From contig JAQJDB010000007.1 of NCBI GenBank assembly GCA_032139905.1, forward strand, positions 1,364,001-1,428,000: a stretch of 64,000 nucleotides of DNA, given 5' to 3'. Within the stretch, counting starts at the first letter, position 1, and each line of letters begins with the position of its first letter. Both the position numbers and the translations under genes were made by a program. This document shows positions 1 through 64,000 of this stretch, piece by piece. This DNA comes from Nitrospira sp. MA-1 (GTDB lineage Bacteria; Nitrospirota; Nitrospiria; Nitrospirales; UBA8639). Below the pieces are notes generated by a model. It made no database searches, was not told the origin of the DNA, and saw nothing but the letters and a program-made list of their open reading frames with translations.

Positions 1-134
1 GGCCTTGCCCGGGGGCCTATAATTTTATGGAGGTGATGATATCGGGTCGGCCGATCATAGGCCGAGTTTGTACAGAAGAGGCCTGCGGAGAGGGCCATCT
101 TATGGGAATGATCAAAGATAACCAGGAGGTTATG

Positions 135-347
135 ATGAATTGTGTACGTTGCGGAGGATTTCAAATGTTGGATCAGTTCTACGGCATGGAAAACAATGGA
201 TCTGTTTGGATGTATGATGCCGTGCGGTGCCTCAATTGTGGATCCATAGAAGAGCCCATGAGGGAAAAAGCGGAGGCGATCGCATCGCTCAGAGCGGAAC
301 GCCTCAATCAATATGCCTTGAGCGTGCGGGTAGTAGACCACCAATAG
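135..347 (+). CDS. small zinc-ribbon-like protein
   Basis: About 70 residues with two CxxC pairs (CVRC near the N-terminus, CLNC about 25 residues later), the usual layout of a single zinc ribbon. The frame is open from 27, but an AGGAGG at 124-129 sits 5 bases before the ATG at 135. That start puts the first CxxC right at the N-terminus, as is usual for such proteins, so I chose it over the ATG codons at 27, 36 and 132. The C-terminal third is charged and probably helical. It could bind nucleic acid or a protein partner; nothing around it points to a specific job. Confidence 0.55.
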   Translation: MNCVRCGGFQMLDQFYGMENNGSVWMYDAVRCLNCGSIEEPMREKAEAIASLRAERLNQYALSVRVVDHQ

Positions 348-718
348 GAAAAATCGGGCTCGTTCCTCGTCGTCATTCCTTGCCATCTATCTGGATCGGG
401 GAGACCGTGGCCGTTTGAACTCCATGCCATCTGGTCTATTCAAATTTCCGGATTTCTCGCAATAAGCTCGCACCGGGAGAATGTCAGTAAGGAGCCGTGA
501 AAGTCCCGACCGACTACCTGAACCTGGGTGGGGGTGTTGAGTCCCGCCCGGTCCATCCCGCATAAAGACCTGCTACAGAAAAAATTAATGGGTGAGTCAA
601 GAATACAAAAATCCATCCTTTCAGCATGAATTTGGGGAACGAACGGGAGCAGGGTGGTTGGATATAATTTCTATTCATTCATCATTCATTCCATTTCCTA
701 CTCAAGGGGGAACCGCGC
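348..718. other. non-coding gap, nothing recognised
   Basis: I see no convincing reading frame or known RNA here. The stretch 470-560 is GC-rich and could fold. A short run of imperfect ATTC/ATTCATTC repeats lies at about 670-695, just before the next gene. Confidence 0.4.
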
Positions 719-1351
719 ATGATTACCTATTTTCGCCACCTCTATCGTTTCACCATAGGGTTTTGGATTCCACAGACATCCCCTCTCTGTTTTGTGCCCG
801 TTACCGTTGCAGGAGAGGAGTTCTGTGATAGCCCAAAGCAGCCGTTTTCCTGCCATGCCATACAAAGTTTGTGTGTCGCCATGCTTATAGGCGGATTTCT
901 CACGGGGTGTATTACCGATGCCACCACTGACCTGACCAAAGCTCCTTTTGATGCTTCCACCGAGCTCACGGACGCTTCGACAGATTCATTTACCAGACTG
1001 ACAGATGGGACCAGTCAAGCGACGAGCGATCTCACCGAGCCCACCAGAGAATTCCTCTCCAGCACGACACCGGGGGCCTGGTTCAATGCAGATGGCATGC
1101 TCAATGCTGACCATAAAAAGATTGCGTTTGTGGTCGTCAACTTTGATAATTTGGAAGAGGATATCGCCAGGGGATCCGGAGAATATCTGGTTTCGCTTTC
1201 GATGTTGATGGGTGTCCCCCCGGATTCCCGATACCGGTTTTTACAATCCGCACAACGGCAACATGGCTATATTTTTGATGAGAGCCAATCCAGGCCTGAA
1301 TCATTTAGACGTCTGATCAAGACCTTACATGTGACGTCACCCTACTCGTAA
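719..1351 (+). CDS. putative lipoprotein, DUF3015-like
   Basis: A hydrophobic stretch ending in LIGGFLTGC (Cys at about residue 64 counted from 719) is a good lipobox, so the mature protein is probably lipid-anchored. A Thr/Asp/Ser-rich linker follows, then a C-terminal region (FVVVNFDNLEEDIARG, GEYLVSLSMLMG) that resembles the DUF3015 family of small secreted proteins. The start is uncertain. The ATG at 719 has a GGGGG ribosome site but leaves a very long pre-signal segment; a start near 869-881 would give a very short signal. The family call is from memory of its pattern, not a search. Confidence 0.55.
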   Translation: MITYFRHLYRFTIGFWIPQTSPLCFVPVTVAGEEFCDSPKQPFSCHAIQSLCVAMLIGGFLTGCITDATTDLTKAPFDASTELTDASTDSFTRLTDGTSQATSDLTEPTREFLSSTTPGAWFNADGMLNADHKKIAFVVVNFDNLEEDIARGSGEYLVSLSMLMGVPPDSRYRFLQSAQRQHGYIFDESQSRPESFRRLIKTLHVTSPYS

Positions 1352-2214
1352 AGAACGGTCTGATTAGCGGATTTTTGGCCTGGGGTATGCCTCCTGCATG
1401 CTGTTGATCAAGGCGATATCGATTTCGTTTCTTCTGCTTCTCGTTTTCATTCCGTGCAAACAGGAGGGGGCGTACTATACTTTTCGATGTTCATTATCGG
1501 ATTAAAAAAAATGAATAGATTCCCTCTATCTATCCCCCTTTCAGGTTAGCCGAATGACCTGACGTGCCAATCAATGGGCCGATCTTCCCTTACCCCTGCG
1601 AGTTATAACGGCCACCGGTGAACTCCTTCGTCCCGATTCCATATGGCCGACCTGATTCATCAAATGGTGCGAAATTGAGGGGCGAACGCTATCGGCCTAC
1701 CCAAAAACCCATGTGAGGATATGCCCAAAACAATGATCGACAAGCCAACGATTCTCTCTAAGGGTGGTCTGGCTGTCCAGTTCCACGGACGGTTGCTTTT
1801 AGCCTAGGCTATGCGAGAATTAGATCGGACGATCTGTGAAACCACATGTGGCCGCTTGGTCGTCGCGAGGTCACCGCGATTGAGACCTCTTTCCGGCACA
1901 CAGGGCAAGTGGGAATGGGCAAGGATGATACCCTGCCATTGATACCTTCACCAGAAGGTCTTTGTGGACGACAATATTCTTGGATTTTCCTTTGCCAGTT
2001 AGGCCGAATTTTCAGGGCTTTCCCTTCCTCAGCGGTTATCCATCGTGACTCTACGCATCGGTGTTTTATGCCCCGGAAAGGGTGGCATTTTTAGGTAGGT
2101 TTGGGTAAGGTATGCCCACCGAGCAAAGGGAAACGACGGTCACGTTCATCAATCTGATCGGAGGCGGCTCATCTCCCTTGATTGCGACTACACTAACCTT
2201 ATGGCGGAGACAGG
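1352..2214. other. long gap, nothing recognised
   Basis: About 860 bases without a gene I can support. Short open frames exist (for example 1846-2094 +), but their translations show no motif, signal or plausible ribosome site. It may be decayed sequence. Confidence 0.4.
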
Positions 2215-2631
2215 ATGAAGCATGTAAAAGGTTGTCTGATGGTTCTGGCCTGTGTTGGTCTGGCAGGGCTAGGGGATGTCACCTTCGTTTCCGGTCATAC
2301 ACTCCCGGGCTCCGTCGTTGTCGCCTTAGACTCGGTCGAAAATTCTGAACAAAACCTTCGGGACGATGATAACAATACATTAACTCCCTTCGATCAATCC
2401 AAAGGCAGTGAGGAGGATGTGGAAATGACCCGGCGTATCCGGCAGGAACTTATGGCCGATACCACCTTATCCATGAATGCCCATAATATTAAAATTGTCA
2501 CGTTGAATGGAAAAGCCACCCTACGCGGACCGGTGGATACTCAGGATGAGCGAAGGCGGATTTTGAAAATCGCCACGTTAATTGTTGGCCTGAACAATGT
2601 CATAAATCTGCTTGAAGTGGAAAACGATTAA
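2215..2631 (+). CDS. BON-domain periplasmic protein
   Basis: 138 residues. Residues 1-27 form a signal peptide with a short basic start and a hydrophobic core. From about residue 68 the sequence follows a BON domain: TRRIRQELMAD, then NIKIVTLNGKATLRGPV and a final hydrophobic stretch ending INLLEV. BON domains (OsmY, HMP-type) bind phospholipid surfaces or support envelope integrity under osmotic stress. A GGAG lies about 6 bases before the ATG. The next gene is a glycine-zipper protein on the same strand, so both may belong to an envelope-stress set. Confidence 0.75.
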   Translation: MKHVKGCLMVLACVGLAGLGDVTFVSGHTLPGSVVVALDSVENSEQNLRDDDNNTLTPFDQSKGSEEDVEMTRRIRQELMADTTLSMNAHNIKIVTLNGKATLRGPVDTQDERRRILKIATLIVGLNNVINLLEVEND

Positions 2632-2665
2632 ATAACCTCTTTATCCCCCGGAAAAGGAGTGCGCG

Positions 2666-3187
2666 ATGGCTAAAGCCGTATTTTGTATTGCGACAACTTT
2701 TTTGCAAGCCGAGGAAATTGTCGACAAACTCAAAAATGCAGGATTTGCGAGTACGGATATCTCTGTGCTTTTTCCGGACACCCATGGGGCCAAGGATTTA
2801 GCACACGAAAAGCACACGAAGGCTCCGGAGGGGGCTGTCACGGGAGCCGGAGCCGGCGGGGTGTTGGGCGGGGCTCTTGGTTGGTTGGTGGGGATCGGGG
2901 CACTGGCGCTGCCGGGCATAGGTCCGTTTGTGGCTGCCGGTCCAATTATGGCTGCGTTGGGAGGAGTGGCAGTGGGAGCTACCGTAGGAGGCCTGACCGG
3001 CGGGCTTGTCGGCATGGGTATCCCTGAGTATGAAGCCAAGCTCTATGAAGGGAAGATTAAAGAAGGCAAAATTCTGATCTCGGTGCATTCAGAAAATCCA
3101 GATACTACGGATTGTGCCAAAACGATCTTTAAAAATGAGAATGCAGAGGATATTGCCATTTCGGACGAAGCCGCAGTCAAATCATAA
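2666..3187 (+). CDS. glycine-zipper membrane protein, general-stress 17M-like
   Basis: 173 residues in three parts. Residues 1-35 resemble the short N-terminal domain of general stress protein 17M/YflT-like proteins (hydrophobic strand, AEEIVDKLK helix, ISVLFPD strand). Residues 55-120 are a glycine- and alanine-rich hydrophobic segment with repeated GxxxG spacing, which could form a membrane hairpin. Residues 120-173 are a charged tail (YEGKIKEGKILISVHSEN) continuing the same fold. AAGGAG stands 6 bases before the ATG. Probably a stress-related inner-membrane protein; its molecular function is not known. Confidence 0.6.
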   Translation: MAKAVFCIATTFLQAEEIVDKLKNAGFASTDISVLFPDTHGAKDLAHEKHTKAPEGAVTGAGAGGVLGGALGWLVGIGALALPGIGPFVAAGPIMAALGGVAVGATVGGLTGGLVGMGIPEYEAKLYEGKIKEGKILISVHSENPDTTDCAKTIFKNENAEDIAISDEAAVKS

Positions 3188-3430
3188 AAACGGGTAAGGA
3201 CAGAAACGGGTAGTTAGGCGGAAGATGTGCCGGAAACCTTTTGACCCTCTTGTCCTCGGAGCGCATTTTTCCCATGGAAATGGCGGGACAGGTTCCTGCA
3301 GTCCGCCCAAAGGAAGTCCAGATTGTTATTCTCGACCTTCCTTATCGGGTAGCAGAAAAAATAAATAAATTCCTCTCTCCACCACCTTCAGGTCGGTCAC
3401 CCATGCTGCCGTGATCAACAGTGGGGGGGC

Positions 3431-3535
3431 GTTGTTTGAGCCTGGCGAGTCGGGCTGCCTCACCTGGGATCTACGGGAGCTCGATTCCATCAGCCCGATC
3501 GAGGTGAATATGGTTTTGGGTCCTTTGTCCGAAAC
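3431..3535 (+). repeat. degenerate third copy of the palindromic interspersed repeat
   Basis: Positions 3431-3458 match 24 of 27 bases of the core at 5833-5860, and 3510-3535 resembles the ATGGTTTTGG...GAAAC block at 5911-5937. The middle is diverged and the GGAGGGACGC palindrome is missing. This may be a decayed copy of the element at 5784 and 19012; the match is partial and could be weaker than it looks. Confidence 0.4.
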
Positions 3536-4026
3536 TTCCTCTCCATCTATCCGAATCGACCTGAGCATCCCGAGCACGAAACGTTTCTGCGCGAAATGGG
3601 CAAGTCTTCGTGACCCTCGGCGTCTGGGCTCTGGTCATTATGTATTGAAGAACATTGGTGAAATTGACGGTTGGTCAGGGTGGGATTGCGCAACGACTTG
3701 TCCTGGAGGAGTATGACGTATCGGCGATCCCCCCATTCAAAACCCTTCTCAATTTTTTAATTAGCACGCACATCTATGTGGCGACTGCCGCCATTGCGGC
3801 CATCCTATTGCACCTCGCGATGGTCGGCCTGCCTGCATGCAGACATTTTATTTGTCCCAGCCGTCCTGGCCCTGGTGTTGTGGCAAGGTGTGTTTGGGTT
3901 TTCCTCCCATGGCGATTTTCTCCTCAGGAGTTGAAAAAGGTTTCCTATGTCGTGCATGCCCAATTTGTGACCGGAATCATGATCGGCATCTTTTCGGGGG
4001 TGGGGCATCCGCTGCTTGACGATTAG
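3482..4026 (+). pseudogene. decayed polytopic membrane protein gene
   Basis: A protein-like sequence can be followed across this stretch only by changing frame. From 3482 it reads to FLSIYPNRPEHPEHETFL. Near 3600 it continues one frame over as QVFVTLGVWALVIMY, with an in-frame TGA at 3646-3648. The same frame then gives a long hydrophobic stretch (ISTHIYVATAAIAAILLHLAM). At about 3830 the hydrophobic reading moves frame again (DILFVPAVLALVLWQGVFGF) and returns for KKVSYVVHAQFVTGIMIGIF. That makes about three frameshifts and one stop in a membrane protein with several helices. I cannot name the family. Confidence 0.5.
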
Positions 4027-4142
4027 TCGTTCAGGGGGAAGAGCACGATTTGTCAGGTGAGATCCCTTTGGCCTCGAATGGGTAGGGTTCATGTCACTCA
4101 CAGGCAAACGGGGGCAGCAAAAAGAGAAGGGGGAGGGTGTTG

Positions 4143-4388
4143 ATGGCTTGGACAGTGTATATGTTGGAATGCGCCGATACCAGTTTGTACACGGGGATCA
4201 CCGTGGATCTGGCGCGTCGTCTTAAGGAGCATTCGAAAGGTAAGGGGGCCAAATATACCAGACACCGTGGGCCGTTCACGGTGGTGTTCACCGAAATTCA
4301 GGAGACGAGAGGCCAGGCGCTCAAAAGAGAAGCGGTAATCAAAGCCATGACCAGAGAAGGAAAATTGGGCTTACTCGGAACTGGATGA
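4143..4388 (+). CDS. GIY-YIG nuclease superfamily protein (YhbQ/UPF0213-like)
   Basis: 81 residues, a stand-alone GIY-YIG domain. VYMLECADTSLYTGIT gives the two strands with the tyrosines; RRLKEHSKGKGAKYTR carries the catalytic-type arginine; the final half has EAVIKAMTREGK. Size and pattern match the small YhbQ/UPF0213 group of bacterial GIY-YIG proteins, some of which cut or bind damaged or branched DNA. The ATG at 4143 has a GGGGGAGG 6 bases upstream; the in-frame GTG at 4137 is inside that site and is unlikely to start. Confidence 0.85.
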   Translation: MAWTVYMLECADTSLYTGITVDLARRLKEHSKGKGAKYTRHRGPFTVVFTEIQETRGQALKREAVIKAMTREGKLGLLGTG

Positions 4389-4805
4389 AAGGATCGCTTG
4401 GACGAGGACCCTTCCTCTTCTACTCTTCATTCCGCATTCCTAATCTTTCTCGCCTCAGTCATTTCCGCCAGTAGTAAGCGTGAATCCATCTACACTTCTC
4501 GGTCGGACCCCTCAGAGGTGTAATACTTCAAATTTATGTGACCATCTTTGCCTGTATGGGATAGATAATTGTTTAAAGCAGATCTGACTGTGAGGGAAAT
4601 GGTACGTTGAGAAGTCCTGTCTCGAAAATTCCTGATGTGTTGCATGATATAACCTGTATAAACTGACTTGACCTGTATTTCGGACAGTACGTGGGTATTC
4701 AAGATTGGCGACCGACCTACGGGCTTGCGAGCCAAAGCTGGCTTCATCGGCGAGCGTGCAGGCAGGGAACCCCGTTGGCGGCTTTTTTCAGTAAACGCAC
4801 GATCC
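4389..4805. other. non-coding gap before the permease
   Basis: About 420 bases with no supported gene. It probably carries the promoter of the TauE/SafE gene; AT-rich patches lie at 4555-4575 and 4640-4680, but I cannot single out a -35/-10 pair with confidence. Confidence 0.3.
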
Positions 4806-5555
4806 ATGACGAACATCCTCTTTGACTTCACGATCACTCAGCTACTCCTCGTGGGAGTCCTGTTTATCTGGACAGGGTTTGTGCGCAGCGGGCTTGGGTT
4901 TGGTGGTGCTGCGCTTGGACTCCCACTCATGCTGTTTCTCTATGACCAACCACTATTTTGGTTGCCGGTCATCGGAACGCATCTCCTGTTTTTTTCGGCT
5001 CTGACCTTACATACCGGTATTCACGATGTCGATTGGCCCTATTTGCGGCACGCCACGCTGTTTGTCATCCCCACGACCTTGATTGGTGTGTTCGGCCTGA
5101 TTACGTTGCCGACTGAGTGGCTGCTCATCTTTATTTATGCCATCTCACTCGCATATGGATTGATGTGGCTCTTGAACCTTTCCATCAATAGCAAGAAAAG
5201 TTGGAGCGACAGGCTGTTGCTTGCGCTTGGTGGGTATGTGGCGGGAACGTCACTGACCGGTGGACCACTGATGGTTGCGGTCACCATGAAAAATGTCGCG
5301 ACCAATCAACTACGTAACACGTTGTACGTTCTCTGGTTTACCATCGTGACGATAAAAATGAGTACCTTCGTGATACTCGGAGTCGAGCTGCATCTGCTCA
5401 CCGCCCTTGTACTCCTCCCCATCGCAGCCATCGGTCATGTGATCGGACTCAAATTTCATGATGCGATTTTGAAAAACGATCAGTGGTTCAAGCAGGTCAT
5501 AGGAGGCATGCTCGTCCTTATCAGCGGATTGGGATTAATGAACAATCTGGCCTAA
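4806..5555 (+). CDS. TauE/SafE family sulfite/organosulfonate exporter-like permease
   Basis: 249 residues, almost wholly hydrophobic with about eight membrane segments. The N-terminus has the family pattern (FVRSGLGFGGAALGLPLMLF) and the middle has a second glycine-rich repeat (GGYVAGTSLTGGPLMVAV), as expected for the duplicated TauE/SafE fold. Such permeases move sulfite, sulfonates or other small anions across the inner membrane; the substrate here is unknown. The frame is open from 4668, but the first 46 residues are polar and unlike the family, so I start at the ATG at 4806. It stands alone, with no sulfur gene nearby. Confidence 0.85.
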   Translation: MTNILFDFTITQLLLVGVLFIWTGFVRSGLGFGGAALGLPLMLFLYDQPLFWLPVIGTHLLFFSALTLHTGIHDVDWPYLRHATLFVIPTTLIGVFGLITLPTEWLLIFIYAISLAYGLMWLLNLSINSKKSWSDRLLLALGGYVAGTSLTGGPLMVAVTMKNVATNQLRNTLYVLWFTIVTIKMSTFVILGVELHLLTALVLLPIAAIGHVIGLKFHDAILKNDQWFKQVIGGMLVLISGLGLMNNLA

Positions 5556-5783
5556 GACAGCCTGCTCATGGGTGACCCCAGGACCATTATCTAGGGGTTC
5601 AACGTGGGGCGACCAAACTCGCGATGCCTGGCCTGAGGCATGCCGAAGGGCTCAAACTTTTTCCCCAGAAGAACCCGCAGAGAAAAGTTAACTATTCTAA
5701 ATTTTGCGGAAGGTTGGAAGGGGGTTGGGAGTAGGTGTGAATGCAAGGCCGGAACTCAAGCATGAACGTTTCGTCTGTAGTCC
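5556..5783. other. intergenic sequence before the repeat
   Basis: No gene seen. The sequence joins the permease to the interspersed repeat at 5784. Confidence 0.35.
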
Positions 5784-5999
5784 GACGCCTGTCGGCTGGC
5801 CCCAAGGAGGGACGCTCTTATCCGTTGCGGACCTTGTTTGAGCCCGGCGAGTTGGGCCGCTCTTCAAAAAGTTCGCGTCCCTCCTCTTCAATAAAGCCAG
5901 ACGAGGCGTCAATGGTTTTGGCCACTTTTGCTGAAACAAAAGGCCTCTCCTGAGCGAGGTCGAAGGAGGCTCGTCGTCCGGGGCCGAAACCCCGGCAAC
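5784..5999 (+). repeat. palindromic interspersed repeat, left copy
   Basis: About 200 bases that reappear in reverse orientation at 19012-19208 with roughly 85 percent identity by eye; the left copy has about 25 extra bases at 5945-5970. It contains an exact inverted pair, GGAGGGACGC at 5806-5815 and GCGTCCCTCC at 5875-5884, and a second small hairpin near its end (CCGGGGCCGAAACCCCGG, 5978-5995). It encodes nothing convincing. The structure fits a REP-like or MITE-like palindromic element. It stands on one side of the defence operon, with its inverted partner on the other. Confidence 0.75.
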
Positions 6000-6073
6000 T
6001 ACAAAAATCTTAAATAAATTCCTTACGACATGGTTCAGTGCTCAGCCATCTTTTTTGATGATCGAGAAATTTG

Positions 6074-6562
6074 TTATTCAGCGCCACTCCGCTGCGCCTC
6101 CTCAAACAACGCATTACACTCCTGCTCCAGAATCCCCCCAATCACTCTCGTGTTCCGAAAGGGTGTCCGCCTCGACACCTCCTCGGCCCGAATATCGATC
6201 TGCCGCAAACCGAGTTGTTGGAGAAAGGGAATCGAGGTCCCAAAGTACACGGTAGCAATGCCCGCCCACTCGATCGCACTCTGACACATGGGGCAGGGTT
6301 CAGCGGTTGTATACAAATCGAGTGCGGTCCAATCAACCGGTGTATGCTTGGCCGCACAGCGATTGATGACATCGATTTCGCCGTGGAGGGTAGGGTTGCG
6401 AGAAGAACGGTTGTACCCCTTCGCGAGAATCTCTCCAGTTGTCCGGCGAACGATGACGGCCCCGAAGGGATATCGGGGGACCTTCTGCGCCATGGTAATG
6501 GCCAGGCGCATATACTCTTCAGGGCGCAATTTCTGTTGATGTTTCTTAGCAATTTTCTTCAA
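6074..6562 (-). CDS. nucleoside/nucleobase deaminase (CDA superfamily)
   Basis: 162 residues with the zinc-site motifs of the cytidine/deoxycytidylate deaminase superfamily: HGE (about residues 60-62) and PCPMC (about 89-93), where His and two Cys hold zinc and Glu moves the proton. FGAVIVRRTTGEILAKGYN is the usual first strand pair. The overall pattern is nearest to guanine deaminase or TadA-like members acting on free bases or tRNA; the substrate is unsettled. The only start that keeps the basic N-terminus is TTG at 6562; an ATG at residue 18 is possible. It begins 28 bases after the glycosylase gene and is probably the last gene of the defence operon. Confidence 0.7.
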   Translation of the reverse strand: MKKIAKKHQQKLRPEEYMRLAITMAQKVPRYPFGAVIVRRTTGEILAKGYNRSSRNPTLHGEIDVINRCAAKHTPVDWTALDLYTTAEPCPMCQSAIEWAGIATVYFGTSIPFLQQLGLRQIDIRAEEVSRRTPFRNTRVIGGILEQECNALFEEAQRSGAE

Positions 6563-6589
6563 ATCTTTTGGCCCCGTGCCGACACTCGG

Positions 6590-7285
6590 TCAAGCTCTTC
6601 CCCCGGTCTTACAAAACTGGCGGATGCAGCAACCGTCGCAGCGGGGATGTGAAGGGAGGCAGCACTTCCTTCCGTGGGATACAAAGTTGACATGCAAACT
6701 GAAGCGCAGGTTCGGCGGCACTCCTTTTTGGACACGGTTCATGTCGCGGGGAGAGCATGATTTGTCAGGTCGAGTGGGCCGCACCCAGCCGAGTCGGCGG
6801 CAGATGCGCCAACAGTTAGAATCCACCGGGAACACTTCGCGGCCGAGCGAATACATCATGACGCATCTCGCGGTTTTTCTTCCAACGCCTGGCAGTGACT
6901 CCAGGTAATTTTCGCACTCAGCATCGGTCATGGCCCGCAGCGGCGAGAGGGTCGGAGTGCCGAAATCGGACTCTAATCTAGAGAGAATGGCGCAGATCGT
7001 GCGGGCCTTCTGGCGTGAAAGGCCGCCATGAGCTATTGCTGCGGCAATGTCGTCCTCCGAGGCATCGGCAAGCTGACCGAATCTCGGAAAGACTGACATT
7101 AGCTTTGTGTACGTTGATCGGTAAAGCGTTTCATTTGTCTGGACGCTGCAAATGATGAAGATCAGCTCTCGCAGAGGATTCACCTTGTTTCCATGTGCAT
7201 GATCTGAGTAGCACTCCGAAAGCGCCCGGGCAACGGCTTCTACATTCAGTAAGTAGCTCCGGCAGCGAGGCTCTGACTGGCTCAT
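6590..7285 (-). CDS. endonuclease III-like DNA glycosylase/AP lyase with 4Fe-4S cluster
   Basis: 231 residues. The helix-hairpin-helix LPGVGRKTA (131-139) carries the lyase-type lysine K137, and VDSN gives the catalytic aspartate D155. The C-terminus has the exact endonuclease III cluster spacing C209-x6-C216-x2-C219-x5-C225. Both catalytic residues are present, so it should be a glycosylase with AP-lyase activity rather than a MutY- or Mig-type monofunctional enzyme. The ATG at 7285 overlaps the methyltransferase stop (ATGA), so the two are translationally coupled. A likely role is repair of T:G mismatches from deaminated 5-methylcytosine, as Mig and Vsr do beside other cytosine methylases, or cutting of altered phage DNA. 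The role is inferred. Confidence 0.8.
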   Translation of the reverse strand: MSQSEPRCRSYLLNVEAVARALSECYSDHAHGNKVNPLRELIFIICSVQTNETLYRSTYTKLMSVFPRFGQLADASEDDIAAAIAHGGLSRQKARTICAILSRLESDFGTPTLSPLRAMTDAECENYLESLPGVGRKTARCVMMYSLGREVFPVDSNCWRICRRLGWVRPTRPDKSCSPRDMNRVQKGVPPNLRFSLHVNFVSHGRKCCLPSHPRCDGCCIRQFCKTGGRA

Positions 7286-8394
7286 TGCACCGCCTTTTTG
7301 AGAAAGCACTTCACCGCACCTGCTAGATGAAATGCCATGACGCATGGCACGCCGTTGCAGGTCATCTTGAATTTGGCCGAAAGCGACATCTCCTCCGGCA
7401 GAACATATTCATCTGGGACTGACTGGATCCGCAGTGCTTCGCGCACAGATAGACGCCGTGTTTTCCACGGGTGCAAATGGACTTCTTGGTTGCCGTACCA
7501 TGCGGTCGGACTGAAACGGTACCGGTGAAGCCTCTTGAATGACTTGCCTGAAACATCGCCTTCTTTAACTTCCTTGAACTTGCTGGAGTACGGGTTGAAG
7601 ACATCTTCCCCGTTTGCAATCTTCTCCGGGTCGCCGTTACCAATCAGTGCAGGATACACCGTCAGTTCGATAGGGATTTCATTTGGCTTCGCGGGCTGTT
7701 TACCAAACGTAATCACCTTGGGCCAAGCAAGCGACTTCGCCCCATTATAGGGCTCGATTTCCGGCCACAGAAACCAGCCGCCCTCGTCCGCCATGAGCCT
7801 CTGGCCGATCGCACGCTCGGCCAGCGATTTCTTGAAGCCGACGACAAATAACCGCTCACGATCTTGCGGGACACCCAATTCGAGTGCGTTAAGGATCCTG
7901 TAATCGACAACGTATCCGTGGTCCTGCAATTGGGCGATCTTGCGAAAGAGAAACTCCCGATGCTTATGAAAACGGTAAAGGCCTGGCACGTTCTCAACGA
8001 CAAAAAAAGACGGCTTAATACTACAAATTATGTCTGTGAACACACTGGTCAGTTTCCCATTCTGCCCGTTGCCGCCAGCATGGGTTCCGCCCTTACTAAA
8101 GTCGGGGCATGGTGGACCACCGATTACCCCAAAGATTTCGGGGCGGGGTCCGGAAAACGCTTCACTAAGCACCTTTTTTGCGGGCAGATCGCAAACACTG
8201 CTCGTATTAGAAATCTCTGCTGTTACGTCCCGTTTCTTGCCGAGTGAAGAGAGCCAGGAAGACATGCCATGCTCATATCCCGCTACAAACACGGGATTGT
8301 TTTCGTTTGTCCAGCAGATCGTGAACCCTGCCTGATTGAAGCCAAGGTCGAAGAAACCTCCCCCCGTAAAGAATGACAGCACTGGAAATACCAT
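7282..8394 (-). CDS. drmMII: DNA (cytosine-5) methyltransferase of the DISARM-like operon (DrmMII-like)
   Basis: 370 residues with the ordered C5-methylase motifs: I, LSFFTGGGFFDLGF (about 6-19, S-adenosylmethionine binding); IV, GGPPCPDFS with nucleophile C96; VI, ENVPG (134-138); VIII, GVPQDRERLFVVG (174-186); and X, NGVPCVMAFHLAG at the end. The target-recognition region is about 190-330. The gene follows drmB directly (TAA then ATG) and overlaps the glycosylase by ATGA. In class 2 DISARM a C5 methylase marks host DNA so that the system spares it; that role is inferred from this neighbourhood. The recognised sequence cannot be read from the protein. Confidence 0.88.
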   Translation of the reverse strand: MVFPVLSFFTGGGFFDLGFNQAGFTICWTNENNPVFVAGYEHGMSSWLSSLGKKRDVTAEISNTSSVCDLPAKKVLSEAFSGPRPEIFGVIGGPPCPDFSKGGTHAGGNGQNGKLTSVFTDIICSIKPSFFVVENVPGLYRFHKHREFLFRKIAQLQDHGYVVDYRILNALELGVPQDRERLFVVGFKKSLAERAIGQRLMADEGGWFLWPEIEPYNGAKSLAWPKVITFGKQPAKPNEIPIELTVYPALIGNGDPEKIANGEDVFNPYSSKFKEVKEGDVSGKSFKRLHRYRFSPTAWYGNQEVHLHPWKTRRLSVREALRIQSVPDEYVLPEEMSLSAKFKMTCNGVPCVMAFHLAGAVKCFLKKAVQ

Positions 8395-10287
8395 TTAGCC
8401 CTCCGTGGCTCGATTGAAGAATCCGATAGTGGGATTGCGGAATGGGCCGATAACAAGGCCCCGGTCGAGAAGCCGGTTGAACTCCTCGCACGCCGTCTCC
8501 GGCACCAGGCAGCAACCGTGGCAAGCCGCGAGGTTCAAGGAATCCGGCCCTTGGCCTCCGCTCTGGCCCATCTCCATGCAAACTGGGTCGGCGGAACACC
8601 ACTGCGCCCCCGTGAGCGCGCGTTCCAGCAGCGGCTCCAGCCGCCCTAGCCTGCCCATGCGTACCAGCCCGCCGAGCGTCCCCTCGGCATCGCCAGCGGC
8701 CGTGTAAATCAGGACGCCCGCCATCGGGGCAGCAGGATTTTCCGATACGTACAACCGCTCCCTGAGCGCTGCCGAACTGTAGCCGCACTCGTAGGTGAGG
8801 CGATTGATGAGCAAGTGCGCGAGCGTATGCAGGAGGACGTAGCGCGGGCCAATTTGGCGGTCGCGGAGATGGCGAGCCTGCCGCAGCGCTAAGTACCTCC
8901 CAAGCAGCGGTGCTACGCGGGCCTGAATGTCCGGCAAGGCTTCCCACTGCCGCAGTAGCTGCTCGTTGAGCGAGAGGAATATCCCTTCGCCGAACACCGT
9001 GTAGGCGGGCAACCACATCTCGGTTGGGGGATTGAGTCGAAGCATTGCCTGCTGGCTGGCAAGGTCGCGGTCTGTGTCGGCATAGACCCGTGTGAAACCG
9101 GTAAGTGCCCGCGTCTCGCGCAACTTGTGGACGAGGGTGACATGCGAGAAGAAACGTGAGAAGTCGGGCGCGTAATCCCGGAGATTGGCGGGCCTCAGTA
9201 CGAGTTGGTCGAAGTCGGCGGCGGTAACGAGCGTGTCGTACTCTTGCCGCCGGAATCCCGTTTCGGCATCGTCACCCGCAGTTGGCTGTCGCTGCTGTTG
9301 CCCTCCACTGCCGCATACCGTGGCCATGGCTTCTTCAAGCTGCCGATCGGTGTAGCCGTGCACTAGTTCGTGGAACTGTGCCCGCAAGTTCGCTGGCGTG
9401 GGAACAACCCCAGCACTTCGCAGGATGCCGACGAAGGTGCTGATTGGTGGTTGCTCCAGTAACGAAATGACTTCCGCTACCGTTGTGTCTTCACTGCGAG
9501 GGAGGTAAATCGAACTATAGATTTGGGCGAAATAGACGTTGGCGGCGCTGCGGAGCGTGCCTCTAAGGGGCCTGCCACACCCTTCACCCTCCTCAGTCCC
9601 GAGCCACGGGCGATGGCCGTGGCACAAGTATGGTGCCCCACTGCTGTCTAGCAGGCGGCTCAAGTCTGTATCGTTGCCGTCAGGGCTGGCATTGGTGATG
9701 CCGGCAAGCGTCCGCTCGGGCCCCCCATCTACCTTTACCTTCTGCCCCGCCAGCGTCATACCGCCGGTCGAGACAAGACGCATTGCGGGCCCGTTCTGCA
9801 GCGGGGTTGCAGTCCTGTAAACCCACTCGACCCAAGGGAAGTCTTGGATGTGCCCCGCATCACACATGGCGACGAAGGGAACTTGTACAATGTACCTTGT
9901 CCACCCGCGCGCATCACATTCAGCACATTTGATCCTGCCTCGTCTAACCAGAGGAACTCTGCTCATTACCCCGCACCGAGTACAGTAATGCCATTGCGGG
10001 AATCTGAGAAATGGCACCGTGAGACGGCGGTTTATCGGAGAATCGTGGCGGCCTCCTCGCCGATGGTCGGGTGGAAGATAGAAATGAGCAACATTGAGCC
10101 GAGATGCAAGCCGCCATTCATCGATCCGGTATTCTTGAGGGTCAATGTTATCAGTAGTATCGTCTTCATGCTTGAACCAGTGGTCAAGCCCACCACCGAT
10201 AACGGAAACACCATCAGACAGAATCATCATTGCGCCGGGGCCAAACGGCGAAATGAGTTGGCCTCGTCGCACGGGTCCCCTAGGCAT
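8395..10287 (-). CDS. drmB: DISARM DrmB-like protein (DUF1998)
   Basis: 630 residues. The N-terminus RRGQLISPFGPGAMMIL followed by a GLDHW element is the typical start of DrmB-type DUF1998 proteins. A CTRC...CAEC zinc-binding set lies at about residues 60-85. The C-terminal third holds DUF1998: LLHTLAHLLINRL, ECGYSSAALRERLY, and a final cysteine-rich part (ACHGCC, then CEEFNRLLDR). ATG at 10287 has GAGGA 8 bases upstream and overlaps the drmA stop by 8 bases; the open frame extends a little further but lies inside drmA. DrmB works with the DrmA helicase as the DISARM core complex that blocks incoming phage DNA. Confidence 0.85.
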   Translation of the reverse strand: MPRGPVRRGQLISPFGPGAMMILSDGVSVIGGGLDHWFKHEDDTTDNIDPQEYRIDEWRLASRLNVAHFYLPPDHRRGGRHDSPINRRLTVPFLRFPQWHYCTRCGVMSRVPLVRRGRIKCAECDARGWTRYIVQVPFVAMCDAGHIQDFPWVEWVYRTATPLQNGPAMRLVSTGGMTLAGQKVKVDGGPERTLAGITNASPDGNDTDLSRLLDSSGAPYLCHGHRPWLGTEEGEGCGRPLRGTLRSAANVYFAQIYSSIYLPRSEDTTVAEVISLLEQPPISTFVGILRSAGVVPTPANLRAQFHELVHGYTDRQLEEAMATVCGSGGQQQRQPTAGDDAETGFRRQEYDTLVTAADFDQLVLRPANLRDYAPDFSRFFSHVTLVHKLRETRALTGFTRVYADTDRDLASQQAMLRLNPPTEMWLPAYTVFGEGIFLSLNEQLLRQWEALPDIQARVAPLLGRYLALRQARHLRDRQIGPRYVLLHTLAHLLINRLTYECGYSSAALRERLYVSENPAAPMAGVLIYTAAGDAEGTLGGLVRMGRLGRLEPLLERALTGAQWCSADPVCMEMGQSGGQGPDSLNLAACHGCCLVPETACEEFNRLLDRGLVIGPFRNPTIGFFNRATEG

Positions 10288-13200
10288 CACTAATTTCCTC
10301 TTCGCCGAGAATGTAGAGTTGTGTGATTTCGGCCTGACATTCGGCATCAACGTTGCGCAAGGACTGCGGCGTAGCCCATGAGACCCTAGATTTTTCTGGT
10401 GTCACATATGCACCTGATGGCCTCAATAAAGGCATGTTCTCAGTATTAAGTCCGCGATCCCATTCTGTTCTCTGCCACCTCTGCCACTCATCAACCCGCC
10501 GCTGGAGGATCCGGCGGAGCGCCATGAGTTCGTCTGGATCAACGGAGGCTGCTCGCTGGTCGAGGATGCTCGATACGGCGGCGACCAGCGCTTGGGGAAA
10601 GGGGTACGGGCTTTTGGCCTGGTCGGAATCGCCGAGTTGCCGCACATAGCTTGCGATGACGGCGTGGGCCGCGCGGTCAAGTGCTGGTCGCGAGAATGGC
10701 GTGACGCTCGTCGGTTCCACCTGCGCGTACAGCCGCTCGTGGTAGCTTCGGAACTTCTCAAAATGAGAGCGATCGCGGGGTTTCGACGCGGTATAGATCG
10801 TCACCACGAGGCCGGGCCGATCTGACTTGCGGCCAACACGCCCTGTAACCTGGATGTACTGGGAAGTTGTTTTTGGCTGTCCGACAACGGCCATCAGTGA
10901 AAGGCGGTCAATATCAACGCCGACCTCGATGATGTTGGATGCCAGGCAAACATCTACAGCCTGCCCCTGCTGCGAGACCGTGGGGACTTCAAGGGCGGAA
11001 ATAGCCTTTGGCACCTCGTCTCCCGGCAGGCGGCCGGTTAGTTCGAGTATCTTCCTGAGTTGCCGGACATCTTGGAAATTCATACCGAGGCGCTGCCTGA
11101 GGGCACCCCTGAGCAAATCCGGGATGTCGGACTGGAAGAGCGTGAGCGTCGTTCCAAGTTCGCGCAAGCTGTTGAAGAATAGCAGTAGCGTCCACCAAGG
11201 GTCACGGTCGGCAGCCGCCATTGGCTGCGGAGCCTGGAGCAAGGCTGAAAACGTGCGTACCTGTACCGTCTGGAGCGAGCCGAGGCCTGGCGCATGGACG
11301 CCGGCGTAAATGCGCCCGCGCTCAAGGGTACCATCGGATCGCCGGGCAACTCTTGCGAAGAACGAGTCGTCGGCGTCCAGGCCGGGCGGTGGGAACAGGC
11401 TTGTGCGATCTCGCGCGTAGAGGCCCTGCACCTGCTCAGCGTAGCTGCGGATCGTCGCGGTGGAACTCACAATTTTCGGTTTGGCTACCTGCTGCTCCCG
11501 TCTGTCGGTACACAATTCCTCAATGATCGGTTCGTAGAGTCCGACCATCGACCCCAGCGGACCGGAAATGAGGTGCAGTTCATCCTGGATAATGAGACCG
11601 GGCGGTGAATAGGCTCGTGTCCCATCCTCGGCAATGCCAAACAGCGAGCGCGCCTGCGGCTTCCACGCAAGCATGGCAAACTTGTCCACGGTGCCGATGA
11701 CAAGGGCCGGACGCGTTTCGTAAATGTCCTCATCGATGACATATAGTGGGAGCAACCCGTGGAATTCGCAGCGCCGATCGGGGCAGGCGTAGACGACCGT
11801 GTTGTTGCGGCGCACATAACCAATGACGCGGGGAACGCCACCCCTTCGGCCCCGCCCGCTGCGGGTGGTGAGGTTCACCGGCCCCATTTCTGCCCCGCAC
11901 CACGGGCACCGATCCAAGACAAACTTGTTCTGTTCACTCCCGTCGCAATTTTGCAGGCTACGAAGGACAGAGCGGGCTTCTTCCCGCGTGTTCGGCGTTG
12001 TGGCACTGCCAAGCCAGATGCCGGTGGAGATTTCGGCCTTGCCCAATTCTCCGGCACATTGGCGCCGGACATATTCCATCGCGCAAATCAACCGGGAGGC
12101 ACGCTGGAACTGCTGCGCGGTGAGCAGGCGGAGCGTGTACCTCATCAGTGTCTGTATGCCGGTGTCGGCAGGGTTCCGCAATCTGCGAAGGAAGATGCTG
12201 AACGCGGCCAGTCCAAGATACGCTTCAGTCTTACCCCCGCCTGTAGGAAACCAGATAAGCTCTACCCGTTCGCGGTCAGCGTCACCTGCATCCGCCGTTG
12301 ACCGCAGAGTGGCGAGGATGAATGCGATCTGAAAAGCTCTCCATTGGCTCCCCCGCGCGCGTTCAGAGTTCAGGTCGAGCGATTCGTAAGGCTCGGTAAA
12401 CTGGAGCGTCGAAGTTTCATGATCGAATGAGGCGGTGCGGGCTTCCCGCCTCGACCTCACTTGCTGCGTGACCATTGCGAGATTTGCGAGCCGGAAAGCG
12501 CGGCGGACTTGCTGGTCGCTTGCAAGCAATGAAAGGCCATCGCGCATCCGCCTGGCTGCTTCGGAGCATTGCTCCATGTGGGCTTCGGCGGTTTCGCGCA
12601 ATTGCGCGCTCAGGCCGGGGATACGGTCCCGCTGCACCGCGATCCACGCCTCGTACTCGCAGACAATGGCCTCAAGCTGTTCGGTGCCGTCGGAACTCGG
12701 GTCGATCCCGGACAGCAATCGCATGGAAGCGACAAGCGGCTGGCCGTTGCTTGAAGGAATGTCCGGCGTGGTGCTCGGCGTTTCAAAGACTGGCAGGCAT
12801 TCGGCTGAGACGCTATCGGCGGCGGTTACGGCGGTGCGGGTCCAGTCAGCCGCGCACCCGTGGCCTACCGCGAAGGTAAGCTTGTCACGGTACAGCAACT
12901 CTTGCGAGCGCTCTTCGCTGTCTAGCGGTTCCCCCGTCGGGTATGGCAGGATTGTTCCGGGAGAACCGGGGTTCAAGCGGACCTCGATCCGGGATTGGAA
13001 AAGGGATTGAGAATCTATGCGGCCACCGGCCGACTGGCGGTTAACCAGGCACACCGTGATGAGGTATTCGTCTGGCCGGGATTGGTACGGCCTGGCGAAG
13101 ACTTCGATCCGCACGTCGAGATTCTCGACATTCTCCCGCAACGGATCACGGGCTTTGACGTAGCCGGTAGAGTCGGGGAAATCCTCGTGGTGGAAGTGGC

Positions 13201-13774
13201 TTTCAAGCCTAACCGGTGAGCGGAGCCACCATTCTCTCTCGCGTCCAAGAAGCGTCACTGGCAAGATCGTATACCGCCCCCCTGTCGCCAACACATGTAG
13301 CGCAGTCCGTTGTGGGAGATGCACTAGCAGGCTTACAGCCATGCTGCTAGCCTTGTATGTATTGGCAGACGAGAGGTCGAAATCGTCCGAATCGGCTTCC
13401 GGGAGCCGGTACTCGGCGCGCGCGGCGATCTCTTCGCAGTTACGCACGGCAGAAGGAGCCAGCGTTTCCCTGGCATTTTCCGGTAGCTGAAGTGCAGCCT
13501 CTTCATCCGGTGGGGGAAGCTGGGCATCAAGTTCGTCGGCCGCAACCAGGGCCTCCATCGGGTAAAGGACACCGACGCCGTAGCGCTTCGTTGGAGAGTC
13601 CCGCTGGAGAATCTCTTCGCCAGAACCGAGTTGGCGGTACGGCCTGTAGGCCGTCTCGGCATCCTCCAGGTGGATGGCCTGCACGCAGTCGATTTCCTGC
13701 CCGAGCGGGGACGGCCCGACGAGTTCCTCGCGGAGCGCCCGCAGCACTCCATCACGATTCGCAATATGTGGCAC
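10280..13774 (-). CDS. drmA: DISARM helicase DrmA
   Basis: 1164 residues from the GTG at 13774 (AGGGGAG 6 bases upstream; a TTG at 13792 is less likely). The long N-terminal half has no named fold. The helicase half has Walker A FPTGGGKTEAYLG (around 509-521), a DELH box in IIQDELHLISG, motif III SSTATI and motif VI TGRVGR preceded by GQPKTTSQYIQ, which is characteristic of DrmA. Between the motifs is a zinc-like set (CPWC, then CPDRRC). GC is visibly higher than in flanking housekeeping genes. DrmA and DrmB form the conserved core of DISARM. Confidence 0.88.
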   Translation of the reverse strand: MPHIANRDGVLRALREELVGPSPLGQEIDCVQAIHLEDAETAYRPYRQLGSGEEILQRDSPTKRYGVGVLYPMEALVAADELDAQLPPPDEEAALQLPENARETLAPSAVRNCEEIAARAEYRLPEADSDDFDLSSANTYKASSMAVSLLVHLPQRTALHVLATGGRYTILPVTLLGREREWWLRSPVRLESHFHHEDFPDSTGYVKARDPLRENVENLDVRIEVFARPYQSRPDEYLITVCLVNRQSAGGRIDSQSLFQSRIEVRLNPGSPGTILPYPTGEPLDSEERSQELLYRDKLTFAVGHGCAADWTRTAVTAADSVSAECLPVFETPSTTPDIPSSNGQPLVASMRLLSGIDPSSDGTEQLEAIVCEYEAWIAVQRDRIPGLSAQLRETAEAHMEQCSEAARRMRDGLSLLASDQQVRRAFRLANLAMVTQQVRSRREARTASFDHETSTLQFTEPYESLDLNSERARGSQWRAFQIAFILATLRSTADAGDADRERVELIWFPTGGGKTEAYLGLAAFSIFLRRLRNPADTGIQTLMRYTLRLLTAQQFQRASRLICAMEYVRRQCAGELGKAEISTGIWLGSATTPNTREEARSVLRSLQNCDGSEQNKFVLDRCPWCGAEMGPVNLTTRSGRGRRGGVPRVIGYVRRNNTVVYACPDRRCEFHGLLPLYVIDEDIYETRPALVIGTVDKFAMLAWKPQARSLFGIAEDGTRAYSPPGLIIQDELHLISGPLGSMVGLYEPIIEELCTDRREQQVAKPKIVSSTATIRSYAEQVQGLYARDRTSLFPPPGLDADDSFFARVARRSDGTLERGRIYAGVHAPGLGSLQTVQVRTFSALLQAPQPMAAADRDPWWTLLLFFNSLRELGTTLTLFQSDIPDLLRGALRQRLGMNFQDVRQLRKILELTGRLPGDEVPKAISALEVPTVSQQGQAVDVCLASNIIEVGVDIDRLSLMAVVGQPKTTSQYIQVTGRVGRKSDRPGLVVTIYTASKPRDRSHFEKFRSYHERLYAQVEPTSVTPFSRPALDRAAHAVIASYVRQLGDSDQAKSPYPFPQALVAAVSSILDQRAASVDPDELMALRRILQRRVDEWQRWQRTEWDRGLNTENMPLLRPSGAYVTPEKSRVSWATPQSLRNVDAECQAEITQLYILGEEEISDA

Positions 13775-13788
13775 CGGTTGCTCCCCTT

Positions 13789-15528
13789 TCAATTTTTTTT
13801 TGAGACTCCGAGCAGTGACTGGATAATGCCAGCCTTGGCCGTCTCATGCACAATGATATAGAGCCGCTCCAGCGCCCGTGTTGTCGCAACGTAGAAGAGT
13901 GATGAGAACATGTCACCATCGACATGTTCGATGTCAGTGACGACGATGGCGGGGGAGTCAAGCCCCTTAAAGCTCTGAATGGTGGTATAGCGGATCTGGC
14001 CGGTTGAAGCAGTCTCGAAGGCTACTAGCTGGTTGGACCAGGGCTTGTCAGTAATACTGGCCGCTGCGCATCGCGTCCCGGCCTTCGGCGAAAGGACAAC
14101 GATGTCATCGCCGCTGTAGGATTCCTTGAAAAGGCGTTCGAGTGTTTTGCCGAGTTCTTTGCGCTGCTGGGATGGCGTGGCGTAGTAACTGATAATCGGC
14201 TCAATGTGGTCATCGGGCCGGAGGATGCGCGAGTAGTTAGGCGTGAGGCGGCCTAGGAGGTGCGACAGCGCCGCAACGCGGGGCGTGTTCCGGCAATTCA
14301 CGCGGAGTGCCCCCCTTGCAAAAGTACCACACCGTTTGCGGATCAAATCCTCGACCTGGTCGCGGTCTTGCCCGTAGAGCATCTGCCGCTCGAAGTCGCC
14401 GAACATGCGCCACGAACCGCCCAATATCCCACCTTTGAGGACCAGTTCCAGCACGTCGAGATAGGGAGGGTGAAGCAAGTCCTGCATTTCGTCGGCAATC
14501 ACCATGTCGAACCGTCCGGTGTCCCGATGCCCGTCCAGCAGCTTTGCCATTGCCGCCTCCGGCAACCCGGCCTTCCAGAACGAGGCATCCGATCCTTCCG
14601 GCACCTTGATGCCGACGATTCCCGCCATGTACTGGTGCAGCGTTCCGGCTGTGATCTGGCCGCTACGCGTGACAGGGTGGTTGGACAACCACCTCCCGAG
14701 CAAGCGGTTGAAGCACACGAGTAACACGCTCATCCCGGTAGTTGCGGCCCTGCGAGCAACTTCCAATGCGAGGACGGTCTTGCCTGTCCCTGCCGGCCCA
14801 GTGAAAAGTACGCGGAGGTTTTCCTCCATCATGTCGATCGCTGTGAATTGTTCCTCGGTGTAGTAGATGATTTCCGCCTGCTTGCGCAGGCGGCGGTCCT
14901 GGGCTTTCTCTGCAAACTCAAAATTTGGCCGCAGGATTCTCGCAATCGCAGCAGACTGCTGGATGTCCGGCAGGTGGTCGCTATCACAGAACCACTTGGC
15001 CGATGACTGCGATTTCAGATGCGATCTCGCACTTCGCAAGATACCGCTGACCAGCGGCGCAATTTGCTTCCGTATGAATCGGGCCGAATCAACCACCTGC
15101 CACGGATGCCATTCGCCGGAGGCGGCTTTCAACTCGATGAATGGGAATGCAACGGCGGAGCAGAAGGGAACGCGGGAAAGCGAAGTGTCGTTTTGGATGA
15201 CTTGCTGCCGGAGGCTGTGCATCGCCTCAGCGGCTTGCTTAAAAGGGCCGCGCGGGTCGCCCTTAGGATCATGGCCGTAGAACCAGAGTCCATCCCTTCG
15301 CTCAAGTGAATGGCACGCCTTCACTTCGAGGCAGAGTACGCCGAGCGAAGGCACGATGATGACAAAATCAGCCTCGCCGGACACCTGCCGCAAATGCTGC
15401 GCGATGTCGAGCGAATGGAGGACGATCCAGTCCCGTGTAGCCTCTTCTTGCTTGAGTTTGGCGAATATCTCCTGCTCGCCAGGGCTGGGGCAGGAAACAG
15501 GAATGGTTGGCGGGATCATCCGAGCCAC
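13789..15528 (-). CDS. NERD nuclease domain fused to SF1 (UvrD-like) helicase
   Basis: 579 residues. Residues 15-140 match a NERD nuclease-related domain of the PD-(D/E)xK type: D54 in EADFVII, then LEVKA with E68 and K70. From 240 follow SF1 helicase motifs: Walker A GPAGTGKT (244-251), a DEMQD Walker B, an FKGLDSPAIVV motif, and a C-terminal ATTRALERLYI motif VI. GTG at 15528 starts 2 bases after the stop of the gene before it; the drmA start is 14 bases downstream. This protein is not one of the DISARM genes I know by name and may replace the phospholipase-D-type DrmC, which is absent. A role in degrading incoming DNA is inferred. Confidence 0.75.
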   Translation of the reverse strand: MARMIPPTIPVSCPSPGEQEIFAKLKQEEATRDWIVLHSLDIAQHLRQVSGEADFVIIVPSLGVLCLEVKACHSLERRDGLWFYGHDPKGDPRGPFKQAAEAMHSLRQQVIQNDTSLSRVPFCSAVAFPFIELKAASGEWHPWQVVDSARFIRKQIAPLVSGILRSARSHLKSQSSAKWFCDSDHLPDIQQSAAIARILRPNFEFAEKAQDRRLRKQAEIIYYTEEQFTAIDMMEENLRVLFTGPAGTGKTVLALEVARRAATTGMSVLLVCFNRLLGRWLSNHPVTRSGQITAGTLHQYMAGIVGIKVPEGSDASFWKAGLPEAAMAKLLDGHRDTGRFDMVIADEMQDLLHPPYLDVLELVLKGGILGGSWRMFGDFERQMLYGQDRDQVEDLIRKRCGTFARGALRVNCRNTPRVAALSHLLGRLTPNYSRILRPDDHIEPIISYYATPSQQRKELGKTLERLFKESYSGDDIVVLSPKAGTRCAAASITDKPWSNQLVAFETASTGQIRYTTIQSFKGLDSPAIVVTDIEHVDGDMFSSLFYVATTRALERLYIIVHETAKAGIIQSLLGVSKKN

Positions 15529-15530
15529 GG

Positions 15531-17111
15531 CTATTCATCCGAATCCAGCAGGACACCGATGCGGTCTGCAGGAATCTCGTACTCCTCTTCCGATATGCCC
15601 GTGATCTGGAATGCCGAGAGCGTCCCGCCATCCTGCTCATCAAGGTCGAAGACCATTTCGCCGTCCCGTTCCAGCGGCTCCAGCGATGAGGTTGCAATCT
15701 TCTGCAAGAGCATCTGCCGTATTGCTTGGCCTGCCCTCCTGTGTGCCCGGTCGATTTCTCCCATCGCTTCCCAGAGGTCCTGCGTTCTGTCTGACATGCC
15801 CGCGAATGCCAGTATGGTGGTGAAGTCCTCTTCCTTTCGCGGGTGAATGCACTTCGCGGACATCCAATAATGGACATTCGCAGGGCGGGCCTCGGACAGA
15901 TTCTGCGAGCGCAGGTTGCCAGCGACGCGGGCAGCAAGTTCGTGGCGACTCAACGGGCCGAATCGCTCTTGCGCCGCGGCGACTAGGCGGTCTTTCCATC
16001 CGGCTTGCTGCGCGCGGCGTTCTGCTGCCAGGGGGCCGAGAATGCGGTCGGCAAGCGGGGCGATGAAGTCGCCTCCCCCAGATGTTCGCAGCAGAAGGTA
16101 CAGTTCCAGCTCCAACTCATCAGCGGGCACGCGCCTGACAACGGAATCGCCTGTTTCCGTCAAATCAATGACGAGCGAAGAAGAACCTTCATCGGCAGAA
16201 ACAAAGACAGCGCGACCACCGCTCAAGTGGCAGAGCCGGGCCGGTAGCGTCTCGTCGCCGGCACTGGGTTGCCATCCAGGGATGTGCGAACCGGCTTGGC
16301 CCAAAGGGGGCAGGGGCGGGAGCAAGTCCACCGGTTGGAGATCGGGCAAGGTCTGGGTGGGTGGGACGGCCTGGCCTCGAAGCTGCGGTAACGCGCCGAC
16401 ATAGTGCTTCCGGCTCTTGTCAGCTGAGGAACCTGTGCCGTTGAGGAACACCGGCCCCGGCTTCCACGGGTCGCGTATCCAGCGGAATGACACTACATGG
16501 ATTTGCGCCGCGCGCGGCGCTGAGAAAACATAGTCGGGAAACCACCCGCACGGACCAATGGCAACAAGCACGTCGCACAGATGCGCTTCTCGCAACTGCC
16601 GCGCGCTGACAACTGTGGCATTCCGCAACGCGGCGCTGTCAGCAAAGTACGCGGCCACAGCCTGGTTCATGCCGGGATTCCGGAGAACAACCGATAGGCC
16701 GCCGCTTTTCCCGTGCAACAATTCCAGCGGCACAGTAAAGGGCGAACCTGTTTCCGCACTTAGGCTTTGCAGTTTCTGCACAAGGCTGGCGAGCGCGGCG
16801 TGCGAATCGGGGTACAGTTGCTGGCAAAGCCGCACCTGGCGGTGTAGTTTGTCCCAATCAATGCAAGCGGCTACGGCCGCACGATCAAACGGTAGCGGTG
16901 TAGAGCAAAGAGCGAACGCGAGGCGGCTGACTGGGCCGAGCACCGACTGCCAGAACTCTTCTTCCGCTTCGGAATCCAGCGACTGGACCAGTGAACGGCG
17001 CGAACGCGAAACATCGGCCAGTCCCGCGTGATCTACCCAGTGGCGAGTGATCTCGCATTTGGAAGCGGTCTCGTAAACGCTGGTTGCGTTGCCGATTGAA
17101 ACGGGCTTCAT
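15531..17111 (-). CDS. DrmE-like protein, C-terminal part
   Basis: 526 residues, no catalytic motif that I can name. The first 200 residues look alpha/beta (DVLVAIGPCGWFPDYVFSAP, then an IHVVSFRWIRDPW strand-turn). A proline-rich linker spans about 255-285. The C-terminus has a basic, helical segment. Position before the helicases fits DrmE of class 2 DISARM. The ATG overlaps the stop of the preceding frame (ATGA). The frame is also open upstream of that ATG to the G/C tract at 17148-17156, so this may be the second half of one protein split by a tract-length change. Assignment to DrmE is inferred from context and length (324+12+526 = 862 residues when fused). Confidence 0.5.
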   Translation of the reverse strand: MKPVSIGNATSVYETASKCEITRHWVDHAGLADVSRSRRSLVQSLDSEAEEEFWQSVLGPVSRLAFALCSTPLPFDRAAVAACIDWDKLHRQVRLCQQLYPDSHAALASLVQKLQSLSAETGSPFTVPLELLHGKSGGLSVVLRNPGMNQAVAAYFADSAALRNATVVSARQLREAHLCDVLVAIGPCGWFPDYVFSAPRAAQIHVVSFRWIRDPWKPGPVFLNGTGSSADKSRKHYVGALPQLRGQAVPPTQTLPDLQPVDLLPPLPPLGQAGSHIPGWQPSAGDETLPARLCHLSGGRAVFVSADEGSSSLVIDLTETGDSVVRRVPADELELELYLLLRTSGGGDFIAPLADRILGPLAAERRAQQAGWKDRLVAAAQERFGPLSRHELAARVAGNLRSQNLSEARPANVHYWMSAKCIHPRKEEDFTTILAFAGMSDRTQDLWEAMGEIDRAHRRAGQAIRQMLLQKIATSSLEPLERDGEMVFDLDEQDGGTLSAFQITGISEEEYEIPADRIGVLLDSDE

Positions 17112-18118
17112 GGAATCTTCTCCCGGAAAGCGAGGACTTCCCCTCCTGGGGGGGGGACGCCACTTCCTGGCGAGGAAGTCAAAACATCGGCGCGATTCTG
17201 CGAAAACCTGGAATTGACGGCGCTGACCGCATCATCGAAATAGAGTTCTGTGCGGTCGAGGATGACAATCTGGTGCCGGTCCGGCCACATCGCTCCCCAC
17301 TTGAGGAAGCCCGCCGCCCCATCGAACACGACCCCCATCTCAACCTTGCTGATAACGTCGCCGCTTGGTGGGCTGGAACCGACAGTCACGAGCGCGGAGC
17401 GGTAGGATTGCTCGCCCGCGGTGAAGCGATCTACGCGCAGCACATCCTGTAACTGGCCGTCCGCCTGCCAGTCGCCGTTGGCATGCAAGGCAAGAGGAGT
17501 GTGCCGGATTTCATGGTCGAGCGCGTTCTTCTTGCCCACGATGGCGAAGACGAGCTTTGACCGCAATCCGAGCTGAACCGGATCGGCGTCGCCCAAGAGG
17601 CTGTCAACAAAGCTGTTAGCGAACCGTTTATTCTCCGCGCCCTGCTTCTTAGGCAACTTACCGGAATGTTTGGCTGGCTGCACCTGGAGCGCTCGCGTCT
17701 CGTCTATCAGGTACGTTAGCCCGCCGCCAGTTCTGGCGTCCCTGGATTGCACCTGCACGCGCACATACAGCTTGCCCTTGTATTCTTCCGGTTCCTGCAA
17801 CACGCCTTTCAGAACCTTACGCGCGGATTGGCGGAGGATGACGGGGGTGTCGGCGGGAAGGTCGAAGAGTTTTCCAAAGTGGGCCGCTGCGGAAGAGTGG
17901 TCGCGTGCGGCTGCATCGCTGATGACCATCCCCAGGCTTACAAATGCCGCGCAGTAGGCCCGCGTCGGTACGACAATGGCAATCACAATTCGGCTCTTGG
18001 AGTTGTCCGCGAATGCGAGATGCTTCCCAACGCTAATGAAATACTCGGCCCACTCCGGGAGGCTATACCACTCACCGGAGTCCTCGAAATACAGGTTTAC
18101 TGGTGCAGGGACGCTCAT
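17108..18118 (-). CDS. DrmE-like protein, N-terminal part
   Basis: 336 residues, first gene of the defence operon. No known motif; the sequence is mixed alpha/beta with a hydrophobic strand (RIVIAIVVPTRAYCAAFVSLG) near residue 45 and a late conserved-looking segment (HQIVILDRTELYFDDAV). The last 12 residues lie beyond a nine-cytosine run (17148-17156 on the plus strand as G) and look unlike the rest. With one more base in the run, the frame would continue straight into the 526-residue protein. No strong ribosome site precedes ATG 18118. Probably the N-terminal half of a DrmE-like protein; the C-terminal tail is probably an artefact of the frame change. Confidence 0.5.
   Translation of the reverse strand: MSVPAPVNLYFEDSGEWYSLPEWAEYFISVGKHLAFADNSKSRIVIAIVVPTRAYCAAFVSLGMVISDAAARDHSSAAAHFGKLFDLPADTPVILRQSARKVLKGVLQEPEEYKGKLYVRVQVQSRDARTGGGLTYLIDETRALQVQPAKHSGKLPKKQGAENKRFANSFVDSLLGDADPVQLGLRSKLVFAIVGKKNALDHEIRHTPLALHANGDWQADGQLQDVLRVDRFTAGEQSYRSALVTVGSSPPSGDVISKVEMGVVFDGAAGFLKWGAMWPDRHQIVILDRTELYFDDAVSAVNSRFSQNRADVLTSSPGSGVPPPGGEVLAFREKIP
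17148..17156. repeat. nine-base G/C homopolymer tract at the junction of the two DrmE-like frames
   Basis: Nine G on the plus strand (C on the coding strand), encoding Val-Pro-Pro-Pro near the end of the upstream frame. Adding one base (or removing two) makes the upstream frame run through GGAGAAGATTCC into the ATG of the downstream frame without a stop. The tract is therefore a possible on/off switch, a slippage site, or an assembly error. Confidence 0.7.
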
Positions 18119-18250
18119 GTTAGATAGTCTCAGTTGCTCTTCTCATCGTAAATTCCAGCCGTTCGCTTGTTCGGGCCCCAACGCGGCTCGTGCTGGTGCT
18201 TTTTGGACGAGCATGTAACACCGAACGATTCCATTTCTCGCAACACGGAT

Positions 18251-18712
18251 TTAGCCCCTTTTCTCTCGCAGAGCGGCCACGATTTGGAAAAGCAAAAACC
18301 CCGACCTACATTTCAAATCGTAGGCGGTAGTAGAGGACTTGGCATGCTGCGACAAGGTGCCAATGACCTTGGCTATGATGCGGCTGACTTCAGACGGGGT
18401 GTAGAGCTGGCCCTTGCTCTTTCCGCTCTGGCTGGCGAAGTGCCGCATCAGGTATTCGTAGGCGTCGCCCAGGATGTCGCGTTTGGCACGATTCTTCGAG
18501 AAATCGAGCGCGGGATTCTCAAAGATGGTAATTAGGTTTCCGATCCGCTCCACTTGGGTTAACACGTCGCCGAGCTTGTTCGAGTCGTGTAAATCGGTAC
18601 GGGAATGGTATTCGAGCGTTGGCATAAACCTGGTATGGGGGGTGTTCAGGTAATATCCAAAGGGTTTGGCATGCTGGAGCAAGATAGATAACCGGAAATG
18701 TACCTCAGGCAT
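18251..18712 (-). pseudogene. hsdM: hsdM remnant (type I restriction-modification N6-adenine methylase)
   Basis: A 153-residue open frame keeps the middle of HsdM: ALDFSKNRAKRDILGDAYEYL, then GKSKGQLYTPSEVSRIIAKVIG. The S-adenosylmethionine motif that should read close to DPTCGSGSLLLK is instead DLKCRSGFLLFQ, and the frame stops soon after. The N-terminal domain, the NPPY catalytic motif and the whole C-terminal half are missing. No hsdS or hsdR is nearby. It is a dead relic, apparently cut by whatever brought in or deleted sequence next to the defence operon, whose first gene starts about 130 bases downstream. Confidence 0.75.
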
Positions 18713-19011
18713 AAAAATAAGTACAGAAAAAACTTTTGGATTGAAGGCTTTATATTTTTTTCACAAAAATGGGGGAAATCCTTTTCGGATTCAATTCGGC
18801 GATAAATTTTCTCACAAGATTCTTCGGAGAATCGAAAATGAAATTTAAAAAAACTTGTTGGTGCGAAGCCTTCGGGTTTCAACCGCGAAATTTCGAGGGG
18901 GAATTTTCTAGATTCTGATAACTAGAATTGGGGGAAATTCTTTTGAAGTTATGATGATTTTATGATGGCTCTAGTTTGGACTCACGAGGTGGGCTTGAGA
19001 TTTCAATGGTA
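18713..19011. other. AT-rich gap upstream of the hsdM remnant
   Basis: AT-rich sequence without a gene. The short motif GGGGGAA(A)TT/CC is seen three times (near 18771, 18898 and 18931). It may be a remnant of the lost 5' part of hsdM or an insertion scar. Confidence 0.35.
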
Positions 19012-19208
19012 GGGTGCCGGGGTTTAGTCCCCGTACGACGAGCCACTTTTGTTTCGGCAAAAGTAGCCAAAACCATGGACGCCCCGTCTGGGCACATGGA
19101 AGAGGAGGGACGCCCAACTTGAGAAGAGCGGACCAACTCGCTCTGCTCAAACAAGGTCCGCGAACTGCGAAGAGCGTCCCTCCTTGGGGCCAGCCGGCAG
19201 GCGTCGGG
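19012..19208 (-). repeat. palindromic interspersed repeat, right copy (inverted)
   Basis: Reverse-strand counterpart of 5784-5999. It keeps the exact GGAGGGACGC/GCGTCCCTCC palindrome, the TTGTTTGAGC core, the ATGGTTTTGGC block and the terminal hairpin, but lacks about 25 bases found in the left copy. The two copies face each other across the defence operon. Confidence 0.75.
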
Positions 19209-19480
19209 CCAAGATTAATGCGTATCGAGGTAAAACCATTGAGCGCGAGCCCACTCCTAGCGCTCAGGATGACCACGAGGGGAGAGGGATGGGCGAGGAC
19301 GGATGGTGAGGATGACGGAGGAATTAGGATGAAGAGTCTGTGGCCATGGTGGAGGAGTCCTATGATTTTGCTAGATCCTTCGTTGGCCCTTGTCCTGAGC
19401 GTAGTCGAATGGATCAGGATGACAATTTGGGAGGGGGATGGGCGAGGGCTGATGGAGATTATGGGGAGGGCGGATTGAGG
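19209..19480. repeat. purine-rich repetitive gap
   Basis: Strongly G/A-biased sequence. The unit GGGATGGGCGAGG-GATGG occurs twice, about 150 bases apart (near 19287 and 19436). A CCTGAGCGTAGTCGAATGGATCAGGATGAC motif at 19393-19422 resembles sequence at 5947-5965 and 23944-23961. No gene seen. Confidence 0.4.
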
Positions 19481-20839
19481 TTAGCGGAGGCCGTATTCTT
19501 TGAGTTTGCGCTGGAGGGTTTTCCGGTGGATGCCCAGGAGTTCCGATGTCCGGTTTTCGTCGCCTTGCTGCGCATCGAGGACTTTGAGTATGTGTTCCCG
19601 TTCGAGCTGTCCGAGTGTTTTCCAGTCCGGGTGGGATGGCGATTGATCGGGGAGGGCGGGAGGCGCGACGAGCGCTAACGGGAGGTCGTGAGACATGATG
19701 AGGGAATGCGGGGTCATGACCACGGCTCGTTCAATGGTATGTTCGAGTTCGCGCACATTTCCCGGCCACGAATAGTTGGTGAGCAGGGCTAACGCCTGCG
19801 GGTGCACTCCGGTGATGACCTTGTTGTTGAGCTGGGTATATTTGGTGAGGAAGTAGTCGATGAGTGTGGGGATGTCTTCGACTCGTTCTCTCAGCGAGGG
19901 CAGATGCAGCGTGACGACGTTGAGCCGATAATACAGGTCTTCCCGGAACTTGCCCGATTCCACCAGTTTTTTGAGGTGTTTGTTGGTCGCGGCAATGATG
20001 CGGACATCGACTTTGATTGATTCCATGCCGCCCACACGGCGGATTTCATGCTCTTGTAGGACCCGGAGAAGTTTGCTCTGCAGGTTCGGGGAGATATCGC
20101 CGATTTCATCCAGGAAACAGGTGCCTCGATTGGCCGATTCCAGGAGTCCTTTTTTGAGGGTGATGGCTCCCGTGAAGGCCCCGCGTTCGTGACCGAATAA
20201 TTCACTTTCCAAAAGATTTTCTGTGAGGGTGCCGCAATCCACGGCGATGAACGGCCCGTCGCTTCGGAGACTGTTGGCATGCATGGCACGGGCAATGAGT
20301 TCTTTTCCTGTTCCTGTTTCACCATGGATGAGGACGGTGGATTCCGTCGGGGCGACCCGGGCGATGAGTTTGTACACGGCCACCATCGGCGGACTGTTGC
20401 CTTGTATCTGGTTGATGCCATTTCCTTTTGGCAGGAGTGGCTGAATCGATACCCGGGCCTCTTCCAGGGTGTGTTTATGGTCACAGGCCCGGCGGACGAC
20501 GGAACGAATTTCTTCCAATGCGAACGGTTTGGAGAGGTAATCGAAGGCTCCGGCTTTGATGCCTTCCACAGCCGTGGACAACGACCCATAGGCGGTGAGG
20601 AGAATGACCTGGGTGAGGGGGCTGCGTTTTCGTGTTTCGGCCAGGAGGGCCAAACCGTCCATGTGTGGCATTTGAATATCCGATAACACCACATCCGGCG
20701 TTTGATCGAGGAAGGTGTGTAAGGCGGCTTGCCCACTCGTTGCGGTGTGCACCTGATAGCCTTCTTTTTCCATGATTTCCCGAAGCAGAGTCAGCGTGTC
20801 CGGTTCATCATCGACGATGAGAATGGTGACTTTATGCAT
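19481..20839 (-). CDS. sigma-54-dependent response regulator (NtrC/AtoC family)
   Basis: 452 residues in the classic three-part order. Receiver domain 1-120 has the acidic pair DDE near residue 10, the phosphoacceptor Asp in VVLSDIQMP (about 54), and the KPF lysine near 105. The AAA+ sigma-54 activator domain (about 145-380) has Walker A GETGTGKE, the GAFTGA sigma-54 contact loop and the Walker B CFLDEIGD. The C-terminal Fis-type helix-turn-helix ends NRTSELLGIHRKTLQRKL. It switches on sigma-54 promoters when phosphorylated. Its start overlaps the end of the kinase gene by 8 bases, so the two form a cognate pair. The target promoters are unknown. Confidence 0.93.
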   Translation of the reverse strand: MHKVTILIVDDEPDTLTLLREIMEKEGYQVHTATSGQAALHTFLDQTPDVVLSDIQMPHMDGLALLAETRKRSPLTQVILLTAYGSLSTAVEGIKAGAFDYLSKPFALEEIRSVVRRACDHKHTLEEARVSIQPLLPKGNGINQIQGNSPPMVAVYKLIARVAPTESTVLIHGETGTGKELIARAMHANSLRSDGPFIAVDCGTLTENLLESELFGHERGAFTGAITLKKGLLESANRGTCFLDEIGDISPNLQSKLLRVLQEHEIRRVGGMESIKVDVRIIAATNKHLKKLVESGKFREDLYYRLNVVTLHLPSLRERVEDIPTLIDYFLTKYTQLNNKVITGVHPQALALLTNYSWPGNVRELEHTIERAVVMTPHSLIMSHDLPLALVAPPALPDQSPSHPDWKTLGQLEREHILKVLDAQQGDENRTSELLGIHRKTLQRKLKEYGLR

Positions 20840-22442
20840 GATCTGAGATTCTCCAGGCGGGTAACCGAATGAGAAAGCGGGTGCCCTGGCCCTTTTCGCT
20901 CTGCACGGTGATGTGGCCCTTATGTAATTGAATAATTTCGGTGGTAATGGCTAACCCCAATCCCGTTCCTGATCCCACACTTTTGGTGGTAAAGAAGGGG
21001 TCAAAGATTTTTTCGATGTGTTCCCGCGGAATCCCCGGTCCCGAATCGTGAATGTCGACGATTACCTCCGGTCCCGCGTGAGGGGTATCTTCGGCGTTTA
21101 GGGCTTGAATGGTCAAATGCCCGCCGTCCGGCATGGCATCGATGGCGTTATCGATGAGGTTGTTGATGGCCTCCTGAAGATGAAAGGCATCTCCCTGAAT
21201 TGGCCACAGATCCGGCGAAAAGTGGGTGAGCCCTTGAATGCCGTGCTCTTGGAGAAGCGGGCGAAATAATAACAGTGATTGGTCGATCAGGGTCGGGAGG
21301 GAGACCTGTTCGACGGAGATGGTGGGTGTTCGGGTGAAGGTGAGTAAGTCCTGGATGCTGTGGGTGAGGCGATCGGTTTGTTTGAGCATGGTTCGCACTC
21401 GTTCCAGGACTTCCTGGGGAAGATGTGGATCTTCCTGGAGAAGTTGGAGGTGTCCGAAGATGGCTGTTAAAGGTGTGCCGATCTTGTGGGCAATGGTGGC
21501 AACCAGTTGACCCAGGACGGCTAACCGTTGTTGCCGGAGAATGTCACGTTGCGCAATGGAGAGGCGCTCGTTGACGGCGGCCAACTCTTCGTTCCGTTGC
21601 CGGAGTTCTGCTGTTGCATCCTCCACTCTGGTTTGTAGGACATCCCGTGCCTGGGCTAACGCCTGATTCAATGAGGCATTTTCCCTCATGACCTCTTGGA
21701 TCTGTTGTGCCATTGAATTGAACTGGCGGGCTAAATCGCCTATTTCGTCTGTTTTTTCGATCGACACCAAAGTGGCCCATTTGCCCTTTTCGACTTCAGC
21801 CAGTCCGGTTTTGAGCCGCCCAAGGGGACGGATCACATGTCGATAGAGAAAGAAGTTTAACGCCACCACGATGCCGAATCCCATGATCAGACTGATGATG
21901 AGTGACCAATTGAGGAAAAATCGCGTGATGGTGGTGAGTTGCCCGGTCCAGTATTCGGCATAGATGACCCCGGTGGTTTTCCCCTGTATGGCAAGAGGCG
22001 TGGATAATTTGAGCCGATCATCGCCAGGTTGATTGTGAAAGCGGCCTTGGGGTTCTTCAAATTGGAAGGTGTGGGTGACCATCAACGGAATTTCGGATGA
22101 AGTGTCCTCGGTGTTCCCAACTTGCGTGAGCAGGATCGGCGGATCATCGGCCTTGGTGCCTTTCCCATAGACGCGGAGGAAGATGAGATCGGGATTCCGG
22201 CTCATCAAATCGTTTAAGTATTTCTCTCGCAATGTCGCATTGTGAAAATGCTTTTCTGATTGAAAGCGTGCGCCGATTTGGCGAAGGAGGACGAGAGACT
22301 TGGAGTGAATGACATCTTTGGCCAATTCCGCCACATAATATTGATGCAAGAGTTCTGTGACCAGAATGGCCCCGCCCACAATGAGGATGATGATGAGGGA
22401 GGCCTTGGCTTGGAGTTTCCAGGGATGGTGCCAGGAAATCAT
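20832..22442 (-). CDS. membrane sensor histidine kinase
   Basis: 536 residues. Membrane helices at about 14-31 and 178-198 enclose a periplasmic sensor region of about 145 residues. A HAMP domain follows ([15 protein letters not shown] to FNSMAQQI), then a coiled coil (about 250-300) and the dimerisation/phosphoacceptor helix with [11 protein letters not shown]. The ATPase part has the N box [10 protein letters not shown]1 DSGPGIP, F box FDPFFTTK and G2 GTGLGLAI. It is the partner of the downstream sigma-54 activator. The signal sensed is unknown. No clear ribosome site precedes the ATG at 22442. Confidence 0.92.
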
Positions 22443-22568
22443 GTTTTGAATATTCGAGTTATCGTTTTTATACCGGAAAGAATCGTCTGAATTCCAATTG
22501 CCACATGGCTGATTGGATGTGGTGAAGACGTGTGTCCCATGGTTCTATCCAGCAACGTTCTTGTCATA

Positions 22569-23935
22569 TATGGACTCCCCCTTGTTTGCAAGCAGGATTT
22601 CTTTCTGGATGAGAGAAGGGTCTGCGGTCATATATCCGGCTTCGTGATGGAACCTTGTTTGTTCCGAGCCTTGATGTTTGTCGCGCGGCAACTCCTCTGC
22701 ATCCTGACGGCTTGATGGTTCAGCCGATGACAAATCTCAGGGTTTGCTCCCGCGAGGGGGGACCACTTTCGCCCATCAGTTGGTGTCTCCTGTTACGCAC
22801 TCCTTGGAAGGGCTTCTCCATCTTCCTTACACGGCCTCGCATAGTTTGGCGACATCATACGGCTGGTTTTTGGATATGAGGGCGAACGCCATTCGCGCAT
22901 TCTTGTTTGCTAAGGCCACAATCGCCTTATTCATCCCCCGTCGGGCCACCAAGCGTCGGAGCCAACAGCTGAGGCGATCGGATTTCTCCCCCACTTGGCG
23001 CACCACCGCCCGGGCCCCATGAATCAGCAACTGTCGGAGATACCGATCCCCTCGTTTACTGATCCCGCCGAGTCGGACCTTGCCCCCGGTGCCGGTGTGC
23101 TTGGGCACCAACCCCAAGGTGGCCGCGACATGGCGGCCATTCCGATAGGCCTGGCCCGCCAGTTTGGCCCAGAGGGCCGAGGCGCCTAAGGGCCCAATCC
23201 CCCGAGCCTGCTCGAGATGCTGACAGATCGGCTGCCGCGCATTCTCCCGTTTGATCTGGGCTGTCACCGCCTCAATCTTGGTGTCCCACTCCTTGAGCTC
23301 GGCCTGTTGGTCGGCCAAGAACTGCCGGACCAAGCCCGACCAGCGATCTTCGGTCAGGAGAAGAGCCAGCGTTTTCCGAACCGAGGCGACCCCCATGGGA
23401 ATGGCCACGCCGTATTCCAGCAAGATGCCACGGGTCTGATTCACCAGGGCGGTGCGATTGTTCAGGTAGCGACTCCGGACCCGATAGAGGGCTTGCACGG
23501 TCTGCTGCGCTTCGCTGGCCATCCCGACAAACCGCATGCCCGGCTCTTGCACCGCCCGGCAAATCGCCCGGGCATCGGCCGCATCACTCTTATTGGTCTG
23601 CACCCACGGTTTGACATACTGCGGAGCGATCAGGCGCACCTCATGCCCCAACTTCGTCAGCTCCCGCGCCCAGTAATGCGCCCCGCCACACGCTTCCATG
23701 CCGATGAGCGTAGGCGGGCGAGTGGCCAACCACGGGAGTAGCTTCTTCCGCGAGAGCCGTTTCCGTTCCACGCTCGGCGTGGCTCCCTCTTCCACATAAA
23801 GCTCGAAGACCTGTTTGGCAATGTCGATCCCAATTGTTGTACGCTTCATGCTGACACCTCCTTTTCGTTGAACGCTGGGTACATGGTGATCCAGCTTGGC
23901 ACACTCGATGCCGTCCTTAAAGGGGGGAGTCCATA
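22569..23935 (-). mobile_element. IS110-family (IS1111-type) insertion sequence
   Basis: A 1.37-kb element bounded by a perfect 13-bp inverted repeat, TATGGACTCCCCC at 22569-22581 and its complement at 23923-23935. Subterminal inverted repeats of about this length are typical of the IS1111 branch of IS110. One intact transposase is inside. No target duplication is visible, which is normal for the family. The right end lies a few bases from a copy of the CCTGAG-type repeat (23944). Confidence 0.8.
22827..23849 (-). CDS. IS110-family transposase (DEDD type)
   Basis: 340 residues, full length for the family. The N-terminal DEDD domain starts TIGIDIAKQVFEL and includes GMEACGGAHYWAREL and the SDAADARAI motif. 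The C-terminal transposase_20 part has RGIGPLGASALWAKL, GLVPKHTGTGGKVRLGGISKRGD and GARAVVRQV. ATG at 23849 has a GGAGGTG ribosome site, so the in-frame extension to 24026 is not used. The gene looks intact and may be active. Confidence 0.92.
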   Translation of the reverse strand: MKRTTIGIDIAKQVFELYVEEGATPSVERKRLSRKKLLPWLATRPPTLIGMEACGGAHYWARELTKLGHEVRLIAPQYVKPWVQTNKSDAADARAICRAVQEPGMRFVGMASEAQQTVQALYRVRSRYLNNRTALVNQTRGILLEYGVAIPMGVASVRKTLALLLTEDRWSGLVRQFLADQQAELKEWDTKIEAVTAQIKRENARQPICQHLEQARGIGPLGASALWAKLAGQAYRNGRHVAATLGLVPKHTGTGGKVRLGGISKRGDRYLRQLLIHGARAVVRQVGEKSDRLSCWLRRLVARRGMNKAIVALANKNARMAFALISKNQPYDVAKLCEAV

Positions 23936-23939
23936 CCAT

Positions 23940-24026
23940 TATCCTGAGTGAATCGAAGGATCTCGCTGAGGGGTGGGACAAATCGACTTGGGCACAGATT
24001 CTTTGCCTCCGGCTCGGAATGACCAT
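23940..24026 (+). repeat. CCTGAG-type interspersed repeat
   Basis: ATCCTGAGTGAATCGAAGGATCTCGCTGAGG followed by CTCCGGCTCGGAATGACC. The first part resembles 19393-19412 and 5947-5965. This looks like a member of a short dispersed repeat family beside the insertion sequence. Confidence 0.45.
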
Positions 24027-24191
24027 GTAGCACGGGCTTATCGGATCACCTTACCAATGTTTCATGTCGGGTTGGTGCCTCTTAGATTACCACGCGATAG
24101 CGTTTGACACTCTTTCCCATCTTATTTCGGGCTCATTGTCTGTTGTATTGTAGAATCTGTGTGTTTGACGATTGGTGATGAACCTGGCCGA

Positions 24192-24938
24192 TTACGGGTT
24201 TCTTGTTCGTTGGTAGTGTTGGCAGGATCGGACGAACGCCCGCAGGAGCTTTTGTGTGGTTTGGCTTCGTAGTTGTCGTTCGGGATGCCATTGCACGGTA
24301 AAAATATGGGGGTACCTGGGATGTTCCATCGCTTCAATCAGTCCGTCGCTGGCGATGGCGGCAGGAATGAAATCGGGGGCGAGGGTCCTGACGCCCTGAT
24401 GATGTTCGGTGGCGACCACCTTTCGACCCTTTCCGAGGATTGTCGCCAATCGGGTGCCCTGAATGACCTTGATGGGATGCAGCCCGTTTTTCTTGCCTTC
24501 ATGATCCACATGATAGCCCTGTTTAGGTGGATGAATATGTTGATGAAGGGTTCCTCCTTCCAGGACATTGATCAACTGCATCCCATAGCAGATTCCTAAA
24601 ATGGGCAACCGCCGTGTTTTTCCAGCCTTGTAGAGCCAAGCTTCAAACTTTGACCGGTTTTTGAACGCCACTTTTGTGCGTTTTTTAGGGCGTTCTCCAT
24701 ACCAGCTTGGGTCAAGATCGTCGCCTCCGACAATGACCAACCCGTCAATGCCTTCCAGATAACGGTTGCGAAGGGTTTCCCTGTGATTAATCGGGAGCAA
24801 CACCGGATGACCGCCCGCTTCGGTCACTGCGGCGGCATAGCGGTGGTCACATAATAAATCGTAGTTGGCGAAGTCCTTGCGGTTGGATACGGCTTCACAG
24901 GTGATGCCGATTAACGGGGCGGGAAAACGTTTACTCAT
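24192..24938 (-). CDS. gamma-glutamyl-GABA hydrolase-like class I glutamine amidotransferase (peptidase C26)
   Basis: 248 residues. The nucleophile elbow GICYGMQLIN holds the catalytic Cys, and the His/Glu pair is in VQWHPE near the C-terminus. PLIGITCE at the start and DGLVIVGGDDLDP (about 65-77) are typical of PuuD-like C26 enzymes that split gamma-glutamyl amides. The ATG overlaps the end of the GCS2-like ligase by 8 bases, so both are made together. The pair may make and break a gamma-glutamyl compound, or the hydrolase may supply ammonia or remove a gamma-glutamyl group. The substrate is unknown. Confidence 0.85.
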   Translation of the reverse strand: MSKRFPAPLIGITCEAVSNRKDFANYDLLCDHRYAAAVTEAGGHPVLLPINHRETLRNRYLEGIDGLVIVGGDDLDPSWYGERPKKRTKVAFKNRSKFEAWLYKAGKTRRLPILGICYGMQLINVLEGGTLHQHIHPPKQGYHVDHEGKKNGLHPIKVIQGTRLATILGKGRKVVATEHHQGVRTLAPDFIPAAIASDGLIEAMEHPRYPHIFTVQWHPERQLRSQTTQKLLRAFVRSCQHYQRTRNP

Positions 24939-26049
24939 CGATGGAGGCTCGCTTCCGGCCCAGCCACACCCGATCGGTACTGGGAAAGGGGACTCCTAAT
25001 TCGGTGGCAAAATCCTGCAAGGTGTTGCCACTGAGCAAATGGCCTAATCCTGAGCGATAGCGTTTGGCAAACCGGCGTTGCCATGTTTGCGGGTGCTCAC
25101 GAATGGCCAGGGCGACTGCATCATGAATGAGTCGAGTGCCGTTATATCTGCGTTTGAACAGCCGGAGAACCTCATAGATTTCTTCAGGAATATCCATGTC
25201 ATCGATTTCTTCCCGGTGTTCCCAGAGGAATCGGTCCAAATATTCCGGAGCTGGTACCCATTCCCGTTTCCAGGGGAGGTTGGCTTTCATGCCTTTGGTC
25301 GCGGCTTCTGTTCTGGCAAGGAGGTAATCGGCATGGCTCATTCGATTGGCAGCCGCCTTCCCCCTGAGCCATCGCAAACACACGGCTTTCACCAGACATA
25401 AATTCGCCACGACAAATTCCGGAATATTGGAATCGAAGACCCGAATTTCCAAAGTGGGCGGTTTGGTTTTTCGTCCTTTGCTATAGACCAGCTCCCTGGT
25501 ATCGACCGAAGTGAGATCCCCTCGTTTCGTGGGCGTGAAGTAGGTGGCATTTCCCCGAAGAAACCGGTTGGAGGCTTTCCCTGTGACTTTTTTGTCCCAT
25601 ATGGGAGAATTGGCCCCGGTGGCGATGAGCAGGGGGAGTTGATCATGGAGATGCCAACTGAGGGCTGTGGCTTCTTGTTTGGTGAGTTTGCGATTGGCAA
25701 CAGAAATGTGCAAGTGGGTGCCCGCAAACCGGTTCGTCCAGCCTCCCACAAATAACGGCACACGATAGTCTTGTTCGTCTTCCCGACTGCGATACAGTCC
25801 GCGCAGGTATTTTCGCAAACCGGCCCTGAGTAAAAACAAGCTCTCTCTGACCGTGCTAAAGGGACGACTGTTATATTCGCTGCCGATGGAGGCATCCCGG
25901 GTAAAACGTTCTCCGGATTCGGAAAGACCGGGCCGGGGTTTGGACAGGCGTCTGCCGATTTTGTGATCGGTGACATTAATACTGTACGCTTCGATTTCGA
26001 CGCCAATGACGATTCGTTGATGAAACGGGATGCGTATTATGCCTGCCAT
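24931..26049 (-). CDS. GCS2-like carboxylate-amine ligase
   Basis: 372 residues with the glutamine-synthetase-fold ligase motifs of the GCS2/YbdK group: GVEIEAYSI (about residues 16-24, metal and glutamate binding), GSEYNSRPFSTVRE (about 55-69), GTHLHIS (about 108-114) and LEIRVFDS (about 200-207). Such enzymes join glutamate or another carboxylate to an amine using ATP. A lysine/arginine-rich C-terminal region (about 330-372) is unlike the usual short family end. It overlaps the C26 hydrolase downstream. Cysteine as acceptor (glutathione synthesis) is possible but not shown; no gshB is in the window. Confidence 0.78.
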   Translation of the reverse strand: MAGIIRIPFHQRIVIGVEIEAYSINVTDHKIGRRLSKPRPGLSESGERFTRDASIGSEYNSRPFSTVRESLFLLRAGLRKYLRGLYRSREDEQDYRVPLFVGGWTNRFAGTHLHISVANRKLTKQEATALSWHLHDQLPLLIATGANSPIWDKKVTGKASNRFLRGNATYFTPTKRGDLTSVDTRELVYSKGRKTKPPTLEIRVFDSNIPEFVVANLCLVKAVCLRWLRGKAAANRMSHADYLLARTEAATKGMKANLPWKREWVPAPEYLDRFLWEHREEIDDMDIPEEIYEVLRLFKRRYNGTRLIHDAVALAIREHPQTWQRRFAKRYRSGLGHLLSGNTLQDFATELGVPFPSTDRVWLGRKRASIDE

Positions 26050-26281
26050 AGCAAGATAGGATGTCCTTATCTGTTGGGGTGGTCGGGGAACAGAATGGGT
26101 TTCGTGTCTGATGTCCTATCGGATTCGTGGATCCTTCCATTGGAGGAACCATCCGTTAGCGAAGAGCCATTCCTGCGAATTAAATAAGCTTGGGCCTGGT
26201 GACTGTACGGCAGATCACTGCGGGGTATCACGCTCAAAATTTCTCGAATAACTTTTAATGTGGAAATACGTTCACAAGAGA

Positions 26282-26668
26282 TCAGAATCTCGGAAGGTCA
26301 ATGGGATAGACTCCTGAGATCCAATTGTAGTCGTCTGGGTAGAAAGAGTCTAGAAGGGGCAAATTGTTCCTTGACTTTTTCTCATTTTTTCTGGTGTCCT
26401 CGGATTCAAATTTCAAAGCGTCTTCTGGGTTTCGTGTCCAAACAAAGTTATCCTCACTCAGGTCGGGAACACACATGCTCATTGGCAACTCTTTCACCCA
26501 TTTGTCATCCCAGGCCTTTGAGGAAGGCTCTGTGCCCATATTGAGAATGGCATAGATAAGCGAGGTCCTTCGTGGATCATGGCCTGAGCCAATCCGACTG
26601 CATCCGGGACAGGCTTGTCGGGCGACTCGGGCCGACAAAGTTTTCCACCGGGTGTTCTCTCCATTCAT
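26282..26668 (-). CDS. hypothetical protein, doubtful
   Basis: A 128-residue open frame without a recognised domain. The middle (NFVWTRNPEDALKFESEDT) looks like real protein and resembles short charged segments of small stress-related hypothetical proteins. The N-terminal 40 residues and the end look random, and no ribosome site is seen. It may be a decayed gene. Confidence 0.25.
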   Translation of the reverse strand: MNGENTRWKTLSARVARQACPGCSRIGSGHDPRRTSLIYAILNMGTEPSSKAWDDKWVKELPMSMCVPDLSEDNFVWTRNPEDALKFESEDTRKNEKKSRNNLPLLDSFYPDDYNWISGVYPIDLPRF

Positions 26669-26718
26669 GGTTTGCTATACCCGGAACAGCTTCTGAACCC
26701 TTGAGTGCTTTGTACCTA

Positions 26719-26952
26719 TTAGGCGCCCATGACGGCCGCTTTACCTCTTTTGACAAAATTGTCAACTGTGTCTTTGGTATTGTCTATCCAGTCCTCGGCA
26801 TGATCCAACGTATCGGAGGCAAGATCATGGAGGTCTTCTCTGGTTCGTTTCCCGGACTGTGGAGCCCACAACAGGCCTGCTGCGATTCCCAAGGTAATTC
26901 CGGACACAAAGGCCATGGTCCCGATTGCGCACCCTGAAGACATCAATTTCAT
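26719..26952 (-). CDS. YtxH-domain protein
   Basis: 77 residues. A glycine-rich single membrane helix (about 8-28) is followed by LLWAPQSGKRTREDL, the signature of YtxH-like stress proteins, and an amphipathic helix rich in Asp and Lys. GGGAGGTCG lies just before the ATG. Such proteins are common in bacteria under envelope or general stress; their function is not known. It is alone on its strand. Confidence 0.85.
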   Translation of the reverse strand: MKLMSSGCAIGTMAFVSGITLGIAAGLLWAPQSGKRTREDLHDLASDTLDHAEDWIDNTKDTVDNFVKRGKAAVMGA

Positions 26953-27329
26953 TTCGACCTCCCTCTTTTAAACGTAGCCTGGTGAATGTTGGCCGTTCTG
27001 TACGGCTTACGGACTCTCACTCAATTTTTATATCAGAAGCAACTGATGTGCCAGTGATGGTTGTGTCTGTTCATGGTGAACCATAGTCTGATTGTGGGCG
27101 TTATGTGGATTTTACTGTTCGTTCATTTTTTCAAAATGGAGCAATTTGTCTTTGTGTGGGACGGGTTGTTTTTGCTAAAGGTTAGCGGTCCTGTTTTTCG
27201 GGGAAGAGGATGTGGTGGGATATGCCGTGTCCTACCCATGAGGTGAAATCTGTTGATTCGTTGGAGACCGTCATGTGTCTTGGTGGTCTGTGAGCCTTGG
27301 TCGATTGTTTCCGTGGCAGGAGGGTGTGG
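26953..27329. other. divergent non-coding gap
   Basis: About 375 bases between the YtxH gene and the ABC ATPase, transcribed in opposite directions. It should contain both promoters. I see no supported gene and no clear -35/-10 pair. Confidence 0.3.
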
Positions 27330-28148
27330 ATGGCGGAGGACATGATGAGTGCGAAAATATCCCCTTTCATTCAGATTCACCATGCGACGGTGTATCGGGG
27401 AACTCAGCCTGTCCTCCATGATCTGTCCCTGGAAATTGGTCAGGGGAGTTCGACCGTCATCCTGGGTCCCAATGGGTCAGGGAAATCGACATTTATGAAG
27501 TTGCTTTCGAGGGAACTGTATCCGGTCGTCGGGCCGGATCGATTTGTCCGGCTGATGGGGAAGGAGCATTGGAACGTGTGGGAATTACGCTCCCAGATTG
27601 GGATAATTTCCTCGGATATGCAACAGGCCTATCCGGGCCACACCACAGGGTTGGAAATTATTCTTTCGGGGTTTTTCTCTAGTATGGCTGTGTATGACCA
27701 CCAAACCATCAGTCTCCGACACCGTAACGAGAGCGCTGAGATGATGCGCAGGCTTGGGATTGCCCATCTTCGAGATCGCCCATTTGGGGAGATGTCTACC
27801 GGAGAACAACGGCGAGCTTTGTTGGGTCGGGCGTTGGTGCACGAACCTCAGATCCTTGTGTTAGATGAGCCAACCACCGGGCTGGATGTGCAGGCGTGTT
27901 TTCAATACCTTCAGATCATTCAAGATTTTATTCACCGTGGAGGTACGGTGATTTTAGTAACGCACCATGTCCATGAAATTCCTCCGGAGATTGATCGGGT
28001 TGTGTTGTTGAAACAGGGCCGGATCATGGAAGATGGTCTTAAGGGGGATGTGCTGAATGATCACCGGCTATCCGTCCTTTTTGAGACTCCTGTTCACCTT
28101 CTTCATAACCGGGGATGGCTCCAGATTGTCCAGGCCTCGCCCGACTAA
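27330..28148 (+). CDS. ABC transporter-type ATP-binding protein
   Basis: 272 residues with Walker A GPNGSGKST, signature MSTGEQRRALLGRAL, Walker B ILVLDEPTTGLD and a switch His in VTHHVHEI. A single ATPase domain without a membrane partner gene next to it. The pattern is close to the stand-alone ModF/YlmA-like ATPases. CAGGAGGG 7 bases before ATG 27330 chooses that start; the frame is open from 27297. The C-terminal 50 residues are not part of the core fold. The substrate or role is unknown. Confidence 0.85.
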   Translation: MAEDMMSAKISPFIQIHHATVYRGTQPVLHDLSLEIGQGSSTVILGPNGSGKSTFMKLLSRELYPVVGPDRFVRLMGKEHWNVWELRSQIGIISSDMQQAYPGHTTGLEIILSGFFSSMAVYDHQTISLRHRNESAEMMRRLGIAHLRDRPFGEMSTGEQRRALLGRALVHEPQILVLDEPTTGLDVQACFQYLQIIQDFIHRGGTVILVTHHVHEIPPEIDRVVLLKQGRIMEDGLKGDVLNDHRLSVLFETPVHLLHNRGWLQIVQASPD

Positions 28149-28214
28149 GGTCGGGTTTTGAAGACCGTTTGAAGGGATGAGGATGACTTTCCCTTACAGG
28201 ACGTGTTCTATTCC

Positions 28215-28442
28215 CTAGCAGGGTGTTAAAAAAGTCCGTAGCGGCGTTCTCGCCCCTTGGCCGTGCTCACGTACTTCTCTGTACGCTTCGCCCGTTCAAG
28301 CGGAAGCAGCCTTTTCTTCGATAAGCCTCAGGCCAATTCTGGACGGGTCTTTTTGAACATCCTGCTTCGCTCATGGGAGATCACAAAATTTTGGATTGCG
28401 AACGCTCTCAGCGAAATTTTGAATTTTTCAACAGCCTGCTAG
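28215..28442. mobile_element. MITE-like element with terminal inverted repeats
   Basis: A 228-base stretch that begins CTAGCAGGGTGTTAAAAAA and ends TTTTTCAACAGCCTGCTAG, near-perfect inverted ends of about 18 bases. The inside also has short palindromes (for example GTACTTCTCTGTAC at 28270-28283) and codes for nothing. Sequences of this sort, with the core CAGGCTGTTGAAAAA, occur in many copies in some bacterial genomes; I recall the type but cannot count copies here. Confidence 0.65.
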
Positions 28443-28516
28443 AGTATCCTTGTTTATCCGGCATGGCCTAATTTTTTAATTTTTTTCTCATCATGTGTTA
28501 AGAAAAGAGAACGGAT

Positions 28517-29596
28517 ATGGTTGACGGGTTCCTGCTGTTTGCGGTCTTGGATGTGTGGCGGATGGTGTTGCCGTTAGGATTGACGCTTCTGTTGCTCGTG
28601 ACGGAGTTGCTGTGTCGCTGGCAAGGCGATTCCTATCAAAGAGGGCTCCGGGAGGTTCTTACCTCCTTGGTCGTTCGATTGACGGTCGGTTTGCTGGTGA
28701 TATCTTCAGTTGTCGGACTTCTTGTGCCGGCCATTCTTGGTTTCCCTCTGCCGGAATCTCATATTGCCGTGGGGCCGTGGAGCTATGAGGAAATGTTGGG
28801 TTTTGTGTTGGGCGGATTCTGCCTTTGGAAAAGCCTGCAGAAAAATGGTTCCGGAAAGCATTCGGGGATTGTCTGGCTGGGATGTGCGAGCGTCCTGTTC
28901 TTTGGAGCCGGTGTCCTCTGGTTAGCCCGATGGGATGCCATGGCGCATGAAGGACATGTGGCTGGGGGATGGTTTGTACTCGGATTGTCGACCGTGGATT
29001 GGACCCGAGTAGTTCCAAAAAGCCTCCATCTTCTTTTTGCCGGTTTGGCTGCTGGGGGATTGGTGGTGACGCTGCTGGGGCTGTTGGGATGGTCAGGCGG
29101 GCCGGTTGCCACTGACTCCACCTCTCCTTCACGCTTCCTCCCATCCGATGGACAGGTTCGGTACGGGATTGGTTGGATGTTAGCGGGGCTGGTCCCGCAA
29201 ATGTTTATCGGTCCCTGGTTGTTTCTGGTCTTGGGTGAGGGGCCGAGAGGTGGCCTGATTGATGGCGCCGGCTTGGCCTCTGCATTCTTCATCGTGGGGG
29301 TGATGGCAGCCCTGGTGGCCATGGTGTTGTTAAATGCGTCATTTATGGTGCCGCATGTCAAAGGTCTTGTTTGGGGAGGGATTATTTGTACGGTGATCAC
29401 CCTGGTACTGATGGGGATGGTCCGGTATGTCATGTTTTTGAGTACCTTAGAGGGGCAGGGGATTCCCATTGCGATTGGGAATGTGACCGTGTTTCATCTT
29501 CTGACCGTTCTGGTTTTGACCGGTCTTGTGGGCGCAATTCTCGTTCGTTGGTGTGTGAGACCTCTTTCTGTTTTTCATGCCAAGGCCGAATTGTGA
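28517..29596 (+). CDS. polytopic membrane protein, function unknown
   Basis: 359 residues with about nine or ten hydrophobic helices, the first at 15-28. A histidine in SLHLLFAGLAAGGL (about 175-188), in a membrane helix, recalls heme-binding helices of cytochrome-like proteins, but no complete set of heme ligands is clear. No cysteine heme site. The gene stands between the MITE and metF on the same strand, 36 bases ahead of metF, and may be cotranscribed with it. I do not recognise the family; it could be a quinol- or cytochrome-linked subunit typical of nitrite oxidisers. Confidence 0.6.
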   Translation: MVDGFLLFAVLDVWRMVLPLGLTLLLLVTELLCRWQGDSYQRGLREVLTSLVVRLTVGLLVISSVVGLLVPAILGFPLPESHIAVGPWSYEEMLGFVLGGFCLWKSLQKNGSGKHSGIVWLGCASVLFFGAGVLWLARWDAMAHEGHVAGGWFVLGLSTVDWTRVVPKSLHLLFAGLAAGGLVVTLLGLLGWSGGPVATDSTSPSRFLPSDGQVRYGIGWMLAGLVPQMFIGPWLFLVLGEGPRGGLIDGAGLASAFFIVGVMAALVAMVLLNASFMVPHVKGLVWGGIICTVITLVLMGMVRYVMFLSTLEGQGIPIAIGNVTVFHLLTVLVLTGLVGAILVRWCVRPLSVFHAKAEL

Positions 29597-29632
29597 TAGA
29601 GACTAGACAAACGTGGGTGAGCGATTTAAGGT

Positions 29633-30538
29633 ATGACCATGCATATTTCTGAGGTGTTGCGGACGCATCATCCTGCGATTAGTTTCGAGTTTTTCCCCCC
29701 AAAAACGGAACGGACGTTTCAAGAACTGTTTGAAGCGATTTCGGCCCTCATGCCGTTAAAGCCTGCGTATGTCAGTGTAACCTATGGGGCTGGCGGATCT
29801 ACCAGGGAACGCACGCATGATTTAGTCGTGAAGCTGAAACGGGAAACCGATCTGACGATTGTGTCTCATTTAACCTGCGTGGGATCAGGCCGTCAGGAAA
29901 TTCATCAGATTCTTTCGAAATACCAGGCCAGCGGTATCCATAACATTATGGCTTTGCGGGGAGATCCTCCCAAGGGATGCACGGCGGTGGAGATTCCTCA
30001 GGATGGCTTTCAGTTTGCGTCTGATCTGGTGTGGTTTATTAAGCAGCAGTTTCCTGAAATGGGCGTGGGAGTGGCGGGATTTCCCGAAGGACATCCCGGT
30101 ACGCCCAACCGGTTACAGGAAATGGACAATCTGAAGCGAAAAGTTGATGCGGGTGCTGATTATATCTGTACCCAATTGTTTTTTGATAATCGGGACTTTT
30201 TTGATTTTTGTGAACGTTGCGAAGTTGTGGGCATTAAAGTACCGATCATCGCGGGCATTATGCCGATTGTTTCCAGGAAGGGCATGGCTCGCATGTCTGA
30301 GCTGGCGCTTGGGGCCCGTATTCCGGCAAAACTTTTGCGGGCGATGGATCGAGCGGAGAATGATGTTTATGCGGAAGGGGTGGGCATTCATTGGGCGACC
30401 GAACAGGTGGTGGATCTGATTGATCATAAAGTGAAGGGTATTCATTTTTATACCTTGAATAAATCGAAGGCAACCTTGAAAATTTATGAGTCTCTCGGTA
30501 TTCAAAGTTCAGAAAGTCTTCAGCATCCGGTCGAATAA
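29633..30538 (+). CDS. metF: methylenetetrahydrofolate reductase
   Basis: 301 residues, the normal length for the bacterial FAD enzyme that reduces 5,10-methylene- to 5-methyltetrahydrofolate for methionine synthesis. FEFFPPKT (about 18-25) has the catalytic Glu. AYVSVTYGAGGSTRERT, ALRGDPPKG (FAD loop) and FPEGHP (about 144-149), and the metal-free barrel strand QLFFDN are all in order. The start could be either ATG 29633 or 29639; both lack a strong ribosome site. Confidence 0.95.
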   Translation: MTMHISEVLRTHHPAISFEFFPPKTERTFQELFEAISALMPLKPAYVSVTYGAGGSTRERTHDLVVKLKRETDLTIVSHLTCVGSGRQEIHQILSKYQASGIHNIMALRGDPPKGCTAVEIPQDGFQFASDLVWFIKQQFPEMGVGVAGFPEGHPGTPNRLQEMDNLKRKVDAGADYICTQLFFDNRDFFDFCERCEVVGIKVPIIAGIMPIVSRKGMARMSELALGARIPAKLLRAMDRAENDVYAEGVGIHWATEQVVDLIDHKVKGIHFYTLNKSKATLKIYESLGIQSSESLQHPVE

Positions 30539-30748
30539 ACCCTGCCTGATTTTTCCTGTCCGTTTCTCAGCACCCCTGTAATAGGCATTCCGTCTCTCGG
30601 TTCTCTCGACCTGTTCTCCGTGTTCCTTTCCGTGTGTTTTGTCGCCTGCGACCCATGCAAGTTTGTGGGCCAGGGGATTGGGGATTTTACCCTTTCCCCC
30701 TGTGGTGCATGTTGGGTAAGATGTGTCGGGTTCTAAAGGAGGATATTC

Positions 30749-31405
30749 ATGACGAAGAATGCAGGGTTTCAGGTAACACTTGATTTGGATGGTCGCCAAT
30801 GTATGGTGATTGGTGGTGATGAGGAAGCCGTGGAGAAGGTGCATCGGTTGTTGGATGCCGGAGCAAAAGTTACGGTGGTAAGTCCTACTCTTCATGTCGA
30901 TTTGCGGAAATTGACTGCCTCAGGGAAAATTATTCATCGGGGACGAACCTTTCGATCCGGTGATGCTCAAGGGGTTGTGCTGATTATGAATGTGTTGAAG
31001 GACGATCTGGATTTGGCTAAGTCCCTGTTCGAGTTGGCGAAAACGGAACGCTGTCTGGTGTGGTCGATGGATTTGCCAGAATATTCGACGATCATTATGC
31101 CTGCGCTGGTCAAGCGCGGGAATCTTCGAATAGCGATTAGTACGAGCGGGACCGCTCCGGCTCTGGCGAAGGTGCTTCGTCAAAACCTTGAATTGCTGTT
31201 TGATGATGAATTTGACCAGTTCCTGGATTGGTTGGGCGCCCTGCGTGAAGAGCTAAAGAGTACGGAAGTGAGCGACCGTCGGCGTCGTGAGCGCCTGGCG
31301 GAAGCGGTCAATGGCTTTCAATTGACCGGGGAAATGGAGTATCCCAATAGTTGGAAGTTGTCCAGTGAGGAGCAGGTGGAACCCGTTGGAAAGGAAGGTG
31401 GGTAA
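30749..31405 (+). CDS. precorrin-2 dehydrogenase/sirohydrochlorin ferrochelatase-like protein
   Basis: 218 residues. An N-terminal Rossmann fold (VTLDLDGRQCMVIGGDEEAVEKV) binds NAD; the middle has VWSMDLPEYSTIIMPA and the late motif ISTSGTAPALAKVLR, as in the CysG N-terminal domain and Met8/SirC. It oxidises precorrin-2 to sirohydrochlorin on the way to siroheme or heme d1. AGGAGG lies 6 bases before the ATG. The usual GGGxVA nucleotide loop reads GGDEEA. The next gene starts inside its stop (TAATG). Confidence 0.85.
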   Translation: MTKNAGFQVTLDLDGRQCMVIGGDEEAVEKVHRLLDAGAKVTVVSPTLHVDLRKLTASGKIIHRGRTFRSGDAQGVVLIMNVLKDDLDLAKSLFELAKTERCLVWSMDLPEYSTIIMPALVKRGNLRIAISTSGTAPALAKVLRQNLELLFDDEFDQFLDWLGALREELKSTEVSDRRRRERLAEAVNGFQLTGEMEYPNSWKLSSEEQVEPVGKEGG

Positions 31406-31713
31406 TGGTGCTGTTGGAATTTAGCATGTCGCCTCTTGGTAAAGGCGAGAGTGTCGGAAAATATGTGTCCCGGTCACTAGACCTGATTGATAAAAGCGGA
31501 GTGGATTATCGCCTCAATCCCATGGGAACTGTGTTGGAAGGCGAGTGGGATGACGTGTTTCGCGTCGTGAAAGATTGCTATACCAGAATGAAAAAGGATT
31601 GCCCTCGGATTTCTTGTGTGATTAAGGTTGATTATCGGCGTGGGAAGAAAGGCCGGTTGGCTGGCAAGGTGGCAAGTGTCGAGAAACATTTAAAGCGTAA
31701 GTTGAAAACCTAA
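31405..31713 (+). CDS. MTH1187/YkoF-type thiamine-binding-like protein
   Basis: 102 residues, one ferredoxin-like domain: MVLLEFSMSPLG (first strand), a helix, DYRLNPMGTVLEG, and a final RISCVIKVDYRRGK. This matches the MTH1187/UPF0045 family, small oligomers that bind thiamine or other ligands. It is translationally coupled to the dehydrogenase gene by TAATG. Why it should be with siroheme synthesis is not evident. Confidence 0.85.
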   Translation: MVLLEFSMSPLGKGESVGKYVSRSLDLIDKSGVDYRLNPMGTVLEGEWDDVFRVVKDCYTRMKKDCPRISCVIKVDYRRGKKGRLAGKVASVEKHLKRKLKT

Positions 31714-31752
31714 AATGCTAAACCCTTTGCCTGAGTCAATGTGGTCGTGTGG

Positions 31753-31795
31753 GGAATGAATCCGTCAGCTAGGTGGTCATTCCAGGATTTTTTTT
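31753..31795 (+). terminator. intrinsic terminator
   Basis: GGAATGA (31753-31759) pairs with TCATTCC (31777-31783), followed after four bases by eight T (31788-31795). It ends the siroheme/thiamine-binding pair and overlaps the 3' end of the convergent alr gene. Confidence 0.7.
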
Positions 31796-33000
31796 GCTGA
31801 CGGTTTTGGTGCTGGTGACGGAGAAGAGTCAGGAATGTGGGGAAGGTAAATCCGGTTTGCCTTTCCTCCGATCCCGCATAAGACTTCATAGGGAATCGTT
31901 TTTAACCATCCGGCATGATCTTCGGCTGTTATTTCCCGCGTTCCCTGTTTTCCCAATAGCATGACCTCGTCTCCAACAGTTGGATGGGGGATGTCCGTGA
32001 CATCCACCATCATCATATCCATGCAAATTTTTCCAATAATTGGGGCCGCTTCTCCCTTGAGTAGGACATGCCCGACGCCGGTGAGATGACGGGGAAATCC
32101 GTGGGTATAGCCCACCGGCAGGACGGCGATTTGAGATGGTCTCCGTGTGCGGAACAAAGCATTGTATCCCACAATTTCGCCCGGCTGAAGTGAGCGGAGA
32201 TGGGCCACGTATGTGGTGGCTTGCATTACCGGTTCAAGCGTGAGGGACTGTGGCGAACTCTCCTGCCGCGGTGCGTATCCATATAACATTAATCCAGGTC
32301 TAACCATGCCCAAATGGGCAGTTGGATGAAAGAGGATTCCTGCGCTATTGGCCATATGAAGAATCGGTTTATGGATCCCCAGTTGCTTTGCCTGGTCGAT
32401 AAATGCCAGAAATGATTGGATTTGCCTATTGGTTAATGTGGGGTCATGATTGTCGGCATCAGCAAAATGGCTCAGGAGGCCCTGTATTTCAATGAGAGGA
32501 GTTGAGAGTGATAGTCCGGTGAGTAGAGAGAGGGCTTGATCAGTTTCGAAGCCAAGTCGGTGTAATCCGGTGTCGACTTTGAGGTGAATGGGAAAGGGGG
32601 TGGCCCGAGGAGAAAGTAGCTCCAGAAGTTGTTGAACAATTTCGGCCCGTGAAATCACCGGTGTTAGCTGATGCCGAATAATCTCGGGTAGATGTTCCGG
32701 TAGCAGTGGTCCCATGACCAGGATGGGGCAGCGGATGTGGTGTTCTCGAAGGACTATGCCTTCCATGACCGATGCGACGCCAAATCCAAAGATGCCCAGG
32801 TGTTCCAGGGTTTGAGCTACAGGGATTGCCCCATGGCCATAGGCATCGGCTTTAATGACGGCCAGAACTTTTGTCGACGAAGTGATCGATTGCCGGATTT
32901 GTTGGAAATTTCTGGTTAGCGCATCAAGACGGATAGAAACGGTGATCGGAGGCGGAAGGTGTCGAAGGTCGGAAGGTGAAGGTGGCCTGGTCGGTATCAC
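31777..33000 (-). CDS. alr: alanine racemase
   Basis: 407 residues. The PLP lysine lies in AVIKADAYGHGA (K50), the catalytic tyrosine in VGYNALFRT and the binding Arg in GLHRLGFE. A proline-rich N-terminal tail of about 20 residues precedes the TIM barrel. It makes D-alanine for peptidoglycan. It is the last gene of the rpsB-tsf-pyrH-frr cluster, 9 bases after frr. Confidence 0.95.
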   Translation of the reverse strand: MIPTRPPSPSDLRHLPPPITVSIRLDALTRNFQQIRQSITSSTKVLAVIKADAYGHGAIPVAQTLEHLGIFGFGVASVMEGIVLREHHIRCPILVMGPLLPEHLPEIIRHQLTPVISRAEIVQQLLELLSPRATPFPIHLKVDTGLHRLGFETDQALSLLTGLSLSTPLIEIQGLLSHFADADNHDPTLTNRQIQSFLAFIDQAKQLGIHKPILHMANSAGILFHPTAHLGMVRPGLMLYGYAPRQESSPQSLTLEPVMQATTYVAHLRSLQPGEIVGYNALFRTRRPSQIAVLPVGYTHGFPRHLTGVGHVLLKGEAAPIIGKICMDMMMVDVTDIPHPTVGDEVMLLGKQGTREITAEDHAGWLKTIPYEVLCGIGGKANRIYLPHIPDSSPSPAPKPSAKKILE

Positions 33001-33009
33001 AAATATTCC

Positions 33010-33573
33010 TCAGATCGCGAGTATTTCCTCCTCCTTTTTCTTGGTGAGGTCATCGACGGCCTGTATGAATTTGTCTGTGAGTTTTTGGATCTCGGTTTCC
33101 AGGCGGCCCTTGGCATCTTCTGTCAGTGAGCTTTCTTTGTGAAGGTGTTTGAGTTCGTCATTGCCTTCACGACGAAATCCACGAATCTGTACTTTGGTCT
33201 CTTCCCCATATTTTTTACTGAGTTTGACTAAATCCTTCCGTCGTTCTTCGCTCAATGGGGGAATGGGGAGCCGAATGAGTTTTCCGTCATTGGAGGGAGT
33301 GAGTCCCAATTCCGAACTAATGATGGCACGTTCAATTTCCCGGATTTGGGAGGTATCCCAGGGTTGAATGGTGATCATACGGCTCTCAGGAATCGCGAGG
33401 TTGGCAACCTGCTTGAGGGGAGTGGGCGTCCCGTAATAATCAACGGTAATATGGTCGAGTAGTCCTAATGAAGCACGACCGGTTCGGAGAGACATGAATT
33501 CTCTCTTGAGGTGCTCGATGGCTCCCTCCATTCGCTGAGTAGTTTTAAGAATGGTTGGATCGTTCATGATCAT
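33010..33573 (-). CDS. frr: ribosome recycling factor
   Basis: 187 residues, standard length. Two-domain helical pattern: LRTGRASLGLLDHITVDYYG, ESRMITIQPWD, and RREGNDELK with the usual late RR/GN motif. Acts with EF-G to split the post-termination ribosome. Lies 8 bases after pyrH. Confidence 0.97.
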   Translation of the reverse strand: MIMNDPTILKTTQRMEGAIEHLKREFMSLRTGRASLGLLDHITVDYYGTPTPLKQVANLAIPESRMITIQPWDTSQIREIERAIISSELGLTPSNDGKLIRLPIPPLSEERRKDLVKLSKKYGEETKVQIRGFRREGNDELKHLHKESSLTEDAKGRLETEIQKLTDKFIQAVDDLTKKKEEEILAI

Positions 33574-33581
33574 TCCCCACG

Positions 33582-34310
33582 TTAAGTGACAAGCGCATTT
33601 TTGGAGACAATGGTGCCGATCGGTTCTCCCTCAAGGATTTTTCTGATGTTTCCTGAGGACGTCAGATTGAAGACAATGATAGGCAGATCATTATCCATGC
33701 ACAGCGTGATGGCTGTAGCGTCCATGACTTTCAGGCTTTTATTGAGCACCGATAAAAATGGTAATTCCGTGAAGCGTTTTGCCGTGGGTGTCGTCATCGG
33801 GTCCGCGTCGTAGATTCCATCAACCTTCGTGCCTTTCATGATCACATCCGCACCAATTTCCATGGCCCGGAGCGCGGCGGCCGTGTCGGTGGTAAAGTAT
33901 GGATTGCCGGTGCCAGCGGCGAAAATCACCACACGTTTTTTTTCCAAATGCCGAATAGCCCGACGACGAATGTAGCTTTCGGCTAACTGACGCATCTCAA
34001 TTGCCGATAAGACCCTGGTGGGGACGTCTTTTTTCTCTAACGCATTTTGCAAAGCCAGAGCATTCAACATGGTCGCGAGCATGCCCATATAATCGGCCGA
34101 AGCTCGTTCCATGCCAGAGGCACTCGCAGCGAGGCCTCTGAAAATGTTGCCACCTCCAATCACAATGGCGATTTCCACCTTCATGGTCAGGACGTCGGCA
34201 ATTTCGTCTGCGAGGTTATGTAAAACGGAAGGCTGAATGCCGTAGGTTTGTTCCCCAGCAAGCATTTCTCCACTGATCTTTAAGAGAACCCGGCGATATT
34301 TGAGCGACAT
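33582..34310 (-). CDS. pyrH: UMP kinase
   Basis: 242 residues. Amino-acid-kinase fold with [10 protein letters not shown] at the N-terminus, [30 protein letters not shown] and the UMP site [12 protein letters not shown]. Converts UMP to UDP. Its ATG shares a base with the tsf stop (TAATG), so translation is coupled. Confidence 0.97.
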
Positions 34311-34906
34311 TAGTCCTGGCCGAGTTGGTAGCGCGTAAAGCGACTGATCGTGAGGTTTTCCCCTAATTTTGCGATTTTCTGCGAAAGGAGATCTTGGATG
34401 CTGATGCTGGGATCCTTAATGAAGCCTTGTTCCAGGAGGCATTGTTCCTGAAAGTATTTTTCCAATTTCCCTTTGATGATTTTTTCCCAACTCGCTTCGG
34501 GTTTGCCCGATTCCTTTATCTGCGCGAGATAGATATTTTTTTCCCGTTCAATCAAGTCAGCCGGAACGTCTTCACGTTTAATATACAAAGGATGGGAGGC
34601 CGCGATTTGTAGAGCCACTTCTTTGACGAACGCTTGAAATTCTTCATTTCGTGCAACAAAGTCTGTTTCACAATTGACTTCGATCAGAACTCCGATTTTT
34701 GATCCTGAATGAATATAGGAGGAGATAATGCCCTCTTTGGTTTCTCGTCCTGCCTTTTTTTGCGCAGCAGCCAACCCTTTTTGGCGCAACAGATCGATGG
34801 CTTTTTCAACATTATTTTCTGTGTCTTGAAGGGCTTTTTGACAATCAAGGATTCCTGCCCCTGTTTTGCCTCGCAACTCCTTCACCAAGGCACTCAAGCT
34901 AGACAT
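34310..34906 (-). CDS. tsf: elongation factor Ts (short form)
   Basis: 198 residues: the UBA-like N-terminal domain ([19 protein letters not shown]) and core ([17 protein letters not shown]), then a short helical end. This is the compact form, shorter than E. coli EF-Ts. The start is ATG 34906 (AGGAG 9 bases upstream); the ATG at 34912 is too close to the ribosome site. Exchanges GDP on EF-Tu. Confidence 0.95.
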
Positions 34907-34970
34907 ATGCATGCTCTCCTACTGAGTATTGTATTATAAATTTCGGTTCAAATTGATGAACCCGGGATCC

Positions 34971-35753
34971 TTAGACAGGCTGGGAATTCTGGTTTGCCGC
35001 AACTGATGGTTGACCTTGTTCAGGGTTGTCTGGAAGGAACCCCTCGCCATTTGCGACTGACTCCTGTCGCTTCCGGCGAATTTCAGTACCTTCGATGCAA
35101 GCGTCGGCAATTTGTCCCGTGAATAATTTGAGTGATCGAATAGCATCGTCATTCCCAGGAATAGGAAAGTCTACGCCTTCAGGGTCACAGTTGGTGTCCA
35201 CGAGGGCAATAACCGGAATGCCAAGACGATTGGCTTCCTTGACCGTAATATGTTGGATACGGGTGTCTAAGATATAAATGCACCCAGGAATATCGTTCAT
35301 GCCTTTGATGCCGCTCAAATATTTTTCAAGTTTGGCTTGCTCTTTTTTCATACGAACGATTTCTTTTTTCTTCAGTCGTTCATATGTGCCGTCGGTTTCT
35401 GCTGCTTCGAGTTTTTTTAGTTGATTGATGCTGCGACGGAGGGTCTGGAAATTCGTCAACATGCCACCCAGCCATCGCTGGTTGACAAAAAACATTCCAC
35501 AACGATTGGCTTCTTCCTCCACAATGCCCATGGCTTGCCGCTTCGTCCCCACGAATAAGACGGATTCCCCTGCAGCCACCGTATCTCGGGTAAATTCGTA
35601 GGCTTTTTGGAAACATTGAAGAGAAATTTGGAGGTCAATAATATAAATGCCGTTTTTTTCCCCAAAGATATAGCGTTTCATCTTCGGGTTCCACCGATTT
35701 GTTTGATGCCCGAAGTGAACCCCAGCTTCTAATAACGATTTAATCGTGACCAT
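34971..35753 (-). CDS. rpsB: 30S ribosomal protein S2
   Basis: 260 residues. Typical start MVTIKSLLEAGVHFGHQT, then RWNPKMKRYIFGEKNGIYIIDL, WLGGMLTNF and IPVIALVDTNCDPEGVDFPIPGNDDA. A Gln/Asn-rich tail of about 25 residues is beyond the core fold. ATG 35753 is preceded by GGGAAGG; a GTG at 35768 is unlikely. First gene of the rpsB-tsf-pyrH-frr-alr cluster. Confidence 0.97.
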   Translation of the reverse strand: MVTIKSLLEAGVHFGHQTNRWNPKMKRYIFGEKNGIYIIDLQISLQCFQKAYEFTRDTVAAGESVLFVGTKRQAMGIVEEEANRCGMFFVNQRWLGGMLTNFQTLRRSINQLKKLEAAETDGTYERLKKKEIVRMKKEQAKLEKYLSGIKGMNDIPGCIYILDTRIQHITVKEANRLGIPVIALVDTNCDPEGVDFPIPGNDDAIRSLKLFTGQIADACIEGTEIRRKRQESVANGEGFLPDNPEQGQPSVAANQNSQPV

Positions 35754-36165
35754 AACGGACCTTCCCACCCCCTTTCAGAGATATACTGATTTAACACGAA
35801 ACAGTGGATTTTTTAACGAAATTCAAAACAGTAATTTGGCTCAAATGGGACCGGCAGGAGACAATAAAGGCGGATTGTCTTATCAGGCAGGCTGTTCCAA
35901 GTGAAGAGACATTCATGCAATTTAATTGATGCTTAATAATTTTCCATTAAACCAAACGAGGTTAGCATAGGTGGAAATTCTAATTCAACCCTGATTATCT
36001 TTTAATAGGTATGCGACGGGAGCTTGGCCTTCGGCGGGCATCGTAGAATATAAGGAAGGACATGTAAAAAATCTTTTTGAATCAATGCAATTTTTGACTC
36101 CATGAGTCTTCATGGCTATAGTCAATCCGGTTTTCAAACATTTTTATGATGAAGGAGTGCGAAGG
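35754..36165. other. divergent promoter region rpsB/proA paralogue
   Basis: About 410 AT-rich bases between divergent genes. The plus-strand promoter is listed separately. The long leader upstream of rpsB may hold its promoter and an S2 autoregulation site, but I cannot mark one. Confidence 0.4.
36094..36122 (+). promoter_or_regulatory. sigma-70-type promoter of the proA paralogue
   Basis: TTGACT at 36094-36099, a 17-base spacer and TATAGT at 36117-36122. Transcription would start near 36129. That excludes the in-frame ATG at 36112 as start and favours ATG 36166. Confidence 0.65.
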
Positions 36166-37521
36166 ATGGTTGAAGTACCTCTGAAACTGTATGTGCAAGC
36201 GCTTCTGAAGGGAGCGAAGGAAGTTGCTCGCCCCATGGCCTGCATATCTCCTAGTGCGAAAAATCAGGCGTTACTGGCGATGGCCGAGAGTTTAGTCGAT
36301 CATACTCAGGAAATTTTAGAGGCCAATGCAAAAGATTTGGCCGGCATTTCCAAGGCAACTGATCAACAAGCCCATCGTGAGGCATCAGAACGGATTCGAA
36401 TTTCAGAAGACACGATTCACCTTATGCAGCAACGGCTGTTAGATTTACAGGCTCTTCCTGATCCAATCGGAGAAGTGAGTCATGCCTGGCTGACTACTGA
36501 TGGCATGCAGGTTCATACGGTACGTTCCCCCCTGGGTATTGTGGCGGTGGTGTCGGATATGGGTCCTCTGGTGACAGTTGAGTCGTTTGGGATGTGCATG
36601 AAGACCAATAATGTCTGCGTTTTTCGTGGGGGAACCGAGTGGTTTCATACGAATGGTGCAATTGTTCACTATCTCCAGAAGGCTGCGGTTTCCAATGGGG
36701 TCCCCGAAGGGGGATTAACGTTTCTCGACCGGAGTTCCCCGGAGGCAGCCCTGGAAATGGTGCGATATCCTCAATACGTTCAAGCTGTGATTACCCGAGG
36801 GAGCGCTGGTTTGCGCAATGGAATCATGGAGCAGTCCAGAGTTCCGGTCATTGGCTTTGAGGGAGGTCTGTGTCATGTGTATGTTGATCAGGATGTTGAT
36901 CTTCCCCTAGCACAAACGATTGCAGTCAATGCCAAACTTCAATCGCCATTCGAAGCGAATTCTATGGACACCCTTCTGGTGCATCAGGGCGTTTCTCGGC
37001 ATTTATTGCCAGGATTAACACGAAGACTTCTTCAGGAATTTCGGGTGACCTTGCATGGCTGTCCTAAAACGGTTTCCATGTTGGGTGTTTTGGAAATGAG
37101 CGGGCATTTAGGGATTAAGGTGGCGGAGGAAACCGACTGGGGGAAAAAATATCAATCCTTGACCCTGAATATTAAAGTGGTGAAGGATAGTCAGGAGGCC
37201 ATCGATCATATTGGGACCTATGCCCCAGGACATACGGATACGATTGTGACCCGGGATTATCAGCTGGCCATGCGCTTTGTCCGAGAGGTTGATTCGAGCG
37301 CCGTTATGGTAAATGCTTCGACCCGCCTTCATGGAGGACCTCAGTTCGGTCTTGGTCCGGATATCGGAAGTAATAGCACTCGAATGCAAGGGCGAGGTCC
37401 TCTTATTCTCTCGAAGCTCACGATTGAAAAATATATGGTATTGGGAACTGGGCAACTCCAACAGCCACACCCGGTACCTCAGGCCTACCAGGATGCGATG
37501 ATGTTATCTGCCAAGTTTTAG
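36166..37521 (+). CDS. divergent gamma-glutamyl phosphate reductase paralogue (ProA-like), catalytic Cys missing
   Basis: 451 residues, ProA by overall pattern: VRSPLGIVAVV, FRGGTEWF, CHVYVD, VDSSAVMVNASTRLHGGPQFGLG, GRGPLILSKLTIEKYMVLGTGQ. AAGGAG stands 7 bases before the ATG. But the catalytic motif that should read close to GVCNAxETLLVH reads FEANSMDTLLVH, with Ala (A264, codon 36955-36957) in place of the nucleophile Cys. The ESRPNVT motif reads SDMGPLVT and IPRGG reads ITRGS. Reduction of gamma-glutamyl phosphate is therefore unlikely. It may be a non-catalytic or changed-function paralogue, or serve as a regulator; a true proA would be elsewhere. No proB nearby. Confidence 0.85.
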   Translation: MVEVPLKLYVQALLKGAKEVARPMACISPSAKNQALLAMAESLVDHTQEILEANAKDLAGISKATDQQAHREASERIRISEDTIHLMQQRLLDLQALPDPIGEVSHAWLTTDGMQVHTVRSPLGIVAVVSDMGPLVTVESFGMCMKTNNVCVFRGGTEWFHTNGAIVHYLQKAAVSNGVPEGGLTFLDRSSPEAALEMVRYPQYVQAVITRGSAGLRNGIMEQSRVPVIGFEGGLCHVYVDQDVDLPLAQTIAVNAKLQSPFEANSMDTLLVHQGVSRHLLPGLTRRLLQEFRVTLHGCPKTVSMLGVLEMSGHLGIKVAEETDWGKKYQSLTLNIKVVKDSQEAIDHIGTYAPGHTDTIVTRDYQLAMRFVREVDSSAVMVNASTRLHGGPQFGLGPDIGSNSTRMQGRGPLILSKLTIEKYMVLGTGQLQQPHPVPQAYQDAMMLSAKF

Positions 37522-37537
37522 TTGGCTTTTTGATGAA

Positions 37538-37576
37538 ATATGCATGGCCCGGTACCGGTGTGTTGGCTATGCATAT
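37538..37576 (+). terminator. hairpin after the proA paralogue
   Basis: ATATGCATGGCC (37538-37549) and GGCTATGCATAT (37565-37576) pair over 12 bases with one G-U. No T-run follows, so termination is only possible. Confidence 0.35.
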
Positions 37577-37697
37577 TCCCATGCCTTCGTTAGTCAAATC
37601 CCGTTGTTTGCCTTAATCGTTTTTCTCCGTTCCTCCGGTCTGCCATCGTTTCCGGTATTCAATTTTCTTTTGAGTGAATTTCTTGCTCGGGTTCATT

Positions 37698-39191
37698 ATG
37701 GGATATGAAATAGAAGAAAATACTGAATATCATGCGGAGCTTTTCCCTTATTTGCAGTCTTGGGGATTGCGAGAATTTCGTGATGAGGCGTCATACTATG
37801 GCTGGCAACGGGAGACGCTTTCCAAAGAGGAATTGAACGATTTTCAACGATTGATCGAACATCGATACCGTGAAGAAAACGGAAAGGGCGACATTGAGTT
37901 TTATGATGGATTGGCACGTCGGGATCTTATGCCCATTTTGTATTCCCAGCGGTTGCAATATTTTTTGAGGATAGGAACCGCTGTGTGTCGCCGGATCGCA
38001 CCGGCTCAACAGGTTTTGGACTATGGTTGTGGGGTTGGCATTCTAACTATATTTTTTGCCCTACAGCATCCTGACGTTGAATTTGTGGGAATCGATCGAT
38101 CGCCTCGATCGATTGAAATGGCTTGTCTTGAGGCAGAAAAACGACAAATCAGAAATGTTCGCTTTGAGATCTCTCATGTGCCACCACAACAGATTTCCGG
38201 AACTTACGATCTCATTCTTTCGACGCATACGTTGTTTCAAGCGGAACGGGAGCCTGGGCTTCCAAGCCGAACCTGGGAAACGTTTCAACGTGCCAATGAC
38301 CATCAACGACAGGAGCAGCTGGAAGTTCTGACGGGAGTACAGGGACGTTTGGATGCCTTGATGTTGGTATTAGGGTCGATTGGGAGAATGCTCCTTTTTG
38401 AAAAAACCTGGAATCTTGGTCGGCGTATTTTCTTTCAACGTGCGTTAGGTGCCAGAGGCTTGTTTCCCATATCTTCGCCGGTTTTCTGCCGGTATCGGTC
38501 AGTGGATGATGAGGTGACCGATGGACCCCTGTATGAGGTTGCCCGGATCACACAGGGTGTGGAGACTCTTGGATGGAATGAGGAACCATATCGGGCATCA
38601 GGTGAAACACTCTATCGGTGCATCGGGATTGCTGCCGAAAAGATGGGGCGGGTGTTGGCTACAGATCAAGTGAGTGCCAGTGTTTCGGGTGTTCACTCCA
38701 GTATGGGGTCCTGGATGTTTCGCTTCGGACTGTGGAAGGAAATCTTTGCTTGGGGTTTGTGTCAGTATTCCTCCGGTTTGACAGGCCTGGTTATTGGAGC
38801 TGGGGCGGATCGGGATCTATTACATCAATTGGTTGAAACTGTTACCTACATAACCGAGTCTGACTTTCAACAGTTGGTTCATGACTTTTGGGGCGGCATG
38901 ATTCACGCTGGGGAGGATCAATCCGCGCCTTGTTACGAAAATCACCATTCCTCTGCACAAATCATCTACGAAGGACTTCCCTCCAAACACGTTCAACGGG
39001 AGTCGACTTTTCAAGATGGTGAGAGAGGGGAAATGCATATCGAGTTGGGGACCACAACCCATCTGACATATCTTTATTTCGCCAATGTTTTCGATCAACG
39101 TCAGCTTGTACTTATGGATGAAGGTCGAGCTGAGATTCTAACTGAACATTATCGAGAGTCCCTCCAGCATCGACACGGTCCACCTGCCTGA
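37698..39191 (+). CDS. large SAM-dependent methyltransferase-like protein
   Basis: 497 residues. Residues about 95-200 are a class I methyltransferase domain: VLDYGCGVGILTIFFAL (motif I), VEFVGIDRSPRSIEMA (motif II) and YDLILSTHTLF (motif IV). The other 300 residues are alpha/beta without a domain I know. The start is ATG 37698; a GTG at 37674 is open but lacks a ribosome site. The methyl acceptor is unknown; small-molecule or lipid targets are as likely as protein. It stands alone on the strand. Confidence 0.7.
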   Translation: MGYEIEENTEYHAELFPYLQSWGLREFRDEASYYGWQRETLSKEELNDFQRLIEHRYREENGKGDIEFYDGLARRDLMPILYSQRLQYFLRIGTAVCRRIAPAQQVLDYGCGVGILTIFFALQHPDVEFVGIDRSPRSIEMACLEAEKRQIRNVRFEISHVPPQQISGTYDLILSTHTLFQAEREPGLPSRTWETFQRANDHQRQEQLEVLTGVQGRLDALMLVLGSIGRMLLFEKTWNLGRRIFFQRALGARGLFPISSPVFCRYRSVDDEVTDGPLYEVARITQGVETLGWNEEPYRASGETLYRCIGIAAEKMGRVLATDQVSASVSGVHSSMGSWMFRFGLWKEIFAWGLCQYSSGLTGLVIGAGADRDLLHQLVETVTYITESDFQQLVHDFWGGMIHAGEDQSAPCYENHHSSAQIIYEGLPSKHVQRESTFQDGERGEMHIELGTTTHLTYLYFANVFDQRQLVLMDEGRAEILTEHYRESLQHRHGPPA

Positions 39192-39222
39192 GTTCCTTCA
39201 ATCCGAGTCTTCGGTTGGTTTT

Positions 39223-39537
39223 TTATGGAGTTTCAATAACCTGCAAGGTGCGCTGTTGCGTTTTGGCATAGCAGGCGACTGCTTCATATGTTTTCTGCTG
39301 AATGTCTGAGGGAAGGGTTGCCCAATCGGAAGTGAGGCCAACCGTAAGTATGCGGCCATTATCTCTTATTCCCTTAATTCTTCCTATCTGTAAATAATCA
39401 AGGAGGACGTCTCCATTGACTTCCCCTGAACAGGCTTGGGCTGTGAAAGTGGTGTTTGTGTTCCGATTCCCATACTCGATTGAGATGGTTACCGACCAGA
39501 AAAGAAGGCTTAAGAAGAAAATTATGGCTAATCGCAT
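39223..39537 (-). CDS. small secreted protein, function unknown
   Basis: 104 residues. MRLAIIFFLSLLFWSVTISIEYG is a signal peptide or membrane anchor, followed by a compact domain with two cysteines (AQACSGEVNGD and AVACYAK) that could form a disulphide. Family not recognised. Convergent with the methyltransferase gene. Confidence 0.5.
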   Translation of the reverse strand: MRLAIIFFLSLLFWSVTISIEYGNRNTNTTFTAQACSGEVNGDVLLDYLQIGRIKGIRDNGRILTVGLTSDWATLPSDIQQKTYEAVACYAKTQQRTLQVIETP

Positions 39538-39910
39538 CTCACTATATCCCAACACTGTGAGGAGTCTGTCTGACAGATTCCTACAGGTAAATACCTCAGA
39601 GGGAGGAGGAGAGGAGTCACGAATTGACAGCGCGCCGGGCTCTGTCGAAGGAGATGGGATTGGAGGAGATCACTAGAGCAGAAAGCCTAAATCAAGGTTA
39701 TTCAAGAATGGTTTTCTTAAGATGGTCTGGGAAATTTCCGACAAGAAGAGCGAGGCTGTGAAATGCATTCGCTAATGGTTTTATTGACTGCCTTAATCTG
39801 TTCTGTAGCCGAGAATATTGGGGGTGACCAAACACGATAGAGGGAGGGTCAACCCGCTTTAGGTGAAGAAGGAAGGTCTATGTATTACGGGGGAAGGATG
39901 TCTTAGCTAG
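39538..39910. other. non-coding gap before the sensor gene
   Basis: About 370 bases with no supported gene. It includes a GAGGAGGAG-rich patch at 39600-39620 and presumably the divergent promoters of both neighbours. Confidence 0.3.
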
Positions 39911-40876
39911 ATGAATGGTGAGACACTTTTGTTTTGGGTGTTGCTCGCAACCTGTCTGACGCATTGGTTGACGGTTGTTTTGCTTCTTCGTCGTGTACGT
40001 TCGACTGAAAATACCCTGGTATGGAATCTCTTAAGTGTGGCAGTTGGGCTCCTGGCTATTCAGAAGACTTATGGGATAACCATTCCCTCCCTTGAACTGA
40101 ATCCTCCTCCAGTGAATTTTGTGAGTACATGGCTGGGTTTTGTTGTCGCCGGATTATTGTTAGCTGGAATCATGCGGTTGGGCCCATTTTTGCACCTTCT
40201 TAAACGCAATAAGGAGCTATTAGCCGTCATTGAGGAACGAAATGTCATTATTCTGCACTTTTATGAACGTATCGCCCGCGCCTTGCAAAAAATTCAAATG
40301 GCTATGGAGGTAGGGCGTCCCACCAACTGCATTATTGATCAAGTGGCCGAAATGTCAGAGATGCTCAAGGGGTTTTTGGAAAATCTCAAGGCCGGAGTTC
40401 TGTTGGGGAATAAATTCGAGGTGGCACTCAAGACACTGGTAGAAGATTTGAGTCAGGAAGCTTCATTCCCGATACTGGTCAATGTCGATCCCTCTTGTGA
40501 GGATCAACTGTCACGCGAGCAGGGTGCTCAGCTGCTACATATTGTACGAGAGGCCGTTCTAAATAGCATACAATATTCGCACGCGAAGAAGGGACAGGTG
40601 TCTGCGAAGATGACGGCTACAGACACGGTTGTGGAGGTGTCAGATAATGGGAAGGGTTTTGAAGTTGATCTTGTCCGGGCTCAAGGACATGGATTAGGAA
40701 ATATGGTCAATCGGGCAAAGAAGATAGGGGCTCGTTTGAAAATCCACAGTCAACCGTCTAAAGGAACTTCGGTATTCATTGAAGTTCCATTAAATGAAGC
40801 GCCGGCTGAGAATCGTCATTCGGCATCAACCGTAGATTCCTCATCGAATGCGACCCAACGCGCTCCGGTCGGATAA
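39911..40876 (+). CDS. membrane histidine-kinase-like protein (NarX/HisKA_3 type)
   Basis: 321 residues. Membrane helices at about 5-25, 38-52 and 75-95 are followed by a helix with EERNVIILHFYERIARALQK, which aligns with the HisKA_3 box ELHDxxxQ but has HF instead of HD (H116 kept). The ATPase domain is clear: REAVLNSIQYS (N box), VSDNGKGF (G1) and GHGLGNM (G2). So it can probably bind ATP; phosphotransfer is less sure. No response regulator adjoins. A Ser/Ala-rich tail ends the protein. Confidence 0.75.
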   Translation: MNGETLLFWVLLATCLTHWLTVVLLLRRVRSTENTLVWNLLSVAVGLLAIQKTYGITIPSLELNPPPVNFVSTWLGFVVAGLLLAGIMRLGPFLHLLKRNKELLAVIEERNVIILHFYERIARALQKIQMAMEVGRPTNCIIDQVAEMSEMLKGFLENLKAGVLLGNKFEVALKTLVEDLSQEASFPILVNVDPSCEDQLSREQGAQLLHIVREAVLNSIQYSHAKKGQVSAKMTATDTVVEVSDNGKGFEVDLVRAQGHGLGNMVNRAKKIGARLKIHSQPSKGTSVFIEVPLNEAPAENRHSASTVDSSSNATQRAPVG

Positions 40877-40956
40877 CTTTTGTGTCCTAATGTGTCCCAA
40901 CGGGGAAGCGTCGGCTGTTTCCTGGGATCAAGGGAGAGGAAGGGAAATAAGAAACT

Positions 40957-41032
40957 TGGTGGCGGTGGAGGGATTTGAACCCCCGGCCCGCGGCTTATGA
41001 GTCCGCTGCTCTACCACCTGAGCTACACCGCC
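40957..41032 (-). tRNA. tRNA with CAT anticodon (Met or Ile2)
   Basis: 76 bases including encoded CCA. The acceptor stem GGCGGTG/CACCGCC is perfect and the anticodon loop CTCATAA gives CAT; TTCAAAT is the T loop. The anticodon stem has an A-G mismatch next to the loop. CAT is shared by elongator Met and lysidine-type Ile2, so identity is open; initiator Met is unlikely as position 1 pairs normally. Confidence 0.9.
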
Positions 41033-41055
41033 GTATTTCACCAAGAACGAAAAGA

Positions 41056-41085
41056 TCTATACCATAGCTGAAGAACTTTGGACAA
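41056..41085 (-). promoter_or_regulatory. promoter of the tRNA
   Basis: On the minus strand TTGTCC (41080-41085) and TATAGA (41056-41061), 18 bases apart, place the start near 41049, just before the tRNA. Confidence 0.5.
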
Positions 41086-41238
41086 TTCTTTTTCTGGGAA
41101 TGATAAAAATTTTTGGCTGAATTTTTTAGTGGTGGTGTGCAGGATTCAGTGTAGCACCTCCTTTACTTATTCGTTTGAGGACCTGGTTATCGTGGGGATA
41201 CCTCTAAAGTTGGTGATTTTTAACCTTGAAAGGTTGTT

Positions 41239-42483
41239 ATGACTTTAACGGCTGCTCCAAACATCAAGCACTCCGTTCTGGTTGGGCGACAGGCCATTTT
41301 TGATCGTGAAAAAGGTGTTTTTGGCTATGAGCTCTTATATCGAGATGGTGAAGCCAATAGTGCACAAGTGATTGACGGGGATGAGGCTACCGCCAGGGTC
41401 ATGGTGAATACGTTTTTAGAGATGGGAATTGACCAGATTGCTGGAACGGGTCAGGCGTTCATCAATCTGACAGCGAATTTCTTTTTAAGTCAAAATTATG
41501 AAGTCCTGCCAAAGAATAATGTGGTTCTCGAGGTATTGGAGTCCATTGAGCCAACGCCCCTCGTCCTCCAATCTCTTGTCAGGGCTAGGCAACTTGGGTA
41601 TAAAATCGCGCTGGATGATTTTATCGTGCGGGATTCTCACCGAGCATTATTAGAAGTTACTGACTTTGTGAAAGTGGATATTTTGGCCTTAACGAGTGAA
41701 CAGCTTCTGGAGCAAATTGATGTGTTGAAGCAATATCCCGTTCGATTGCTTGCAGAAAAAGTTGAAAATCAAGAGGTGTATACGTTCTGTTATGAACAGG
41801 GATTTGAATATTTTCAAGGATACTTCTTTTGTAAACCGCAGATCATGGAGGGAGTCAAGCTTTCCGGAAATCGTATGGCGATCGTGCTGTTATTGGCCAA
41901 ATTGCAAGATCCCGATATTAAAATGGAAGATCTTGAGGCGTTGGTTGAAAATGATCTGTCGCTGAGTCTCAAGCTCCTTCGTTTTGTGAATTCTGCATCT
42001 GTGGGCCTTCCCCGAGTAGTCAATTCAATTGGACAAGCCGTTGGGATGGTAGGGACCGAACGTATGCGGCAATGGGCCTCCTTGCTTGTGCTGGCTAATA
42101 CCGGCGGAAAGCCAAGCGAACTGATGCGCATTGCGCTGATCCGGGGACGAATGTGTCAAGGGTTGAGCCGGCTACAAGGGGAGTCCACAAGCCAAGGCTT
42201 TACCATTGGCCTATTTTCTGTATTGGATGCCTACTTTGATTGTGAAATGAAACAACTTCTTGCAGGTCTTCCTCTTGCGTCTGAAGTTCTGCTTGCTCTG
42301 ACCGAACGGCAGGGATGCTTTGGAGAAATTTTAACCTGCGTGATGTCTTACGAACGAGGAGATTGGGATCAGATTGAGGATAGTCGATTTGAGCCCCACG
42401 TAATACGCCATGAGTATTTTCTCAGTACCGAATGGGCCAATGATGTTATGAAAGCGACTTTAGGGGCGGGGGACGGTACCTAG
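41239..42483 (+). CDS. EAL-HDOD signalling protein
   Basis: 414 residues. An EAL-type domain (about 12-210) has YELLYRDG in place of EAL-proper, then FINLTANFF, LEVLES, ALDDFIV and AEKVEN. An HDOD domain follows (about 215-410) with LVENDLSLSLKLLRFVNSA and VGMVGTERMRQWASLLV. Such YuxH-like fusions link cyclic-di-GMP turnover or sensing with a regulatory HD-fold domain. Many catalytic residues seem present, but the ELL variant leaves activity unsure. ATG 41239 has GAAAGG before it. Transcribed alone, convergent with the next gene. Confidence 0.85.
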   Translation: MTLTAAPNIKHSVLVGRQAIFDREKGVFGYELLYRDGEANSAQVIDGDEATARVMVNTFLEMGIDQIAGTGQAFINLTANFFLSQNYEVLPKNNVVLEVLESIEPTPLVLQSLVRARQLGYKIALDDFIVRDSHRALLEVTDFVKVDILALTSEQLLEQIDVLKQYPVRLLAEKVENQEVYTFCYEQGFEYFQGYFFCKPQIMEGVKLSGNRMAIVLLLAKLQDPDIKMEDLEALVENDLSLSLKLLRFVNSASVGLPRVVNSIGQAVGMVGTERMRQWASLLVLANTGGKPSELMRIALIRGRMCQGLSRLQGESTSQGFTIGLFSVLDAYFDCEMKQLLAGLPLASEVLLALTERQGCFGEILTCVMSYERGDWDQIEDSRFEPHVIRHEYFLSTEWANDVMKATLGAGDGT

Positions 42484-42519
42484 CGGGAAAGGATACGGGG
42501 AAAGGCTTGAAGGCCAGAA

Positions 42520-43692
42520 TTATCCCCTTCGTTTATCGTCCTGTTCTCCTGCAAAATAATTCAAGACACCGACACCCTTTTCACTAAGCTCAATAGGTTT
42601 ATCATCGGATTCGGGGGCCAGTTGATCATCAGGGAGTTGGGGGTAAATTTTAACACGTAAGCTTTCTTCCAATCCTTCATCTGAAAAATCCATATCATTG
42701 AGCAGAGCGTTTAATCGTTGGAAAGCTAAAATGGAACGGGCTTGGGAAAGCCATGTTCCGGAAAATTCCGTATCATTTACTTTGGTAATACTTGTCCAAA
42801 ACTTGGATTCTTCAGGCTCTGACATACTTCCCTCGACAAATGCTCGCAATTGATCAAGCAACGCTTCCTCTGTTTTTCCCAAGCCATCGTATTCAACCAT
42901 TGACTTTTCAAAGGGACGCTGGGACAAGAAGTCAAGGGCTTCTTTCCATAGGTTTATGGGTTGCAACGGCTCATCCGGCGCTGAGTGTTTGTCCTGATGC
43001 TTTTGTAATTCAGTCAGAAACTGTTGAAGGGCTTTGACCTTTCTGGCAACGAGACTCCCTAACGGAATTCCCCATATATGGGCAATTTCGTGATCCTGCA
43101 ATGGGGAATTTCCTGAAACGATGAAATCATTTTGAGCAAATTTCAGGCGACGTCTGAATATCCCACGTCGTCGCAATAAAGACTGGTATTCCAGGACCAG
43201 TCGTTGTGCCTGATACTCCTTTGTGGACAGTTCCTGATTATCCCATCCACGATCTAATTTTCGGAGTTCCTGGCGAAGTAGGATCGAGGGTGCTTGGGTT
43301 TTAGCATCCTGCAAGCCATTCTGAGTCAATCCAAATTCTGATGTGAGTAACCGCTCTGCAATCTGAATGGTTTTATCAAGGATTTTTAATTCTTGAGTCA
43401 GGAATTCTATGTGCATTCCTGGGCGCTCACGTTTTTGCCGGTAGTAATCCCTGTACTGGTTCGCACGTGATGTGATATTTCGTTCGGCTTCCAGGGAGAG
43501 CGGGTTCCCTTTTGGCTGGTTGCCTGCCTGAAAGCGGGAATCGGGTTGATCGTTGACCATATAGGCGATGGATTCAGGACTCAGGTCCAGGTACTGCAAC
43601 AAAAGAAGTTGCAGCATGGTGCGGCCTTGAGTTGAAAGTGTCTGAATGGCTGACTCGATATGTTCAAAACGTAGAGTTGTAGGCATAAGCAT
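42520..43692 (-). CDS. conserved-looking protein of unknown function, largely helical
   Basis: 390 residues, no motif I recognise. Highly charged, rich in Gln, Leu and Arg, with long helices (about 45-210) that may form coiled coils. The C-terminus is acidic. Starts possible at ATG 43692 or 43686. It may be a scaffold or nucleic-acid partner. It lies 45 bases before the end of the next small gene, so both may be one operon. Confidence 0.5.
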   Translation of the reverse strand: MLMPTTLRFEHIESAIQTLSTQGRTMLQLLLLQYLDLSPESIAYMVNDQPDSRFQAGNQPKGNPLSLEAERNITSRANQYRDYYRQKRERPGMHIEFLTQELKILDKTIQIAERLLTSEFGLTQNGLQDAKTQAPSILLRQELRKLDRGWDNQELSTKEYQAQRLVLEYQSLLRRRGIFRRRLKFAQNDFIVSGNSPLQDHEIAHIWGIPLGSLVARKVKALQQFLTELQKHQDKHSAPDEPLQPINLWKEALDFLSQRPFEKSMVEYDGLGKTEEALLDQLRAFVEGSMSEPEESKFWTSITKVNDTEFSGTWLSQARSILAFQRLNALLNDMDFSDEGLEESLRVKIYPQLPDDQLAPESDDKPIELSEKGVGVLNYFAGEQDDKRRG

Positions 43693-43737
43693 TAATGAAC
43701 TCAAGTGCAAGAGTTCGGATTTTTCACCTTAAAAGTT

Positions 43738-43953
43738 TTATGGAGTGCCATTATCAAGAGATTCGAGACATGTGGCTGCGTATTCCCTTAGTTGCTGTAC
43801 CGTTCCGTTGGCATAGAGTTCTCTGGGGATTTCAATTTTGACCAATTGCGATGGATCAACCCCCCGTTCTGCCGCCCAATCTTCGTCAATAAATAAGGTC
43901 ACTGCGCCATCTTTGTCTCGGCGCACGAAAAGAACATCTTTTTCCCCTTCCAT
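43738..43953 (-). CDS. small hypothetical protein
   Basis: 71 residues starting at ATG 43953 (GGAG about 8 bases upstream). Sequence KDVLFVRRDKDGAVTLFIDEDWAAERGVDPSQL suggests a compact beta-rich domain with an acidic patch. The frame is open further upstream, but that part lacks a ribosome site. No family recognised. Confidence 0.5.
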   Translation of the reverse strand: MEGEKDVLFVRRDKDGAVTLFIDEDWAAERGVDPSQLVKIEIPRELYANGTVQQLREYAATCLESLDNGTP

Positions 43954-44356
43954 TCTGACTCTCCAAAAATGAAAATTAGGCTTTGGTTTTCTTGATAACA
44001 CACCGCTTTGAGACCTGTCAAAATGGGGTCGTGGGCCTAACCAATAATTTCTAAAATCCAAGAAACTTTTAAATTGTTGGATGTCGCAGGTAAGAGGATA
44101 AGATAGGTGAAAAAACCAGGTTGCGTGTAGTAGAAATTCCCTAGCAAACGGTGTTTGTCATGAACCATCAAATGACCGAATGCTCCGTCCTCCTGTTTTT
44201 CTGTCTAGCAGTGATAATTTACGTCATCAGATTAGGGGACGTATATTGGGAAGCATTTACAGGTACCCTTCGGTAAGGGTACCTGTTTGAAAGAGTTATC
44301 CTGGGGTAGTGCCGAGTGGCTGTTCGAACATGCGGTTCGAGATTGATTGAGATAGG
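43954..44356. other. non-coding gap with terminator
   Basis: About 400 bases between two minus-strand genes. It holds the hairpin at 44260-44285. I see nothing else. Confidence 0.35.
44260..44285 (-). terminator. perfect 11-bp hairpin downstream of the HemQ-like gene
   Basis: CAGGTACCCTT (44260-44270) pairs exactly with AAGGGTACCTG (44275-44285) around a four-base loop. It lies 70 bases after the HemQ-like stop. The following T/U run is short in both directions. Confidence 0.45.
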
Positions 44357-45064
44357 TTACCCGCCCACGGTTTCGACAACTTCTTTAAGACTTTTCATTA
44401 TACAAGTGAAAATTGGGATGTCACGTTTGACGTAACGGCTGCCTTCGGTAGAGCGTAATTCCATGACGAGGTCCAGAAAGTCCTGGGGAGAGTCGGTTTC
44501 AAAGGCCACCACAAATTCCTGGTCATCCAAACCAAACGAATAGGTGGTATTGAGTTTGACCGAGGGGTACTTGTGCCCAATAGCAATATGTTCATCCATC
44601 ATGCCTTGGCGGGCAGCTTTGGTGAGCAGATACCACTCTCTGGTTTTTTCAAATGGATACACAAAGATATATTTCGCACGGCCGGGAGAAATTTTCAATC
44701 TTCGACTTTCCTGGCCCTCATGCACATGATGGTCTACGTATATGGATCGTTTCGTCATGGAAAGATAGGAATACGGGGTAGTAAGGTATTGCCCCAATCC
44801 TGTAGCCAAGAGTTTTGAACTCATTTCTTGAAACATTTCCAGGTCATAGCTAATTCGCCACAACAGAAAGTCGCAATCGCCTCGAATGCCTGTTGTGGTG
44901 TAAGGCACGACAATGACTTTACCAGTATATTCTTCCGCTGCGCGGACAAATTCTTGTTTGCCCTGGTCCCGCACCTCTTTGGGAAGACGTCTCCATAAAG
45001 GGTCGACTTTATAGAAAGCAAAATTGACAAATTGTTGTTTGGCAGCCTCTTCGGCACCGGCCAT
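44357..45064 (-). CDS. hemQ: chlorite-dismutase-family heme enzyme, HemQ/ChdC-like
   Basis: 235 residues. The family pattern is clear: FVYPFEKTREWYLL, then MMDEHIAIGHKYPSVK with the proximal heme His, and SFGLDDQEFVVAFE. In true chlorite dismutases the distal Arg (R173 in Nitrospira defluvii) follows VK in this last segment; here the aligned residue is Leu (VKLN), so chlorite decomposition is unlikely. The YPF tyrosine fits the catalytic Tyr of coproheme decarboxylase (ChdC/HemQ), which makes heme b from coproheme. Start at ATG 45064, 7 bases after GGAGGT; ATG 45070 is too close. The reassignment is inferred from alignment by eye. Confidence 0.75.
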   Translation of the reverse strand: MAGAEEAAKQQFVNFAFYKVDPLWRRLPKEVRDQGKQEFVRAAEEYTGKVIVVPYTTTGIRGDCDFLLWRISYDLEMFQEMSSKLLATGLGQYLTTPYSYLSMTKRSIYVDHHVHEGQESRRLKISPGRAKYIFVYPFEKTREWYLLTKAARQGMMDEHIAIGHKYPSVKLNTTYSFGLDDQEFVVAFETDSPQDFLDLVMELRSTEGSRYVKRDIPIFTCIMKSLKEVVETVGG

Positions 45065-45252
45065 ATTCATACCTCCCCTGAAATGAAAACACGTGTTTTT
45101 TTAATCACTTAAAAAAATAGGTCTTAACATCGCTACCGCAATATTGTCAATGCGCACGTTGCGTGATGCCTGTTAAGATCCTTTTGGACACGGAGGAGTG
45201 CGGAGTAGGGCCTTAGTCCGAAGGGAGCAACATTTGTAGTTCATGGTTATTG

Positions 45253-45909
45253 ATGCCAATCTTGTTATTTCAACTATTCCTCAAACCTGTGGGGACTATG
45301 GGTAGATCGATAAGATGTGCCGGTTTTTTGATGCTTTTTGAGGTGGGATTGGTCATTTTAGCTTCCTCTCCGGTGTGGGGCATTGTTTCAGATCCCTCGC
45401 AATCCCAAATTCTTGAAGCCGTTCATATTGGTCAAGAGGGAGCAAGTAGTCGAACTCCACCCAATATATTGTATCGGCATTTCGGTGGGTCTTCTTCTGA
45501 TGTTCCTCAGGCCCAGGGATTTCTTATGACAAAATTAAATGGAATTGCGGTGTTGTCCTGTCATTTTGCTCTTCGAGGAGAAAATCCCGGCTCAGAGGAT
45601 ATTCAACGAGTCCTGGACGAAAAAGCCTTGCAAGTCGTGGTGGCAATTTTCGGGGATTCACCGACGTTTGCCAATAACAGCTATCTTTTGCTCAAACAAG
45701 AAAATCGGTTGATCAAGCCTGATCATATTCGGTTTGATGCCAGAGCTTCCCAGATCAGCCAAAGCCAAGAACTTCCCATATTTCGTGCAAAGATTGTGGC
45801 GTCCTTTAACTATGATGCTTTTGATGCCCTGGCTCATACCACTATCAAGGTTTTTCCTGGAGCGGGAGGCGAAGTGACCTTTGATCTAGATTTTGCTGAC
45901 ATTCCTTGA
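45253..45909 (+). CDS. secreted protein of unknown function
   Basis: About 218 residues. A signal-like hydrophobic segment (CAGFLMLFEVGLVILASSPVWG) is at about 23-44; the ATG at 45298 would give a neater signal peptide. The mature part, with strands such as GIAVLSCHFAL and AKIVASFNYDAFDAL, may be a small beta-rich domain. No family recognised. Separate from cinA, which starts 55 bases later. Confidence 0.5.
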   Translation: MPILLFQLFLKPVGTMGRSIRCAGFLMLFEVGLVILASSPVWGIVSDPSQSQILEAVHIGQEGASSRTPPNILYRHFGGSSSDVPQAQGFLMTKLNGIAVLSCHFALRGENPGSEDIQRVLDEKALQVVVAIFGDSPTFANNSYLLLKQENRLIKPDHIRFDARASQISQSQELPIFRAKIVASFNYDAFDALAHTTIKVFPGAGGEVTFDLDFADIP

Positions 45910-45964
45910 GGGTCATTGGATAAATAAACAACCGATTGATGCCATCTGACTGAATCCCTTGAAC

Positions 45965-47245
45965 ATGAAGCTTTTTCATGCCGAAATCATTGCCGTGGGC
46001 TCGGAATTGCTTCTGGGCGGGCGAATCGATAGTAATTCGGTATTTGTTGGACATCTTCTCGCGGAATGTGGGATTGAGGTTCGGAAAAAGATCTCTGTTG
46101 GTGATCAGAAAGGTGAGATTCAAGAAGCCCTTCGTGGGGCACTGAAGCGCGCTCATGTAATTGTCTTGACCGGTGGACTCGGTTCAACACTCGATGATTG
46201 TACCCGAGAGGCTGTAGCCGAAACCTTTCGATGTCCATTGATTAAACGCAAAAGAGCGTATGACAATCTCAAAGCGTGCTATCGACGATTTGGAAGACCG
46301 GTCACGCCAATATTGGCCAAACAGGCGTTTCTTCCTTCCGGAGCCACGATGTTGGCCAATACCGTGGGCACGGCATCAGGTTTTTTAATGCGCCAGGGGC
46401 AAACGGTCATTGTGGTGTTACCAGGTGTTCCTCGCGAAGCCAAAGTTATGATGATTGATCAGGTTCAACCGATACTCAGGAAGATTTTTAAGAGCAAAAG
46501 ACACTATTGGTTGCATACCTTTCATACCTTTGGATTACCGGAAACCGATGTCCAAAAGGCATTGAGTGCTGTTTTGAGGGAAGATGGACCTATCCAATTT
46601 GGCCTCCTGGCCTCGCCCAGGGGAGTGACGGTGACGGTGAGTTGTTGGATGGTCAGCGACTCCCAATCTTTTGCGAAGGAAAGGTCCCCCTTCTTTCCGG
46701 AATGGGCTGACCTAGTCCGTCAGGTACGTGAATGTATAGGACCATGGCTCTTTGCGGAAGGTGAACGCACCATGGAGGAAATCGTCGGAGAAGCTCTGCG
46801 AGGTCTTTCCTGGACGGTTGCGGTCGCCGAATCCTGTACCGGAGGGTTAGTAGCTCATCGCCTAACCGGCGTACCTGGAAGTTCGCTGTATGTGGATAGG
46901 GGAGTCGTGTCCTACAGTAATGAAGCGAAACAAGAACTTGTGGGGGTTCCTGCATCGACCCTTCGGCGGTATGGGGCGGTGAGCTCGCAGGTAGCCTTGG
47001 CTATGGCCAAAGGAATACGAAGGCGAAGCCGAGTCAATGTAGGGGTGGGGGTCACAGGAATTGCCGGTCCTGATGGAGGTAGCCTAGACAAACCAGTGGG
47101 TCTGGTATATGGCGCGATTGATGGTCCGCAAGGTCCGCGGTGGTATCGTTGGCAGTTTCATGGGGACCGCGCGGAAATTACACTGAAGACATCTCAGGCT
47201 GTTTTGGATTTAATTCGTCGATATGCTAATGAAGCTTCATTCTAA
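45965..47245 (+). CDS. cinA: CinA-type competence/damage protein with nicotinamide-nucleotide amidase
   Basis: 426 residues. The N-terminal MoCF/MoeA-like domain (HAEIIAVGSELLLGGRIDSNS, VLTGGLGSTLDDCTREAVAE) is linked by a short region to a C-terminal CinA amidase domain (VAESCTGGLVAHRLTGVPGSS, GVGVTGIAGPDGG). The second domain converts NMN to NaMN for NAD salvage. ATG 45965 is taken rather than TTG 45959. Its end overlaps thpR by 23 bases, and recA follows: cinA-(thpR)-recA is a common cluster. Confidence 0.95.
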   Translation: MKLFHAEIIAVGSELLLGGRIDSNSVFVGHLLAECGIEVRKKISVGDQKGEIQEALRGALKRAHVIVLTGGLGSTLDDCTREAVAETFRCPLIKRKRAYDNLKACYRRFGRPVTPILAKQAFLPSGATMLANTVGTASGFLMRQGQTVIVVLPGVPREAKVMMIDQVQPILRKIFKSKRHYWLHTFHTFGLPETDVQKALSAVLREDGPIQFGLLASPRGVTVTVSCWMVSDSQSFAKERSPFFPEWADLVRQVRECIGPWLFAEGERTMEEIVGEALRGLSWTVAVAESCTGGLVAHRLTGVPGSSLYVDRGVVSYSNEAKQELVGVPASTLRRYGAVSSQVALAMAKGIRRRSRVNVGVGVTGIAGPDGGSLDKPVGLVYGAIDGPQGPRWYRWQFHGDRAEITLKTSQAVLDLIRRYANEASF

Positions 47246-47843
47246 CCGGAATAGTCTGAGAGTTTTTCTTGCGGTGGAACTCTCCTTGGACCTGTGCCGG
47301 AAAGTGAGTGAGTTTCAACAACAGCTTCAGAACTTCTTGCCCCATGTCAATTGGGTTCGCCCTGAATCGATTCATCTCACCCTGAAATTTCTTGGTAATG
47401 TTGACGCTAGCATGGTGGACCAGGTTTTGACCGCTCTTGAGCCCATCGGAAAAAGTCAGCCGCCTTTCACATTAGAGATTCAGGGCCTGGGGGTTTTTCC
47501 ACACGTTCGACGTCCACGGATATTGTGGATTGGATGCACGGGAGACATTCCTGCCTTGCTTAATCTTGTTTCCGGGGTCGAGGGCGCGTTGGACCCGTTA
47601 GACTTTCCCTCCGAGGAGAAGCCCTATGTTCCTCATTTGACCCTGGCCAGGATTAAACATGACAATTCTCAGGTGGGTAAGGTACTGACTCATTCGGGCT
47701 TGTTGGAACAACCTCAGAATCTTGGGATATTACCTGTTGCCCGGATCACTCTTTTTCGCAGTAATGTGACCACGATCGGTGTGGAATATATTCCTCTGTG
47801 GGCGGTGCCATTAAATGAGGCAGTATCAAATTTCTCAAGTTAA
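47223..47843 (+). CDS. thpR: RNA 2',3'-cyclic phosphodiesterase
   Basis: 206 residues with the two HxTx motifs of the 2H phosphoesterase family: HLTLKFLG (about 57-64) and HLTLARIK (about 138-145). ThpR opens 2',3'-cyclic phosphates at RNA ends. Its start lies inside the end of cinA. Confidence 0.93.
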   Translation: MLMKLHSNRNSLRVFLAVELSLDLCRKVSEFQQQLQNFLPHVNWVRPESIHLTLKFLGNVDASMVDQVLTALEPIGKSQPPFTLEIQGLGVFPHVRRPRILWIGCTGDIPALLNLVSGVEGALDPLDFPSEEKPYVPHLTLARIKHDNSQVGKVLTHSGLLEQPQNLGILPVARITLFRSNVTTIGVEYIPLWAVPLNEAVSNFSS

Positions 47844-47852
47844 GATAGCCAT

Positions 47853-47880
47853 TTACCTGTTAGAGAGGGTGGGGTAAGAT
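47853..47880 (+). promoter_or_regulatory. possible recA promoter
   Basis: TTACCT (47853-47858), 16 bases, TAAGAT (47875-47880), then AAAGGA before the recA ATG. Weak -35; I do not see a clear LexA box. Confidence 0.3.
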
Positions 47881-47926
47881 AGCCGCCACTTTGCACGACC
47901 AGGGATATTGAACAAAAGGACACCTA

Positions 47927-49027
47927 ATGGCAGAACGCGTAACTCCTCAAAAAGAAACACAAAAAGACGGAAAAAAACGAGCATTGGATTTAGCTCTGAC
48001 CCAAATTGAAAAGCAATTTGGCAAAGGGGCGATCATGAAGCTAGGGACGGACAACGTTCCTCATGATATTCCTGTTATTTCTACAGGGTCTCTTGGGCTT
48101 GATATGGCGCTGGGAATCGGTGGGTTGCCACGAGGTCGCGTCATTGAGGTGTTCGGGCCGGAATCGTCCGGGAAAACCACGCTGTGCTTGCATGCGATTG
48201 CCGAAGCTCAGAAGGCCGGAGGGGCGGCCGCCTTTGTTGATGCTGAGCATGCGTTGGATATTTCCTATGCCAGAAAGCTGGGTGTGCAGACGGATGATCT
48301 GCTGGTGGCCCAGCCGGATACGGGTGAGCAGGCTTTGGAAATCACCGAAACGTTGGTTCGAAGCGGAGCGTTAGATATCATTGTCGTGGATTCAGTTGCA
48401 GCCCTGGTTCCTCGTGCCGAAATTGAAGGGGAGATGGGCGATTCCCATATGGGGCTTCAGGCGAGATTGATGTCACAGGCCTTGAGAAAATTAACCGGGG
48501 CCATTTCAAAATCTCAAGCGTCGGTAGTGTTTATCAATCAGATTCGTATGAAAATTGGGGTGATGTTTGGTAGCCCTGAGACCACGACCGGCGGCAACGC
48601 GTTGAAGTTTTATTCTTCAGTGCGGTTGGATATTCGCCGGATTGAATCGATTAAAGATGGTCAGGATGTGATGGGGAGTCGGGTACGAGTGAAAGTGGTT
48701 AAAAATAAAATGGCCCCACCCTTCAAGCAAGCCGAATTTGATGTCATGTTTGCGGAAGGTATCTCTAAAGTTGGGGAATTAGTGGATTTAGGCGTTGAGC
48801 GTCGAATCGTGGATAAAGCCGGAGCCTGGTATTCGTATAAGGAGGAACGGTTGGGGCAGGGCCGGGAGGCGGTCAAAACATTTTTGAAAAGTAATCCGGA
48901 TATTGCCAAGGATATCGACACGCAATTACGAAACAGCTATGGCCTCTCCGTGGAGGCTCAACAAAAAGAGGAATCATCTCCCCCTGCCAGTTCTAGTGGA
49001 AAAAAATCAACAGGGGATCGTGACTGA
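47927..49027 (+). CDS. recA: recombinase RecA
   Basis: 366 residues. Walker [11 protein letters not shown], Walker [14 protein letters not shown], loop L1 [20 protein letters not shown] and L2 [22 protein letters not shown], all standard. A Ser/Glu-rich tail ends the protein. The key protein of homologous recombination and SOS signalling. The next gene is alaS, 42 bases on. Confidence 0.98.
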
Positions 49028-49069
49028 TCTGGCCGAGTGGCACATTCATCTTGACCGAAACCCAATGAT

Positions 49070-51730
49070 ATGATTGCAACATCACTTGAACTTCGACAGG
49101 CGTTTGTCAGCTATTTTTCGACCCGTGGGCACACCGTGGTTCCCAGCGGGCCGCTGATTCCACAAGCAGATCCTACTCTCTTGTTTACTAATGCGGGCAT
49201 GAATCAATTTAAAGGCGTGTTCTTGGGCGAGGAATCTCGACCGTATAGCCGGGCCGTCTCCATTCAAAAATGTATGCGGGCCGGGGGTAAGCACAATGAT
49301 TTGGAAAATGTGGGATTTACCCGCCGCCATCACACCTTTTTTGAAATGCTGGGCAATTTTTCCTTTGGAGATTATTTTAAAGAAGAGGCGATTGCGTTTG
49401 GGTGGGAGTTTCTCACTCAGATTGCCGGATTGCCGGCGGACCGAATGTGGGTGACGGTGTTTCGTGATGATCAGGAGGCCTATGACCTTTGGCACACACG
49501 AATGGGCATCTCAGAGAGTCGTCTTGTTCGTCTGGGTGAAAAGGATAATTTTTGGCAAATGGGGGAGACGGGTCCCTGTGGTCCTTGTAGCGAAATCCTC
49601 ATTGATCAGGGAGAGGCATTCGGTTGTGGTCGACCGACATGCGCCGTTGGGTGTGACTGCGACCGATATCTCGAAATTTGGAATTTGGTGTTTATGCAAT
49701 TTGATCGGGATCTGGCTGGTACTCTTCATCCTCTCCCGAAGCCCAGCATTGATACGGGGATGGGGTTGGAGCGGTTAGCTGCTGTGACTCAAGGAGTATC
49801 CTCAAATTATGATAGCGACGTGTTTCTTCCTATTTTGGAAAGAATAGGGAAAGCCACTAGCCAGGAGTATGGTGCTTCCTTGTCGGCTGATCGGTCGATG
49901 CGAGTCATTGCGGACCATCTGCGGGCGATGACATTTTTAATCACTGATGGCGTGTTGCCGTCGAATGAGGGGCGTGGCTATGTTTTGCGACGGATCATGC
50001 GTCGAGCCTCCCGGCATGGTCGATTATTGGGCATGGAGCGGGAATTTTTATATGACCTTGTGCCTTCCGTGGTTGATCGCATGGATTCGGTCTATCCGGA
50101 CCTTCGTTCAATGAAAGATACGGTTTGCGAGATTGTCCAGGGTGAGGAAGCGCGCTTTATTGGAACGTTAGAACAGGCATTGCCTCTTCTTAATCAAATC
50201 CTGACGGAGGCGAAGCAAAAGGGGAGCCAAATCTTAGATGGGGAAGCGGTCTTTAAGTTGTATGATACGTACGGGTTCCCGCTTGATTTGGTGGAAGATG
50301 CTGCCCGGGAAGAAGGGCTAGCCATCGACCATGACGGTTATCAACAGGCACTAGAGGCGCAACGTGATCGAGCCAGGAAAACTGCGAGGTTTAGCCAGGG
50401 GGACTCTCGAAGCGCATTGGTGAGTGCTCTTGAACAGTTTCCTTTAACGCAATTTGTGGGTTATGCCCAACAGGAAGGCAGGGGGAGGCTCCTTGCTCTG
50501 GTGCAGGATGAGCATGTCATCAAGGAGGCTAAGCAAGGTGAGACGGTGGAGTGTATCTTGGATGCGACTCCATTTTATCCTGAAGGGGGTGGACAGGTCG
50601 GGGATCAAGGCGCGTTGGTGGGTCCGTCGGCAAGAATCGCCGTTGAGGATACCACTAAGCTGGCGAAGGGGTGGTATCTCCATAAGGGCCGTGTCATCGA
50701 AGGATCTGTCCATGTTGGCGATGTTCTCATCGCGACGGTACAGGGTCAATTGAGGCAGAATGCGGCGAGAAACCATACGGCGACTCATCTTCTTCATGCT
50801 GCCTTGCGGGAAATTTTAGGTCCCCATGTGAAGCAACATGGGTCTTTGGTAGCCCCAAATCGATTGCGGTTTGATTTTTCGCATTTTAAAGGATTGACTC
50901 CCAGAAATATTGAAGAAATCGAAGGACTGGTGAACGAACAAATCCGTCAAAACCTGCCTGTTATGGTTGAAGAAATGGGAATTCAGGATGCTCTGAGTCG
51001 TGGAGCGCTGGCTTTCTTTGGTGATAAGTATGGTGAGCGGGTTCGGGTCGTAGAAATGGGGTCTTTTAGTCAGGAATTATGCGGGGGAACGCATTGCGTT
51101 CGAACCGGAGATGTCGGCCTGTTTCGCATCCTGTCCGAAGGAGGAATTGCGGCAGGCGTCCGGCGCATAGAGGCACTCACAGGGGAAGGAGCGGTGCTTC
51201 AGACTCAGCATCAGGAAGCCGAATGGAGAGAATTGGGCGCTGTGTTGAAAGCCGGTCCAAATGAGGTCGTTGAAAAAGCCAAGAAACTCTTTGGAACTCT
51301 TCGTGAAACTGAGCGGGAACTAGAGCGCACGAAACAAAAATTGCTTGATCAGCAAGGTGCTGGTCAGGAAACCTTAATTCGGAATATCGGTGGGATGCCG
51401 ATCCTTATCCAGCGGATTGATGGCCTGACTATTCAGGAATTGCGAATCTTTTCCGATAAGCTCCGCCACAAAGTGCCTTCTGGTCTTTTGGTTCTGGGAT
51501 CGGTTAAAGAGGGAAAGGTTTCGTTGTTGGTCATTGTGGGCAAAGACCAGACTCACAAAATTCCTGCGGGGAAAGTGGCTCAACATGTGGCTCAACTCGT
51601 TGGAGGTTCTGGTGGCGGCCGACCGGATATGGCTCAGGCGGGTGGAAATCAACCCGAACAGTTGGATGCGGCGTTGCAGAGCGTCTATGACTATGTTGCC
51701 TCACAGATAGGTGCCTTGACGGAGGAGTAA
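49070..51730 (+). CDS. alaS: alanyl-tRNA synthetase
   Basis: 886 residues, full length. Class II core (FTNAGMNQFKGVFLG, TRRHHTFFEMLGNFSFGDYF), editing domain with HTATHLLHAAL and CGGTHC zinc motifs, and the DHHA1-type C-terminal (GGSGGGRPDMAQAGG). Charges tRNA-Ala and clears Ser/Gly errors. Often next to recA, as here. Confidence 0.98.
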   Translation: MIATSLELRQAFVSYFSTRGHTVVPSGPLIPQADPTLLFTNAGMNQFKGVFLGEESRPYSRAVSIQKCMRAGGKHNDLENVGFTRRHHTFFEMLGNFSFGDYFKEEAIAFGWEFLTQIAGLPADRMWVTVFRDDQEAYDLWHTRMGISESRLVRLGEKDNFWQMGETGPCGPCSEILIDQGEAFGCGRPTCAVGCDCDRYLEIWNLVFMQFDRDLAGTLHPLPKPSIDTGMGLERLAAVTQGVSSNYDSDVFLPILERIGKATSQEYGASLSADRSMRVIADHLRAMTFLITDGVLPSNEGRGYVLRRIMRRASRHGRLLGMEREFLYDLVPSVVDRMDSVYPDLRSMKDTVCEIVQGEEARFIGTLEQALPLLNQILTEAKQKGSQILDGEAVFKLYDTYGFPLDLVEDAAREEGLAIDHDGYQQALEAQRDRARKTARFSQGDSRSALVSALEQFPLTQFVGYAQQEGRGRLLALVQDEHVIKEAKQGETVECILDATPFYPEGGGQVGDQGALVGPSARIAVEDTTKLAKGWYLHKGRVIEGSVHVGDVLIATVQGQLRQNAARNHTATHLLHAALREILGPHVKQHGSLVAPNRLRFDFSHFKGLTPRNIEEIEGLVNEQIRQNLPVMVEEMGIQDALSRGALAFFGDKYGERVRVVEMGSFSQELCGGTHCVRTGDVGLFRILSEGGIAAGVRRIEALTGEGAVLQTQHQEAEWRELGAVLKAGPNEVVEKAKKLFGTLRETERELERTKQKLLDQQGAGQETLIRNIGGMPILIQRIDGLTIQELRIFSDKLRHKVPSGLLVLGSVKEGKVSLLVIVGKDQTHKIPAGKVAQHVAQLVGGSGGGRPDMAQAGGNQPEQLDAALQSVYDYVASQIGALTEE

Positions 51731-51810
51731 ACTCCTTCAGCAAAATGGTGTGCTTGAAATGTCCCCCCCTCATGAACCGACCGGAGCAGTAGGAAAGAGG
51801 GCGTCGTGAC

Positions 51811-52818
51811 GTGATCCTTGTTCGCCGGAGAATAATAAGCCTCTTATCGGGTGTAGTTCTGGTCATGGTTGGTTTTATGTGGCTGAATCAACCCGTTGGT
51901 GGACCAGCTCAGCCAGTTCTCGTCGAAATCCCACCGGGTACTCCATTTACACAGGTTTCCGACATTCTCGATCAACATCACCTTATTAAATCAGGATGGT
52001 TTTTCACTTTTTTGGGGCGAGTGCAACGGGTTGATCGAAATATTATTCCTGGCGAATATGAACTGGATGCGGGAATGCAACCAACTGAATTACTGAATAA
52101 GCTTGTGAAAGGTAAAGTGTATCAATATGCCATCACTATTCCCGAAGGGTTTACCGTGGCACAAATTGCGGACATCCTTGATTACAAACGTCTTGCTTTG
52201 AAGCAGGATATTTTTCGATTAAGTCGTGACCCGGTATTTATTCAAAGTCTGAATGTTCATGCGCCAACCCTGGAGGGCTATCTCTTTCCTGATACCTATC
52301 ATTTTTCTCGCTTTACTCCACCAGAGACGATCATTCGAACATTTGTGAACCGGTTTCATGATGTTCTGACTCCAGAACTCAAAGCTCGGACAACGGCCAT
52401 GGGGATGACCCTTCAGGAGGTGTTGACACTAGCCTCCGTGGTGGAAAAGGAAACGGGGCTGGCAGCCGAACGACCATTGGTTTCCGGGGTATTTCATAAT
52501 CGCCTCCGGCTAGGTATTCCTTTACAGAGCGATCCCACCGTTATCTACGCTCTCGAATCATTTGATGGAAATATTCGGAAGACCGATTTGTCGGTCGATA
52601 GTCCCTACAACACCTACAGGGTACGCGGCCTTCCTCCTGGACCCATTGCCAATCCGGGTTTGGCGGCCATTCATGCGGCGCTCTATCCGACTCAGACTGA
52701 TTTTGTGTATTTTGTGTCAAGGAACGATGGGAGTCATCAATTTTCTGTCACGTTAGCGGACCATAATAAAGCGGTGGATATCTATCAACGACGATTGATC
52801 GGTAAGCGTGCATCGTAA
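51811..52818 (+). CDS. mltG: endolytic transglycosylase MltG
   Basis: 335 residues. One membrane helix (about 10-26), a LysM-like periplasmic part (about 35-130), and the YceG fold with VVEKETG, whose Glu is catalytic, then SDPTVIYAL and SPYNTYRVRGLPPGPIANPGLAAI. It cuts nascent glycan strands and so sets their length. GTG start at 51811. Confidence 0.95.
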   Translation: MILVRRRIISLLSGVVLVMVGFMWLNQPVGGPAQPVLVEIPPGTPFTQVSDILDQHHLIKSGWFFTFLGRVQRVDRNIIPGEYELDAGMQPTELLNKLVKGKVYQYAITIPEGFTVAQIADILDYKRLALKQDIFRLSRDPVFIQSLNVHAPTLEGYLFPDTYHFSRFTPPETIIRTFVNRFHDVLTPELKARTTAMGMTLQEVLTLASVVEKETGLAAERPLVSGVFHNRLRLGIPLQSDPTVIYALESFDGNIRKTDLSVDSPYNTYRVRGLPPGPIANPGLAAIHAALYPTQTDFVYFVSRNDGSHQFSVTLADHNKAVDIYQRRLIGKRAS

Positions 52819-52838
52819 GTGGGGGATTGTGTCATTTT

Positions 52839-53315
52839 ATGGGTATTCATGAAACATTGAGCCGACTAGGATTAACGCTTCCAGAAGCCCCTTGTCCTGT
52901 CGGGTCATATGTCCCGGCTCGTCAGGCAGGAGATTTAATCTTTGTGAGTGGTGTGCTGCCTTTCCGTGACGGGAAAATTGAACAACCTGGAAAACTAGGG
53001 CGGGAATTGACGGTCAAGGAAGGGGCTGCCGCCGCTCAATTAGCCATGCTAAATGGCTTGGCCATTCTCCAGGAGATGATGGGAGATTTTTCGTGTCTCA
53101 ATCAGGTGGTTCGTCTCACGGGGCATGTGGCGTCTGTTGAAGGTTTTGTAGATCAGCCTACGGTGATTAATGGGGCTTCGGATTTGTTAGTCAAACTGTT
53201 TGGAGATACCGGGCGTCATGCCAGATTGGCCCTTGGGGCTTTCGAATTACCTCTTCATGCTCCAATTGAACTTGAATTGATCGTTCAAGTGTTTCCCCCA
53301 AAAGCCGGTCCTTAA
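52839..53315 (+). CDS. RidA family protein
   Basis: 158 residues. GDLIFVSGVLPFRDGKI, RLTGHVASVEGFVDQP, VINGASDLLVKLFGD and GRHARLALGAFELP place it in the YjgF/RidA subgroup near cd02199. Such trimers deaminate reactive enamines or act in other small-molecule chemistry. It follows mltG by 20 bases. Confidence 0.9.
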   Translation: MGIHETLSRLGLTLPEAPCPVGSYVPARQAGDLIFVSGVLPFRDGKIEQPGKLGRELTVKEGAAAAQLAMLNGLAILQEMMGDFSCLNQVVRLTGHVASVEGFVDQPTVINGASDLLVKLFGDTGRHARLALGAFELPLHAPIELELIVQVFPPKAGP

Positions 53316-53815
53316 AACGTATTCATCTTTTAACAAGTTCAAAGCCCGCCTATGCTTTTCGTCAGGAATCACCCCTCCTGATCCTGTAGCAACCTCATTT
53401 GAAATTTCACCCTTTGCTTTGGCTCGCTTTTTGAAATTGTTTAGTTAGGTTTTCCTCCTTTGCGGTTGTCCTATCTGAAAATTCATTTTGAAATGGTAGA
53501 AAAAATTTAAATGTGGTGTGAGACTTTTTCCCTTACCCATTTGGTCTCTGATGGGCCTGGCGAACGAAGAATTTTCATAAAAATCTTATGATATAAGTGT
53601 GAATGTTGATCTTTCTCCCTGAGCGGTTCTACAAAATTGACGCCTGAAAAGATCGCTTGATATAGTCTTTTGGGCAACCGCTCTGACTTGGTTCCATCCC
53701 CTGTGTTGGTAGCCACGAAGTTGGGTTGGCTTCTCTTCCCGGTTCGATTTGAATGAAGAAGTCCATTGTTCATACCTAATTTATTTTTAGAATCTCTAAG
53801 CAAGGTCTGGTACTT
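53316..53815. other. AT-rich non-coding gap
   Basis: 500 bases. A 98-codon frame on the minus strand (53507-53803) has no domain, signal or ribosome site, so I leave it out. No promoter is clear. Confidence 0.4.
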
Positions 53816-55471
53816 ATGAAACGAGTTCGAAGTCTCATGAGCGTCGCTTTAGGTTTTCTTCTTTTTTCATCCATAGCCCATGCTGAAATGTTCCCTTCCG
53901 ATGGTCCTCCCGGCACAACAGTGACGATTAGTGGGGAAGGATTTGGAGAATTCCGAAATACTCAGGCTAACCGAGTAGAATTTCAGGGTGTCTCGGCGCT
54001 CATTCAATCCTGGGAACCTGATTTTATTCTGGTCAAGGTTCCTTTGCAGGCTCGTTCCGGCCCGGTGATGGTTATAAACGGTTCAGCGAAACGGGAAGCC
54101 GGAATTTTTTCCGTCACCGATGTTCGTATTTCCAGCTTGAATCCTTCACAAGCCGAAGCGGGTTCCTTGCTCACGATTGTTGGTGAACACTTCGGCAACA
54201 CTGCCGGATCTCGTGATCCCAATACCATGTTCGGGGTCAATCAAGTGATAATCAATGGGATTCGCGCAGAGGTTCGACGGTGGCGTCCTACCAAAATTGA
54301 AGTTCTCATTCCGGCCAATGCTAAGACTGGAGATGTAGAAGTGCGTTTGGCCTCAAGCGACCCATTACCGGATGGTTCGTGCTGTGCTCCTGTCGAGTAT
54401 GCGGTCAGTAATGCCGTCCATTTGACGGTGATTCCTCCTATTGCCTTTGATCCTACTGAGGGTCCGATCGGGAGTAAGGTCGTATTGTCCGGTCAGGGAT
54501 TTGGGGAAAGCCGCCCTGAAGATGGACGAATATTTTTTGGGGGAAAGCCTGCGATCATTGCGCAATGGTCTGATCGAACCATCGTGGCTCATGTGCCGTT
54601 AAATGCTCAATCAGGTTTCCTGATGCTTCAACGGGAAGGAAAGGAGCGAGAGATTGGAACTTTTACCGTATTGGAGAGTCAGGTATCAGGGATGAATCCT
54701 GCTCAAGGACCAATTGGGACGCTTGTGACGATAAAGGGAAAAAATTTTGGATTATATTCAGAAGCCGGCAGCACTGCCTATGCCTTTGATTTCCTTTCCG
54801 GGGGCAATGGGGTGGAAATTGGGGGAGTGCCTGCTGTCATTCACCGATGGCTTGATGACCAAATCGATGTCTGGGTGCCCTACAGCGCGAAAAGTGGACC
54901 GGTGATTGTAAAGCGCGGAGGAGCCATCCCTAAAACTGATGGCACCTGTTGCGAACAACAAGAGATTGTGACGCTAAAAGCCGGAACTTTTACCGTTGTT
55001 CAGCCGGAAATTCATTCCTACTCTCCGAAAGAGGCCGGTTTGGATGAGGTCGTGACTATTACGGGCAAAGGATTCGGTGAATTCCTTAAAATTTCAGAAG
55101 CGACTCGCTTATCGCTCAACCAGTATGCTCATGACTGGAAAATCTACGAGCTAGGGCAAGATGTGTCTCGTAGTGAGGTATTGGTGAATGGAGTTGCCAC
55201 GCACATCGAGACTTGGACCGATACCGAGATCACGATCCGTGTCCCTCGCCGTCCGTCCTATGGTTTTGGAAATCCAAAAGGTTTTGAGGCTGATCTGAGC
55301 AAAGGAGAACTGATTCTTAAACGGGGGTCATGGGATATGCTGGATTCCGGAGAATGTTGTACACCTAAAAAGTATATTTCGATCGTTGCGGGGCCATTTA
55401 CGATTTTGCAAAGAGGCCTTCCTAACAAGGGTTATTGGAATGAAAAAAATGGCGAACGCAGTAATGACTAA
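53816..55471 (+). CDS. secreted multi-IPT/TIG-domain protein with CC motifs
   Basis: 551 residues. A signal peptide (about 1-23, cleavage after AHA) precedes about five IPT/TIG-like beta domains, each opening like PSDGPPGTTVTISGEGFGE or NPAQGPIGTLVTIKGKNFG. Three loops carry a double cysteine in a similar setting: DGSCCAPVEY, DGTCCEQQEI and SGECCTPKK, possibly metal or disulphide sites. IPT domains often form extracellular adhesive or assembly scaffolds. The next gene, a YCF48-like protein, starts 31 bases later and could share a role. Confidence 0.8.
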   Translation: MKRVRSLMSVALGFLLFSSIAHAEMFPSDGPPGTTVTISGEGFGEFRNTQANRVEFQGVSALIQSWEPDFILVKVPLQARSGPVMVINGSAKREAGIFSVTDVRISSLNPSQAEAGSLLTIVGEHFGNTAGSRDPNTMFGVNQVIINGIRAEVRRWRPTKIEVLIPANAKTGDVEVRLASSDPLPDGSCCAPVEYAVSNAVHLTVIPPIAFDPTEGPIGSKVVLSGQGFGESRPEDGRIFFGGKPAIIAQWSDRTIVAHVPLNAQSGFLMLQREGKEREIGTFTVLESQVSGMNPAQGPIGTLVTIKGKNFGLYSEAGSTAYAFDFLSGGNGVEIGGVPAVIHRWLDDQIDVWVPYSAKSGPVIVKRGGAIPKTDGTCCEQQEIVTLKAGTFTVVQPEIHSYSPKEAGLDEVVTITGKGFGEFLKISEATRLSLNQYAHDWKIYELGQDVSRSEVLVNGVATHIETWTDTEITIRVPRRPSYGFGNPKGFEADLSKGELILKRGSWDMLDSGECCTPKKYISIVAGPFTILQRGLPNKGYWNEKNGERSND

Positions 55472-55502
55472 TGGCATAATTTGGATTTGGAACAATGATT
55501 TT

Positions 55503-56507
55503 ATGAAAACTTGCCATGCGTGGAATCAAAAGGTGAAAAGCCTGTGTGCGTTGGGAGTTTTTGCAAGTTTAGGCTTTTTTGTAAATCTTCAGCCAGCCTT
55601 TCCTCAATCGCCTCCCTCTGCTCTTTCCCTGCAATCAAGTCCTACCAAGGTGACGTATCTTGGTGTGCATTTCCTGACCGCTAGTAAGGGATGGGTTGTT
55701 GGAGCAGGTGGGACCGTACTCCATACCGATGATGGCGGAGCCTCATGGAAGTCGAACCCACGCCGGACTAACGCCTTATTGACTGCGGTGACCTTTGCGG
55801 ATGCGATGCACGGATGGATTCTTGGACAAAACGGAACAGTGTTGCATACTGTCGACGGTGGAAAACAGTGGATTCCACAAGATAGTGGGACAAATGGAAC
55901 TCTTTACGCGGCTGATTTTCTCACAACCGATCATGGGTGGGTGGTTGGTTCCCGTGGGGTAATTCTGCACACGGAAGACGGGGGAGAGAGCTGGGCCGAT
56001 CAAGTCAGTGGTACGACGGCAGATCTCTTCGGCGTCCATTTTCTGAATGAAAAACGGGGGTGGGCCGTGGGTGCTCTTGGTGTCATATTGGCCACTACTG
56101 ATGGGGGAAAGAGTTGGGGGCTCCAATCCACCAATAATCCCGCAACATTCTTTGATATTGTGTTTACGGATAATGTGTCGGGATGGGCTGTTGGGACGCA
56201 GGGAGCCATCTTCCAAACGTTGAATGGTGGGGAGGTATGGGTGGATCACACTCGACCCTGTGGAAGTCCATGCATTAAGCCCGCTGATTTGGTCAATATA
56301 CAGTTTTTGAATTCACTGGTTGGTCGAATTGTTGGTGAGCGTGGGACAATCTTGGAGACTCAAGACGCTGGATTTACCTGGCAGGAAATTGAGCCACTAA
56401 ACTCTGAAACCCTATATGCTCAATCATTTCCTGATCTTTCTCATGGTTTTGCCGTGGGAGACCATGGGACAATAATTCATTTTGAAACCGCGTCACCACG
56501 ACCCTAA
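55503..56507 (+). CDS. YCF48-like photosystem-II-assembly-type beta-propeller protein
   Basis: 334 residues. A signal peptide (about 1-35) is followed by at least six repeats of the type GWVVG-xG-T-LHTxDGGxxW, the BNR/YCF48 propeller unit. In phototrophs this fold serves assembly of photosystem II; in other bacteria, including nitrite oxidisers, its role is unknown. ATG 55503 is favoured by the signal peptide, though the frame is open from 55386. Confidence 0.8.
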   Translation: MKTCHAWNQKVKSLCALGVFASLGFFVNLQPAFPQSPPSALSLQSSPTKVTYLGVHFLTASKGWVVGAGGTVLHTDDGGASWKSNPRRTNALLTAVTFADAMHGWILGQNGTVLHTVDGGKQWIPQDSGTNGTLYAADFLTTDHGWVVGSRGVILHTEDGGESWADQVSGTTADLFGVHFLNEKRGWAVGALGVILATTDGGKSWGLQSTNNPATFFDIVFTDNVSGWAVGTQGAIFQTLNGGEVWVDHTRPCGSPCIKPADLVNIQFLNSLVGRIVGERGTILETQDAGFTWQEIEPLNSETLYAQSFPDLSHGFAVGDHGTIIHFETASPRP

Positions 56508-56531
56508 TTGTGGACTTGTCCGGCGCGGGCA

Positions 56532-57266
56532 TCAAAGATAATTGAGTCTGGCCTGGAGAATGGCCAATGAAGCCAGGCTGGCAGTTTCTGCTCGCAAAAT
56601 TCCCTTACCTAAGGTGGCAAAAACTACATTTAGAGATTGAGCCGCTTGTCGTTCTTCTTTCGTCCAACCGCCTTCCGGGCCGATGAACAGGGTGATTCCG
56701 CCTTGAATTTCCGGTGGTAAGAGTATTTTTGATAGCGAAATGTCCTCCCACCGCTCAGCTAACATGATTAGTATCCCTCCATTTTCCCGCTGTAAAAATT
56801 CCTGAAATGTCTGAATGGGAAGTATCGTCGGCACGTTCCATCGCTCACTTTGTTGCGCTGCTTCCAAAGCAATGCGTTCCCATCTTTCCTGGAACTTGGG
56901 TGCGTGTACTGGAGACACTCGAGGAATGATCCTCTCTGTCACGAGTGGCGCAAGCGCATGGACTCCGAGTTCCGTTGCTTTTTGGATAACCCAGGCCATT
57001 TTCTCTCCTTTTAAAAGAGCTTGTGCCAAGGTAATGGGGGGAGTGGAAGAGGGTGAGGATTCTTGAATGCTTAGAACATTGGCGTAAATAGCCTGTTTGG
57101 TTATCTGATGGATTGTTGTCTGGTACCGTCGACCTCGATCATCATTGAGAATCAGCCGGTCTCCTGGTCTCGTTCGTAAACTTTTTGACAGATGGGTGAA
57201 TAAAGGGTTGCCAATTATGACCCTTTCATCCTCAACCTGGGTTGAATGGATGAAATAAACTGGCAT
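56532..57266 (-). CDS. rsmE: 16S rRNA (uracil1498-N3)-methyltransferase
   Basis: 244 residues with the SPOUT knot motif FIGPEGGWTKEERQAA and LGKGILRAETASLAS at the end, and the N-terminal PUA-like part. Methylates U1498 of 16S rRNA. It follows dnaJ by 39 bases. Confidence 0.95.
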   Translation of the reverse strand: MPVYFIHSTQVEDERVIIGNPLFTHLSKSLRTRPGDRLILNDDRGRRYQTTIHQITKQAIYANVLSIQESSPSSTPPITLAQALLKGEKMAWVIQKATELGVHALAPLVTERIIPRVSPVHAPKFQERWERIALEAAQQSERWNVPTILPIQTFQEFLQRENGGILIMLAERWEDISLSKILLPPEIQGGITLFIGPEGGWTKEERQAAQSLNVVFATLGKGILRAETASLASLAILQARLNYL

Positions 57267-57305
57267 ATGTTCTAGACGTAATGGGGAGAAAAGATGAGAG
57301 GAAGG

Positions 57306-58430
57306 TTAATCGAACATATTCTTGACTTTATCGAACAGGCCTTCTCCTTGTGTGTCCGTAGAAATTCCGCACTCCTCCGCATACGCGGTAAGGAGTTCGT
57401 GTTGCTTTGGAGTCAGTTTAGTAGGAATTTCTATTTTAGTCCGAATCAGTTGATCACCACGAGATTGGGATTTAAGCCCAGGGGCCCCCAATCCTTTGAG
57501 GCGGAGAATTTGATCATGTTGGGTTCCTCCGGGGATCTTCACCATGGTGGTTCCATTTAATGTTGGGACTTCAACTTTTCCTCCAAGAGTCGCTGTGACG
57601 AAATCCAAGCGTAAGTCATAAAGGATCTCTTGGCCTTTTCGTTGAAAGTGTGGATGGGGCCGAACACTAAGTGCCACATACAAGTCACCGGGGGGTCCGC
57701 CATTCATCCCATGCTCCCCTTCGTGGGAAAGGCGAAGTCTCATGCCGGTTTCGACCCCAGCTGGAATGGTCACCGCCAAGAGCTGTTCCTTGTGAACGCG
57801 TCTTTGCCCTCTACAGGTTTTGCATGGGTCCGCAATGACTTGTCCTGATCCTTGGCATTGCCCACAGGTTCGATTGATGGTGAAAAACCCCTGTTGCAGA
57901 CGAATTTGTCCAGCTCCACGGCATGCAGAACAGGGTTTGACGGCCTGATCGGATTTCGCACCGGTTCCATGGCAGGTTTCACAGACTTCCCAACGAGGAA
58001 TTTTGAGTTTGGCTTCCTTGCCATTGATGGCCTCTTCAAAGGAGATTTCTAGATTATATTGAAGATCATTGCCTTGTTCGGCTCGATTTTGTCCTCTACC
58101 ACCACCAAAGAAATCTTCAAAAATATCGCCAAACACATCTCCGAAGCCGCCTCCACCAAACCCGAACCCGTCAGCTCCACCTCCTTGCCCGGCGGCTGCA
58201 TGTCCGAACATGTCGTATTTTTTTCGGCGATCTGGATCGCTGAGCACTTCATAAGCCTCTCCGGCTTCTTTGAACTTTTCTTCCGCTGTTTTTTTGTGAT
58301 TGGGGTCGGCATGCAAATCTGGGTGATGTTGCCTGGCCAGCTTTCTAAAGCCTTTTTTGATTTCTTCTTCCGAGGCATTGCGGTCCACCCCGAGAATTTC
58401 GTAATAATCTCGTTTTCCGGTCTGTGCCAT
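57306..58430 (-). CDS. dnaJ: chaperone DnaJ
   Basis: 374 residues: J domain with HPD (RQHHPDLH), glycine-rich linker, four CxxCxGxG zinc repeats starting CETCHGTG, and the C-terminal peptide-binding region. Works with DnaK and GrpE. Lies 72 bases after dnaK. Confidence 0.98.
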   Translation of the reverse strand: MAQTGKRDYYEILGVDRNASEEEIKKGFRKLARQHHPDLHADPNHKKTAEEKFKEAGEAYEVLSDPDRRKKYDMFGHAAAGQGGGADGFGFGGGGFGDVFGDIFEDFFGGGRGQNRAEQGNDLQYNLEISFEEAINGKEAKLKIPRWEVCETCHGTGAKSDQAVKPCSACRGAGQIRLQQGFFTINRTCGQCQGSGQVIADPCKTCRGQRRVHKEQLLAVTIPAGVETGMRLRLSHEGEHGMNGGPPGDLYVALSVRPHPHFQRKGQEILYDLRLDFVTATLGGKVEVPTLNGTTMVKIPGGTQHDQILRLKGLGAPGLKSQSRGDQLIRTKIEIPTKLTPKQHELLTAYAEECGISTDTQGEGLFDKVKNMFD

Positions 58431-58502
58431 CAGTGTTGTCCAAAGGATGGAAAAATTTGGCCGTAATGTTTAAGCATGCACATCAGTCTGCTTGAAGAAT
58501 TT

Positions 58503-60434
58503 TTAATTCTTGCCTTTATCAACTTCTTCAAATTCGGCATCCACAACTTTTTCCTCATTGCCGGGACTTTCGCCACCGGATGGTCCAGGGCCGTCCTCCG
58601 GTCCGGTCCCACCTGAGGAGGCGTCAGTAGAGGCTTTCTTGTACATTTCTTCAGCTAATTTATGCGAAGCTGTGGTGAGGTTTTGCATGGCGGTTTTTAT
58701 CGCTTCCAGGTCGGTCTCCTCCATGGCTTTACGGAGTGCATCCACTGCCCCGGTGATATTAGACTTTTCCGATTCCTCAATCTTGTCTCCATGTTCGCTT
58801 AAATTCTTTTCGGTACTATAAATAAGAGTATCGGCCTGGTTCTTGACTTCAACCAATTCTCGCTTCTTTTTGTCCTCTTCGGTATGACTTTGAGCTTCCT
58901 TAACGAGACGCTCAACTTCTTCCTTACTTAATCCACTCGAAGCCGTGATCTTGATTGATTGTTCTTTCTGTGTCGCCATATCTTTGGCTGAGACATGCAC
59001 AATTCCATTTGCGTCAATGTCAAAGGTGACTTCAACTTGGGGAACGCCTCTTGGAGCCATAGGAAGCCCCACTAAATCAAACTGTCCCAATAGCTTATTG
59101 TCATTGGCCATCTCCCGCTCACCTTGGAAGACTCTGATGGTCACGGCAGTTTGGTTGTCGGCTGCGGTGGAAAAAATTTGGCTTTTTTTGGTGGGTATCG
59201 TGGTATTGCGTTCGATGAGTTTCGTGAAGATTCCGCCTAGTGTTTCAATGCCGAGCGAAAGTGGTGTGACATCTAACAACAGGACATCTTTGACGTCGCC
59301 TTTCAGTACTCCACCTTGAATTGCTGCACCGATTGCGACCACTTCATCAGGATTCACTCCACGATGAGGTTCTTTCCCAAAAAATTGCTTGACTCGTTCA
59401 ATGACTTTTGGCATCCGAGTCATCCCACCCACCAGGACGATTTCATTGATGTCGCTGGTGGTCATATCAGCATCGGCAAGGGCTTTTTTGCAAGGTTCCA
59501 TAGTTCGCTCAATTAAATCATTCACCAGTTGCTCGTATTTTGATCTGGTGAGCTTAAGCACCAAGTGTTTTGGTCCACTGGCATCGGCGGTAATGAAGGG
59601 CAGATTTATTTCGGTTTCTTGGGAGGAGGAAAGCTCGATCTTTGCCCGTTCGGCCGCTTCTTTCAGTCGTTGAAGGGCCATTCGATCATTCCGTAAATCG
59701 ATTCCCTGGTCTTTTTTGAATTCTTCAACCAGCCAATCCATCACACGAAGATCAAAGTCGTCTCCGCCCAAAAAGGTGTCACCATTAGTGGACTTGACTT
59801 CGAAGACCCCTTCTCCAATTTCTAGAATTGAAACGTCAAAGGTTCCGCCACCCAGGTCGTAGACGGCAATACGTTCATCTTTTTTCTTATCGAGCCCATA
59901 GGCGAGTGACGCTGCCGTCGGTTCATTAATGATGCGCAAGACATTTAAGCCTGCAATCTTTCCTGCATCCTTGGTGGCTTGCCGTTGGCTATCATCAAAA
60001 TAGGCGGGAACCGTTATGACAGCATCTGTCACCTTTTCCCCTAAATAATCTTCAGCCGTTTGCTTCATTTTTTGAAGGATCATGGCTGAAACTTCTGCTG
60101 GACTATAGCTTTTTCCTCGAATGGTGACGTGGGCATCGCCATTAGAACCTTCCGCTGTTTTATAGGAAAGCCGGTTTGCTGCATTTTTGACTTCAGGAGA
60201 GGAATGCTTTCTCCCCATAAGGCGCTTTACCGAATAAATAGTGTTTTCTGGGTTGGTAATGGCTTGCCGTTTGGCAATCTGTCCGACTAATCGTTCGTCT
60301 TTGTCCGTCAAGGCCACGACCGATGGTGTGGTCCGTGCGCCTTCCGAATTGGCGATGACAGTCGGATCTCCCCCACTCATCACAGCAACGCAAGAATTTG
60401 TTGTTCCTAGGTCAATCCCAATAATTTTGCTCAT
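58503..60434 (-). CDS. dnaK: chaperone DnaK (Hsp70)
   Basis: 643 residues. ATPase domain with [25 protein letters not shown] and [10 protein letters not shown]; substrate domain with [14 protein letters not shown]; Gly/Pro-rich disordered end. Its ATG overlaps the grpE stop (ATGA). Confidence 0.98.
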
Positions 60435-61036
60435 ACCTGTATTCCTCCCTCTTCACCAGATTCTTCCGTAGAACATGGTTGTGTCAGTTCTGATTTTTCT
60501 TTCGCTACGCTTACCATAGCCGGGCGTAAGATGCGATCGTGCAATAAATATCCTTTTTGAAATTCTTCAATGACAGTATTTGGATCCACGCCTTCGGATT
60601 CCACCTGGGTCACTGCTTGGTGAATAGCAGGATCAAATGAATTTCCCGTGGTACATAGTTGTCGAACGCCAACTTTACCCACGGTCTCCAGGAATTGTTT
60701 GTGGGTAAGCTCTACCCCTTCCAGTAATGGCCCGCTGGTTCCTGTATCTTTCGCGCACTGAATAGCTCGCTCAAGATTGTCTATAATAGGAAGCAAATTT
60801 TTCAGTAATGATTCATTGCCAAATCGAATCGAATCGCTTTGATCCCGTTGCGCCCGACGTTTGTAGTTTTCAAACTCTGCAGCCAGACGCAAAAATTTAT
60901 CTTGGGAGATTTGGAGTTCTTCTTCTGGCGTTTCGCCACTTTCCGAAGTATTTCCTGTTGTGTCCTCCGTTGGATCTTCTTGAGGACCGACTTCTTCTGC
61001 AGTCACTTCTTCAGTTGTTTCATCTGTGGAAGACAT
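60431..61036 (-). CDS. grpE: nucleotide exchange factor GrpE
   Basis: 202 residues from ATG 61036 (AAGG about 9 bases upstream); ATG codons at 61066 and 61093 lack ribosome sites. Acidic N-terminal tail, then [13 protein letters not shown] coiled coil and the C-terminal [21 protein letters not shown]. Releases ADP from DnaK. hrcA does not stand next to it, and no CIRCE repeat is upstream. Confidence 0.95.
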
Positions 61037-61113
61037 GGATTTACCTTTTCCCGTTTGTTGCGTCATGAATGACCAATATGAAGAGAGAGACATTTCAAAC
61101 TGCTTATCGAAGT

Positions 61114-61141
61114 TAGATAGTCACTTCCTCTGGCAAGTCAA
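61114..61141 (-). promoter_or_regulatory. sigma-70-type promoter of grpE-dnaK-dnaJ
   Basis: TTGACT (61136-61141), 16 bases, TATCTA (61114-61119) on the minus strand, predicting transcription from about 61107. No CIRCE element is near, so heat control may rely on other means. Confidence 0.6.
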
Positions 61142-61205
61142 CCCATCCTCTTAAATTTCTTATGATTTTTGGTATAAAGAAAACAATAGAAAATAGGGAG
61201 AAAAG

Positions 61206-61982
61206 TTATCCACAGGAAGGAGTCATGCGATCATAGAGGAGCTTTAAACCCTCTAATGTAAGGTTTGGTCTAACTTCCTGAATAGTCTGAGAAATTGGAA
61301 CAATCGTCTGAGCCAGTCCACCTGTTGCAATGACAAGCGGGGAATCTCCAATTTCATGTTGTATTCTCCTCACGATTTCATCAACCAAACCAGCATATCC
61401 ATACATAATTCCTGCCTGCATACTGGAGGTTGTGTCTTTGCCAATTACGGAGGCCGGGATAGCCAGATCAACTTTGGGAAGCTTTGCTGTTTTAGTGTGA
61501 AGGGTATCTGCTGCGCTTTTTAAGCCAGGGGCAATGGTTCCGCCTAGGTACTCGCCAAGTTGGGTGACGATACAGAATGTGGTGGCGGTCCCAAAGTCCA
61601 CAATGATCAGATATCGTCGATAGCGGGCAAAGGCCGCAGCCGCATTGACGAGACGGTCTGTCCCAATTTCATCGGGATTACTGTATTGAAGGATGAGCCC
61701 ATGAGGACATGCGCTCGTGACCATAAGGGGTTGTTGTCCAAGTAAGGATTGGGCCAACATGTCAAAAATATGCGTGAGTGGGGGGACCACACTCGTAACT
61801 ATACAGCCTGAAATGGCTTCCGGCAGGATTTTATGAAATTGAAGGAGGGAGCGAAGAACTATGCTGTATTCATCAGGGGTCTTGGAATGGTCGGTGGATA
61901 AGCGCCAGTTTGAGATCAGCGTGCTGCCCTGAAAAATGCCACACACAATTTGTGAGTTACCAATGTCGATGGCTAAAAGCAT
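61206..61982 (-). CDS. coaX: type III pantothenate kinase
   Basis: 258 residues, usual length. LLAIDIGNSQIVCGIF is the phosphate-1 loop; IIVDFGTATTFCIVTQLGEYLGGTIAPGL and IATGGLAQTIVP complete the ASKHA fold. Phosphorylates pantothenate for CoA. The start is ATG 61982; ATG 62009 lacks a ribosome site at a good distance. It follows birA closely. Confidence 0.92.
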   Translation of the reverse strand: MLLAIDIGNSQIVCGIFQGSTLISNWRLSTDHSKTPDEYSIVLRSLLQFHKILPEAISGCIVTSVVPPLTHIFDMLAQSLLGQQPLMVTSACPHGLILQYSNPDEIGTDRLVNAAAAFARYRRYLIIVDFGTATTFCIVTQLGEYLGGTIAPGLKSAADTLHTKTAKLPKVDLAIPASVIGKDTTSSMQAGIMYGYAGLVDEIVRRIQHEIGDSPLVIATGGLAQTIVPISQTIQEVRPNLTLEGLKLLYDRMTPSCG

Positions 61983-62023
61983 AAAAAATTGCCATTTCTC
62001 TTGAGCCATCCTTCAGAGATGGG

Positions 62024-62848
62024 TCATTGTTGGGCGGTTGTGCGTAGATGAAGGATTTCCCCTGAATGAATATCTCGCATCCTAGACGATTGTTCGTTTG
62101 GATCGGAAGGGGAGGGGATGACTCGGAGTTGGCCATGTTCTCCTATGGAATGGGCCAGTCCCTGTAGTTGGCTTCCATCAGGGAACTGAACCTGAATCGT
62201 GTGTCCAATGGTAATACACCAATGGTTGTATTCTTCAAGTAAAGATTGGGGACCATTGGACCTCAGGTTTTCCCAATTTTCTTCCAAGGATGTGATCACT
62301 TTGGTGATCAGCGCTTCTCTATCCAGAGGGCAATGGCAGTGGATATGAAGGGAAGTCGCACTGGTTTGGAGTTCTGAGGGGAATTCGGATTGAGAGAGGT
62401 TAACGTTAATCCCGAATCCGATCACGACGCATGTCTGGTGTCCTGCATTCCGAAAGGAATCACATAACACGCCACCAAGTTTACGTCCTCCTATTAATAA
62501 GTCATTGGGCCACTTAAGATCGATACGAATTCCTGTCTGTTGTTCAAGTGCCTGGGCAATGGCCACACCGGCCATGTGGGGAATCCATCCTAAATATTGA
62601 ATAGTTGTTTCAGGAACCAAAAGGAGAGATCCGTAAATATTGGACTTACCTGGGGAAAACCATAACCGGTCTAATCGACCTCGCCCCGAGGTTTGTCTGT
62701 CGGCCAGAACGACGGTTCCAGACAGTGCCTGGTCCCTGGCCCTTTCAATGGCAAATGCATTGGTTGAAGCTAACTCGTCAAAAATATAAAGGGCCTCGCC
62801 AATTTTTTTTAAAGGAAGAAGTTGGGCTAGTTTTTGGGCGGATAACAC
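62024..62848 (-). CDS. birA: biotin-[acetyl-CoA-carboxylase] ligase
   Basis: 274 residues from GTG 62848. The catalytic biotin loop GRGRLDRLWFSPGKSN and KWPNDLLIGGRKLGGVL are present. There is no N-terminal helix-turn-helix domain, so it is the ligase-only type and does not regulate bio genes. A C-terminal SH3-like domain (ITIGHTIQVQFPDGSQL) is present. Confidence 0.94.
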   Translation of the reverse strand: MLSAQKLAQLLPLKKIGEALYIFDELASTNAFAIERARDQALSGTVVLADRQTSGRGRLDRLWFSPGKSNIYGSLLLVPETTIQYLGWIPHMAGVAIAQALEQQTGIRIDLKWPNDLLIGGRKLGGVLCDSFRNAGHQTCVVIGFGINVNLSQSEFPSELQTSATSLHIHCHCPLDREALITKVITSLEENWENLRSNGPQSLLEEYNHWCITIGHTIQVQFPDGSQLQGLAHSIGEHGQLRVIPSPSDPNEQSSRMRDIHSGEILHLRTTAQQ

Positions 62849-62875
62849 AGATGCGACAGTGGGTTAGAGTAAAAG

Positions 62876-63790
62876 TCAGGCTCGGTATTTTCGTTTTTGA
62901 GGAACGGTTTTGGTTCGAAGCGGAGTCATGTCCAAGGAGAGGTCCATGGACGGGGCGGAATGTGTGAGGGCCCCAATCGAGATAAAGTTCGGTCCGGCTT
63001 CTGCCATTTCTCGAATATTGTCCAGGGTCATGCCTCCTGATACTTCCACCAAGGCCTGTTTTTGAATGATGTCTATGGCCTGCCTGACATGATCGGGGGT
63101 CATGTTATCCAATAAAAGGACATCGGCTTTTCCCTTCAAGGCCTGTCGGACCTGAGCAATCGTTTCGACTTCCACACAAATTCGAAGGCCATGCGGGGCA
63201 TGTTGCCTGGCCCATAGACAAGTCTGGGTGATGTTCATACCTTGGGATGCCATGACCATCAAGTGATTATCCTTAATGAGCATACCATCATAAAGGGAGA
63301 AGCGATGATTTTTCCCTCCGCCTAGGCGGACGGCCCATTTTTCTAGGGCTCGAAGTCCCGGGGTGGTTTTCCTTGTGTCCACTATTGCGACCGGATAATC
63401 GCGAACAGCCTCACAAAATTGAAAGGTGAGCGTGCTGATCCCCGAAAGCCGTTGGAGAAAGTTCAGGGCGATACGTTCGCCTTGAAGGAGCGACTGTGCC
63501 TTCCCTTTGAGGGTGAGGACAGGGGTTGATGGGGGCACCCTTGTTCCATCGTCAAAATGCGTGGTGAATGCGATAGTTGAATCGATTGCTTGAAACACCT
63601 CCTTGGCAACGGCCACGCCTGCCACGACCATGTGGCTTTTTGCGACAATGTCGGCTTGAGCTAACAAGGTTGGTGGAATGAGAAGGGTCGAGGTCAGGTC
63701 TCCGTAGGCAAGGTCTTCCTCCAGAGCAGCACTGATTACGCGCCGCATTGAGGAAAGGGGAGGAGGCGAGGCAAGAGAAGGTGCGCTCAT
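62876..63790 (-). CDS. nadC: nicotinate-nucleotide pyrophosphorylase (carboxylating)
   Basis: 304 residues: EEDLAYGDLTSTLLIP, TRKTTPGLRALEKWAVRLGGGKNHRFSLYDG and GGMTLDNIREMAEAG, the quinolinate phosphoribosyltransferase motifs. Makes nicotinate mononucleotide from quinolinate. ATG shares its first base with the valS stop (TGATG). Confidence 0.96.
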   Translation of the reverse strand: MSAPSLASPPPLSSMRRVISAALEEDLAYGDLTSTLLIPPTLLAQADIVAKSHMVVAGVAVAKEVFQAIDSTIAFTTHFDDGTRVPPSTPVLTLKGKAQSLLQGERIALNFLQRLSGISTLTFQFCEAVRDYPVAIVDTRKTTPGLRALEKWAVRLGGGKNHRFSLYDGMLIKDNHLMVMASQGMNITQTCLWARQHAPHGLRICVEVETIAQVRQALKGKADVLLLDNMTPDHVRQAIDIIQKQALVEVSGGMTLDNIREMAEAGPNFISIGALTHSAPSMDLSLDMTPLRTKTVPQKRKYRA

Positions 63791-64000
63791 CAGGTCTTCA
63801 TTGAAGCCAGTTGTTGTTCGGTCATATTCAGAATTCCCAGCTCATCGACCAGTTTGGTACGACGGTCTTCTGAATCCTGGATTACGGAAGGCTCTGCCTT
63901 TTCCCTGAATTCAGAAGAGGATAACCGATTGCCAAGGCGTTGCACTTCCTTCTCTTTTTCTCCAATTTGTTTCTGGATTTTTTTGACAACTTCATGGAGG
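63790..64000 (-). CDS. valS: valyl-tRNA synthetase, C-terminal end (runs off the window)
   Basis: About 70 residues, a coiled-coil tail of the ValS type: KKIQKQIGEKEKEVQRLGNRL, then SEFREKAEPSVIQDSEDR. This arm contacts tRNA in ValS. The rest lies beyond the window edge. The stop overlaps nadC. Confidence 0.8.
   Translation of the reverse strand, partial: LHEVVKKIQKQIGEKEKEVQRLGNRLSSSEFREKAEPSVIQDSEDRRTKLVDELGILNMTEQQLASMKT

Follow-up and report, generated by a model that had tools for sequence, protein, structure and literature searches.

The locus described here raises the question of whether it encodes an ordinary DISARM system with additional neighbours or a DISARM variant of its own. 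It lies in a stretch of 64,000 nucleotides (the window) from Nitrospira sp. MA-1, and an earlier note, made from the sequence alone, had described it as a class-2-like DISARM operon with extra nuclease and repair genes. Seven minus-strand genes, running from 18118 to 6590, encode two proteins termed X and Y, a NERD-SF1 helicase, DrmA, DrmB, a C5 methylase and an HhH-GPD glycosylase (Table 1). The operon itself is confirmed and belongs to DISARM, although it departs from the standard class 2 layout. Overall, it is probably best explained as a horizontally acquired DISARM variant with a split DrmE, a NERD effector and a repair glycosylase.

Table 1. Genes of the DISARM operon in the window, in order of transcription. 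Comparable loci from other genomes carry L numbers in the text.
Feature	Coordinates	Strand	Basis of assignment
X, predicted DrmE N-terminal half, 336 aa	17108..18118	-	recurs directly before Y; collinear match to DrmE N-terminal profile
Y, predicted DrmE C-terminal half, 526 aa	15531..17111	-	NF038316 (weak); profile against full-length DrmE
NERD-SF1 (UvrD/RecD-type) helicase, 579 aa	13789..15528	-	Pfam NERD (E 5e-12), UvrD_C_2
DrmA, DISARM SF2 helicase, 1170 aa	10280..13792	-	PADLOC, NCBIfam, 7s9v
DrmB, DUF1998/MZB zinc protein, 651 aa	8395..10350	-	NF038324 (417 bits)
DNA cytosine-C5 methyltransferase, predicted DrmMII role, 370 aa	7282..8394	-	Pfam (E 2e-45)
EndoIII-like HhH-GPD [4Fe-4S] DNA glycosylase, 251 aa	6590..7345	-	Pfam HhH-GPD (E 2e-11)

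The genes are tightly packed. ATGA overlaps are found at the X/Y junction and at the junction of methylase and glycosylase, where the probable glycosylase start (7285) overlaps the methylase stop. The NERD/DrmA junction is a TTGA overlap. The probable start of DrmB is Met22 (at 10287), since homologues align from residue 22; if this start is used, DrmA and DrmB overlap by 8 nt. The remaining junctions have 0 or 2 nt. The order of DrmA, DrmB and C5 methylase and the close contact of the genes had been described correctly, except that drmE probably consists of two genes, which had been missed. The GC content is 58-61% across X, Y, NERD, DrmA and DrmB, compared to about 50% in the flanks, which bears out the GC-richer part noted earlier. 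It is lower in the methylase (52%) and glycosylase (56%) genes. Upon a promoter and terminator scan, matches were no more frequent than in shuffled sequences. The dN/dS values (0.05-0.16 where dS is finite, with dS often saturated) point to purifying selection.

The operon extends from about 6590 to 18118. Its end is set at 6590 because the next gene, a deaminase (6074-6562) that had been counted as part of the operon, is a host gene. We tried it as a component and rejected it. It is located 27 nt outside of the operon, and homologues with 84-93% identity occur in several sister genomes, where the gene is conserved beside a TauE gene at sites devoid of DISARM. Two of these genomes (G794 and G229) have the TauE gene near the deaminase with a dispersed repeat alongside, and their retrieved regions contain no stretch matching the DISARM operon. 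Judged by these comparisons, the deaminase counts as a bystander gene of the host. On the other side, directly upstream of the operon, positions 18251-18712 encode a 153-aa piece of the type I methylase HsdM, a remnant of another restriction system.

The right flank (from 19481 on) is found elsewhere in the sister genomes; in G794, it is at 938 kb, compared to 1431 kb for the left flank. Therefore, the locus is rearranged, and a simple comparison with an empty site failed. Two inverted copies of a dispersed repeat (about 170 bp) flank the region (window positions 5780-5950 and 19015-19207), and about 50 scored copies per genome exist in the genus. Because the right flank is non-syntenic with the sister genomes, a repeat-mediated rearrangement at this locus is possible.

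The DISARM core, a DrmA helicase adjoining a DUF1998 protein (DrmB), is present. The earlier note had named the family thresholds of these two proteins as a touchstone. DrmB clears its threshold (NF038324, 417 bits with a cut-off of 240). DrmA scores 893 bits, just under the 950-bit equivalog cut-off of NCBIfam DISARM_DrmAS, yet it matches PADLOC DrmA at E 7e-211. Against the solved DrmA of Serratia (7s9v), the E-value is 4e-147. In the DrmA tree, 16 rows from systems with a split DrmE form one branch (support 100/100), which is separate from class 1 rows (100/99) and class 2 rows (99/98). Split-DrmE DISARM thus appears as a branch apart from the sampled class 1 and class 2 systems. The NERD-bearing rows require two changes on this tree; therefore, NERD was gained or lost more than once. 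In two loci from plasmids of Deinococcus gobiensis and Photobacterium (L076, L079), the genes after DrmA-DrmB code for an AAA ATPase and a hypothetical protein. Their DrmA proteins cluster (100/99) and perhaps represent another DISARM type.

The identity of X and Y is less obvious. X has no family match (PADLOC, Pfam, NCBIfam), and neither protein is called by PADLOC or Pfam. X is, however, encoded directly before Y in 20 or more loci. The window Y matches the DrmE model NF038316 only weakly (E 1e-4, 20 bits, cut-off 80). Several of its homologues reach 73-98 bits, among them the one from L016 (97 bits); the Calothrix homologue exceeds the cut-off. A profile from 16 Y proteins matches eight full-length DrmE proteins with a probability of 99.8 and E 2e-30, covering profile positions 375-905. 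A profile from 22 X proteins is collinear with the N-terminal part of DrmE (best local path 56-210, full path 46-375). Its score is 34.0, while column shuffles reached at most 21.0 (100 shuffles) and the reversed profile 19.4; the HH-suite probability, at 10%, is low. Only the pooled profile beats the shuffles, and X subsets (cassette or Bacillaceae) are not significant against DrmE when used alone. The Y match on DrmE starts where the X match stops (about position 375). In addition, two loci have a one-chain DrmE in the slot of X and Y, directly preceding the NERD-helicase, DrmA and DrmB: one from Chloroflexota (L101, 894 aa, 157 bits against NF038316, cut-off 80) and one from Desulfobacterota (L103, 879 aa, 175 bits, same cut-off). 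Because of the Y and X profile matches and the single-chain DrmE in the same slot, taken together, we predict that X and Y are DrmE, split into two genes. X and Y might instead be a distinct two-subunit module that replaced DrmE. The weak match of X alone and the failure of PADLOC to detect DrmE in either protein would fit such a replacement, but the nearly full-length match of Y, which begins at the end of the X match, and the single-chain DrmE in L101 and L103 argue against it, and we consider it very unlikely. No relative of Y was found in viral contigs.

Structural models suggest what the two halves of DrmE may be. In the AlphaFold2 model of X (pLDDT 81), a Tudor/SH3-like barrel (about residues 80-150) interrupts a RecA1-like fold. 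The model aligns best with DEAD-box RecA1 domains (DDX28 RecA1, Z 7.6, 171 aa), a VIA Z value within the range that is reachable by common folds. In the model of Y (pLDDT 78.5), residues 9-228 are modelled as an SF2 RecA2 domain carrying a helical insertion of the RIG-I/Hef type; a barrel comes next, and the C-terminal region is helical. The RecA2 part aligns with MDA5 Hel2 (VIA Z 9.9, 196 aa). The aligned RecA2 domains carry the same kind of helical insertion as MDA5, Dicer and Hef, and XPF is also among the matches. Foldseek returned no match with E <0.001 for either model. A Walker A motif is absent from all 17 X and all six DrmE sequences inspected, which mostly have PTRxYAAAL at the P-loop position. 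A catalytically dead helicase-like fold of X-Y is graded as no more than a supported hypothesis because the Z values are moderate and the Foldseek E-values are not significant.

Between Y and DrmA, a NERD nuclease domain is fused to an SF1 (UvrD/RecD-type) helicase, as had been recognized before. Its motifs are intact: the PD-(D/E)xK residues are conserved (D54, E68 and K70 in the window protein), as are the Walker A (GPAGTGKT) and DExQD motifs of the helicase. It is the only predicted nuclease of the operon. As previously stated, a phospholipase-D-type DrmC is lacking; no PLD/DrmC match was obtained for any operon gene (PADLOC, Pfam). We consider the NERD-SF1 helicase a candidate effector in place of DrmC. 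Fourteen loci from five phyla (Nitrospirota, Planctomycetota, Desulfobacterota, Chloroflexota and Deinococcota) have the protein in this position, after DrmE/Y and before DrmA: the window, L006/L007, L010, L011, L012, L015, L020, L096, L097, L098, L100, L101, L102 and L103. NERD is not essential to the lineage because split-DrmE loci from cyanobacteria, Bacillota and one Chloroflexota locus are devoid of it (L004, L005/L008, L013, L014, L016, L018, L019, L036-L038 and L099). An Azospirillum plasmid (L080, 4664-14899) codes for a UvrD helicase, DrmA, DrmB, a NERD-helicase and a DarT-like gene; this NERD-helicase is diverged and occupies the DrmC position behind DrmB.

Scanning genomes with the Y family yielded 11 loci, and profile searches added eight more. 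The order X, Y, NERD-helicase, DrmA, DrmB, C5 methylase and glycosylase recurs across phyla. The earlier note had made its proposal of an undescribed variant dependent on the recurrence of the extra genes with drmAB elsewhere. The NERD-helicase and the glycosylase do recur, so that a variant without DrmC stands, with the deaminase removed from it. It could still be argued that this is an ordinary class 2 system and that the NERD-helicase and the glycosylase are unrelated neighbours in a defence island, given that defence genes cluster and that the cyanobacterial and Bacillota split-DrmE systems occur without NERD. This reading is disfavoured, and we regard it as highly improbable: the gene order is identical across five phyla, genes overlap, glycosylase and methylase are found fused, orthologs are 69-80% identical in distant hosts, and DrmA falls into a separate clade. 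The window proteins share 73-84% identity with their counterparts in a Planctomyces MAG, which indicates horizontal transfer. Some copies appear damaged: Y has a stop codon in L020, X is broken in L102 and DrmA is broken in L100. Two loci contain further genes. In the NERD-DISARM locus of Deinococcus psychrotolerans (L007, 5689-7848), the end of DrmB is overlapped by a gene for a protein of 719 aa that matches HTH weakly. A Planctomycetales cassette (L011, 20629-21474) has a NOV_C-domain protein after the glycosylase.

The C5 methylase has intact motifs (GGPPCPDFS, ENV, QxRxR). It matches the DrmMII models of PADLOC (E 7e-27), with DruM2 scoring better and being the closest model. The endonuclease-III-like glycosylase of the earlier note proved to be an HhH-GPD protein that recurs with the methylase. 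It matches EndoIII structures at E 7e-26, has retained the catalytic Lys and Asp and has a four-cysteine cluster. L011 and L012 each have an ortholog of it behind the methylase. In L015, a MutY/Mig-type glycosylase without the MutY C-terminal domain is adjacent to the methylase. A glycosylase is fused before the methylase in L100, and another glycosylase is fused after it in L101, in the opposite order. No glycosylase was seen after the methylase in L010 and L096. From the recurrent adjacency and the two fusions in opposite orders, we conclude that the glycosylase belongs with the C5 methylase. What had been described as extra nuclease and repair genes is better viewed as two separate additions: the NERD nuclease-helicase as a candidate effector, and a repair glycosylase that is coupled to the methylase.

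Mig.MthI and Vsr are known to repair T:G mismatches, which arise from 5-methylcytosine deamination, beside C5 methylases. Here, too, an HhH-GPD glycosylase with a [4Fe-4S] cluster is paired with a C5 methylase. The Mig.MthI structure 1kea is matched at E 7e-6 by the window glycosylase and at E 1e-37 by that of L015. The window enzyme differs in being of the EndoIII type and in residing in a DISARM operon rather than a type II restriction-modification system. Because two glycosylase subfamilies repeatedly pair with a C5 methylase, repair of deaminated 5-methylcytosine (T:G mismatches) appears to be the likeliest function by analogy. The predicted T:G substrate is left uncertain because the EndoIII-type Lys is kept, unlike in Mig.MthI. 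This lysine would permit AP-lyase activity, and restriction glycosylases have been reported (PMC10273834, PMC4357717), so that the enzyme might instead be a base-excision effector, which would excise bases from unmethylated or phage-modified DNA, as restriction glycosylases do, and leave AP sites for the NERD nuclease. This is unlikely, since a common role in T:G repair better explains why the methylase is fused or paired with both EndoIII-type and MutY/Mig-type enzymes, and L010 and L096 have no glycosylase.

With anatomy, conservation and fusions taken from sequence comparison, we infer the following steps for a DISARM variant with a repair glycosylase. The C5 methylase would mark host DNA as self. 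Serratia DrmAB is autoinhibited and loads on unmethylated 5'-overhang DNA (PMC9142583), and DrmAB of the window may likewise load on unmethylated 5'-overhang or single-stranded phage DNA. The X-Y pair, as an ATPase-dead SF2 pseudo-helicase, might serve as a DNA-binding scaffold, clamp, gate or adaptor that joins DrmAB to the effector. The NERD-SF1 helicase would then unwind and cut the bound DNA, replacing the missing DrmC. The HhH glycosylase would not be an effector, but would remove thymine from T:G after deamination of host 5-methylcytosine and thereby limit host mutation. More tentatively, and with some doubt on our side, we speculate that this is a third DISARM class, in which DrmE, as an SF2 pseudo-helicase of the RIG-I/Hef/XPF kind that lacks ATPase activity and is split here, loads a NERD effector onto phage DNA together with DrmAB, while the glycosylase offsets the mutational cost of the 5-methylcytosine self-mark. 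Which nuclease acts as the effector of DISARM has been puzzling, since the system can do without DrmC and often lacks it (PMC9142583). The variant puts forward the NERD-SF1 helicase as a candidate for a dedicated effector, and the split pseudo-helicase as a fold of DrmE that can be tested. The fusions would be evidence that C5-methylating defence systems bring their own repair enzyme against 5-methylcytosine deamination.

For comparison with known systems, class definitions were taken from PMC9252829 (PADLOC type II) and PMC9142583. A DISARM system with split DrmE and NERD-helicase was not encountered in the literature covered (the preprint by Bell et al., PMC12458937, PADLOC and reviews). DISARM with m5C-like and m6A-like methylases had been noted earlier in Nitrospirae (PMC6329791). 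NERD PD-(D/E)xK domains in defence operons are shared with the DRT-associated RTasNERD-Hel, TALON and Mokosh/Nhi-like systems. Here, NERD is joined to an SF1 helicase and linked to DrmAB and DrmE, and there is no reverse transcriptase, TPR-CSD or TBP gene. In TALON, NERD, TPR-CSD and TBP genes accompany a YprA helicase that is ARMADA-like and consists of one chain, whereas the helicase of the operon is a DISARM DrmA with a separate DrmB, and there is no TPR-CSD/TBP gene. With DISARM class 1 (DrmD, DrmMI, DrmA, DrmB, DrmC), the operon shares the DrmA-DrmB core; it has neither the SNF2 helicase DrmD nor the adenine methylase DrmMI nor DrmC, and its DrmA belongs to a different clade. PADLOC type II (PMC9252829) requires DrmC, which is lacking here; its DrmMII is represented by the C5 methylase, while DrmE would correspond to two genes with no PADLOC DrmE match (20 bits for the window Y, with 80 required by NF038316). 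In L018, a PLDc/ResIII helicase is encoded about 2.3 kb downstream of DrmB and was not counted as DrmC. Three class 2 loci from Bacillaceae and Lactiplantibacillus (L034, L035, L081) code for a C5 methylase and, ahead of DrmA-DrmB, for a DrmE-type protein in one chain; no DrmC is annotated or was detected beside DrmB. The term class-2-like is thus apt for the operon of the window with respect to a DrmE-type protein before DrmA-DrmB and the C5 methylase, as in class 2 (DrmE, DrmA, DrmB, DrmC, DrmMII), but not beyond: DrmC is absent, DrmE is probably encoded by two genes, a NERD-SF1 helicase precedes DrmA, a glycosylase is added, and DrmA belongs to a separate clade with 100/100 support.
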